This document shows positions 1-41,427 of a DNA stretch of 41,427 nt, one piece after another. Made by a program: the position numbers and the translations under genes. The notes under the pieces are model-generated. The model was not told the DNA's origin, made no database searches, and worked only from the letters and a program-made list of their open reading frames with translations. The stretch spans positions 1 through 41,427 of the forward strand of contig JALOPX010000020.1 in the NCBI GenBank assembly GCA_025453655.1. The letters run 5' to 3'. Positions within the stretch are counted from its first letter, which is position 1; every line of letters starts with the position of its first letter. This DNA is from Candidatus Krumholzibacteriia bacterium (GTDB taxonomy: Bacteria; Krumholzibacteriota; Krumholzibacteriia; Krumholzibacteriales; Krumholzibacteriaceae).

Positions 1-1
1 G

Positions 2-1936
2 GCGGTCAACTACGCGCTGATGTACCAGCTGACGGGGAACACCGCGTACTCCTCGCGGGCCGTTCAGATAATCGAGTATGGACTGGACAATCCGTACACC
101 GGGTATACGGCGAACAACTGGCCCGGATTCGACAATTTCTACACGGACAGGTACCTCGTGCCTGCCGTCGCCCTCGTTCTCGACTGGTGCTACAACGCGA
201 TGACGTCGACGCAGAGGACGCGTTTCGTCTCGCAGCTCGACTACTGGGCGAACTACATCATCAGCTCGACCCCGTGGGCCTGGCAGGATCCTTCCAACAA
301 TTATTATTACGGGCATGCCTGGGCCCTGCTGACGACCGGTTACGCGATATACGGGCACAACGCCAACGCGCAGCGTTACATCGACCAGGCCCGCGTGATG
401 CTTACGGAGGGCGTCAAGTACACGAACGGCGAGGAAGTCGCCTGGGCCGTGAGCGACAACACGACGGGACGCGCCAACGGCGGGATGTGGAACGAGGGGA
501 CGAGCTACGGCGGGGTCAACTATGAGTTCATATTCTCCCTCGTCCTCGCCGTGCGCTCCGCGGAGGATCCCGGCGCTCATCCGGATTTCGATTTCCCGTC
601 GGAGGCCGTCCTTTTCCACATATACGCCACCAACCCCGGCGGGGATTACATACTCTCCGAAGGGGACGGCGCGGGGACGATGACCATCACCGACAAGATA
701 AGGGTACCGGTGCTTTTCGCCATGGCGCTCAGCGGGGGCGCGGAAAAAAATTACGGGCAGTACTGGGTCAATCACTATTCGGCGAACACGACCTCGGACT
801 ACAAGCTCTACAACGAGTTTCTCTGGTACGACGACCGCCTGCAGGAGATAAACTACGACGGCATACTTCCGGACCATTACCACGCCGACGGCTCGCAGAT
901 CCTGATCTGGCGCGAAGGATGGCGGGAGGATGACTGCTGGATCTCGATGAGGATAGGCCTTCTCAACACCGATCACGCCCACAACGGGCTCGGCAATTTC
1001 GTGATCTACGACGGCGGGGCGCTCGCCCCCGACAAGGCGACCGAAACGGGCCAGAACGAGCTCGTGAGCGACATCCATCACAACGTCATGTACATCCAGC
1101 TGTCGGAGGACAGGAAACTGTACTGGGGCGCCTCGGTCATAGAGCATTTTTTCAACGACTCGGATTATCTGTATTACGCGGGCGACATGAGCAGCCCCTA
1201 CATCGCCCAGCCCGACTACAGGAACAACACCGTGTCCCACAAGGAGCGCGAGTTCCTCCTGCTGAAGAAGGAGAAGACCCTCGTCGTGATGGACCGCGGG
1301 ACGTCGTTCGACGCGGCGACCGACAAGGCCTTCCAGGTCTACCTCAAGAACGCCCCCACGCAGACGGGGGGGAACTACAGGACGACGAACGGCGTCTCGG
1401 ATCTTCTCATCAGGACGGCGTGGCCGGTCGGCGCGACTTTCACGACCGGCACGAACGGCCTGCCCTACCTCCAGGTCAGGGTGCCCGGCACCGTCAACTC
1501 CAGCTCATTCCTTCACGTGCTCAAGGTGGCTCAGGCCGGCGGTTCGCTGAACGCGTCCCAGGTCACGTCGAGCAGGATCGGCATGGTGGCATCCGCCTTC
1601 CAGAGCGGCTCCGATCCGGTCGATTACCTCGTGGGTTTCAGCAACGATCCCGAGGGGGATCCGTTCACCCTGAACGACGTGAATTTCTCCTTCAACCGCT
1701 ACAGCGAGGTGGTGAAGGTCTATATCTGCAACCTTCCCCCCAACACGACCTTCTATCTCGCCGGGACGGCCGATGGCGCCTCGGCGTCGGTGACCGTTTC
1801 GAGAAGCGCCCTTGGAGAGGGAACCTCGGCGATGAGCGACGGCGAAGGGGTCCTCTTCGCGCCCGTCTCGTTCGGAGAGGATCTGCTGCCTCCGCCGGTA
1901 CCGGGCGGGGTCGGCATCGACAGGGGGGACAACTGA
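2..1936 (+). CDS. Heparinase II/III-like protein, 5'-truncated by the window edge
   Basis: The reading frame is open from base 2, so the true start lies upstream; about 645 residues are visible. The first ~200 residues are rich in Trp and Tyr and look like the helical (alpha/alpha toroid) domain of polysaccharide lyases. The middle has the heparinase II/III-type beta segment: a 'DGSQILIWREGW' strand, then 'TDHAHNGLGNFVIYDGGALAPD', matching the family's D-H-x-H-x-x-x-G-x-F-x-I-x-x-G-G pattern, and later a conserved HHN. These features suggest a secreted or periplasmic uronic-acid polysaccharide lyase or a non-catalytic relative. The C-terminus ends in a Pro/Gly-rich tail without the sorting domain seen in other secreted proteins here. 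It is convergent with the polysaccharide operon at 2017-6397, consistent with glycan turnover. The substrate cannot be read from sequence. Confidence 0.75.
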   Translation, partial: AVNYALMYQLTGNTAYSSRAVQIIEYGLDNPYTGYTANNWPGFDNFYTDRYLVPAVALVLDWCYNAMTSTQRTRFVSQLDYWANYIISSTPWAWQDPSNNYYYGHAWALLTTGYAIYGHNANAQRYIDQARVMLTEGVKYTNGEEVAWAVSDNTTGRANGGMWNEGTSYGGVNYEFIFSLVLAVRSAEDPGAHPDFDFPSEAVLFHIYATNPGGDYILSEGDGAGTMTITDKIRVPVLFAMALSGGAEKNYGQYWVNHYSANTTSDYKLYNEFLWYDDRLQEINYDGILPDHYHADGSQILIWREGWREDDCWISMRIGLLNTDHAHNGLGNFVIYDGGALAPDKATETGQNELVSDIHHNVMYIQLSEDRKLYWGASVIEHFFNDSDYLYYAGDMSSPYIAQPDYRNNTVSHKEREFLLLKKEKTLVVMDRGTSFDAATDKAFQVYLKNAPTQTGGNYRTTNGVSDLLIRTAWPVGATFTTGTNGLPYLQVRVPGTVNSSSFLHVLKVAQAGGSLNASQVTSSRIGMVASAFQSGSDPVDYLVGFSNDPEGDPFTLNDVNFSFNRYSEVVKVYICNLPPNTTFYLAGTADGASASVTVSRSALGEGTSAMSDGEGVLFAPVSFGEDLLPPPVPGGVGIDRGDN

Positions 1937-1947
1937 GATTGGAACAA

Positions 1948-1966
1948 GCGGCGCACCCCGCGCCGC
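1948..1966. terminator. Hairpin between convergent genes, possible terminator
   Basis: GCGGCGC (1948-1954) pairs perfectly with GCGCCGC (1960-1966) around an ACCCC loop. It lies in the 80-bp gap between two convergent genes. No T-run follows on either strand, so it is at best a weak or factor-dependent terminator. Confidence 0.3.
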
Positions 1967-2016
1967 CGGCCCGCGCCGTAGAGGCTCCCGCGAAAAACGG
2001 GGCCGGGGCGCCGGGA

Positions 2017-3900
2017 TCAATGATCTGAAGGTTCGGGATCGGACTCGAAGGGATCGCTTTCGAGTCCGTTTCTTTTCATCGCCGCGAGAAGATCGCGCGG
2101 ATCCTCGCCGAGGAGGCACATCCTCCCCCATAGCTCGATGTCGACGAGGTTCCAGAGAAGCTTGATGTCGGCGTCCAGCACCGGCCCCATGACGGACGGA
2201 TCGAATCCGAGGCTGGCGGCGATGAATCCGTCATCGAGAAAAAACTTCAGCGGCCTCACCCATTTCGCCGTAGGCACGTCTCCCCCCCACTTCGCGCGTG
2301 AGGCGAGGGCTCCGCCGAGGAAGGGCTTCGCCGCTTCGCGCACCACCTTTTTCGAGGTGTTCCATCCGACGCACGCTCCGACCGGAAGATTGACGGCGAA
2401 CCTGACCACCTCCGTGTCGAGAAAGGGGAACCAGAGGGCCAGGCCGTGCAGCTCGGCCATCTCGTGCCGCCTGTTGAGCAGCGGCTGCTGGTATTCGCAG
2501 AGGTTTTCCATCATGAGGGCCTTGACGGCCCTTTCGTCGGCGTCACGGAGCCCGTCCAGGGCCCGGAGCATGCGCATACGCGCCGCCCCCCTCTCCAGGT
2601 TTCCCATTCCTATCGAGGAAAGGGAGGCGAGGGGGTTTCTCAGCCTAAGCTCGAGATCGGTCTTCTGCCGGGGCTCGAAGGCCGAGGCCAGAATACGCCT
2701 CGCGCCGGAGGGGACGAAGGAAAGGCACTTCGACAGCCTGAGGTACCTGTAGAAGGACCGCACATTCCCCTGCCCCCCGAAAAGAAGGTCGCTCGCGACC
2801 CCCTTGATCTGGTTGGGCCTGTTGTGCCGCCCTGCGTTCCACGCGCTGATATAGAAACGGGCAAGGTTCGGATGGGCGATCGGCTGGCCGAAGTCCCTTA
2901 TGCTTCTAAGCAGCCTCGGATAGTAATTCCTGCTCGTCAGGTGGGCCACGTGAAAACCGGTGCCGAGCCTTTCAACGGTTGTCCGCGCCATATTTTCCTC
3001 GGAGACGGCGACGTCGGCGACGCTCGAACAGAAGATGGGGACATTCATCCCGATCTCCTTCATCACGCCGCCGAGGTAACTGCAGTCGATTCCGCCCCCG
3101 CATAGAAGGCCGAATGTGTCTTCGGGGGCCTGCTCCCTGATCCGCCCCAGGCTTTCCCTCATGACGGAGGTGAGCGCAGCCGGAGCGTCGATCCGCCTGG
3201 CGCCCTCATAACGGTCGATATCGAAGAGGCCCTCGTAACTGAAATACCTGTAGGTCTCGATCCTCAGGCTCTTCGTATCGAGGACGAGATATGCTCCGTA
3301 GGGAAGGAGACGGATATCCGAATAGCAGGTGGCGCCGCCGTATACGGCGTCGAAGAAAAGGTATTCCATCAGGGCGCCGCGGTCGGCGGCCGGATTCCCT
3401 GTCGAGAAAACCACGGCCCTGAGGGACGAGGAAAAGACGAACCTGCCGTGAAGAGACGAGTAATAAACCGGGAAGTACCCGTTCCTGTCGGACGCCAGCA
3501 CCAGTTTCCCCGCCGGACCGTCGTAAAGGGCCAGCATGAACATTCCAGGCAGATCCTCCAGGAAACGGGGCCCCTCCTTGATATAGAGGGCGATAAGGCC
3601 CGCTCCCGTCTCGATCCCGGAATCCATGCCTTTGCGCGTGAAGATCTCCTTCAGGCCCGGCATGTACCCGCAGAAGGAAACGATGCGGTCGCCTCCCTCC
3701 TCCCGCGTAACACCGGCGATAAAACCGCCGGCGCTCCCCGACGCGCCGAGCGCGGCAAGGCCCGCCGCATTCCCGTAGATCGCCGGGGCCGCCCCCGCCC
3801 CTCCCCCGGCGGCCTCCGACATCGCCCGCACGATATCGCCGGGGGCTTTGCGCCCTCCGCCGGCCGCCTCCAGGAGAACCGCTCCATAGATCCTTCCCAT
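2017..3900 (-). CDS. Divergent asparagine-synthase-like protein of a polysaccharide locus
   Basis: The 627-residue product has the two-domain layout of AsnB-type proteins. Residues ~1-200 form a class-II glutaminase-like fold ('GMFMLALYDG', 'LVLASDRNGYFPVYYS', 'FVFSSSLRAV'). Residues ~230-600 form the ATP-pyrophosphatase-like synthetase fold. Two key features are altered. The protein starts MGRIYG, so it lacks the Cys that must follow Met1 for glutamine hydrolysis. The PP-loop reads GGGIDCS at ~268-274 instead of SGG-x-DSS, keeping the Asp (D272) but losing the usual serines. It therefore probably does not make asparagine from glutamine. AsnB relatives are common in exopolysaccharide and lasso-peptide clusters, where they can form amides. 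Its ATG overlaps the TGA of the upstream glycosyltransferase by one base (TGATG), behind a strong GGGGAGGAAGG site, so translation is coupled. Confidence 0.85.
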   Translation of the reverse strand: MGRIYGAVLLEAAGGGRKAPGDIVRAMSEAAGGGAGAAPAIYGNAAGLAALGASGSAGGFIAGVTREEGGDRIVSFCGYMPGLKEIFTRKGMDSGIETGAGLIALYIKEGPRFLEDLPGMFMLALYDGPAGKLVLASDRNGYFPVYYSSLHGRFVFSSSLRAVVFSTGNPAADRGALMEYLFFDAVYGGATCYSDIRLLPYGAYLVLDTKSLRIETYRYFSYEGLFDIDRYEGARRIDAPAALTSVMRESLGRIREQAPEDTFGLLCGGGIDCSYLGGVMKEIGMNVPIFCSSVADVAVSEENMARTTVERLGTGFHVAHLTSRNYYPRLLRSIRDFGQPIAHPNLARFYISAWNAGRHNRPNQIKGVASDLLFGGQGNVRSFYRYLRLSKCLSFVPSGARRILASAFEPRQKTDLELRLRNPLASLSSIGMGNLERGAARMRMLRALDGLRDADERAVKALMMENLCEYQQPLLNRRHEMAELHGLALWFPFLDTEVVRFAVNLPVGACVGWNTSKKVVREAAKPFLGGALASRAKWGGDVPTAKWVRPLKFFLDDGFIAASLGFDPSVMGPVLDADIKLLWNLVDIELWGRMCLLGEDPRDLLAAMKRNGLESDPFESDPEPSDH

Positions 3901-5018
3901 CAGTCCTTCCTCCCCTTTCCGGCTACCTCTTCGTAGATGAGACGATACGCCGACTCCATGCTTTTAAGGGAAAACCTTTCCTCGACCCTCTCGCGCGCCT
4001 TCTCCGCCATCTTCCTGTAATGCTCCGGGCTCCGGATGAACCCGCTCATGACGGTCGAAAGGCCTCTCCAGTCCCCGACATCGACGAAGGTGCCCGTGAC
4101 CCCGTGCTCGACGATCTCGGGCGTCCCCCCGACCGGGGTGACGGCGACCGGGACTCCCGAAGCGGCCGCCTCGAGTATCGTCAGCGAAAGCCCCTCGTCG
4201 AGGGAGGGCTGGAGAAACATGCTCATCGCCGCTATATACCTCGGGACCTCCGCGGTGAACCCGGGCATGATGACCCTTCCCTGCAGCGAATATTCCGGGA
4301 TCATTCTCTCGATCCTGCCGCGCTCAGGCCCGTCTCCGACGATGAGAAGCGCGCAGTCCCGGTGCTCCGCCGCCGTCTCGGCGAAGGCGCGGATGATCGT
4401 GGGGTGATCCTTCACCGGGTCGAGCCTCGAAACGCATCCGAACACGATCGTCTCGCTTCCAATGCCGTCCATCCCCGGCATCCCGGGGCCGGCGGGGACG
4501 GCGCCGGCGTACCTCGACGTATCTATCCCGTTGTAGACGACCTTTATCCCGGAGCGTTCGATCCCGCTTCTTTTGGAGAAGATATCCCCCGTCTCCTCGG
4601 AGACCGCGACTATCGCGTCGGCGAGCCCGTAGAGGTATCTTCGAAGGTGCGGCGACCAGCCGAAAGAGCTTACCGCCCTGCCGTGCTTCGTGTGCACGAC
4701 CGGGATGCCGAGCATCCTCGCCGCCGGGGCGGCGTGCACGTGCGAGAGAAAATTATGCGTGTGAACGACGTCCGGCCGGGCCTCGCGAAAATACCGCACG
4801 AGGTTCCTGATGCCGGAAAGATAGCGGATCGGCCCGGTTCCCGTCACCGTAACGGGAAGCCCGGCGGAAAGAGCCTCATCCATCAGAATGCCGCCGCCGT
4901 TCAGGCAGGCAAGGCCGACGGAGGAGATCCCGGATTCCCTCTGCCTTCGGGCGAGCTCGAGCACGAGCTTCTCGGCGCCGCCGAATTCGAGGCTTCTCAG
5001 GACATGCACTATCTTCAA
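3900..5018 (-). CDS. Glycosyltransferase family 4
   Basis: The 372-residue product is a GT-B fold glycosyltransferase. The N-terminus KIVHVLRSLEFGGAEKLVLEL is the standard GT4 acceptor-side motif. The C-terminal half carries E-x7-E (E275 and E283, in 'DEGLSLTILEAAASG'), which binds the sugar nucleotide, after 'IVGDGPERGRIE'. The start is the TTG at 5018-5016, not an upstream codon: it sits behind AAGGGAAG and its TTGA overlaps the stop of the upstream gene by four bases. It presumably adds a hexose to a lipid-linked or growing polysaccharide at the cytoplasmic face of the membrane. It is the middle gene of an overlapping three-gene operon with a CapK-like ligase and an AsnB-like protein, so a role in capsule, O-antigen or exopolysaccharide assembly is likely. 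Donor and acceptor are unknown. Confidence 0.93.
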   Translation of the reverse strand: MKIVHVLRSLEFGGAEKLVLELARRQRESGISSVGLACLNGGGILMDEALSAGLPVTVTGTGPIRYLSGIRNLVRYFREARPDVVHTHNFLSHVHAAPAARMLGIPVVHTKHGRAVSSFGWSPHLRRYLYGLADAIVAVSEETGDIFSKRSGIERSGIKVVYNGIDTSRYAGAVPAGPGMPGMDGIGSETIVFGCVSRLDPVKDHPTIIRAFAETAAEHRDCALLIVGDGPERGRIERMIPEYSLQGRVIMPGFTAEVPRYIAAMSMFLQPSLDEGLSLTILEAAASGVPVAVTPVGGTPEIVEHGVTGTFVDVGDWRGLSTVMSGFIRSPEHYRKMAEKARERVEERFSLKSMESAYRLIYEEVAGKGRKD

Positions 5019-6397
5019 TCCCGTACTTCCCTTTCTGAAACGAAGAAGTTCATCTTCCCGGCTTTCGTCAGCGGGATGCTGTCGACGAATTCGACGGCGA
5101 TGCCCACCCCGTGCGCGGCGAGATCCGCGAACGCCTCCTTCACGCGCCTCTCTGTGTCCTCCCTGGTTGTCGTTCCGTCGTGTTCGATCCTGGCGAGCAC
5201 GCGGCTGGAGGATTTCTCCACGAACTGGAACCTGAAGATGCCGGGAACGTTGTAAAGGATCCACTGGAAATACTTGCCATGGACCTCGAACCCGTCCGGA
5301 GCCCTGAATATGCCCGTCGTCTTGCCTATCACCTTTTCCAGCATGGGGAAGTTCCTGCCGCACTCGCACTTCCTGTTCGTCATCACAGCCGTGTCGTCGA
5401 GCCGGTACCGTACGAACGGCATCGCGAAGTTCATCAGGTCTGTGATCACGACCTCCCCCTCCTCGCCGATGACCGGCCTGTCATTCCTGTCGACTACCTC
5501 CACCCAGAGGTTGTCGGCGTTTATATGCTGGCCCCGATGACGCTCGCATTCGCAGGAGATATTGGTGAACTCGGAGCATCCGTACCTGTCGTAGACCGGG
5601 CAGCCGAAAACCTCCTCCATCTTCTCCTTCTGGAAGTCGCGGAGCGTCTCGGCCCCCGTGACGATCCCGTCGAGACGCGGAGGATCGATGCCGTGCTTCT
5701 CGATCGTCTTCGCCATAAGGTAGACCGGGTTTACGTACGACTCGATATACCTCGCCCCGTAGCGTTTTATGTCGCCGGCATACCTCAGGAGGCTCTCCTC
5801 CCCGATATCGAGGGCCGAAAGGTACCTGTAGTTCTGAAAATTCCAGTAAAGCTGAAGCCTCGCCATGGCGATCCTCCCGAGGTTCGGCTTGTGACCCCAG
5901 ATGATGGCCGAAGGCGTTCCCGGGCGCTTTCCTATCCAGTCCTCCGACCGCAGCTTTATCGCCATTCGCATGCACCAGTAATCCATCGTCTTGTACAGCG
6001 GGAGGGGCACCCCTGTCGTGCCGCCGGAGAAATTGCACACTAGGTCCTCGCGGCGGAACTCCCCGGACATGAATTCGCCGCTCCTTGAACGGAGATCCTC
6101 CTTCGTTATCGATATCCCGCTCTCCCTCAGGACCCCCACGTCGTCGACGCCGGACGGATCGATGCCGCGTTCGGCGAAGAGGCGCGTATAGTAAGGGACA
6201 TTCCTCGCGCAATATTCGACGAGGGCGCGAAGCCTCCTCCTTCTCATCCCTTCGATCTCGTCGGCCGAAAGCCAGGGAACGCGTGAAACCTCCCTGTAAT
6301 ATGAGTATGTCTTCCTGCGCCTCAGGACCGAATCGTAAAAGGGGAAGACCAGGTTCCTGTAGAGTGGAGCGTATAACTGCGTGAGTATCACCCGCAT
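5015..6397 (-). CDS. PaaK/CapK-family adenylate-forming ligase (phenylacetate-CoA ligase-like)
   Basis: The 460-residue product has the short ANL-superfamily architecture of phenylacetate-CoA ligase and CapK. The P-loop is FSGGTTGVPLPLYK (~120-135), followed by 'YGCSEF' and 'EGEVVITDL...MPFVRYRLDD'. Two Cys-containing stretches (SCECERH and KCECGR) probably hold a structural zinc, as in other CapK-like proteins. The start was placed at the ATG at 6397-6395 behind GGGGAAAGG; the reading frame continues further upstream but crosses the predicted promoter. Relatives inside capsule and exopolysaccharide loci are thought to activate an acyl or aromatic acid for attachment to the glycan. It is the promoter-proximal gene of the operon and overlaps the GT4 gene by four bases. 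The substrate is unknown. Confidence 0.9.
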   Translation of the reverse strand: MRVILTQLYAPLYRNLVFPFYDSVLRRRKTYSYYREVSRVPWLSADEIEGMRRRRLRALVEYCARNVPYYTRLFAERGIDPSGVDDVGVLRESGISITKEDLRSRSGEFMSGEFRREDLVCNFSGGTTGVPLPLYKTMDYWCMRMAIKLRSEDWIGKRPGTPSAIIWGHKPNLGRIAMARLQLYWNFQNYRYLSALDIGEESLLRYAGDIKRYGARYIESYVNPVYLMAKTIEKHGIDPPRLDGIVTGAETLRDFQKEKMEEVFGCPVYDRYGCSEFTNISCECERHRGQHINADNLWVEVVDRNDRPVIGEEGEVVITDLMNFAMPFVRYRLDDTAVMTNRKCECGRNFPMLEKVIGKTTGIFRAPDGFEVHGKYFQWILYNVPGIFRFQFVEKSSSRVLARIEHDGTTTREDTERRVKEAFADLAAHGVGIAVEFVDSIPLTKAGKMNFFVSEREVRD

Positions 6398-6445
6398 ATC
6401 CTTTCCCCGCGTCCCGCGGGCGGCTGCCTGCGCCGATGAGCAATA

Positions 6446-6474
6446 AGTATTCCCCTTAATCCTTTGACTTTCAA
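6446..6474 (-). promoter_or_regulatory. Predicted promoter of the minus-strand polysaccharide operon
   Basis: On the minus strand TTGAAA (6474-6469) is separated by 17 bases from AATACT (6451-6446). These match five and four of six consensus positions. It lies ~50 bases upstream of the ligase ATG at 6397, which supports that start. Confidence 0.5.
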
Positions 6475-6639
6475 GGAAAAGATGTCCCGGCGGCCGCCCG
6501 GCAACGCCCCGCCGGCTCCCGGCCGCGCTTCCAGCGCCGCAGCCGGACGGAAGGAACCCTTTTATGGCATGCATGTTGCGAAAAAATTCTGGAGAGGACC
6601 CGCAAGCCGGAACAGGATACAAGAGGAAATGACAGGAAA

Positions 6640-6655
6640 TCACGGGGAACCGTGA
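6640..6655. other. Short perfect hairpin with GGAA loop
   Basis: TCACGG (6640-6645) and CCGTGA (6650-6655) pair around a GGAA (GNRA) tetraloop, ~70 bases upstream of the PorV-like gene. It could be an operator half-site pair or an RNA hairpin; function unknown. Confidence 0.3.
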
Positions 6656-6669
6656 CGGGAAAAAAAGCG

Positions 6670-6698
6670 TTGCCTGTCTCGCGGAAAAGATACATCAT
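6670..6698 (+). promoter_or_regulatory. Possible promoter of the PorV-like gene
   Basis: TTGCCT (6670-6675), a 17-base spacer and CATCAT (6693-6698) give a weak sigma-70-like match. It would place the transcript start just upstream of the ATG at 6723, in line with choosing that codon over the one at 6699. Confidence 0.3.
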
Positions 6699-6722
6699 AT
6701 GTCAATCGCAGGAACGGAAAGA

Positions 6723-7676
6723 ATGAAAAAAACCTTTCTCAAATTCCTTCCCCGGAAAAAATCAGAATCTACAGTTGTCTCAATTTTCCTGATCGCGCTT
6801 CTCGCGCAGGCGGCTCCCGCGGCGGACGGCCCCGGGACGGCCGGAGCGCTCTACCTGAGCCTCCCGGTCGGCCCCAAATCGATAGCGATGGGGGAAGCCT
6901 CGGCGGCTCTGCGGGGGGATCCCTTCGGATGGATCTCCAACCCCGGCCTTCTCGTGCAGGCCGAAGGGACGGGGATCGGGATATTCCACAGCCAGTGGCT
7001 TCTCGACACCTATTACGACAACGTCTTCCTCAGCCACCGCCCGCACAGGATGCTGAGCGTCGGGGCTGCGCTGACATACCTCTCGTCCCCCGAGGTGCAG
7101 GGCTTCAACGAGGCGGGGGATCCGACGGAGATGCTGGATAACAACAGCTTCCAGGGAATACTCGGCCTCTGTTTCACGCCGGTCGACAATTTCGGGGCCG
7201 GCATCAACGTAAAATATTTCCAGGAAAAGATAGCTGACTATACCGCGAGCGGCGCGGGAGTGGACATCGGCGCGGTTTACACATTCCCCTTCCCTTCGAT
7301 CTCGATCGGCGCCTCCGTGCGCAATATCGGGCCGAAGATAAGATTCATCTCGCACGACGAGGAACTCCCGATGACGATCATTGTCGGCGGCTCCTGGAAC
7401 CGGGCCGTCATGCCGGGCGTCTTAGGACTCACGCTTGCGGCGGACCTCGTGAAGCCGAGCCATACCGACGCCTCGCCCGCGCTCGGGGCCGAGCTGTGCT
7501 TCAGGGATCTCGTCAGCCTCAGGGCCGGGTATTGCGGCGAAGAGGATAGGGAATACACCGGCTTCACCGCCGGGGGCGGCGTCAATATCCTGGGGAAACT
7601 CGCTGTCGACTACGCCTGGACGCCCTACGGCGACCTTGGCAATTTCCACAGGGTATCGATTTATTTCAACCGGTAA
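6723..7676 (+). CDS. PorV/PorQ-family outer-membrane beta-barrel protein
   Basis: The 317-residue product has a Lys/Arg-rich N-terminus and a hydrophobic signal stretch (VVSIFLIALLAQAAPAAD). It continues with the characteristic start of the PorV/PorQ family: 'LYLSLPVGPKSIAMGEASAALRGDPFGWISNPGLL', then alternating beta strands (GAGINVKYF, IGASVRNIGPKI, GGGVNI, VDYAWTPYGDLGNFHRVSIYF). In Bacteroidota, PorV is the outer-membrane shuttle that hands cargo to the type IX secretion machinery; other members are uncharacterised. Four or more proteins are made nearby and three carry a type IX-like C-terminal domain, so a role in their surface delivery is plausible but not proven. The start at 6723 has GGAACGGAAAG upstream; an in-frame ATG at 6699 lacks a good site. 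It is followed 41 bases later by an rRNA methylase gene. Confidence 0.8.
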   Translation: MKKTFLKFLPRKKSESTVVSIFLIALLAQAAPAADGPGTAGALYLSLPVGPKSIAMGEASAALRGDPFGWISNPGLLVQAEGTGIGIFHSQWLLDTYYDNVFLSHRPHRMLSVGAALTYLSSPEVQGFNEAGDPTEMLDNNSFQGILGLCFTPVDNFGAGINVKYFQEKIADYTASGAGVDIGAVYTFPFPSISIGASVRNIGPKIRFISHDEELPMTIIVGGSWNRAVMPGVLGLTLAADLVKPSHTDASPALGAELCFRDLVSLRAGYCGEEDREYTGFTAGGGVNILGKLAVDYAWTPYGDLGNFHRVSIYFNR

Positions 7677-7717
7677 GGGGCCCTGGGGCCTTCGAAGGAT
7701 ACCGGGTCGGGTACTCG

Positions 7718-8551
7718 ATGAAAAATTCCGATCATCCCCTCATCACAAGCCCTCAAAACCCGGGGATCAAAGCCGTGATCGCGCTTCGCAGGAGGCGCGG
7801 GCGCGACGACGCCGGGCTGATCGTCATTGAAGGGACGAGGGAGATTGAACGCGCCCTCGGATGCGGGATCGAACCCGCCGGCGCCTATTACTGCGAGGAG
7901 GTGGCGGACGGCCGCTTCCTCGCCGCCGTGCTCCCGCGCCTCGGGAAGGCTGAGGCGCAGGTCAGCCGCGTGACGGCGAGAGTGTACGAGAAACTGGCCT
8001 ACAGGGAGGGCTCGGAGGGAATGGTCCTTCTCGCCAGGAGGCCCCGGAGCGGGCTCGACGGCCTCACTCCCGGGGAAAAACCGTTCTATATCGTCGCCGA
8101 CGGCGTCGAGAAGCCCGGGAACCTCGGCGCGATCTTCAGGTCGGCGGACGGGGCGGGGGTGTCGGGGATCATAGTGACGGGCGGGGGTACCGATATATTC
8201 GGGCCTAACGCCATCCGCGCGAGCCTCGGCACCGTCTTCACCGTCCCTTCGGCCGAATCGTCCCCGGACGAGGCGGCCGCCTGGCTGAGGAAAAGGAAGA
8301 TCAGGATAATCGTGACGAGCCCCGCGGCCTCGCTGCCTTATACCGAAGCGGACCTCGCCTCCCCCTGCGCCGTCGTCGTCGGAAGCGAGGACGCCGGCGC
8401 GAGCGAGTCGTGGCTCGAAGCTTCGGACGAAAAGGTCGCCATCCCCATGCTCGGGATCGCCGATTCGCTCAACGTGTCGACGTCGGCCTCGATACTGGCG
8501 TACGAGGCCCTGAGGCAGCGTTCGCCGGCGGAGGGAAGGAAAAGGGAATGA
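7718..8551 (+). CDS. RNA 2'-O-methyltransferase, SpoU/TrmH family
   Basis: The 277-residue product matches the SPOUT class of AdoMet-dependent RNA ribose methyltransferases. An N-terminal substrate-binding domain starts 'LITSPQNPGIKAVIALRRRRGR...LIVIEGTREIERAL'. The knotted catalytic domain has motif 1 'VADGVEKPGNLGAIFRSADGAGV' with the conserved N and R, motif 2 'VVVGSEDAGASESWL' and motif 3 'IPMLGIADSLNVSTSASILAYEALRQR'. The layout resembles RlmB/TsnR-type 23S rRNA methylases, but which nucleotide is methylated cannot be told. Its last four bases (ATGA) contain the ATG of the following glycosyltransferase, so the two are translationally coupled despite unrelated functions. Confidence 0.93.
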   Translation: MKNSDHPLITSPQNPGIKAVIALRRRRGRDDAGLIVIEGTREIERALGCGIEPAGAYYCEEVADGRFLAAVLPRLGKAEAQVSRVTARVYEKLAYREGSEGMVLLARRPRSGLDGLTPGEKPFYIVADGVEKPGNLGAIFRSADGAGVSGIIVTGGGTDIFGPNAIRASLGTVFTVPSAESSPDEAAAWLRKRKIRIIVTSPAASLPYTEADLASPCAVVVGSEDAGASESWLEASDEKVAIPMLGIADSLNVSTSASILAYEALRQRSPAEGRKRE

Positions 8552-9693
8552 TCAGGGCGGCCTTCTGGGTATCGTTTCTCTTCATCGTCTACACATACGC
8601 GGGGTATCCCGCCCTGCTCCATTGCTGGTCTTTCCTTCTCCCGAGAAGGGTGAGAAAGAAGCCTTTGGAGCCGGCTCCGCTGGTGTCGGTCGTGATCGCA
8701 GCCCGAAACGAGGAGCGCAACATCGCCCGAAGGATCGAAAACCTTTTCAACCAGGATTATCCGGGGGACCGGATGGAGATCATAATAATCTCCGACGGCT
8801 CCACCGACGCCACCGACTCGATAGTCGCGTCGCTCGTCGAAGGCCGTGGACGAGCCGCGCCGGCCCTTCGCCACATCGCGCTCGAAGGCAACAGGGGCAA
8901 GCCGGGAGCGCTCAACGCCGGAGTCGCGGCGGCCGCGGGGGAATATATCGTCTTCGCCGACGCGAGGCAGCAATTCGAGCCGGACGCGATCTCGCGTCTC
9001 CTGGAGAATTTCGGCGACCCGGACGTCGGAGCGGTCAGCGGCGAACTCGTCTTCCATGAGGATTCGGAGACGGCGATCAGGACGGACATGGGGCTCTACT
9101 GGAACCTCGAGAAATGGATAAGGAAAGCCGAGAGCAGGATCCACTCGACGGCCGGGGCGACGGGGGCGATCTACGCCGCGAGAAAGGAGCTTCTCTCCCC
9201 CCTTCCGCCGAAGGTGATCCTCGACGATGTGATGATCCCGATGAGAATCGTGCTTCGCGGGTATCGGACGGTATTCGAATCGGGCGCGATCGCCTGGGAC
9301 ACGGTGTCGGTCGATCACACCCAGGAAAAGAGAAGAAAGGTCAGGACCCTATTCGGAAACTACCAGCTCGTCCACCTGATGCCGGGCCTCCTTTCACCGC
9401 GGAAAAACCCGATCTTCCTGCAGTTCCTCTCCCACAAGATATTTCGGCTTTTCGTCCCGTTCTTTTTCGTCCTTATGATGGCAAGCGCCCTGGCGGCGGG
9501 GAGCGCCGCCTACACCCTCTTTTTCGCCGCCGCGATGGCGGCGGTGCTCCTGCCCCTTATCGAAAAGCCGCTCGCCCGGATCCCGTTGATGCGCAAGGCC
9601 AGTTCGTTCTCGAGAACCTTCACCTCGCTAAACTATTTCGCCTTCCTGGCCTTCCTCGTGCTCGTGAAGCCGGGACGAAAGGAGATCTGGTGA
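8548..9693 (+). CDS. Membrane glycosyltransferase family 2 (polysaccharide synthase-like)
   Basis: The 381-residue product has an N-terminal membrane helix (~1-33), a cytoplasmic GT-A domain and two or more C-terminal helices (~305-375), the arrangement of processive synthases such as PgaC/IcaA and NodC. Motifs seen: 'VSVVIAARNEERNI', 'IIIISDGSTDATD' (~80-90), the metal-site region 'FADARQQF' (D-A-R in place of D-x-D, ~137-139), acceptor-side 'LDDVMIPMRI' and a 'TQEKRRKVRTL' segment in place of the Q-x-x-R-W box. The start ATG overlaps the upstream stop (ATGA), behind GGAAAAGGG. Its own stop overlaps the start of a polysaccharide deacetylase, the pairing seen for partly deacetylated amino-sugar polymers. 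That product is inference; the enzyme class is well supported. Confidence 0.92.
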   Translation: MIRAAFWVSFLFIVYTYAGYPALLHCWSFLLPRRVRKKPLEPAPLVSVVIAARNEERNIARRIENLFNQDYPGDRMEIIIISDGSTDATDSIVASLVEGRGRAAPALRHIALEGNRGKPGALNAGVAAAAGEYIVFADARQQFEPDAISRLLENFGDPDVGAVSGELVFHEDSETAIRTDMGLYWNLEKWIRKAESRIHSTAGATGAIYAARKELLSPLPPKVILDDVMIPMRIVLRGYRTVFESGAIAWDTVSVDHTQEKRRKVRTLFGNYQLVHLMPGLLSPRKNPIFLQFLSHKIFRLFVPFFFVLMMASALAAGSAAYTLFFAAAMAAVLLPLIEKPLARIPLMRKASSFSRTFTSLNYFAFLAFLVLVKPGRKEIW

Positions 9694-10517
9694 CCGGGAG
9701 CCAAACCGCAGCGGCTGTCCTGATGTACCACGCCCTCGAGGATCCGCGGCATCCCGTCGCGGGGGCGCCCCGGGGGGAGCTGGTATACGTGCTGCCCGGG
9801 GAAATTTTCAGGGCCCAGATGCGTCTTCTCGCCGATTCCGGAACCGATGTGATCCTGCCGGAAGAGGACACATCCCGCGATCCGCGGACGCCTTCCCCGA
9901 ACGGCGCGCCCCGGGTCGTCCTGACCTTCGACGACGGCCACGCCTCGAACCATTCGATCGCCCTCCCCGCCCTCCTCGAGCACGGGTTCCGGGGCATTTT
10001 CTTCATAACCACCGACTGGACAGGCGCCGGAAACTACATGAGCGCCGGGATGATAAGGGAGCTCGCCGCGTCGGGGATGATCGTCGGCTCTCACGGCCGT
10101 TCCCACAGGTTCCTGACCGATCTGAATGACGGCGAGCTTATCGGGGAACTGGCCGGATCGAAGAGGGCCCTCGAGGAGATAACGGGGACCGTCGTGGATT
10201 CGATCTCCGCTCCGGGCGGGCGCATCGACGGGCGCGTCGCGGAGGCCGCCCGGGCCGCCGGTTACCGATGGATATTCGATTCGGTCCCGGCCCTCAACGC
10301 CTCGCTCGTCCCCGGGCGCCCGGCTCACAGGTTCGCCGTGATGAGATCGGCGGGCGGGAGCTGGTTCGAAAGGGTCGTTTCGGGGAATCCCCCACGCTCC
10401 GCCGCGATCAGGTTCAGGCTCTTCGAGGTCGCGAGAAAACTACTGGGAAACCGCCTCTATGCCTCGCTCAGGGAGACCCTTCTCGGCGGCGGGCGGCCCT
10501 CGCGCCGCGGCCGCTGA
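9690..10517 (+). CDS. Polysaccharide deacetylase (NodB-homology domain)
   Basis: The 275-residue product belongs to carbohydrate esterase family 4. Metal and catalytic motifs are present: motif 1 'VVLTFDDGHASN' (~78-88, with the Asp pair), motif 2 'GSHGRSHRFL' (H-x3-H, ~134-139) and motif 3-like 'SISAPGGRIDGRVAEAARAAGYRW'. There is no obvious signal peptide, so it may act in the cytoplasm on a sugar-nucleotide or lipid-linked glycan. The start is GTG at 9690, behind an ideal AAAGGAG site and overlapping the GT2 stop (GTGA). The tight coupling to the GT2 gene suggests that both act on the same N-acetylated polymer or glycolipid. Confidence 0.92.
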   Translation: MTGSQTAAAVLMYHALEDPRHPVAGAPRGELVYVLPGEIFRAQMRLLADSGTDVILPEEDTSRDPRTPSPNGAPRVVLTFDDGHASNHSIALPALLEHGFRGIFFITTDWTGAGNYMSAGMIRELAASGMIVGSHGRSHRFLTDLNDGELIGELAGSKRALEEITGTVVDSISAPGGRIDGRVAEAARAAGYRWIFDSVPALNASLVPGRPAHRFAVMRSAGGSWFERVVSGNPPRSAAIRFRLFEVARKLLGNRLYASLRETLLGGGRPSRRGR

Positions 10518-10564
10518 CGCCGGCCGCCCCGGCCCCGCGCCTCCGGGGTTGCCTTTTCCGCCGG

Positions 10565-11044
10565 ATGCTGTATACTTCGATCGACGATCCCGAAGAGCCG
10601 GTTGGGGAGGACGCTCTTCTCAAGATCATGGAGGCCGGGATGGCGGCACCCTCTTCCAGGAACCTCAAGCCGTGGCATCTCGTGCTCGTCACCCGGCGGG
10701 AGACCCTCGACAGGCTCGGGGAGGCCCATCCGCACGGCAAGATGCTGATGGAGGCGACCGCGGCGATAGCGGTATGCGGGCAGCTCGACATATCGCCCGA
10801 CTTCTGGATACAGGATTGCTCCGCGGTCACGGAAAACATACTCCTCGCCGCGACCGGCCTCGGCCTCGGATCGGTCTGGCTCGGCTGCCACCCGAGGGAG
10901 GACCGCGTCGCCGCCGTGAGGGGGATACTCGATATCCCGGACGGAGTGGGCATCCTCAGCCTCGTCGCGATCGGGCATCCGGCCGAGACGAAGGAGCCGA
11001 GGACCCAGTACGATCCCTCGCGATCCCACAGGGAAAAGTGGTAG
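10565..11044 (+). CDS. Nitroreductase-family flavoprotein, N-terminus uncertain or degraded
   Basis: The 159-residue product carries the FMN-dependent nitroreductase core: 'MEAGMAAPSSRNLKPWHLVLVT' (FMN-binding loop), 'DCSAVTENILLAATGLGLGSVWLGCHPRED' and 'SLVAIGHPAETK'. These enzymes reduce quinones, nitro-compounds or flavins with NAD(P)H as homodimers. The normal N-terminal 'RRSIR+Y' motif is missing from the frame used here. No good ribosome-binding site precedes the ATG at 10565, and the only in-frame upstream candidate is a CTG at 10514 overlapping the deacetylase stop. An adjacent frame encodes VYFDRRSRR just where that motif is expected, so a small indel near 10570-10590 is possible. 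The gene follows the deacetylase by 47 bases. Confidence 0.8.
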   Translation: MLYTSIDDPEEPVGEDALLKIMEAGMAAPSSRNLKPWHLVLVTRRETLDRLGEAHPHGKMLMEATAAIAVCGQLDISPDFWIQDCSAVTENILLAATGLGLGSVWLGCHPREDRVAAVRGILDIPDGVGILSLVAIGHPAETKEPRTQYDPSRSHREKW

Positions 11045-11057
11045 GGAAGGCGGAATC

Positions 11058-11372
11058 ATGGAACTGTTCAGGGACGAGATCTTTGAAACCGTTCTCGACA
11101 GGATGGAGGACAGGTTCGATTCGCACGACTTCATATTCGAGATGATGCGGCAATTCCCCCGCCATTACACGAACGCCCTCTACGAATGCAGGAGGTCCAA
11201 GGACCCGATCCAGACCCTTCACGCCAAGATCGGAAGGAAACTGCTGGAATTCGACGGGGTCATCGTGAAAACGAGCCGGAGCTCGTCGAGGAACACCCGC
11301 GGGCTCCCTTCGAAAAACCAGCACTGGGAAAAAAGGTCGCTTTCGCGCGGGGAGGGGCCCTCGGAGGAATAA
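11058..11372 (+). CDS. Small protein of unknown function
   Basis: This is a 104-residue, very polar protein. Residues 1-70 are predicted helical and carry acidic and aromatic residues ('MELFRDEIFETVLDRMEDRFDSHDFIFEMMRQFPRHYTNALYE', described here only as composition). The C-terminal third is basic and disordered (KTSRSSSRNTRGLPS). No signal peptide or membrane segment is seen. A GGAAGG site lies nine bases upstream of the ATG and the gene follows the nitroreductase by 13 bases, so it looks genuinely translated. I do not recognise the family. A small nucleic-acid-binding or adaptor protein would fit the composition, but that is a guess. Confidence 0.65.
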   Translation: MELFRDEIFETVLDRMEDRFDSHDFIFEMMRQFPRHYTNALYECRRSKDPIQTLHAKIGRKLLEFDGVIVKTSRSSSRNTRGLPSKNQHWEKRSLSRGEGPSEE

Positions 11373-11503
11373 CCTTCGAGCCCCGGTTTTTCCGGAAAAG
11401 GCCGGATAAAAAGATTTGCCGCGGGTTTGCCGGCATGATAGATTGAACCTGCTTCGATTTTTCGGCAGCCGCCTTCACGCGGCATCTCCGGGGGTGTTAG
11501 TGA

Positions 11504-13258
11504 ATGGTTGATCAGACAATATCCGCCAGGCTGGAACCCTTCGATGATAAAGGCCTTCTGACCCTGCCCGACATCTTCGACCGTTCCGTCGAGAAATACG
11601 GCTCATCGGTCATGTTGAAGAAGCGGCATCCCTGGGGATACCAGTCGATTTCTTACGGGGAATTCGGAAGGCTCGTCTCTTTTCTGGGGGCCGGGTTGCT
11701 CACCCGGGGGCTCTCCCGCGGAGACCGCGTCGCCCTGATGGCGGCGAACAGCCCCGAGTGGATGGTCGTCTACGCCGCCGTGACCGCGTCGGGCGCGGTC
11801 ATCGTGCCTCTCGACACGGCGCTGACCGAGAATGAGCTGAGGCACATCCTCCTGCACTGTGAAGCCAGGTTCCTCGTCGTCTCGCCGGAGATCCACGCGG
11901 ACCTCGTCGAAGGGAAGGAAATGCCCGGCACGGATATAATCGTGCTCGGCGAAAGGGATTCCAATATCAGCGCCGCCACCGTCACCGAGATCATGGCGGC
12001 GGGGAAGGAAAGGATCGCCGCGGGAGACGACTGCTTTCTGCGGGCCAGGTTCGCCGTCAGGCCGGAAGACATCGCGACGATAGCCTACACTTCCGGGACG
12101 ACGGGCCAGCCGAAGGCGGCCGTTCTGCTCCACAGCAATCTCGTCTCGGATCTCGTGTCGATAAAGAACAGGCTGCCCATAACGGCGGCGGACACCTTTC
12201 TCTGCCTCCTCCCCCTCCATCACACATTTTCCTCGATGTGCGTCTTCCTGGCCCCGCTGACGAGCGGGTCGGCCATCGCATTCGCGAGGTCCGTCAAACC
12301 GAAGCAGGTTCTGGAGGATATCGTCAGGGAAGGGGTCACGATCCTTGTCAGCGTTCCGCTTTTCTTCGAGCATTTCGCCCCGATGCTCGCCCCGGTCAGG
12401 GAGAGCGAGACCAGGACGCCGGGGCTCATTAAAAGGATATACCTGTCGATCGCGAGGAAATTCGACAGGATCTTCGGCGTGAAGACGGCGCCCGCCCTTC
12501 CCGAGAGGAAGGTCGTCACCGCCGGGCTCGAAAAGATAAATTACTGCATATCCGGCGCCGCATCCCTCAGGCCGGACGTGGAGAACGCCTTCTTCTCGGC
12601 GGGGCTGCCCCTGCTCCAGGGATACGGCCTGACCGAAGCCTCCCCCGTCGTCGCGGTCAATCCGCTCGACCGGCCGAGGAAAGGCACGATAGGCCCGGCT
12701 CTTCCCGGCATCCAGGTCAGGATCGAAGACCCCGACGCCGACGGCACAGGCGAGATAATCGTCAAGGGGCCGAACGTGATGAGGGAATATTACCGCAATC
12801 CCGAGGCGACGCGCGCGGCCCTCGTCAAGGGATGGCTGCATACCGGGGATCTCGGGCAGATGGACGACAAGGGGTACATTTCGATAGTCGGCAGGAAAAA
12901 GAGCGTGATCGTCACGGCCGGAGGGAAAAATATTTATCCGGACGAGATGGAGGCCTCCCTCAACAGGAATATCTACATCCTGGAATGCGTCGTGATGGCC
13001 GTCGAAGACCGCAGGGGAAATACGAGGCCCGGCGCCGTCATCGTCCCGAACTACGATATGCTGTCGACCGTCGACGAGCTCAAGGGGAACACGACCGAGG
13101 AAACGATCAGGAAATTCATCGGTGAACAGGTGAAGATCTTCTCGCAAACCCTGCCGGACTACAAGAAATTGTACGATTTCCAGATCAGGAACGAGGAACT
13201 GCCCAAGACCTCGACACGCAAGGTGAAACGCCACCTGGTGACATGGATCAGGCAATAA
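11504..13258 (+). CDS. Long-chain acyl-CoA synthetase (AMP-binding enzyme)
   Basis: The 584-residue product is a full-length ANL-superfamily ligase that activates a fatty acid as acyl-AMP and then acyl-CoA. Motifs in order: P-loop 'IAYTSGTTGQPKAAVLLH' (~190-205), 'PLHHTFSSM', 'GYGLTEASPVV', the hinge and ATP-ribose Asp in 'LHTGDLGQMDDKGYISIVGRKKSVIVTAGGKNIYPDEME', and the C-terminal catalytic Lys in 'LPKTSTRKVKR'. The overall length and motif spacing match FadD15/long-chain ligases rather than short-chain ones. It starts at an ATG after a GGGGGTG site and overlaps the UbiA gene by 16 bases, so it may supply or recycle acyl chains alongside lipid or quinone synthesis. Chain-length preference is unknown. 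Confidence 0.94.
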   Translation: MVDQTISARLEPFDDKGLLTLPDIFDRSVEKYGSSVMLKKRHPWGYQSISYGEFGRLVSFLGAGLLTRGLSRGDRVALMAANSPEWMVVYAAVTASGAVIVPLDTALTENELRHILLHCEARFLVVSPEIHADLVEGKEMPGTDIIVLGERDSNISAATVTEIMAAGKERIAAGDDCFLRARFAVRPEDIATIAYTSGTTGQPKAAVLLHSNLVSDLVSIKNRLPITAADTFLCLLPLHHTFSSMCVFLAPLTSGSAIAFARSVKPKQVLEDIVREGVTILVSVPLFFEHFAPMLAPVRESETRTPGLIKRIYLSIARKFDRIFGVKTAPALPERKVVTAGLEKINYCISGAASLRPDVENAFFSAGLPLLQGYGLTEASPVVAVNPLDRPRKGTIGPALPGIQVRIEDPDADGTGEIIVKGPNVMREYYRNPEATRAALVKGWLHTGDLGQMDDKGYISIVGRKKSVIVTAGGKNIYPDEMEASLNRNIYILECVVMAVEDRRGNTRPGAVIVPNYDMLSTVDELKGNTTEETIRKFIGEQVKIFSQTLPDYKKLYDFQIRNEELPKTSTRKVKRHLVTWIRQ

Positions 13259-14271
13259 AGAGGGCGCCGGCGCCCGGGGCCGGCGGCGCCGGTCCGCCAT
13301 CTCCCCGCGGCGGCCCGGCGGCGGGATCGGGGCCGCGCATCCCGCCGCCCGGAAGCGCTAACGCGCTCGATTACATCTTCCTGCTGCGCCCGACGATCCT
13401 GATCCCCGTCTGGACATTCTTCCTTCTCGGCGCCCGGCACGGGCGGCCGGCCGCGGGGGTATCCCCCGATCCGGTCATGCTCGCCGCGGGGCTCGCCCTC
13501 TTCTCCGCCCTTATGGGGGCCGTTTACGTCATAAACCAGATTACGGACCGCGCTACAGACCTTGCCGCGAACAAGCTGTTCCTGATCTCCCATTCCATCG
13601 TAAGCCTTCCCTCGGCCCGGATCATGGCCGCCCTTCTCGCGGCGGCGTCGCTCGCGGGCGGATTTCTCTTCATGAGCGGGAAATTTCTCATTATCCTGTC
13701 GGCGAGCCTCCTTCTGGGGCTGCTCTATTCGGTCGAACCGGTCCGTTTGAAAAAGAGGGCCGTTCTGGACATCGCCGCGAACGCGGCCGGAAGCGGGGTG
13801 CTTAACACGCTGGCAGGCTGGACGGCCGCCGGGGCCCCGATCGAAGGATACGTCGTCCTGCTCCCCTATCCGCTCGCCGTGGCCTCGGTTCACATGGTCA
13901 CGGCGCTCGCCGACATCGAGGCGGACAGGGGGAGCGGGCTCGGGACGAGCGGCGTTCTTGCCGGGCCGGGGACCGGCATGCGGATCGCCGCCGGCCTGAT
14001 GTGCGCCGCCGCCGCTTCGGCCCTCCTCGTCGGAAACCGCCCGGCGCTCTTCGCGTCGCTGCTTTCGCTCCCATTGCTCGTCGCGGCGGCCTCGGGGATG
14101 AAGGAACCCGCGGCGGGCCGCATCCTTCTCCCGGCGAAGATCGCGACGCTCGTTTTCGCGCTTGCCGCTGGTTTCTTCTTCCCCCTCTTCATCCCGCTTC
14201 TCGCCGCCGTCATAATCGCGACGAGAATCTATTACAAAAGAAGGTTCGGGATATCCTACCCGTCTCTTTGA
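13243..14271 (+). CDS. UbiA-family prenyltransferase
   Basis: The 342-residue polytopic protein carries both Asp-rich motifs of the UbiA superfamily. The first is N-x3-D-x3-D in 'NQITDRATD' (~98-106), which binds the prenyl diphosphate through Mg. The second is 'DIEADRGSG' (~224-232). About eight or nine hydrophobic helices follow a Pro/Gly/Ala-rich leader of ~40 residues. The superfamily attaches prenyl chains to aromatic acids, heme, chlorophyllide or glycerol phosphate. The sequence does not show which, and no quinone-pathway neighbours help. It overlaps the acyl-CoA synthetase gene by 16 bases, so the pair is probably one transcript. Confidence 0.88.
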   Translation: MDQAIKRAPAPGAGGAGPPSPRGGPAAGSGPRIPPPGSANALDYIFLLRPTILIPVWTFFLLGARHGRPAAGVSPDPVMLAAGLALFSALMGAVYVINQITDRATDLAANKLFLISHSIVSLPSARIMAALLAAASLAGGFLFMSGKFLIILSASLLLGLLYSVEPVRLKKRAVLDIAANAAGSGVLNTLAGWTAAGAPIEGYVVLLPYPLAVASVHMVTALADIEADRGSGLGTSGVLAGPGTGMRIAAGLMCAAAASALLVGNRPALFASLLSLPLLVAAASGMKEPAAGRILLPAKIATLVFALAAGFFFPLFIPLLAAVIIATRIYYKRRFGISYPSL

Positions 14272-14388
14272 CGCGGGCGGCCTCTTCCCGGCCGAGGCGC
14301 GGTCCGCGTTCGCGCAGCACCGGGGGCCGCATCGGCCGGCCGGGGACGGGAAGTCCGCGTGAGCATGGATTAATTGTTGTTTCAATCG

Positions 14389-14416
14389 TCCCTGTTTTAT
14401 CTTACATTATCAGGGA
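14389..14416. other. Inverted repeat in AT-rich leader of the symporter gene
   Basis: TCCCTG (14389-14394) and CAGGGA (14411-14416) flank a 16-base AT-rich spacer containing TATC and CATTAT elements. The region 14370-14412 is the most AT-rich of the 218-base gap and is where the symporter promoter should lie. The repeat could be an operator. I could not fix a convincing -35/-10 pair. Confidence 0.3.
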
Positions 14417-14489
14417 TTTCCGGTGATTTCGAGCGCCGGTACCGGCCGGCTCCGAACGGGCGCGACACAATCGGGCAGCGGAAAAGCGA

Positions 14490-15773
14490 ATGAATATATT
14501 CAAGCGATGGATGGGGACCAAACTCCACACGAAGATCCTCGCCGGTCTTGTCGCCGGAGTGCCTCTCGGCCTCATACTCGGGCCCGACGCGGGCGTCGTC
14601 GAGCCGGTCGGCACGATCTTCATCCGCCTCATAAGGATGATCGTCGTTCCCCTGGTATTCTCGTCGCTCTTCGTCGGGACGGCGAGCCTCGGGGATATAA
14701 GGAAGCTCGGGAGGATAGGGCTTAAAACACTGTCTTATTATATCGTGACCACCGCGATCGCGATATCGATCGGCGTGCTGATCGCCGGCGTCTTCAAGCC
14801 CGGTTCGGGCATCGACGCCTCGACGAGGGAGACGCTCTTCAAGTCGTATCAGGCCGAAGCCCTCGAGAACATCGATATAGCGAGCCACAAGCCCGGCATC
14901 GTCGAAACGCTCACGGGGATAGTTCCTGAGAACCCGGTTGAGAGCCTCGCCGAGGCGAACATGCTCCAGATAATCTTCTTCGCCCTTCTTTTCGGCATCG
15001 CGGCCACCCTCGTGCCCGGAGACAGGGCAAGGCCCTTGATAAGCTTCTTCGACGCCGTGAGCGAAGCGATGATACAGATGGTCCACATAGTGATGAAGAT
15101 GGCGCCGCTCGGCGTGATGGCGCTCATCGCCGCGGTGGTAGGCAGGTTCGGGTCGGAAATCCTTCTTTCCCTTTTGAGTTACTCGCTCGTCGTGATCGCC
15201 GGCCTCCTCCTGCATATGGGGGTTATTTACTCCACCGCCGTCAGAGTTTTCGCCGGTATGAGCCCCCTCGAATTCTTCCGCGGGATAAGGCCCGCCCAGC
15301 TCATAGCCTTTTCCACGTCGTCGAGCAACGCCACCCTCCCGGTCACCATCGAGTGCTCGCAGAAAAATCTCGGCGTATCCGAAGAGGTGTCGAGTTTCGT
15401 CCTGCCCCTGGGCGCCACGATAAACATGGACGGCACGGCCCTTTACCAGGGCGTGGCCACGGTCTTCATCGCGCAGGTTTACGGGATCGACCTCGGGCTC
15501 GGCGCGATGGTTACCATCGTTCTGATGGCGACGCTCGCCTCGATCGGCACGGCCGGGGTTCCCGGAGTCGGGATAATCACCCTTGCGATGGTCCTCGAGA
15601 CGGTAGGCGTGCCGCTGGAAGGGATCGCGCTCATTCTCGGAGTGGACAGGCTGCTCGACATGTGCAGGACGGTGGTAAACATCACGGGGGACGCCTCGGC
15701 CGCGGTCATCGTTGCCGCTTCCGAGGGGGACCTCGCCGCCGTGCGCAGCGGCAGGGGAAGCGAGGCCATATGA
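14490..15773 (+). CDS. Dicarboxylate/amino acid:cation symporter (GltP/GltT type)
   Basis: The 427-residue product is a complete DAACS-family transporter of the inner membrane that imports glutamate, aspartate or C4-dicarboxylates with H+ or Na+. Signature elements are present: hairpin 1 'STSSSNATLPVTI' (~275-287), TM7 'LPLGATINMDGTALYQGV' (the NMDGT motif), hairpin 2 'GTAGVPGVGIITLAMVLETVG', and TM8 'GVDRLLDMCRTVVNITGDASAAVIV' with the substrate-binding Asp, Arg/Thr and Asn. The C4-dicarboxylate versus glutamate preference cannot be settled. It starts at an ATG after AGCGGAAAAG. The stop overlaps the next gene's start (ATATGA). Confidence 0.95.
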   Translation: MNIFKRWMGTKLHTKILAGLVAGVPLGLILGPDAGVVEPVGTIFIRLIRMIVVPLVFSSLFVGTASLGDIRKLGRIGLKTLSYYIVTTAIAISIGVLIAGVFKPGSGIDASTRETLFKSYQAEALENIDIASHKPGIVETLTGIVPENPVESLAEANMLQIIFFALLFGIAATLVPGDRARPLISFFDAVSEAMIQMVHIVMKMAPLGVMALIAAVVGRFGSEILLSLLSYSLVVIAGLLLHMGVIYSTAVRVFAGMSPLEFFRGIRPAQLIAFSTSSSNATLPVTIECSQKNLGVSEEVSSFVLPLGATINMDGTALYQGVATVFIAQVYGIDLGLGAMVTIVLMATLASIGTAGVPGVGIITLAMVLETVGVPLEGIALILGVDRLLDMCRTVVNITGDASAAVIVAASEGDLAAVRSGRGSEAI

Positions 15774-17911
15774 CCGGAGTCGTCAGGATACTTTTCATTG
15801 TAAATGTTGCCCTGATCCTTCTCGCTTCCCTGTGGGCGCCCTCGCATCTCTGGGGCTCGAGCGCCTGGGCAGGCGTCTCTTTCACCCTGGCGGTTTCGCT
15901 TGCGGCGGTTTTCGCCCTCCTGATTCCAATGAGGACCGGATGCAAGGCCGGGGAGATGATCTCCGGGAGGGGATCGGACCGTGCCCGGGCCTTCGCCGCG
16001 GCCTTTGCGGCGGCGGCCCTGCTGATGTGGGCCTTCAGGTCTGGCCACCGCTTCTGGGGCGACGGCATATCCCTCTCGTCCCTCCTCGAGAGGGGGGAAT
16101 GGCTCAAACCGGGAGCCCCCCTGGCCACGGCTTACAACCAGGCGATGCACACCTTCGTCAACTCGCTCTTCTTCTCGGGACCGGCGGTGTCGATACCGCT
16201 CGCCTCGATCGTTTGCGGACTGCTCTTCATCATCGTTTCCTCGTCGATCGCGCGGCTTCACGGGGACGGCGAAGAAACCCGGTCCGGGACCCGGTTCCTT
16301 TCCGCTCTTTTCATCGCCGCGAACGGATATTTCGTCGTTTTCCTCGGGGCCGGTGGAAACGCTGCCCCGTCGATACTCGTTTCGTCCCTTTTCATCCTCG
16401 CCGCCCTTTACAATATCAGGGGCAGGACGGGCGTCTTCGCCCCTCTCGCCCTTTTCGCTCTCGCTTTCTTCACCCATCCATCCGCCATCTTCCTTCTCCC
16501 CGGCGCGCTGCTGCTTATCGCCCGGGCGGTGCGTGGGGCGGCCTCGCCGGCCCGTCCGGCCGCGGCGGTTCTCGTCGTCGCCGCGGCGTGGCTGGCCCTT
16601 GACCTGGCCCTCGGCCGTTACGCCGGGGCACCCGGGCCTACGGGATACATGCTCCGGTCGCTCGGCGACCGGCTCGGAAACGCGGCGCCGGCAGGTGCCG
16701 GGAATCTACCGGCTCTCTGGGCCAACGAGCTTCTGATACTCGGGCCGTCGGCGCTGACCGCCGCCGCGCTCGCCTTCCGCCGGAATAAGAGGAATGCGGC
16801 GGACAGCGCCGATTCGGGCGGCGAGGAAAGGTTCCTCCTCCTTCTCGTCGTATCGGCGGCCCTTTTCATCTTTGCAGGGGCTGGACGGGTGGAGGACGGC
16901 CTGAGGTGGGATATTTTCGCAGCCGCCGGCCCCGTTTTCGCGGTCTTTTCCCTGTGGAAACTCGGCTCCCTTCTCCCCGCCCGGCGGGATTTCGTCTGGG
17001 CTCTCGTTCTCCTGTCGGCGGCCGGCATCATGCAGGTAATCCCGCTCGCGGCGGCCGGAAGCTCCGCGAATTACGGGCGGGAGAGGCTCCTCGCGCTTCC
17101 CCTCGACGCCGGATCGGCCGAAAATATCATGGGCCTTCGGGCGATGGAATCGAAGGACTACGACGGCGCCGCGGAATGGTTCACAAGGGCGACCGGGAAG
17201 GCTCCGGAAAACGATCTATTCTGGTTCGCGCTCGGTCAGGCTTCATTGAAGCGTGAGGATTACGTCGAGGCGGTGACCGATTTCATGAAAGCCCTGAAAC
17301 TGAAGCCGGGGGACCGCGCCTATTCGGAGAATCTCGTAGAGGCCTACATCGGGCAGCGCTGGTTCGAGGAGGCGGCGGACGAGCTCGGCCGGCTCATCGG
17401 GGCCGATTCGACGAACGCCGCCTGGTGGACGAAGCTCGGTTTCGCCATGAACAACAGCGGCAGGTACGAGGAGGCGGTCGGGGCGTACGAAAGGGCGTTT
17501 TCCCTGGAACCCGGGAGCCGGGAGCACGCGACGAATCTGGCTTCCGCCCTTCTCAACAAGGGCGCGGAGCTTCACGAGGAGAAGCGATTCGACGAGGCGG
17601 CGGAATATTACGACAGGGTGCTCGCGATCCTGCCCGACAACTGGATCGCAATGAACAATCGCGCGACCCTTGCCATGGACACGGGCGACCTGGAATACGC
17701 GCACAGGATTCTCGAGCGCGCCCTGGAAATGAATCCCCTTTCGCCGAACCTTCATTACAACATGGGGCTCGTTCAGGAGAAGCGGGGAAATTACGCGGAA
17801 GCCTTCGAACACCTGAAGCAGGCCTCCGAGCTCAACCCGAACGTGCCTCCTCCCTCGGACGACCTCGAGAGGGTGTACCTGAAGCTCAAGGGCGCGGGCG
17901 GCGCGAAGTGA
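15770..17911 (+). CDS. Polytopic membrane protein with C-terminal TPR array (GT-C-like)
   Basis: The 713-residue product has two parts. Residues ~1-430 contain about ten hydrophobic helices, with an early loop 'HRFWGDGISLSSLLERGEW' whose acidic residues sit where GT-C glycosyltransferases keep theirs. Residues ~450-705 form seven tetratricopeptide repeats ('DYDGAAEWFTRATGKAPEN', 'DYVEAVTDFMKALKLKPGD', 'RYEEAVGAYERAFSLEPGS', 'NYAEAFEHLKQASELNPN' and others). The start ATG overlaps the symporter stop by four bases after GGGGAAG. GT-C-plus-TPR proteins usually modify proteins or lipids with sugars from polyprenyl carriers, but no catalytic motif is certain here. It may also be only a membrane-anchored scaffold. 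Confidence 0.75.
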   Translation: MTGVVRILFIVNVALILLASLWAPSHLWGSSAWAGVSFTLAVSLAAVFALLIPMRTGCKAGEMISGRGSDRARAFAAAFAAAALLMWAFRSGHRFWGDGISLSSLLERGEWLKPGAPLATAYNQAMHTFVNSLFFSGPAVSIPLASIVCGLLFIIVSSSIARLHGDGEETRSGTRFLSALFIAANGYFVVFLGAGGNAAPSILVSSLFILAALYNIRGRTGVFAPLALFALAFFTHPSAIFLLPGALLLIARAVRGAASPARPAAAVLVVAAAWLALDLALGRYAGAPGPTGYMLRSLGDRLGNAAPAGAGNLPALWANELLILGPSALTAAALAFRRNKRNAADSADSGGEERFLLLLVVSAALFIFAGAGRVEDGLRWDIFAAAGPVFAVFSLWKLGSLLPARRDFVWALVLLSAAGIMQVIPLAAAGSSANYGRERLLALPLDAGSAENIMGLRAMESKDYDGAAEWFTRATGKAPENDLFWFALGQASLKREDYVEAVTDFMKALKLKPGDRAYSENLVEAYIGQRWFEEAADELGRLIGADSTNAAWWTKLGFAMNNSGRYEEAVGAYERAFSLEPGSREHATNLASALLNKGAELHEEKRFDEAAEYYDRVLAILPDNWIAMNNRATLAMDTGDLEYAHRILERALEMNPLSPNLHYNMGLVQEKRGNYAEAFEHLKQASELNPNVPPPSDDLERVYLKLKGAGGAK

Positions 17912-17994
17912 CCGGAGCCGTTCACGCGCCGGCGGGACGCCCTTCCCCGGCGGCAACGGCCACCCGGCCGGCGCCATCGGAGGTCAGGCCGCCC

Positions 17995-19281
17995 TCATCG
18001 CCGTACACGCGGCGGGCTATCGACGGGAGAATCAGGGTGAACAGGAAGGATGAAGAGGATCCTTCCCATCTGGGCCGCCTCTCCGTCGTCCTTTTTCCGC
18101 GCCAGCGACATGATTATCCGGTAATTATAGACGATCATCGCGACGACAAGCCCGAGCGCGATCACCCCGATCTCGGCGAGGACCTGGAGAAGGCTGTTGT
18201 GCACGACGTTGCCGAAGGGGATGAACCTGTTGACGTAGAACAGGAAATTTTCCAGGCCTATCCCGAAGACGGGGTTCTTCAATCCCAGGATGAGGGCGAC
18301 CTTCATCGTATACAGCCTCGACAGTATCGACGTGTCGTCGGTCATGCTGTTGCCGACCTCGACCATCGATCCAATGCGGTCCCAGTAGGCGGCGGGCGCC
18401 AGGATAGCCCCCGCGACGAGCAGCGCGAGCCCGGTGACCAGGATCGCCTTGTTCCTTCTTTCGATGAACAGCAGGGCCATGAACAGCGCGACAAGGCCGA
18501 CGAACGCCCCCCTCGAGAAACTCAGGAAAAGGACGAATACAGTGCCGCCCGTCACGGCGAGCATCAGCGGCCTGAGGAACCAGGGCCTGCGAAGCCTGGC
18601 GAACAGGAAGAGCTGCAACGGAATCAGGAAATTCAGGGAAAAGGCGAACATGTTGGCCTCGCCGTTGTACCCCTCGAACCTCAGGACCGCCTGGTTCCAT
18701 AGAAGGGACAGGCTGGCCATCGTTTCCGGCGGGGAGACGACGAAAGGCATGAAGCAGTCGACGACGCCGCCGACCACGATCACCGCGAGCACGTGAATCA
18801 ATTCCCTCCTCGTGCGGGAAAATTGAACGAGGAAAAAAAGGTAGATCATGTATCTCGCGAGATATCCGAACCTCATCAGGGCCGATCCCGCGTCCCGCGC
18901 GAAAGCGATCGACTGAAAGGCCAGAAGGAAGAACGCGGCCATCATCATGGTGAAGGGCAGGTCGTGAATGACGACGCTCCTCCCCTTTACGACGGAGACC
19001 GCGAAGAGGGCGATCAGCGCGAGGACGGTCAGTTTGACGACCGGCAGCGGGAAAAAGATATAAATGTTTGAGAAGGACAGGAACAGGAGCATATAAAAGA
19101 TCCACCCGGGTCTGTCGAAAACGACGAAAACGAACGGGATCAAAAGCAGGGCCATGGCGGCGAGCCTGACGAGTCCGGGCGGCAGGAGCAGAACGGCCGC
19201 CGCAAGGATGGCCGCCAGGATCAAGGCGTACAGAACGACCCTGCCGACCGGCATTCCACCCGGATGAAGATCACCGTTCAT
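17995..19281 (-). CDS. O-antigen ligase/polymerase family protein (Wzy/WaaL), 3' end probably frameshifted
   Basis: As read, this is a 428-residue protein with about ten to twelve membrane helices and the Wzy_C signatures 'FLSFSRGAFVGL' (~250-260) and 'VVHNSLLQVLAEIGVIALGL' (~358-377). Such inner-membrane proteins polymerise or ligate undecaprenyl-linked oligosaccharides on the periplasmic side. The last ~17 residues in this frame (PVHPDSPVDSPPRVRR) are non-hydrophobic and use T-ending codons unlike the rest. A one-base shift at ~18043-18048 instead continues the last helix (LFTLILPSIARRVYG) in GC3-rich codons to a stop at 17922. The start ATG overlaps the stop of the Wzz-like gene (ATGA). 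Confidence 0.88.
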   Translation of the reverse strand: MNGDLHPGGMPVGRVVLYALILAAILAAAVLLLPPGLVRLAAMALLLIPFVFVVFDRPGWIFYMLLFLSFSNIYIFFPLPVVKLTVLALIALFAVSVVKGRSVVIHDLPFTMMMAAFFLLAFQSIAFARDAGSALMRFGYLARYMIYLFFLVQFSRTRRELIHVLAVIVVGGVVDCFMPFVVSPPETMASLSLLWNQAVLRFEGYNGEANMFAFSLNFLIPLQLFLFARLRRPWFLRPLMLAVTGGTVFVLFLSFSRGAFVGLVALFMALLFIERRNKAILVTGLALLVAGAILAPAAYWDRIGSMVEVGNSMTDDTSILSRLYTMKVALILGLKNPVFGIGLENFLFYVNRFIPFGNVVHNSLLQVLAEIGVIALGLVVAMIVYNYRIIMSLARKKDDGEAAQMGRILFILPVHPDSPVDSPPRVRR

Positions 19282-20453
19282 CGCCGCGATTTCCCCCCGG
19301 GGCCGGCCGGCCCCCGGGACGCCCCGGCCGGGAGGCCGCCCGGAGCCTCATTAACTCCCGATCCGAACCGCCCCTCCCTGATCTGTTCCCTCAGCAGAAT
19401 CGCGAAACAGGCCCAGAAGAACGACGCCGCCGTGAAGACCATGACGATCTGTTTGCGCTTGGGCCACGCCCTTATCTCCGGCACGAACGGGGGATCTATC
19501 AGCCTTATCGTGCCGGTGCGCATCGAGGAGGCTATCGCGGCGTCGGCCATCTTCACCTGGACGAAGGCAAGGGCGAATTCCTGCATCATCCTTTCGCCGG
19601 CCAGCGCAAGGTACTCCAAGGCCAGGGCGGGCATCTCCTTCACCGGCGGGAAGATCGTTTCCATCCCTTCCCCGGCGATGAGCCCGTCCATCTTCTCGCG
19701 GATCTTCGAGAGCTCCAGGTCGAGCCTTTCGACCTGCAGATTCTCCTGCGTCATCGACATCTCGAGAAGTTCCTTCTCCATTTCGAGCATGCTCCGCCTC
19801 GCGCCCAGTTCCGATATCACGCTGAGGGCCGCGAGCGCCTGGCTCTGTATCTCGAACAGTCCGTGCCCGGCCATGAAGCGGCTTATCGCCGAATCGGCCA
19901 GGGCGATCTTCGCCTTCCTCGATTCCGCCTCTCTTTCAAGGAATAAATGCTTGTCGCTCATGTTCCGAACCGAAAGATCGGTCATCATGCTGTCTATGAA
20001 TTCGACGTAGGCGGCGACCATGTCCCTCGCCCTCACCGGATCCCTGTCCTCGACACCGACGACGATCACTCCTTCGTCCCTCACCACGACGCTCGTGCGC
20101 TCGCGCAGCTTGTCGCGCGCCTCGTCGAGGTTCGAGACCCCGTATTCCTCCTCCAGCCCGAACCGCTCCGCCATGAGGCCGGACATGTTGCGGCTCCTTA
20201 TGAGGTAATCGATGACGAGATTGTTCCTGACCCTTATAAGGCTCGAGTAGGTGTCGCCGAGCGAGCCGAGGCTGCTGAAGAAACCTCCGGATCCCGTCAG
20301 TTCCTTTTCGACTCCCGTGGGTATGAACGAGGCGGACGAGATGTACCTCGGCGGGATGACGAGGCTCGCGGCTGCCGAGAAGACGAAGCCCCCCGCCGTC
20401 ACGAGGATGACGGTTTTCCTGTGCCTGAGGAAGATGGAAAAGAATGAAAGCAT
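19278..20453 (-). CDS. Wzz-family chain-length determinant / polysaccharide co-polymerase
   Basis: The 391-residue product has the polysaccharide co-polymerase plan: an N-terminal helix (~13-33), a long periplasmic coiled-coil region, a Pro-rich patch 'DPPFVPEIRAWPKRK' and a C-terminal helix (~333-354). The periplasmic part begins with the Wzz-type strand 'PPRYISSASFIPTG'. No C-terminal tyrosine-kinase domain is attached, so it is the Wzz rather than the Wzc type. It should set chain length of a Wzy-dependent polymer, and its partner Wzy/WaaL-like gene is directly downstream with a four-base overlap. I chose the ATG at 20453 (MLSFFSIF) because an upstream extension in the frame crosses a predicted promoter and has no membrane-protein character. 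Confidence 0.9.
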   Translation of the reverse strand: MLSFFSIFLRHRKTVILVTAGGFVFSAAASLVIPPRYISSASFIPTGVEKELTGSGGFFSSLGSLGDTYSSLIRVRNNLVIDYLIRSRNMSGLMAERFGLEEEYGVSNLDEARDKLRERTSVVVRDEGVIVVGVEDRDPVRARDMVAAYVEFIDSMMTDLSVRNMSDKHLFLEREAESRKAKIALADSAISRFMAGHGLFEIQSQALAALSVISELGARRSMLEMEKELLEMSMTQENLQVERLDLELSKIREKMDGLIAGEGMETIFPPVKEMPALALEYLALAGERMMQEFALAFVQVKMADAAIASSMRTGTIRLIDPPFVPEIRAWPKRKQIVMVFTAASFFWACFAILLREQIREGRFGSGVNEAPGGLPAGASRGPAGPGGKSRR

Positions 20454-20496
20454 ATCTCCGCCCGGATGATGACTTCGAATCGAGCACGCAAGCCGC

Positions 20497-20510
20497 TCCC
20501 GTGCACGGGA
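20497..20510. promoter_or_regulatory. 14-bp perfect palindrome at the Wzz-operon promoter, candidate operator
   Basis: TCCCGTGCACGGGA reads the same on both strands. It lies just after the predicted -10 box (20515-20510) of the Wzz operon, so it would cover the transcript start. This is where a dimeric repressor would bind. The regulator is not known. Confidence 0.4.
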
Positions 20511-20539
20511 ATGTAACATCGCCCCGCTTCCGGCGGCAA
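20510..20539 (-). promoter_or_regulatory. Predicted promoter of the wzz-wzy operon
   Basis: On the minus strand TTGCCG (20539-20534) is followed after 18 bases by TACATT (20515-20510), each matching four of six sigma-70 positions. The leader to the ATG at 20453 would be ~50 bases. Confidence 0.4.
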
Positions 20540-20625
20540 GTTCAAACTGACCCATAAAAACCGGGAGCGGCCGCGGCGGGGAGGCGCGCGAATCCCGGGA
20601 CCGGTTCAGGGTCGCGCGGCGGAGC

Positions 20626-20654
20626 TTGCCCGCCGCCCGGGAATATGCTATAAT
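20626..20654 (+). promoter_or_regulatory. Predicted sigma-70 promoter of the M1 aminopeptidase gene
   Basis: TTGCCC (20626-20631), a 17-base spacer and a perfect TATAAT (20649-20654) form a strong housekeeping promoter. GCGGCG/CGCCGC inverted arms flank the -35 box. The leader to the ATG is ~32 bases and contains AAGGGG as ribosome-binding site. Confidence 0.65.
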
Positions 20655-20692
20655 TCATTGGAGCAACCTTGTATAAATAAAGGGGTTGTAAA

Positions 20693-22708
20693 ATGAAGAA
20701 AACGCTCTTCGCGGCTCTGACACTTCTTCTTTCATCCGGGGCGCTGAAAGCTCAGGATCCCTTCGACATCATACACGAGGACATCGTTCAGCGTATGGAT
20801 GCCATGCGGGCGGCCAGAAGCCTCGAAAGAAGGATGCTGCTGATGCCCGACGAGACTCCGTCACAGGCCGGTTACGATGTGATCCATTACGGCATCGATA
20901 TCGCGATTGACAGGACCGCTCAGCTCGTGGCCGGAAGGGTCTCGATCCTCCTGGAGAGCCTCGCGGATTCCCTGCATTCGATCGATATCGACGCCGACCC
21001 GGTCCTTTCGATCGAGTCGATATCGCTGGAAGGTGGGGCCGATCCGCTGTGGATCCATGAAAACGGCGTCGTCACGGTGGAACTCCGTTCCGCCCTCGCC
21101 GCCGGAGAGCGCGTAACCATTGAAATCGCGTACAGCGGCCATCCGTCTCTGTCGACCTACCCGGGGCTGTTTTTCAGGACATCCGGGACGAGCCCCGTCG
21201 TTTATTCGCTGAGCGAACCATGGAGCGCGAGGACGTGGTGGCCCTGCAAGGATTACCCGGACGACAAGGCGATCTTCGATATCCGCATCTCGGTGGAACA
21301 GGGCCTGACCGCCGCGTCTAACGGCTCCCTCGCCGGAGTCGGCGACACGACGTGCTGGGGGCTCCCCTACACCTGCCATTCGTGGCGCGAGAAATACCCG
21401 ATGCCGACCTATCTCTTCTCGGTCGCCGCGTCCGACTACGTGAGGCTCGACGACCATTTCGTGCACGCGCCCGGCGAAACGATGCTGATCACGAATTACG
21501 TCCTGCCGTCGAAGGTGGCGCAGGCCCTCGAGGATTTCAACATTCAGGTCCCCGCGCTCGAGTTCTTTTCGTCGACATTCGGGCTCTACCCGTTCGTCGA
21601 CGAAAAATACGGCGTGGCCCTCTGCGGCATCGGCGGCGGGATGGAGCATCAAACCCTGACCAGCTACGGCGCCGCTTTCGTCATGGGAACGCACCAGTAC
21701 GATTATCTCTGGATCCACGAGCTCTCCCACCAGTGGTTCGGCGACATGGTGACATGCAGCGACTGGACGCACATATGGCTCAACGAAGGCTGGGCGAGCT
21801 ACTGCGAGGCCCTGTGGTTCGAGCACGTCGGCGCGCCGGGGACCCTCAGGAGTTACATGGAAACGAGGGACACGCCGTGGTCATGGGACGGCCCGATCCT
21901 TCGCGACCCCTCGGTCGACGACCCGTGGTATTATTTCAACCGCGTCGTCTACCACAAGGGCGCCTGGGTCCTTCACATGCTGAGACGCGTGATGGGTGAC
22001 GCGCCATTTTTCGCCGCGGCGCGCGACTACCTCGAGGATCCGAGGTTCAGGTTCTCCTTCGCCGACACCGACGACATGAGGGGAATCTTCGAGGAGCATT
22101 ACGGGGCGCCGCTCGACTGGTTCTTCGACGAGTGGCTGACGAGAACGGACCGCCCCTCCTATTCGCTCGTATGGGACGGCTGCGCGGCCGGCGGCGCGGA
22201 ACACGCCGCCATCGCGGTCGAACAGCTCCAGGCGGTGCCTTACGCTATGCCGGTCGATTTCAGGATAACCACGCTGTCGGGAACGATCGACACGGTCCTG
22301 TGGATCGACGGGGCGTCGGAATCGTTCCACATCGCGGCCGGCTCGCCGGTGCTCGACGTCGAGATGGATCCCGATCACTGGGTGCTGCGCAACATATCGG
22401 AGACGGTTACCGGCTCCGTCCCGCCGGCGCCCATCGCGTGGCTCGAACAGAACGTGCCGAATCCCTTCAACCCGTCGACGAGGATACGATTCGGGATCGG
22501 CGCGGACGCGCATCTGAACATCTCGATATACGACGTCTCCGGGGCCCTCGTCGCGACGCTTGCCGACGGGGCGTATCCGGCCGGCCGCCATGAGATCGTC
22601 TGGGACGGCAGAACGGCGGCGGGAAGCCCCGCTTCCTCGGGGGTCTATTTCTGCCGCCTGAAAACGGGCCGCGTCTCGGTTGATCGAAAGCTCGTCCTGC
22701 TTCGCTGA
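20693..22708 (+). CDS. Secreted M1-family metallo-aminopeptidase with type IX-like sorting domain
   Basis: The 671-residue product begins with a signal peptide (MKKTLFAALTLLLSSGALKAQ). Residues ~60-250 are the M1 N-terminal beta domain. The catalytic domain has an exopeptidase motif GGMEH (~316-320, a variant of GAMEN) and the zinc site HELSH (H342, E343, H346) with E365 in 'LNEGWASY'. M1 enzymes release N-terminal residues from peptides. Instead of the helical C-terminal domain, the last ~85 residues are a FlgD-like/type IX domain: 'NVPNPFNPSTRIRFGI', 'ISIYDVSGALVATL', 'WDGR...SGVYFCRL', 'DRKLVLLR'. This predicts export to the cell surface or medium, probably for peptide scavenging. It is driven by its own strong promoter. 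Confidence 0.93.
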   Translation: MKKTLFAALTLLLSSGALKAQDPFDIIHEDIVQRMDAMRAARSLERRMLLMPDETPSQAGYDVIHYGIDIAIDRTAQLVAGRVSILLESLADSLHSIDIDADPVLSIESISLEGGADPLWIHENGVVTVELRSALAAGERVTIEIAYSGHPSLSTYPGLFFRTSGTSPVVYSLSEPWSARTWWPCKDYPDDKAIFDIRISVEQGLTAASNGSLAGVGDTTCWGLPYTCHSWREKYPMPTYLFSVAASDYVRLDDHFVHAPGETMLITNYVLPSKVAQALEDFNIQVPALEFFSSTFGLYPFVDEKYGVALCGIGGGMEHQTLTSYGAAFVMGTHQYDYLWIHELSHQWFGDMVTCSDWTHIWLNEGWASYCEALWFEHVGAPGTLRSYMETRDTPWSWDGPILRDPSVDDPWYYFNRVVYHKGAWVLHMLRRVMGDAPFFAAARDYLEDPRFRFSFADTDDMRGIFEEHYGAPLDWFFDEWLTRTDRPSYSLVWDGCAAGGAEHAAIAVEQLQAVPYAMPVDFRITTLSGTIDTVLWIDGASESFHIAAGSPVLDVEMDPDHWVLRNISETVTGSVPPAPIAWLEQNVPNPFNPSTRIRFGIGADAHLNISIYDVSGALVATLADGAYPAGRHEIVWDGRTAAGSPASSGVYFCRLKTGRVSVDRKLVLLR

Positions 22709-22720
22709 GAACGGCCGCCG

Positions 22721-22741
22721 CGGCAGGCGGCGCTCCTGCCG
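22721..22741. terminator. Hairpin between convergent genes, possible terminator
   Basis: CGGCAGG (22721-22727) pairs with CCTGCCG (22735-22741) around a seven-base loop, 13 bases after the aminopeptidase stop and before the hemW stop. There is no T-run, so intrinsic termination is uncertain. Confidence 0.35.
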
Positions 22742-22798
22742 AGTCGCTTCCCGCCTTCTGCATCATTCTTTGTTCGAGCCTTCGGCGGCATGGAGGGA

Positions 22799-23906
22799 TC
22801 ACAGGAAAAACAAGGGCAGGCTGTCGGCGAAAAGGAAACCTTTCGTCGTCGGAACGACTCTGTCTCCCTCGATCCTCAGGCACGACTCGTTCTCCAGCCG
22901 TTCCAGGGCCCTTTCCCAGGCCGGGAAACGGCTCAGGAATCCGAGAGGCAGCCCCCTCGCCGTCCTGAGGCCGAGATAAAGGGTCTCGAGATCGAACTGG
23001 CGCGCGGTGAGCCGCTCGCTCCCCCTGGGCGGCCCCTCTCCCCCCTCCACACCTCCGCAGTACCCTTCGATCGAGGGGAGATTCCACCACCTTTCGCCCC
23101 CGGCGAAGGAATGCGCGGAAGGCCCGAGCCCGAGATACGGAGCGTGCGCCCAGTACTTCCCGTTGTGCCGCGACGCCGCCCCTTCGCCGCGCGCGTAGTT
23201 GGAGATTTCATAATGAATGTACCCGTGATCGGTCAGCGCCGCCGAAGCGAGAAGGAACAACTCCCTCTGAAGTTCCTCCCCCGTCTCTTCGATGCGGCCC
23301 GCAGCGAGCATCCTCGCCATGGGGGTCGGGCCCTCGATCGTCATCTGGTAGCAGGAGACATGCTCCGGGCCGAGGGAGAGCGCCGTCTCCAGGGTCGATC
23401 TCCAGCTCTCGATCGTATGCCCGGCGAATCCATAGATCAGGTCGATGCCGAGGTTTTCCATCCCGGCCTCGCGGATCGCGCGGGCGGCGCCAATGGCGGA
23501 GCGGGCGTCGTGCCTCCGGCCGAGGAACTTCAGCTCGCCGTCGTCGAACGACTGAACCCCGACGCTTATCCGGTTTATCCCCGCGCCGCGGTATTCGGCG
23601 AGTTTGCCCGCCGTGACGTCGTCCGGATTGACCTCGATCGTCACCTCGGCGCCCGGGGCCGTTTCGAACCTGCCCCCGATGCGTTCCATCAGCAGCGCGA
23701 TCGATCCGGCCGGCATCGCCGACGGGGTGCCTCCGCCGATATAGACGGTGTCGAAGGCGGAGAATCCCATCCCCCGAGGGGCATTCTCCGCGGCGAGGCA
23801 GCCCAGAAGGCGGCCCGCCATGGAGATCCTGGTGTCCGAATAGAAATCGCAGTAGATGCACCGCGTGACGCAGAACGGGATATGCAGGTAGAGTCCCGGA
23901 GGATCG

Positions 23907-23917
<11 letters not shown>
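22799..23917 (-). CDS. hemW: Radical SAM heme chaperone HemW
   Basis: The 372-residue product is a HemN-like radical SAM protein of the HemW subgroup. The 4Fe-4S cluster motif is C16-x3-C20-x2-C23 in 'FCVTRCIYCDF', followed by 'VYIGGGTPSAM', 'VTIEVNPDD', 'GINRISVGVQSFDDGELKFLGRRH' and 'GIDLIYGFAGHT'. The HemW-specific heme-binding H-N-x-x-Y-W motif is present ('SRHNGKYWA'). HemW inserts heme into apoproteins rather than oxidising coproporphyrinogen, so older HemN-type names would be wrong. The start overlaps the lepA stop by 11 bases; lepA-hemW is a widespread gene pair. Heme delivery could serve respiratory proteins or the neighbouring heme-type regulator, but that link is speculative. Confidence 0.95.
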
Positions 23918-25703
<1,786 letters not shown>

Positions 25704-25757
25704 TTTCTTCTCCGTCGATCCGGTAAATTTCCCCTCACGGGGATCATGTCACCATGC

Positions 25758-25786
25758 AATTTAGCGATAAAACCTTCGGCTGTAAA
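25758..25786 (-). promoter_or_regulatory. Predicted lepA promoter
   Basis: On the minus strand TTTACA (25786-25781), a 17-base spacer and TAAATT (25763-25758) match five and four of six consensus positions. It lies downstream of the hcp terminator, so lepA is transcribed independently of hcp. Confidence 0.5.
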
Positions 25787-25821
25787 AGGATATCTGCACC
25801 GCGCCGGAATTTTCCCGCGGG

Positions 25822-25860
25822 TAAAAACAACCCGGCCCGGTTCGCATGCCCCGGGCCGGG
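25822..25860 (-). terminator. Rho-independent terminator of hcp
   Basis: A perfect 10-bp stem, CCCGGCCCGG (25831-25840) with CCGGGCCGGG (25851-25860), closes a ten-base loop. Read on the minus strand it is followed directly by TTGTTTTTA. It lies ~55 bases after the hcp stop codon and has all features of an intrinsic terminator. Confidence 0.9.
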
Positions 25861-25913
25861 CCTATACTTGAAGTTTCCGCCGCAGTATCTGCATGGCGGT
25901 TAGCGTATTACGT

Positions 25914-27554
25914 TCATCTGCCTTCCATCATCGCCGCTATGTCGCCGGCCACGTCCCCGATCGGCTTGATGTCGAAATTTTCGACGAGGACCCTGGCGAC
26001 CGCCGGCGAGAGGAACGCCGGGAGGGTCGGGCCCAGACGGATCCCCTTGAACCCGAGATAGAGCAGCGCGAGAAGAACCGCCACCGCCTTCTGCTCGTAC
26101 CAGGCTATGTCGAACGAGATAGGAAGCTTGTTCACGTCGTCGAGGCCGAAGGCTTCCTTGAGCTTCAGAGCGATGACCGCCAGGGAGTAGCTGTCGTTGC
26201 ACTGCCCGGCGTCGAGCACCCTCGGGATCCCCCCGATATCGCCCAGCTCGAGCTTGTTGTAGCGATACTTCGCGCACCCGGCGGTCAGGATGACGGTATC
26301 CTTCGGCAGCTCCTCGGCGACCTCGGTGAAGTAGGAGCGGCCTTTCTGGCGCCCGTCGCATCCGGCCATGACGACGAATCTTTTTATCGCCCCCGATTTG
26401 ACAGCGTCCACGACCTTGTCGGCAAGAGCCAGGACCTGGTCGTGCGCGAATCCGCCTGTTATCTTACCCTTCTCGATCTCGACCGGCGGCGAACACTTTT
26501 TCGCCAGCTCGATTATCGCGCTGAAATCCTTGTGCGAGCCTTTTTTGCGGTCGGGGATGTGTTTCACCCCTGGATAACCGGCCATTCCCGTCGTGAATAT
26601 CCTGTCTCGATAGGCGTCCTTCAGCGGGATGATGCAGTTCGTCGTCATCAGTATCGGGCCGTTGAACGAGGCGAATTCCTCCCCCTGTTTCCACCACGAC
26701 CCGCCGTAATTTCCGGCCAGATGCTTATACTTGCCGAAAAACGGATAATAATGGGCCGGGAGCATCTCGCCGTGCGTATAGACGTCGATCCCCTTCCCTT
26801 CGGTCTGGTCGAGAAGCTCCTCGAGGTCCTTCAGGTCGTGCCCCGAGACCAGGATTCCCGGGTTCCCCCTGACCCCGGTGTCGACCGTGGTGATCCGGGG
26901 TTTGCCGTACGCGGAGGTGTTGGCCTTGTCGAGAAGCGCCATCGTGTCGACCGCCGTCTTGCCGGCCTTCATCACCAGCGCGACCATCTCGTCGACCGGG
27001 AGCTCCTTCGTCATCGAGGCGAGCGCCTCGACGAGGAATTCGTATATCGCCGGCTCCTCGTGCCCCAGCACGGACGCGTGATGCGCGTATGCGGCGATGC
27101 CCTTGATGCCGAAGAGGAGAAGGCTCCTCAGGGATCGCTGGTCCTCGCCGCCGGTCGAAAGGATCGAGGCGTCGACGCTTTTCGATAGAGGATCAACGCC
27201 CGGCTTCGGGTCCCAGGATGCGCAGTCGGGGAGGGCCCCGCCGAACGAGGAGGCGTATTTCACGGCAAGGCGTCTCTTCAGATCGAGCCCCTTCCCGATC
27301 AATCCCTTTATCGCGTCGTCGTCGAAGTTGGCGTTCGTTATCGTCGCGAAAAGGGATTCGGCGATGAACCTTTCCTCTTCGATCAGGGGGTCGCCCTTTT
27401 TAAGGGCCTGCTCGCCGTAGACGCTTATCCCCTTGAGGACATAAATCAGGACATCCTGCAGCCCCGCCGTGCCTTCGGGCTTTCCGCAGACACCCCGCAC
27501 GGTGCATCCCGTGTTTTTCGCCGTCTCCTGGCACTGGAAGCAGAACATGCTCAT
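25914..27554 (-). CDS. hcp: Hybrid cluster protein (hydroxylamine reductase / NO reductase)
   Basis: The 546-residue product is a class I Hcp of the strict-anaerobe type. The N-terminal 4Fe cluster motif is C5-x2-C8-x8-C17-x5-C23 ('[22 protein letters not shown]'). The ligands of the Fe4-S2-O2 hybrid cluster are all recognisable: His in 'SGHDLKDL', Glu in 'THGEMLPAH', Cys in 'TTNCIIPL', Cys in 'MAGCDGRQ', Cys in '[10 protein letters not shown]', Cys in 'DAGQCNDSY' and Glu in 'IAWYEQKAV'. Hcp reduces hydroxylamine in vitro and is now viewed mainly as a low-level NO reductase protecting against nitrosative stress. The ATG at 27554 follows AGGGAG. A divergent Crp/Fnr gene and an operator lie upstream, and no hcr reductase gene is adjacent. 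Confidence 0.97.
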
Positions 27555-27613
27555 CTCTTTCTCCCTTCACAAGTTACACGAACACAATCCCGGTTCCGTC
27601 ATTCGATGTCGTG

Positions 27614-27619
27614 ATAATA
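27614..27619 (-). promoter_or_regulatory. -10 box of the hcp promoter
   Basis: TATTAT on the minus strand (27619-27614) lies 32 bases from the centre of the 27642-27655 palindrome. This puts the palindrome at about -41.5, the class II position for Crp/Fnr-type activators. No separate -35 box is evident, as expected for an activated promoter. Confidence 0.6.
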
Positions 27620-27641
27620 ATCCAATCCCTGAAGCTTTGCC

Positions 27642-27655
27642 TTGACCTGGGTCAA
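27642..27655. promoter_or_regulatory. HcpR-type operator between hcp and its regulator
   Basis: TTGACCTGGGTCAA is a TTGAC-N4-GTCAA palindrome, extended by a C/G pair on each side. It has the form reported for HcpR sites in anaerobes such as Desulfovibrio. It is positioned to activate hcp. The left half also resembles a -35 box for the divergent regulator gene, which would allow autoregulation. Confidence 0.75.
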
Positions 27656-27746
27656 GTATATGTAATTTATTTGTTCCTGTCTTTAAAGAAAATCGTTCGA
27701 GGCCGGGTCGGATTTTCAGGATGACCCAAATAGCGGCGGGAACCGG

Positions 27747-28400
27747 ATGGATGAGGCGATAAAAAACGCCGGGATATTCGCGGGGCTGGGCGAGGCCCTC
27801 GTCGGCAAGGTCGCGGCGGGCGGTTTCGAGAGGAAAATCCCCGCCGGCGGGATTATCTTCGTCGAGGAGGGTCCCGGAAAGGATTTCTTCATCCTTCTCG
27901 GCGGCATGGTCCGGCTGTCCAAATCGACCCAGGAGGGGCGCGAGGTCACGATAAGGGTGATATCGCCCGGCGAAACCTTTGCGGAGACGGTCCTTTTCGA
28001 AAGCGGCCGATATCCGGTGACGGCGACCGCCATGGAGGACTCGACCCTGTTCGTGATAACGCGGAGCACCTTCCTGAGCCTCCTCGGCGAGGACGATTTC
28101 CGCGACGGTTTCATCGCCATGCTTATGAAAAAACAGAGGTATCTCGCCGACCGCATCCTCTACCTTACCTCCTTCGACGTCGAGGAGAGATTCTTCCGCT
28201 TCCTGATCGAAAATTACGGGCGGCGCGAGATCTACAACGTCGATCTTTCCAAGAAGGACATCGCCTCGACGATCGGGGCGGCGCCGGAAACCTTTTCAAG
28301 GCTGATAAAGCGGCTCAAGGCCAGGAGAATTCTCGACTGGGAGGAAGGCTTGATCCGGCTCCCCTCCCGCTTCTGGGATGAATCGGACTATTCGGATTGA
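27747..28400 (+). CDS. hcpR: Crp/Fnr-family regulator, HcpR-like
   Basis: The 217-residue product has an N-terminal cyclic-nucleotide-type beta-roll ('IPAGGIIFVEEGPGKDFFILLGGMVRL', 'EVTIRVISPGETFAETVLF'), a dimerisation helix (~115-145) and a C-terminal winged helix-turn-helix ('LSKKDIASTIGAAPETFSRLIKRLKARRIL'). The protein contains no cysteine at all, so it cannot carry an FNR-type Fe-S cluster; HcpR proteins are reported to sense NO or nitrite through heme. It is divergent from hcp with a matching palindrome between, which supports the name. The ATG at 27747 has only a weak upstream site (GGCGGGAACC), consistent with low expression. The ligand is inferred, not seen. Confidence 0.85.
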   Translation: MDEAIKNAGIFAGLGEALVGKVAAGGFERKIPAGGIIFVEEGPGKDFFILLGGMVRLSKSTQEGREVTIRVISPGETFAETVLFESGRYPVTATAMEDSTLFVITRSTFLSLLGEDDFRDGFIAMLMKKQRYLADRILYLTSFDVEERFFRFLIENYGRREIYNVDLSKKDIASTIGAAPETFSRLIKRLKARRILDWEEGLIRLPSRFWDESDYSD

Positions 28401-28465
28401 AACATCCCCCCTTCGTTTTCCGTATTCAACACATCGCTATCGTTCGGAGCGTCACCGGGTTCAGG

Positions 28466-28488
28466 CGGGGCCGAAGCACCGGGCCCCG
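28466..28488. terminator. Hairpin after hcpR, possible terminator
   Basis: CGGGGCC (28466-28472) pairs with GGCCCCG (28482-28488) around nine bases, followed by TT and a C-run rather than a U-tract. It sits in the 163-base gap before the aminotransferase gene. Confidence 0.3.
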
Positions 28489-28563
28489 TTCCCCCCGCAG
28501 GCGCTTTACTCTTGTAAGTGGCCCCCGCTTCTGCGAAAATCGCCGAAGCGCAGGAGGGACGAG

Positions 28564-29706
28564 TTGGCCGGAAAGATTAACTGGGACGGCTTCAGGACGG
28601 AATTCCCCGCCACAAAGGAACTTCTTTATCTCAACAGCGCGGCGATCAGCCCGATGTCCACGCGCGTCAGGGCGGCGATCGACGAGGTGAACGATCTCTT
28701 CGTTCGAAAGGGGATCCTGGCCGAGGAAGAGGTGTGCGCGAGAGTCGCGGCGATCAGGGAATCGGCGGCGAGGCTTATCGGCGCGTACCCCGGAGAGATC
28801 GCCTTCACGAGAAACACCACGCACGGGGTGCTTCTCGCCGCGAACGGCATCCGGTGGAAAGCGGGGGACAACGTCGTGATGCCGTCGATCGAGTTTCCCG
28901 CCAACGTCTATCCCTGGATGGGATTGTTCGAAAAAGGCGTCGAGCTGAGGATGGTCGAGCCCGACGACGGGGTCGTCACGGCGGAGATGCTGATCGACGT
29001 CTGCGACAGGAAAACACGCGCGGTCACGGCCAGCCTCGTTCAGTTCTCGACGGGGCACCGCATCGACTGCGAGGAGCTCGGAAGATACTGCCGCAACAGG
29101 GGGATATTTCTCAATATAGACGCGATTCAGGCGCTCGGGGCCCTGAAGATCGACGTGAAACGCTGCGGCATCGACTTCCTTTCCTGCGGGGGCCACAAAT
29201 TCATGCTGGCCACCCCCGGGATCGGCATATTTTACTGCCGCGCGGAGCTGATCGACACGATCGACGTGGCCTACCCGGGCTGGACCGGCGTCGTCAACAG
29301 CCGCGATTTCCTCAATTACGATCTCACCTGGCGGGGCGACGCGGCGAGGTTCGAGGAGGGCTCCTCCAACTTCCAGGGCATCTACGGTCTCGGGGCGTCC
29401 ATCGACAGGTTTCTCGAAATCGGGCCTGAAATCACGGAGGAGAGGATCCTTTTCCTGACCGGGCTGCTGGCGGAGGGTCTCGAAAAGCGCGGATACACAG
29501 TCACCAGCCCGTTCGGGGAAGGCGAGCGTTCGGGAATAATCTGTTTCACGCACCCGCGGATGAAGAGCGCGGACATACACGGAAGGCTCGCGGCGCGGTC
29601 GGTCGCCTGCAGCCTCAGGGAGGGCGCGGTCCGGCTCAGCCCGCACATCTACAACGTCGAGGAGGATATCGAAAGATTCTTCGAGAAACTGGAGGCAGGC
29701 TCATGA
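28564..29706 (+). CDS. Class-V aminotransferase fold PLP enzyme (cysteine desulfurase/epimerase-like)
   Basis: The 380-residue product is a fold-type I PLP enzyme of the aminotransferase class V group. It shows 'ELLYLNSAAISPMSTRV', 'IAFTRNTTHGVLLAANGI', the cofactor Asp-x-x-Gln in 'LNIDAIQALGAL' (D186, Q189) and the Schiff-base Lys in 'SCGGHKFMLATPGIGIFY' (K212). The C-terminal 'VACSLREGAVRLSPHIYNVEEDIE' is typical of the CsdA/isopenicillin-N-epimerase-like subgroup; the Cys there could be catalytic, but desulfurase activity cannot be assumed. The start is TTG at 28564 behind a strong AGGAGGG; no ATG start is well placed. Its stop overlaps the next gene's ATG (ATGA), tying it to two membrane proteins. 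Confidence 0.88.
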   Translation: MAGKINWDGFRTEFPATKELLYLNSAAISPMSTRVRAAIDEVNDLFVRKGILAEEEVCARVAAIRESAARLIGAYPGEIAFTRNTTHGVLLAANGIRWKAGDNVVMPSIEFPANVYPWMGLFEKGVELRMVEPDDGVVTAEMLIDVCDRKTRAVTASLVQFSTGHRIDCEELGRYCRNRGIFLNIDAIQALGALKIDVKRCGIDFLSCGGHKFMLATPGIGIFYCRAELIDTIDVAYPGWTGVVNSRDFLNYDLTWRGDAARFEEGSSNFQGIYGLGASIDRFLEIGPEITEERILFLTGLLAEGLEKRGYTVTSPFGEGERSGIICFTHPRMKSADIHGRLAARSVACSLREGAVRLSPHIYNVEEDIERFFEKLEAGS

Positions 29707-30206
29707 GGAAAAAGAACGGGAAACCTTCGATCGTGCCGGGATTGATACTCATCTTCATCGGCATCGTCGCGGTTCTGAACAATTTCGAGGCGATAAACCT
29801 GGACTGGGAGGTCCTGTGGACCTATTTCATCCTGCTGCTGGGGCTGATATTCTGGCTCGGGTTCATCTTCGACCGCACCAAGGACGGGCTTATAATGCCG
29901 GGAACGATCCTTCTCACATACGGGATCATCCTGAACCTCCACATGCGATTCGGCAACATCGACATCCTGTGGCCCTTTTTCATCCTTGGACCGGCGTTCG
30001 GTTTCTACGCGATGTATCTGCTCGGCAAGCGGGACAGGGGCCTTCTCATCCCGGCCGTCATATTGACGATCATCGGCTCGATCTTCCTTCTGCAGAGCTA
30101 CAGCTACATCAGGTACGTATGGCCACTCGTGCTGGTGGTTCTCGGCGTTCTTCTTCTGCTGAGGAACAACCGTGACGGCGGCGGGGACCAGGGGAAACAG
30201 GAATGA
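29703..30206 (+). CDS. Small polytopic membrane protein, LiaI/LiaF-like N-terminal domain
   Basis: The 167-residue product has about five or six hydrophobic helices in repeated '+-x-G-hydrophobic' blocks: 'GLILIFIGIVAVLNNF', 'YFILLLGLIFWLGFIF', 'PGTILLTYGIILNL', 'ILWPFFILGPAFGFYAMY', 'VILTIIGSIFLLQSY' and 'WPLVLVVLGVLLLL'. This pattern is shared by DUF5668 and LiaI-LiaF-type transmembrane domains of envelope-stress systems. It is a predicted inner-membrane protein ending in a charged tail. Its start overlaps the aminotransferase stop, and a related protein follows 19 bases later, so the two probably act together. Actual function unknown. Confidence 0.75.
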   Translation: MRKKNGKPSIVPGLILIFIGIVAVLNNFEAINLDWEVLWTYFILLLGLIFWLGFIFDRTKDGLIMPGTILLTYGIILNLHMRFGNIDILWPFFILGPAFGFYAMYLLGKRDRGLLIPAVILTIIGSIFLLQSYSYIRYVWPLVLVVLGVLLLLRNNRDGGGDQGKQE

Positions 30207-30225
30207 CCGAAGACTGGAGGAGCTC

Positions 30226-30813
30226 ATGGGAAGACATTGGAAAGACAACAAGTTCGCGATAGTGCTTATCGCCGCGGGATTACTGTTCCTGCTGCATAAT
30301 TTCTTCTTTTTCAGCGTCTGGGAAACGCTTCTGAAGCTGACCCCCCTCCTGCTCGTCTGGTGGGGATTCCGCCTCCTGAGGAGGAGCGGCAGGCATTCCG
30401 GGAAGGATCCCGATTTCCAGGTCTTCACCGACACGACCATGACGACCTCCTCGGAGTTCCTCAAGCATTCGAGCGCGTTCGGGGACATCAGCATCAAGGT
30501 GGACGGCGAGGAATTCTCCGGCGGGAGCGTTTCGAGCGTCTTCGGCAGGATCTCGATAGACCTGCGGGAAGTCAGGAGGATCGGCAGCTACGGGCAGCTC
30601 GACCTTCATTCCGTCTTCGGCGACATCAAGATCTACCTGCCCGAATGCGTCTCGTACGACGTGAGCGGCAGCAACCTCTTCGGCACGATCATCAACCACG
30701 AGGGCGGGAAGATAGAGGGATGCAATTATTGCGGCCCCGGCACCGAAGGCGGCGGACAGAAACTCGTCATAAGGCCGTCCCTCGTATTCGGCGACATGGA
30801 GATCATGAAATAA
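30226..30813 (+). CDS. LiaF-like membrane protein with C-terminal beta-helix domain
   Basis: The 195-residue product has two short membrane helices (~9-50: 'FAIVLIAAGLLFLLHNFFFF', 'LKLTPLLLVWWGFRLL'). A beta-rich domain follows with repeated 'S.FG.I.I.L' units: 'HSSAFGDISIKV', 'SSVFGRISIDL', 'HSVFGDIKIYLPE', 'SNLFGTIINH' and 'SLVFGDMEIMK'. This repeated turn is typical of the LiaF C-terminal/DUF2154 beta-roll that monitors or responds to cell-envelope damage in Firmicutes; homologues in other phyla are uncharacterised. The ATG at 30226 has GGAGGAG upstream, better than the earlier in-frame ATG at 30172. No sensor kinase or regulator gene is adjacent, so a Lia-type circuit cannot be claimed. 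Confidence 0.8.
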   Translation: MGRHWKDNKFAIVLIAAGLLFLLHNFFFFSVWETLLKLTPLLLVWWGFRLLRRSGRHSGKDPDFQVFTDTTMTTSSEFLKHSSAFGDISIKVDGEEFSGGSVSSVFGRISIDLREVRRIGSYGQLDLHSVFGDIKIYLPECVSYDVSGSNLFGTIINHEGGKIEGCNYCGPGTEGGGQKLVIRPSLVFGDMEIMK

Positions 30814-30819
30814 ACCGGG

Positions 30820-30831
30820 GGTGATTTCACC
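30820..30831. other. Small hairpin at convergent stop codons
   Basis: GGTGA (30820-30824) and TCACC (30827-30831) pair around TT in the 13-base gap between convergent genes, and include the M28 peptidase stop codon. It is too small to call a terminator with confidence. Confidence 0.25.
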
Positions 30832-33004
30832 GGACGATTACAAGTTTCCGCGCCAGCGTCGCGCCGCCCGCCTTCAGCCTGAGGAAGTAGATCCCGCTCG
30901 CCGCTTTCGCGCCGGAGTCGTTTCTTCCGTCCCATAAGTAGACGTAACGATCCGGCTCCACGAACTCGTCGATCAGCCTCGCCACCTCCCTGCCCGCCAC
31001 ATCGTAGACGGAAAGCCCGACCCTCATCCGTTCCGGGATCTCGAATCTGATCTGTGTCGACGAGAAGAATGGATTGGGAAAATTCTGATGCAGAACGACC
31101 CGCGAGATCGGGCCCGCCCCGTAGCCGGCGATCGCCGCCACCGCGCCGAGCGCCGTCCTCGCGACGTCCCGCACGTACGCCATGTCGATGAATTCGAAGA
31201 GGTCGGTGCAGTTGTGGTAATGGGGATTGTCCCTGAAGCCGCTCTCTATGAGCAGCACGGCGGGCGCGTCGACGAATCCCTTGAAGGCGAGGTTGTCGCT
31301 CATCGGCTGGTCCGATTCGCTCCTGTAGAGCCAGTCGAGGGGATATTCGATGGCGTAAGCCTCCGACGAATCGAGAAGGAGCCGCGCGAGGATCGTGTCG
31401 ATCGTGCCGTCGACCGCCGCGAGGGAGATATCCCCGGTGCCCCCGTAATCGGCGCCCACCATGTCGAGGTTGATGATCCCCTCGTACACGATTCCCGTGT
31501 CGACGCCGGCGGCGAAATTCGAGCTCCCCACCAGGCCCAGCTCCTCGGCGTCGAAAAGGACGAATTCCACCGTCTTCTCGAGCGCGGAGCCGGCGAGCAC
31601 CCTGGCGCATTCGAGGACGCAGGCGGTCCCGCTGGCGTTATCGTCAGCGCCGGAAGCGCAAAGGAGCGGATCGCCTGCCCTGTTCATCGAATCGTAATGC
31701 CCGCAGAGAATCACCCTCCGGCCCGGATCCTTCCATCCTTCACGCCTGAAAACGACGTTCGCGCCCCACGTCGTATCGGAAATTTCGTACAGGCCGCACG
31801 CCGGATCCCCGGTCCTCCAACCCGGATCGACGGTGGAGATCTCGTTCCTCCCCGCCGTCCAGACCCGCTCGTCGCCGCCGGCGGCGAACCGCCAGATATC
31901 CTTTTCCCCCGAACAGCCCTCCGCAGCCTCCCGCCACGTGACACCGCCGTCCTCGCTCATCCAGAGCGATCCCCCGCCGCCGGCCGCGAGCGCCGTCAGC
32001 GAATCGACCATGCGTACGCATCTGAGGTCGGTCGCCATGGCCGTCTGCGCCCAGGTCCCTCCGCCGTCGGCGGTGCTGAAAACGACGCGGTCGCCCGCAA
32101 TGACCCCCCTGCCCGACGGATGGAAATCGATATCGGCCAGCCTGGAGGTCGTAAGACGCCTGCCGGACCACGTGTAACCGCGATTGACGCTTTCGAAAAG
32201 GTACCCCCCGTCGGTCACCACCCAGAAATGGACGGGACCGGTCGCCGCGGACCCGTTTATATTACGGTACGAAAACTGCGAGGGGGCGGCGTCGACCCAC
32301 CAGCTCAGTCCGCCGTCCGCCGTATTGAGGAACGATCCGTAATCGCCGGCGGCGAAACCGAACCTGTCGTCGAAGAAGGTGATCGTGTTCAGCGAATATA
32401 TCCCCACCTGGCTCCCGTCCTTGTCGACATTCCACGAGAGCCCGCCGTCGATCGACGAAAGAATCCTGCCGTACCCGCTTCCCTTCGCCTTGCAGGCGGC
32501 CATGAGCTTCCCGTTCAATCCCATGTAAAGCTCGTTGACCCTGCCGTCGATCGTGGCGACGAGATCAAAACCGCCCCACCCTCCCGAGGCGGTCGACAGG
32601 AATATCTTCCCCTCGATGGAGCCGACCCATACAGAGTCGTTTCCCTGCGAAAGGGCGACCCCCATCAGCTCGGGCGAAGCGACCGAGACCGCGAACCTTT
32701 GCACCTCGGGGGAGTAGCCGTACGCCGAGGCCCTGTCGACGAGGTACTGCATGGCCAGCCATTTCTGCGGAGAGAAGGTATACCTTGTGTTGATCAGCTC
32801 CATTGTGCCGCCGACAAGAACGGAATCCTCCCCGCTGAGATCCCTTATCGTCCTCGCGATCGAGGCCTGATCGATTCGGCCGACGAGATCGCAGATCGTG
32901 CAGGGCTGGGCGCGGGTTCCGGCGGGCGCCATGAGTGCGGCGGCCGCCAGGGCCGGCAGGGCGAAGCGCGCGGCGGCGCCGATGTGCGGTTTGAAAAGCT
33001 TCAA
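30827..33004 (-). CDS. Secreted M28 metallopeptidase with inserted propeller-like domain and sorting domain
   Basis: The 725-residue product starts at TTG (33004) and has a signal sequence (ARFALPALAAAALMAPAGTRAQ). Residues ~30-105 resemble the N-terminal helices of M28 peptidases. Residues ~110-405 are BNR/YCF48-like repeats ('SSIDGGLSWNVDKDG', 'NTADGGLSWWVDAAP', 'SVNRGYTWSGRR', 'STADGGGTWAQTA', 'SEDGGVTWREA'). The zinc-peptidase core follows: H436 and D438 in 'CGHYDS', D455 in 'GADDNASG', E487/E488 in 'FDAEELGLVGS', D514 in 'NLDMVG', and a late 'YHNCTDLFEFID'. The last ~90 residues are a type IX-like domain ('NFPNPFFSSTQIRFEI', 'SVYDVAGREVARL', 'SGIYFLRL'). It is probably a surface or extracellular aminopeptidase. 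A good promoter at 33039-33067 supports the start. Confidence 0.92.
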   Translation of the reverse strand: MKLFKPHIGAAARFALPALAAAALMAPAGTRAQPCTICDLVGRIDQASIARTIRDLSGEDSVLVGGTMELINTRYTFSPQKWLAMQYLVDRASAYGYSPEVQRFAVSVASPELMGVALSQGNDSVWVGSIEGKIFLSTASGGWGGFDLVATIDGRVNELYMGLNGKLMAACKAKGSGYGRILSSIDGGLSWNVDKDGSQVGIYSLNTITFFDDRFGFAAGDYGSFLNTADGGLSWWVDAAPSQFSYRNINGSAATGPVHFWVVTDGGYLFESVNRGYTWSGRRLTTSRLADIDFHPSGRGVIAGDRVVFSTADGGGTWAQTAMATDLRCVRMVDSLTALAAGGGGSLWMSEDGGVTWREAAEGCSGEKDIWRFAAGGDERVWTAGRNEISTVDPGWRTGDPACGLYEISDTTWGANVVFRREGWKDPGRRVILCGHYDSMNRAGDPLLCASGADDNASGTACVLECARVLAGSALEKTVEFVLFDAEELGLVGSSNFAAGVDTGIVYEGIINLDMVGADYGGTGDISLAAVDGTIDTILARLLLDSSEAYAIEYPLDWLYRSESDQPMSDNLAFKGFVDAPAVLLIESGFRDNPHYHNCTDLFEFIDMAYVRDVARTALGAVAAIAGYGAGPISRVVLHQNFPNPFFSSTQIRFEIPERMRVGLSVYDVAGREVARLIDEFVEPDRYVYLWDGRNDSGAKAASGIYFLRLKAGGATLARKLVIVR

Positions 33005-33038
33005 AATAAAAACCTTTCGCAAACGCCAGTCCGGGTTT

Positions 33039-33067
33039 AATATACAATTCCGGGTTTCGGTTTGCAA
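33039..33067 (-). promoter_or_regulatory. Predicted promoter of the M28 peptidase gene
   Basis: On the minus strand TTGCAA (33067-33062), a 17-base spacer and TATATT (33044-33039) match four and five of six consensus positions. The short leader (~28 bases) rules out starts further upstream and favours the TTG at 33004. Confidence 0.6.
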
Positions 33068-33146
33068 CTTCGGGGAATCCCGGGGCAATGATCCCGCACA
33101 TGGACCGCTCGGGGGCATAATATCTGTATAAGGAGGCGTTGCTGCC

Positions 33147-34565
33147 TTGTCCGGATTCAGTGGAGATTTCGGCGTGCCTGAGGAGGATTTTCGCAGGGTC
33201 ATCTCGGCCGCCCTGTCGCGGGGGGCTTCCTGGGGGGAGCTTTATTTCGAGCATTCCGTCGACAACCGGATAACGATGGAGGAGGGGATAGTCAAGGAGG
33301 GGATCAAATCGATCTCGATGGGAGTCGGGATCCGGGCCGTGAAGGGAGAGGGGACCGGGTACGCCTACACCGAGGACCTGTCGATCGGGAAGATGATGCA
33401 GGCGGCCCGCACGGCGGCGGCCATCGCCGATTCGGGGCCGGGCAGCGGCCCGGCCGCGATAAGGGAATCGCGCTGCGAGGACCACTACCCGGTGACATCG
33501 GCGACGACCGAAGAACCGCTCGGCAACAAGGTCGCCTGGATCGGGGAGGCCGGCGAGGCGGCCCGCCTTTCGGACCCCGCCATAACGAAGGTCACCGTCA
33601 CGCTCGCCGATTCGATACGCGACATACAGATAGTCACCTCGGACGGCAGGCTGCTCAGGGACAGGCGGCCGATGACGAGTTTTTCGGTTTCCGTGGTCGC
33701 CGAAAGGAACGGCAACCGCCAGATAGGAGTGTCGAGCGGCGGCGGCAGGATGGGGCCGGAATATTTCACCGAGATAAAAACCCCGCGGCGCCACGGCATG
33801 GAGGCGGCGCGCCAGGCCCTGCTTCTGCTCGAAGCGATCGACGCCCCGGCCGGCCCGATGGAGCTTATTCTCGCGCCGGCGGAATCGGGGATACTTCTCC
33901 ATGAATCGGTCGGCCACCCGCTCGAGGCCGATTTCATAAGAAAGAAAACCTCCGCGTACACCGACCGCCTCGGCGACCTTGTGGCGAGCGAACTGGTGAC
34001 GGTGATAGACGACGGCACGGTAAGGTTCGACCGCGGAGCGATCAATTTCGACGACGAGGGGACGATATCGTCCTCGAACGTCCTGATAGAGAAGGGCGTT
34101 CTCAAGGCGTACATGCACGACAGGATAAGCGCCGACTTTTTCGGCGTCCCCCCGACGGGGAACGGCCGCAGGGAATCCTACAAGCATCCTCCCCTTCCGA
34201 GAATGACCGTCACCTATCTCGCCAACGGGGATTCGGACCCGGAGGAGATATTGAAATCCACGAAAAAAGGTATCTACTGCAAATCGTTCAGGGGCGGGCA
34301 GGTCGACATATCGAACGGAGATTTCGTCTTCGTCCCGATCGAGGCGTACATGGTCGAAAACGGGAGGATAACCGCACCCGTCAAGAACCTGTCCCTGATC
34401 GGCAACGGCCCCGACGTGCTCTCCAGGGTGACGGCGGTGGGCAACGACTTCACGTTCAGCGACGGGCGGTGGACGTGCGGGAAGGGCCAGCAGGTCCCGG
34501 TGGGAGTCGGCCTCCCGACGATCAGGATCTCGGAGATCACGGTGGGCGGGAGCGAGATGCGATGA
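33147..34565 (+). CDS. tldD: Metalloprotease TldD, catalytic subunit
   Basis: The 472-residue product is the zinc subunit of the TldD/TldE (PmbA) protease. The catalytic H252-E253-x3-H257 motif is in 'GILLHESVGHPLEADF', and the C-terminal Cys of the family is likely the one in 'WTCGKGQ'. In Escherichia coli the heterodimer digests unfolded peptides and matures microcin B17; elsewhere it trims RiPPs and toxin-antitoxin proteins. No precursor peptide is obvious nearby, so general peptide turnover is the safest role. The start is TTG at 33147 after AAGGAGG. The partner gene follows 19 bases downstream. Confidence 0.96.
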   Translation: MSGFSGDFGVPEEDFRRVISAALSRGASWGELYFEHSVDNRITMEEGIVKEGIKSISMGVGIRAVKGEGTGYAYTEDLSIGKMMQAARTAAAIADSGPGSGPAAIRESRCEDHYPVTSATTEEPLGNKVAWIGEAGEAARLSDPAITKVTVTLADSIRDIQIVTSDGRLLRDRRPMTSFSVSVVAERNGNRQIGVSSGGGRMGPEYFTEIKTPRRHGMEAARQALLLLEAIDAPAGPMELILAPAESGILLHESVGHPLEADFIRKKTSAYTDRLGDLVASELVTVIDDGTVRFDRGAINFDDEGTISSSNVLIEKGVLKAYMHDRISADFFGVPPTGNGRRESYKHPPLPRMTVTYLANGDSDPEEILKSTKKGIYCKSFRGGQVDISNGDFVFVPIEAYMVENGRITAPVKNLSLIGNGPDVLSRVTAVGNDFTFSDGRWTCGKGQQVPVGVGLPTIRISEITVGGSEMR

Positions 34566-34584
34566 ATAGCGGAGGGTTCGAAGG

Positions 34585-35928
34585 ATGACCGGCGATCAGA
34601 TGAAGGAAACGGCCGCGAGGATAGTGGAAACGGCTCTCTCGGAGGGGGCCGGCACTGCCGAGGTCGACGTCGCGGAGAACAACCGTTTCGGCGTGACGGT
34701 CCGCAACGGAAACATCGAGAACCTCATCGAATCGGGATCGAGCAGGATAGGGATATCGGTTTCGGTGGACGGCCGGAAATCCTCGGCGACGTCGAGCGAC
34801 CTTTCCGAAGAAAGCATAAAGCGGATGATACGCGAGGCCGTGGAGCTTGCCGCCTTCATGGACCGCGACGAATATTTCGGGCTCCCCGACCCGGAGGAGC
34901 TCGGTTCCGCCGGTATCGACCTCGGCATACATGACGAGGAGACCTGCTCCGCCACGGCCGACCGGAAGATAGGGCTCGCCATGGAGCTCGAAAAGATGGC
35001 GTGCGCCCTCGACGGAAGGATCATTTCCGACGGGGCTTCCCTTTCGAGCGGAAGCTACTCCTCCGCCTTCGCCAATTCGATCGGTTTCTGCGACTGGTAT
35101 TCGCAGACCTGGAATTCGCTCGAGATATCCTGCGCTGCGGCGGACAGGCCCGCCCGCGGACCGAACACCGGGAAGAAACAATCCTCGTACTGGTTTTCGA
35201 CGTCGTGCCGTTTCTCCGGCCTCGAACCCATCGAATCGATAGCCTCGAAGGCGGTCGAAAGGACGATAGGGAAGCTCGGAGCGGTCAAGCCGAAGACGTG
35301 CGAGGTCCCGGTGATCTTCGACGAGACGGCCGCGAGGCGGTTCTTCGGCTCGATATCATCGGCGGTCAACGGGGGGAACATTTACAGGAGAGCCTCGTTT
35401 CTCGCCGACAGGCTCGGCGAGAAAATCAGCTCGCCCCTCGTCACCCTGGTCGACGACCCCCTGATTCAGGGCGCGCCCGGCAGCAGGCCTTTCGACGCGG
35501 AGGGCGTAAGAACGAGGAAGACGACCGTCGTCGAGAACGGGATCCTGAAAACCTGGCTTCTCGACAGCTACCAGGCGAGAAAGCTCTCGATGCGCACCAC
35601 GGGGAGCGCGGGCGGCATATCCAATTTTTACATGAAACCCGGGGATTCGTCCCTCGAGGAAATGATAGCCGGCGTCGACGAGGGTCTCCTCCTCACGGAG
35701 CTTTCCGGCCCCGGAGCGAACTGGTCGAACGGGGATTTCTCCCAGGGAGGCCAGGGCATCTGGATATCGGGGGGAAAATTGGCATACCCGGTGAACGAGT
35801 TCACGATCGCCGGCTCCTTCCTGCAGATGCTGTCGGGGATATCGGCCGTCGCCGACCGGTTCGAATGGAAGGGCCCTCTCTCCTCCCCGGCATTCAGGAT
35901 AGACCGCATGACGATCAGCGGAACCTGA
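34585..35928 (+). CDS. pmbA: TldE/PmbA, non-catalytic partner of TldD
   Basis: The 447-residue product is a full-length PmbA/TldE. It shares the TldD fold ('VTVRNGNIENLIESGSSRIGISVSVDGR', 'VIFDETAARRFFGSISSAVNGGNIYRR', 'PLVTLVDDPLIQGAPGSRPFDAEGVRTRKTTVVENGILKTWLLD', cited by their key G, D and R residues) but lacks HExxxH, as expected for this subunit. In the known complex it completes the chamber that admits extended peptides to the TldD zinc site. Here it is 19 bases downstream of tldD, with a GGAGGGTTCGAAGG site before its ATG. Both are probably transcribed together from the region upstream of tldD. Confidence 0.95.
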   Translation: MTGDQMKETAARIVETALSEGAGTAEVDVAENNRFGVTVRNGNIENLIESGSSRIGISVSVDGRKSSATSSDLSEESIKRMIREAVELAAFMDRDEYFGLPDPEELGSAGIDLGIHDEETCSATADRKIGLAMELEKMACALDGRIISDGASLSSGSYSSAFANSIGFCDWYSQTWNSLEISCAAADRPARGPNTGKKQSSYWFSTSCRFSGLEPIESIASKAVERTIGKLGAVKPKTCEVPVIFDETAARRFFGSISSAVNGGNIYRRASFLADRLGEKISSPLVTLVDDPLIQGAPGSRPFDAEGVRTRKTTVVENGILKTWLLDSYQARKLSMRTTGSAGGISNFYMKPGDSSLEEMIAGVDEGLLLTELSGPGANWSNGDFSQGGQGIWISGGKLAYPVNEFTIAGSFLQMLSGISAVADRFEWKGPLSSPAFRIDRMTISGT

Positions 35929-35986
35929 CCCCCGGGGAACGCCGTGCCATCCCCCCTGCCATACGGCCGCGGTTTTGAAGAGACGA

Positions 35987-36004
35987 TCCGTTCTTTGGAA
36001 CGGA
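35987..36004. terminator. Hairpin between convergent pmbA and the repeat protein, possible terminator
   Basis: TCCGTTC (35987-35993) pairs with GAACGGA (35998-36004) around TTTG in the ~100-base convergent gap. A similar sequence recurs 23 bases later. No U-tract is present. Confidence 0.35.
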
Positions 36005-36031
36005 GATGATCCGCTCCTTGGTACGCCGGTG

Positions 36032-37978
36032 CTATTTCAACAGGATCATCTTCCTGCTGAGCGCCGTCTTCCCCGCGACAAGCCGGGCAAAATATACTCC
36101 GGACGACACCTGCCCTCCCCGCCCGTCGGTCCCGTTCCACGTGACCGCGTGGCTCCCCGCCTCCTCCATCCCTTCGACGAGGACCGCCACCCTTCTTCCG
36201 GCGACGTCGTAGACGGCGAGAGTCACGAAACTTCTCTCCTCGAGGATATAAGCAATGCTGGTCACCGGATTGAAGGGGTTCGGCCGGTTCTGCCCGAGAA
36301 AGGTCGAAACGCCGGGGATCGGCACGGCTCCAGTCTCGAAAAGGGTCGCGGATCCTTCCGTGCCATTCACGTCGACCCTGTAGACATATTCCGACCCCGG
36401 TTGAGTCTCCTCATCGACGAAAAGATACCCCGACTCCCCTTCGATCGATACGTCGCCCCCGAGGCCGGAAAAATATTCGCAGCCGCTCCCCTTCCTCGAT
36501 ATGGAAAACGCCGCGGCCGGAGCCGGCTCGATCGTGCTCCAGCGAATCTCCACGGCCCCGCCGCGCGTAGAGACCGCCCATGACGCGAGGCTCGTCGCGA
36601 CGGGCGTTCCATCAGCGTCGATCCTCTGAAGACATATGTCGGCATCCGCGCCGCTGCTCTCCCACGTCACGTAGGCGCCCCCTGCCCCGTCCGCGGCGAG
36701 ATCCGGAAGCCTCTGGTCCCCTTCCGCGGCCGATATCGCGAGGCCTCCCTCCGCCCAGAGCGCGAGCCCGGCCCGGTCGATCTTCTGCGCGTAGATGTCG
36801 AGGCCGGCGCCTCGCCCGTCCTGCCACGCTATCAGGGCGTTCGACAGCGGATCGACGAGGATCCTCGGGTTGAGCTGCGATTCCGCTTCGCCGCAAACGC
36901 ACAATCCCCCCGGCGTCCACATCGCGGTGCCGTCCGGAGCCAGCCGCTGGGCGTAAATGTCGTCGCTTCCCCCGCGCCCGTCCGCCCACACGGCCGCGAT
37001 CTCCCCTTCATCGCAAAACGCCAGCTGCGGAAGCCACTGCTCGCCGTCGGAGGCGCAGACCGCGATCCCCGAAGCGCCCCACTCCGCGGTTCCCGACGAG
37101 CCGACGCGCTGAGCGAAGATATCCTGCTGCCCGTTACGCATATCCTGCCACGCGATGACCGTTCCCCCGGATCCGTCGGCGCACATCTCGATGAATGTGT
37201 TGACCGCGCAGCCCGAGACGACGACCCTGGCGGAGGACGACCACAGCCTTGCTCCGTCGGAATCGAACCGCTGCGAGGCTATGACGCTGCTTTCGAGGTC
37301 GCCGCTGATCCATGCGACGATGACGCCGTTCGCCCCGTCATCGACCATCGAAGGGAAGAACTGTCCGCCGGCGTCGCTGACGGCGACGCCCCCGTCAGCC
37401 CAGGCGGCCGCGCCCGAGCCGTTCACCCTCTGGACAAATACCCTGCTGTCCGGAAACTGCCCCTGCTGCCAGACGATGAAGGCCCCGCCCGATCCGTCGG
37501 GGAGCGCGCGCGGGAAATAGCAGTCGCCTCCACCGGACACGGCGACGGCCGAAGGGCCCCACGCACAGGCGCCGTCGGAGCCCACGCGCTGCGCGTAAAC
37601 GGCGATCCCCGAATCCCTGTGGTCGGTCCACGCGATGACCGCGCCCCCGTTCCCGTCGGGAACGGCCTGCCTGAAGAAATCCCTGCCGGCGACGTCCGCG
37701 CAGGCCGCCATGCCGCCTCCGTCCCAGATAACGCCGCCGTTCGCCGCGATCTTCTGAGCGAAGATGTTCCCGGCGGCCCCGCGATGATCCTCCCACACGA
37801 CGATCGCCTCGCCCCCCGGGCAGGCGAGGACCCTCGGATACCACTGGTCGCCCGTTTCCACGCAGACCGGGTTCCCGTTCGCGATCCAGGATGCGTCGGC
37901 GGACGAATACGAAACAGGCGGGATAAGGAGGAGTATGGCCAGTCCCGCCGCGGCCGGAGAAAATCTGCCCGTTGTCAT
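36032..37978 (-). CDS. Secreted eight-repeat protein with type IX-like sorting domain
   Basis: The 648-residue product has an N-terminal signal sequence (GLAILLLIPPVSYSSADA), then eight consecutive units of ~53-55 residues from W31 to about residue 460. Each runs W-x(2)-G-G-x-x-V ... G-x-x-x-x-P ... DG-x-GG-x-I-V-A-W-x-D-x-R ... D-I-x-A-Q-R-x-x-x-x-G. Eight such beta-rich units could form an eight-bladed propeller. A fibronectin-like segment follows (~470-555), and a C-terminal FlgD-like domain ends 'NRPNPFNPVTSIAYIL...VYDVAGRRVAVLVEG...SGVYFARL...SRKMILLK'. It should be surface-exposed or released. No enzyme motif is visible, so binding or adhesion is the likely role. The ATG at 37978 follows AAGGTGAG. 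Confidence 0.85.
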   Translation of the reverse strand: MTTGRFSPAAAGLAILLLIPPVSYSSADASWIANGNPVCVETGDQWYPRVLACPGGEAIVVWEDHRGAAGNIFAQKIAANGGVIWDGGGMAACADVAGRDFFRQAVPDGNGGAVIAWTDHRDSGIAVYAQRVGSDGACAWGPSAVAVSGGGDCYFPRALPDGSGGAFIVWQQGQFPDSRVFVQRVNGSGAAAWADGGVAVSDAGGQFFPSMVDDGANGVIVAWISGDLESSVIASQRFDSDGARLWSSSARVVVSGCAVNTFIEMCADGSGGTVIAWQDMRNGQQDIFAQRVGSSGTAEWGASGIAVCASDGEQWLPQLAFCDEGEIAAVWADGRGGSDDIYAQRLAPDGTAMWTPGGLCVCGEAESQLNPRILVDPLSNALIAWQDGRGAGLDIYAQKIDRAGLALWAEGGLAISAAEGDQRLPDLAADGAGGAYVTWESSGADADICLQRIDADGTPVATSLASWAVSTRGGAVEIRWSTIEPAPAAAFSISRKGSGCEYFSGLGGDVSIEGESGYLFVDEETQPGSEYVYRVDVNGTEGSATLFETGAVPIPGVSTFLGQNRPNPFNPVTSIAYILEERSFVTLAVYDVAGRRVAVLVEGMEEAGSHAVTWNGTDGRGGQVSSGVYFARLVAGKTALSRKMILLK

Positions 37979-38006
37979 TTTTGCTCACCTTTTCAGAATG
38001 AGCTGC

Positions 38007-38026
38007 TGCTGAACGTCTATTCAGCA
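38007..38026. other. Hairpin/inverted repeat in the leader of the repeat-protein gene
   Basis: TGCTGAA (38007-38013) and TTCAGCA (38020-38026) form a perfect 7-bp stem with a six-base loop, ~30 bases upstream of the minus-strand start at 37978. It may be an operator or an mRNA hairpin. Confidence 0.35.
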
Positions 38027-38191
38027 AGGCACGTTCCACAAACCCGGCTTTCACGGCGCCCCTCCGGCCCGTTAATCAAGGCCTTTTCAGACGGACTTTT
38101 TTTATGGTAATATCCCGGCACGACGCGGAAACAACGGCAACGATGAATCACGACACGGGATGCCCCGCGGCCCGGCCCGGAGGAGAATAAA

Positions 38192-40048
38192 TTGAAAAAA
38201 TCGCCCTTGATCCGGCTTTTGGCTGCGCTGACCCTTCTTCTTCCATCGTCGCTTTTTGCGAAAAACGGAGACGAGGTCGGCGAGATGCTTGACGCCCACA
38301 TCGAAGCGCTCGGCGGCGGCGCGAATATCCAATCGATCATGACGGTGATAACGTCGTCCGACGTCCGGATCGGCGGCATGAAGGGATCGATGAAGTCTTG
38401 GTCGATGAAACCGTGCCTGTCGAGGACGGAGATCTCCCTCGGCATATTGAACATCGAACAGGGATTCGACGGCGGCAGGAGCTGGATGAGGGGTCCGAAC
38501 GGGAAGGTCCAGATCCAGCGGGACGAGAGCACCGGAATGTCGGGTGTGACGAGCTGCCTTCTCAACGATTTCAGCTATCTGTCGCGGCCGGAAGGCGTGG
38601 AATACAGGATGGCCGCCGACGATACGGCCGGAGGCGCGAGCTGCAGGGTCATGGAGATCCTCCCTGCAGGCGGGGTCGCGGCAAGGCTTTATTTCCAGGG
38701 CTCGTCCTTTCTCGTGGAGAAGATCGTCATCGATGATCCGTCCGGGACCGTTGAACAGTGGCTCTCGGATTACCGGCCGGCCGGCGGCGTGATGTTCCCG
38801 TTCAAGACGGTCATAAGGCAGAAGGCCACCGGCCAGACGGTCGTCATGACCGTTTCTTCCGTGGAGGTCAACGAGGTCCTCGATCCGGCGATCTTCCTCC
38901 CGCCGGGAGACGGGTTGAAGGATTACACCTTCCGCGGCGCTGAACAGTCGGAAAAGGTTCCGTTCAGATATGTCGGTCAGCATATCTATCTGCCGGTAAG
39001 GCTGCGCGGCATGAACGAAGATCTGGATTTCATACTCGATTCCGGCGCGGGGATGACGGTGATCGATTCGACAGTCGCGGCGCAGATGGGGCTCGCCGGC
39101 AGGGGCAGCATACCGGGCGCGGGGGCGGGGGGAATGACCGATTTCAACCTCGTCACGATCGACGGCTTCTCGGTCGGCGGGATCGATTTCACAAGCCAGA
39201 CCGTGATAACGTATCCCCTGTCGGACCTGCTCGAGGGCGTGCCCGGAATCAGGATCGGCGGCATCCTCGGCTACGATTTCCTCAGCCGCTTCGTCTCGGA
39301 GATAGATTACGCCGGCGGGATCGCCGCCTTCTTCGAGCCCGATTCGTTCACGGCGCCTCAGGGCGCGGCCGTTCTCGACGCCCCGCTGATGCACAACATC
39401 TTCTCCTTCAGGGCGAGGCTGGACGGCGCCCACGAGGGGACCTTCCTTCTCGATACCGGGGCAAGCCTTTCTATCATCCATAAGGGTTTCGCGGACGGCC
39501 GCCGGCTTCTCGAAGGCAGGAAGACGGTCGAAGCTTTTATGGCCGGGGCCGGAGGAGGCGGGAAGACGCTTCTTTGCCGCTTCGACTCGATCGAATTCGC
39601 GGGCATCGTCCAGGAATCGCCCGTCTTCGCGATCCCGGAGCAAAGCTCGGGGATAGGCGTTTTCGCCGATATCAGCGGGATCGTCGGAAACGATATCCTG
39701 CAGCGGTTCACCGTCTATCTCGATTACCGCAGGCAGGAGTGCCTCCTCATGAAAAATTCCCTCTTCGGGAAGCCCTTTTTCCCCGATCGCTGCGGGGCGG
39801 AATTAAGATGCGGCGCGGGCGGCAGGATCGTCGTGGGCCTCGTGATCCCGGGAACGCCCGCCTCGGAGGCAGGCCTCGGGATGGGGGACGTCATAACGGG
39901 GATCGACGGCGTTGAAGCTCCCGGTTGCGATTCGATCGACGGGGTGAGGGAGTTGTTCATGGGAGAAGAGGGAAGGAGAATCGATCTGCTTCTGGAGCGA
40001 AACGGGGAAAAAACAGGTGCAACGATCGTCCTCAGGGCTTACATTTAA
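38192..40048 (+). CDS. Secreted/periplasmic two-lobed retropepsin-like aspartic protease with PDZ domain
   Basis: The 618-residue product has a signal peptide (MKKSPLIRLLAALTLLLPSSLFA). Residues ~25-240 resemble the LolA-like outer-membrane lipoprotein-sorting/DUF fold ('MLDAHIEALGGGANIQSI', 'PAGGVMFPFKTVIRQKATGQTVVMTVSSVEVNEVLDPAIF'). Two retropepsin-type lobes follow, each with its own active-site triplet: D283-S-G in 'LDFILDSGAGMTVID' with 'GGILGYDFLSRF', and D421-T-G in 'GTFLLDTGASLSII' with 'GIVGNDILQRF'. Residues ~535-618 form a PDZ domain ('VIPGTPASEAGLGMGDVITGIDG'). The two lobes could pair within one chain, as in pepsin. The start is TTG at 38192 after GGAGGAG. It is unlike a house-keeping protease; the substrate is unknown. 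Confidence 0.88.
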   Translation: MKKSPLIRLLAALTLLLPSSLFAKNGDEVGEMLDAHIEALGGGANIQSIMTVITSSDVRIGGMKGSMKSWSMKPCLSRTEISLGILNIEQGFDGGRSWMRGPNGKVQIQRDESTGMSGVTSCLLNDFSYLSRPEGVEYRMAADDTAGGASCRVMEILPAGGVAARLYFQGSSFLVEKIVIDDPSGTVEQWLSDYRPAGGVMFPFKTVIRQKATGQTVVMTVSSVEVNEVLDPAIFLPPGDGLKDYTFRGAEQSEKVPFRYVGQHIYLPVRLRGMNEDLDFILDSGAGMTVIDSTVAAQMGLAGRGSIPGAGAGGMTDFNLVTIDGFSVGGIDFTSQTVITYPLSDLLEGVPGIRIGGILGYDFLSRFVSEIDYAGGIAAFFEPDSFTAPQGAAVLDAPLMHNIFSFRARLDGAHEGTFLLDTGASLSIIHKGFADGRRLLEGRKTVEAFMAGAGGGGKTLLCRFDSIEFAGIVQESPVFAIPEQSSGIGVFADISGIVGNDILQRFTVYLDYRRQECLLMKNSLFGKPFFPDRCGAELRCGAGGRIVVGLVIPGTPASEAGLGMGDVITGIDGVEAPGCDSIDGVRELFMGEEGRRIDLLLERNGEKTGATIVLRAYI

Positions 40049-40116
40049 CGCGATGCCGCCGCATTCCGACCCGAGGCGGGCGGGGCAGCCCTTGGCCCGA
40101 AAGCGAAAGGAACCCA

Positions 40117-41427
40117 ATGAGCATCAGGATCAAATTCATAGGCGCGGTACGTGAGGTAACCGGATCCAACCACCTCATCACGACCGGCCGGTCGAAGATA
40201 GCCGTCGACTGCGGATTGTTCCAGGGGCACCGGGAGGAATACTATTCGAGGAACTCCTCGTTCCCCTACGATCCTTCGGAGCTCGACGCCCTGATCCTTT
40301 CGCACGCCCACATCGATCACTGCGGCAACATCCCCAATCTCGTGAAGCGGGGATTCAATTCGAGGATACTCGCCACCGACGCGACGCGGGATCTTTGCTC
40401 CAAGATGCTGCCCGACAGCGGCCACATTCAGGAAGAAGACGTCGAATACGTGAACAAGATCCATAAAAGGAAGAACCTCCCCCCCGTCGAGCCGCTCTAT
40501 ACGCGAAAGGACGCGGAGGACTCCCTGCAGTACTTCTCGGGCCATCAGTACAGGCAGAAGATCAAGGTCGCCGACGACGTCTCGGTGACGTTTTACGACG
40601 CCGGGCACATTCTCGGATCGTCGACGCCTCTTATCGAGATCGACGACAACGGGAAGAAGACGAGGATCGCCTACGTTGTCGACCTCGGCAGAAAGAACCT
40701 GCCGATCCTGAAGGATCCCGAGACGCCGCCGGACATCGACTACATGTTCATCGAAAGCACTTACGGCGGGCGCCTGCACGATTCGGTGGACACGACCAAG
40801 GACAGGCTCGCCGGGATCATCAACTCCACGGTGGAGAGCGGAGGAAAGATCATCGTCCCATCCTTCGCCCTGGAACGGACCCAGGAGATCGCCTACTATC
40901 TCAACCAGCTCCTGCTCGAGGGACGGATCGAGCCGATTCCCGTCTATATCGACAGCCCGCTCGCGGTCGACGTCACCGAGGTTTTCGTCCAGCACCCCGA
41001 ATGCTACGACGAGGAGATGTACGAAGCCTTCCGTTCGGGGAAGGACCCTCTCGGCACGGGGCGGTTCAGGTACATCACGGACGTCGGGCAGTCCAAGTCC
41101 CTCAACGAGGACAAAAGCCCGATGATAATAATCTCCGCGTCCGGGATGTGCGAAGCGGGCAGGATAGTCCACCACCTGAAGAACAATATCGGCGACCCGA
41201 AGTCGACGATCATGATAGTCGGTTACATGGCGAAGGACACCCTCGGTCGCAAGATCGTCGAGAAGAACGAAAAGGTCAGGATCTTCGGCGAGGACCATCT
41301 CCTCAGGGCCAGGGTCGAGATACTGAACTCCTTCAGCGCCCACGCCGACAGAAACGACCTGCTCGAGTACGCCCTCCCGCTGAAAGGCTCCGTGAAGAAT
41401 ATCTTCATCGTGCACGGTGAAGAGGAC
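40117..41427 (+). CDS. MBL-fold beta-CASP RNA nuclease (RNase J/CPSF-like), truncated at the window edge
   Basis: 437 codons are present and the frame is still open at the last base. The metallo-beta-lactamase site is 'SHAHIDHCG' (H63, H65, D67, H68), followed by 'DSGHIQEED', 'DAGHILGSS' and 'VDLGRK'. The beta-CASP motifs are A 'PSFALERTQE', B 'ISASGMCEAGRIVHHLKNN' and C 'NSFSAHADRNDL'. Such proteins are RNA endo/exonucleases (YSH1/CPSF73-like bacterial relatives). The ATG at 40117 lies behind AAAGGAAC. It follows the protease gene by 68 bases and may be co-transcribed with it. Confidence 0.95.
   Translation, partial: MSIRIKFIGAVREVTGSNHLITTGRSKIAVDCGLFQGHREEYYSRNSSFPYDPSELDALILSHAHIDHCGNIPNLVKRGFNSRILATDATRDLCSKMLPDSGHIQEEDVEYVNKIHKRKNLPPVEPLYTRKDAEDSLQYFSGHQYRQKIKVADDVSVTFYDAGHILGSSTPLIEIDDNGKKTRIAYVVDLGRKNLPILKDPETPPDIDYMFIESTYGGRLHDSVDTTKDRLAGIINSTVESGGKIIVPSFALERTQEIAYYLNQLLLEGRIEPIPVYIDSPLAVDVTEVFVQHPECYDEEMYEAFRSGKDPLGTGRFRYITDVGQSKSLNEDKSPMIIISASGMCEAGRIVHHLKNNIGDPKSTIMIVGYMAKDTLGRKIVEKNEKVRIFGEDHLLRARVEILNSFSAHADRNDLLEYALPLKGSVKNIFIVHGEED

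Follow-up and report, generated by a model that had tools for sequence, protein, structure and literature searches.

A predicted HcpR-type class II promoter upstream of hcp in a candidate phylum

The divergent hcp and regulator genes and the region between them

The window, that is the whole stretch of 41,427 nucleotides analysed here, carries hcp and, divergent from it, the gene of a Crp/Fnr-family regulator, an arrangement already claimed in a preliminary description of this DNA and recovered at the positions given in Table 1. As judged from its sequence, the hcp product is a typical hydroxylamine reductase/hybrid cluster protein, with N-terminal cysteines at Cys5, Cys8, Cys17 and Cys23. The two genes are separated by an intergenic region of 192 bp with a G+C content of 45.8%, vs. 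61.9% for the window.

Table 1. Features of the hcp–regulator region, in window coordinates
Feature	Position	Strand	Basis or reading
Palindrome CTTGACC-TG-GGTCAAG, 16 bp including the outer C-G pair	27641..27656	.	predicted operator for the HcpR-like Crp/Fnr protein encoded divergently
14-bp palindrome core TTGACCTGGGTCAA	27642-27655		within the 16-bp palindrome
GGC directly after the 14-bp core, hcp side	27639..27641	minus	occupies the place of the -35 element; role inferred
Predicted hcp -10 element TATTAT	27614..27619	minus	centre lies 32 bp from that of the palindrome
Predicted hcp transcription start (A)	27607	minus	inferred from the -10 position; 53-nt leader
AAGGGAG, RBS-like sequence of hcp	27561..27567	minus	sequence
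hcp, hybrid cluster protein/hydroxylamine reductase, 546 aa	25914..27554	minus	Pfam PF03063 E=3.5e-169; NCBIfam NF003658 814.5 bits
Crp/Fnr-family regulator, 217 aa, HcpR1-like	27747..28400	plus	cNMP_binding PF00027 E=5.3e-21; HTH_Crp_2 PF13545 E=2.4e-9

No inverted repeat longer than the 16-bp palindrome was found in the intergenic region, and exact TTGACNNNNGTCAA occurs at this sole place in the window, where the loose motif (2 mismatches allowed) is not enriched (5 places vs. 8.6 expected). Both the palindrome and its 32-base distance to TATTAT on the hcp strand, as put forward in the preliminary description, were located exactly; the distance is centre-to-centre, so the palindrome would be centred at -41.5 if TATTAT is the -10 element. 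Provided that this predicted -10 is correct, the GGC next to the core would fall at -34 to -32 of the hcp promoter.

Elsewhere in the window, an M1 (20693-22708) and an M28 (30827-33202) peptidase-like protein both display FlgD_ig/Por_Secre_tail-like C-termini, the latter below the Pfam cut-off, hinting at a possible common export tag.

Conservation of the palindrome and of its spacing to the predicted hcp -10 element

Out of the 20 genomes searched in the GTDB family of the window, an orthologue of the regulator is encoded in 10 (E of 2.5e-43 or lower), and in all ten hcp is present and preceded by TTGACYnnRGTCAA, hcp being divergent from the regulator in all 9 complete loci and the two genes lying on separate contigs in G022. 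The search for the same palindrome upstream of hcp in related genomes, proposed as a check in the preliminary description, was therefore positive, and this conservation in 10/10 regulator-bearing genomes supports reading the palindrome as HcpR-type. In a quick tree, the hcp genes of these ten genomes group into a single clade (SH-aLRT 95), which fits a joint inheritance of hcp with the regulator.

At the scale of the phylum, the tally of hcp loci amounts to 18, i.e. the 10 with an orthologous regulator, 6 without (G005, G012, G029, G033, G034, G064), G040 and G041, to which are added three regulator-less hcp loci with starts read separately (G016, G027, G028); G030 and G032, where hcp is broken into fragments, were left out. 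Before the 9 start-readable hcp genes of the genomes without an orthologue, namely these six and these three, the palindrome is missing. Also devoid of an orthologous regulator, G040 carries the one-base variant TTGATCCAGGTCAA and G041 carries TTGACCTGGGTCAA before hcp, and each has a distant regulator with a PE..R helix adjoining a frdX-like gene on another contig. From this pattern of presence and absence across the phylum, the site tracks the PE..R-helix regulator, not hcp.

The 41-kb window contains seven inverted repeats with a gap of 2 and arms no shorter than 7, so palindromicity alone is no proof of function and the site could in principle be a functionless chance palindrome. It is the conservation among relatives that places it above chance: the palindrome is kept in 10/10 of them with a fixed geometry in near-random intergenic surroundings, pairwise identity among six family loci (one per genus) reaching 0.93 over the 14-bp site and 1.00 over the GGC, when the 40 bases upstream show 0.27 and the spacer 0.31. 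A chance origin can consequently be given next to no credit.

Beyond the phylum, 297 genomes of Desulfobacterota were sampled out of this larger group, which is the phylum of L003 (titled Thermodesulfobacteriota), and 166 of them match at E <= 1e-18; out of 30 loci retrieved, 8 are considered close (E below 1e-50). All 8 closest regulators are divergent from their neighbour, which is a frdX-like ferredoxin gene in 5 cases and hcp in 3, the frdX label relying here on ferredoxin domains and context, without comparison to a named FrdX, and TTGACnnnnGTCAA lies between the regulator and its target in 8/8 cases. As for the 22 remaining loci, TTGAYnnnnRTCAA is present somewhere in 12; one of the 22 has hcp and two have a ferredoxin match. 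Loci from shared genomes (L001/L010, L002/L129, L003/L130) were counted once.

Regarding the spacing, TATAAT matches were scored at every distance from the palindrome centre and compared with 5000 letter shuffles, in the 10 rows of the family, the 8 rows of close Desulfobacterota and five more distant loci, the latter chosen for the presence of the palindrome together with hcp or frdX and excluding L151 and L154. In all three groups the -10 score is highest at exactly 32 bp, and the observed best was reached by 0/5000 shuffles in each of them, or by 16/5000 when the Desulfobacterota are thinned to five rows. Hexamers with at least 4/6 matches at 31 or 32 bp are found in 10/10 family, 4/8 Desulfobacterota and 5/5 distant rows; L131, L132, L135 and L136 have no such hexamer at 31-32 bp, L131 showing none near 32 bp, and the better -10-like hexamer of G017 and G018, GATAAT, is 25 bp from the palindrome centre. 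The GGC follows the core in 10/10 family rows, 1/8 Desulfobacterota rows and 4/5 further rows. The class II spacing (-41.5) asserted in the preliminary description is thereby supported in relatives, and the 32-bp peak supports a predicted class II activation from -41.5.

The opposite regulatory sign has also to be weighed, the regulator repressing hcp and leaving the site upon stress, in the manner of the model for Desulfovibrio desulfuricans, in which a repressing HcpR2 acts at hcp with damaged Fe-S clusters as the trigger (PMC5701242, in excerpt). In line with it, a weak sigma-70-like pair, AAGACA-17-TATACT (27683-27655, hcp strand), abuts the palindrome and TATACT is found again in G017 and G018, but it occurs in just 3/10 family rows (L008, L010, L012). 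Moreover, the constant distance of 32 bp to the -10 is the one expected for class II activation, GGC occupies the -35 position and the regulator is devoid of Cys for a Fe-S cluster, which altogether make repression improbable and leave activation as the preferred reading.

On the other strand, it had been claimed that the left half-site doubles as the -35 element of the regulator gene, which could not be established. For the ten family rows, the best -10 score on the regulator strand peaks at 24 bp and is reached by 2264/5000 shuffles, and for the six one-per-genus rows at 20 bp (3500/5000), that is at the level of shuffled sequences; a sigma-70 scan found no pair at the left half-site on this strand, and this candidate was rejected. 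The peak lies at 43 bp for the eight Desulfobacterota rows (13/5000, or 1181/5000 when thinned to five), at 17 bp for the five more distant rows (123/5000) and, weakly, at 20 bp for 16 pooled rows (220/5000). As distances of 18-20 bp fit spacers of 16-18 (20 bp corresponding to an 18-bp spacer), the pooled peak is a weak hint and not a support; in the window, the position for an 18-bp spacer on the regulator strand offers only TTTATT (4/6). No promoter could be assigned to the regulator gene. Since the site is also upstream of this gene, autoregulation is possible.

Relatives, DNA specificity and sensor chemistry of the regulator

The regulator is the only match to HTH_Crp_2 above the curated cut-off in its genome, two more being below it. 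Its fold was predicted by AlphaFold with a pLDDT of 88.0 and a pTM of 0.64, and the best 50 of 1948 Foldseek matches are all of the CRP type, with a whole-chain TM of about 0.4-0.6. In the recognition helix GAAPETFSR, the residues P180, E181, T182, S184 and R185 are invariant in 18/18 aligned regulators, the helix of L018 not being readable; positions 180, 181 and 185 are given in what we take to be E. coli CRP numbering, after alignment of the helix to the CRP sequence. Ser or Pro at position 180 correlates with TTGACnnnnGTCAA, and Arg at this position with TGTGA sites (PMC1274295, in excerpt), a correlation matched by the invariant P180, E181 and R185. G005, a genome of the same class but of another family, encodes a distant regulator (E=1.4e-13) with R180-E181 directly upstream of hcp (L052/L025), and the interval between them contains GTGACATCGGTCAC (GTGAC-N4-GTCAC) followed by GGC and by TATCCT at 32 bp. 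With Pro180/TTGAC in one family and Arg180/GTGAC in another, in the same class and at the same spacing, nature offers here a test of the specificity rule.

Among known systems, the HcpR1 branch of delta-proteobacteria and cyanobacteria shares with the present locus a Crp/Fnr protein without the FNR Cys motif and a co-located hcp, and its site wyTTGACnnnnGTCAArw, Ser/Pro at position 180 and targets, hcp and the ferredoxin gene frdX, resemble those of the window circuit (PMC1274295, in excerpt). Unlike this branch, the locus belongs to another phylum, and in the window's genome the perfect site was found only before hcp, and the frdX-like gene shows none within the 200 bases preceding its chosen start. 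The P. gingivalis HcpR, of the HcpR2 branch, likewise has a Crp fold and activates hcp (PMC12750200, in excerpt; PDB 9day), but it reaches only 59.2 bits with the family profile and its Met68 corresponds to Lys59 of the window regulator; besides, the HcpR2 motif GTAACnnnnGTTAC was found in none of the scanned regulator loci. The circuit is most likely HcpR1-like.

One may still ask whether the site belongs to a DNR/FNR-type regulator of oxygen response or denitrification instead of a dedicated HcpR. Against solved structures, the family profile ranks DNR of Pseudomonas (PDB 3dkw) as the top transcription regulator with 105.0 bits, barely over 3h3z (103.8), ahead of M. tuberculosis CRP (98) and well over P. 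gingivalis HcpR (59.2), and the PETFSR helix is common to DNR and to the window regulator; the very top row of the profile is a multi-domain protein of Toxoplasma, and with a single-sequence query several cAMP-type regulators rank ahead of DNR. However, DNR differs by its site TTGATnnnnATCAA and its denitrification targets (PMC1274295, in excerpt), the sites of DNR and FNR being TTGAT-N4-ATCAA (PMC1274295, in excerpt) when all ten family sites have TTGAC/GTCAA, the neighbours are hcp or frdX-like genes, no denitrification gene was recognised by eye among the ORFs at 20000-35000, and the FNR cysteines are absent. A DNR/FNR-type regulator is accordingly judged highly improbable and a dedicated HcpR-type regulator is retained.

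As for the relatives, the nearest named one of the regulator is L001, from 'Candidatus Krumholzibacteriia bacterium' RS_13_38. In the protein tree, in which L002 stands for L129, a group of 19 (97/79, slightly short of the support that earns a star) gathers the 8 Desulfobacterota regulators, nine family members, L018 and L004, with mixed phyla and no named HcpR1 included, which suggests a possible transfer of the regulator between phyla; the inner forks are often weak, and the starred branches are compatible with a single origin per phylum. The regulator of L004 is 43% identical with identical helix residues, and its locus contains no such palindrome, no hcp and no frdX-like gene. On plasmids, 9 records show 27-32% identity to the regulator. 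With the window regulator as query in the phylum of the Flavobacterium locus, where 19/80 genomes have hcp, the 1.5 kb on either side yielded no Crp protein in the 15 loci considered. Of these loci (L159-L173), 13/15 have a frdX-like ferredoxin match upstream of hcp, at a distance of ~1 to 1.5 kb.

Concerning the sensor, the absence of cysteines had been put forward in the preliminary description as a sign of a heme-type HcpR rather than FNR. The window regulator indeed contains 0 Cys, which excludes an FNR cluster, and also 0 His; the heme-type part of the claim is not established, given the lack of His and the replacement of Met68 by Lys59. The absence of Cys is not diagnostic of a heme type, because the eight other complete family orthologues have 1-3 Cys in their longest frames. 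Among the 18 aligned regulators, there is no His or Cys column common to most of them and no Cys column in 11 or more, and Met127 (15/18) and Lys59 (17/18) are conserved alongside other Lys and Tyr. It is this conserved Lys59 that aligns with the heme ligand Met68 of P. gingivalis, according to a hand alignment of the flap with the printed primer sequence (PMC12750200, in excerpt), and a constant offset (chain = query + 23) agrees with this pairing provided that a 14-residue tag is present in the 9day chain. D. desulfuricans has a heme-binding HcpR and a second one for which Fe-S clusters are modelled (PMC5701242, in excerpt), and as this pair differs, the cofactor cannot be read from the HcpR name. 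The window regulator stands out as a His-free and Cys-free member. In a speculative and rather doubtful scenario, the regulator lineage and its operator would have been exchanged between Krumholzibacteriota and Desulfobacterota, with NO sensed by the protein that is His-free and Cys-free in the window's genome, via Lys/Met heme ligation or without heme.

Proposed circuit and its extent in the genome

The HcpR circuit was proposed in 2004-2005, with FrdX and Hcp as the main targets of HcpR (PMC545781, PMC1274295, both in excerpt). For the window, the reading we favour, with a probability of about 0.85, is a local HcpR-type circuit in which a regulator-bound palindrome would mediate class II activation of hcp upon NO stress. 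A dimer of the divergent Crp/Fnr protein would bind TTGACC-TG-GGTCAA; nitrosative stress, probably NO, would activate the regulator, which may then contact RNA polymerase from -41.5 in a class II manner and switch on hcp. The downstream half-site and the GGC would stand in for a proper -35 element, so that hcp would depend on its activator. Comparison lends good support to the predicted HcpR-type class II promoter of hcp in a candidate phylum, and also to the extension of the HcpR–hcp circuit to such a phylum, as the preliminary description had it, this phylum being most likely Krumholzibacteriota. Among the open-access papers listed, no report of an HcpR–hcp circuit was found for Krumholzibacteri*; a putative dedicated hcp switch, with predicted operator and start site, is thereby placed in a phylum for which no report was found.

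With respect to the possible regulon, the 2.55-Mb genome of the window (~90% complete) has a single TTGACYNNRGTCAAG place, and the other three places of TTGAYNNNNRTCAA (C58, C140, C147) fall inside reading frames. When up to 3 mismatches are allowed, 59 forward and 57 reverse places are obtained, the reversed control yielding 24 and 25 (116 vs. 49); among the matches listed, the zero-mismatch site is found solely before hcp, and the two-mismatch places on C26, C99 and C140 sit within reading frames. No site was found in the 200 bases scanned before the chosen start of the frdX-like gene on C117, and the regulon may be one promoter. Close to this frdX-like gene, at ~2.5 kb, is the single Rrf2-family match of the genome (G000:C117:25571-28668).

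Across the family, TTGACYNNRGTCAAG is found at 20 strand-places in 11/20 genomes, vs. 7 for the reversed pattern, and G014 has one such match yet neither an orthologous regulator nor hcp. In G020 (L078, G020:C10, site at position 1502 of the locus), a second site, TTGACCCCGGTCAA/TTGACCCCGGTCAAGGC, precedes the gene of an outer-membrane efflux protein (PF02321), and the same second TTGACCCCGGTCAAGGC site is found beside similar genes in G022 (L089, G022:C231), where the contig stops before the next gene.
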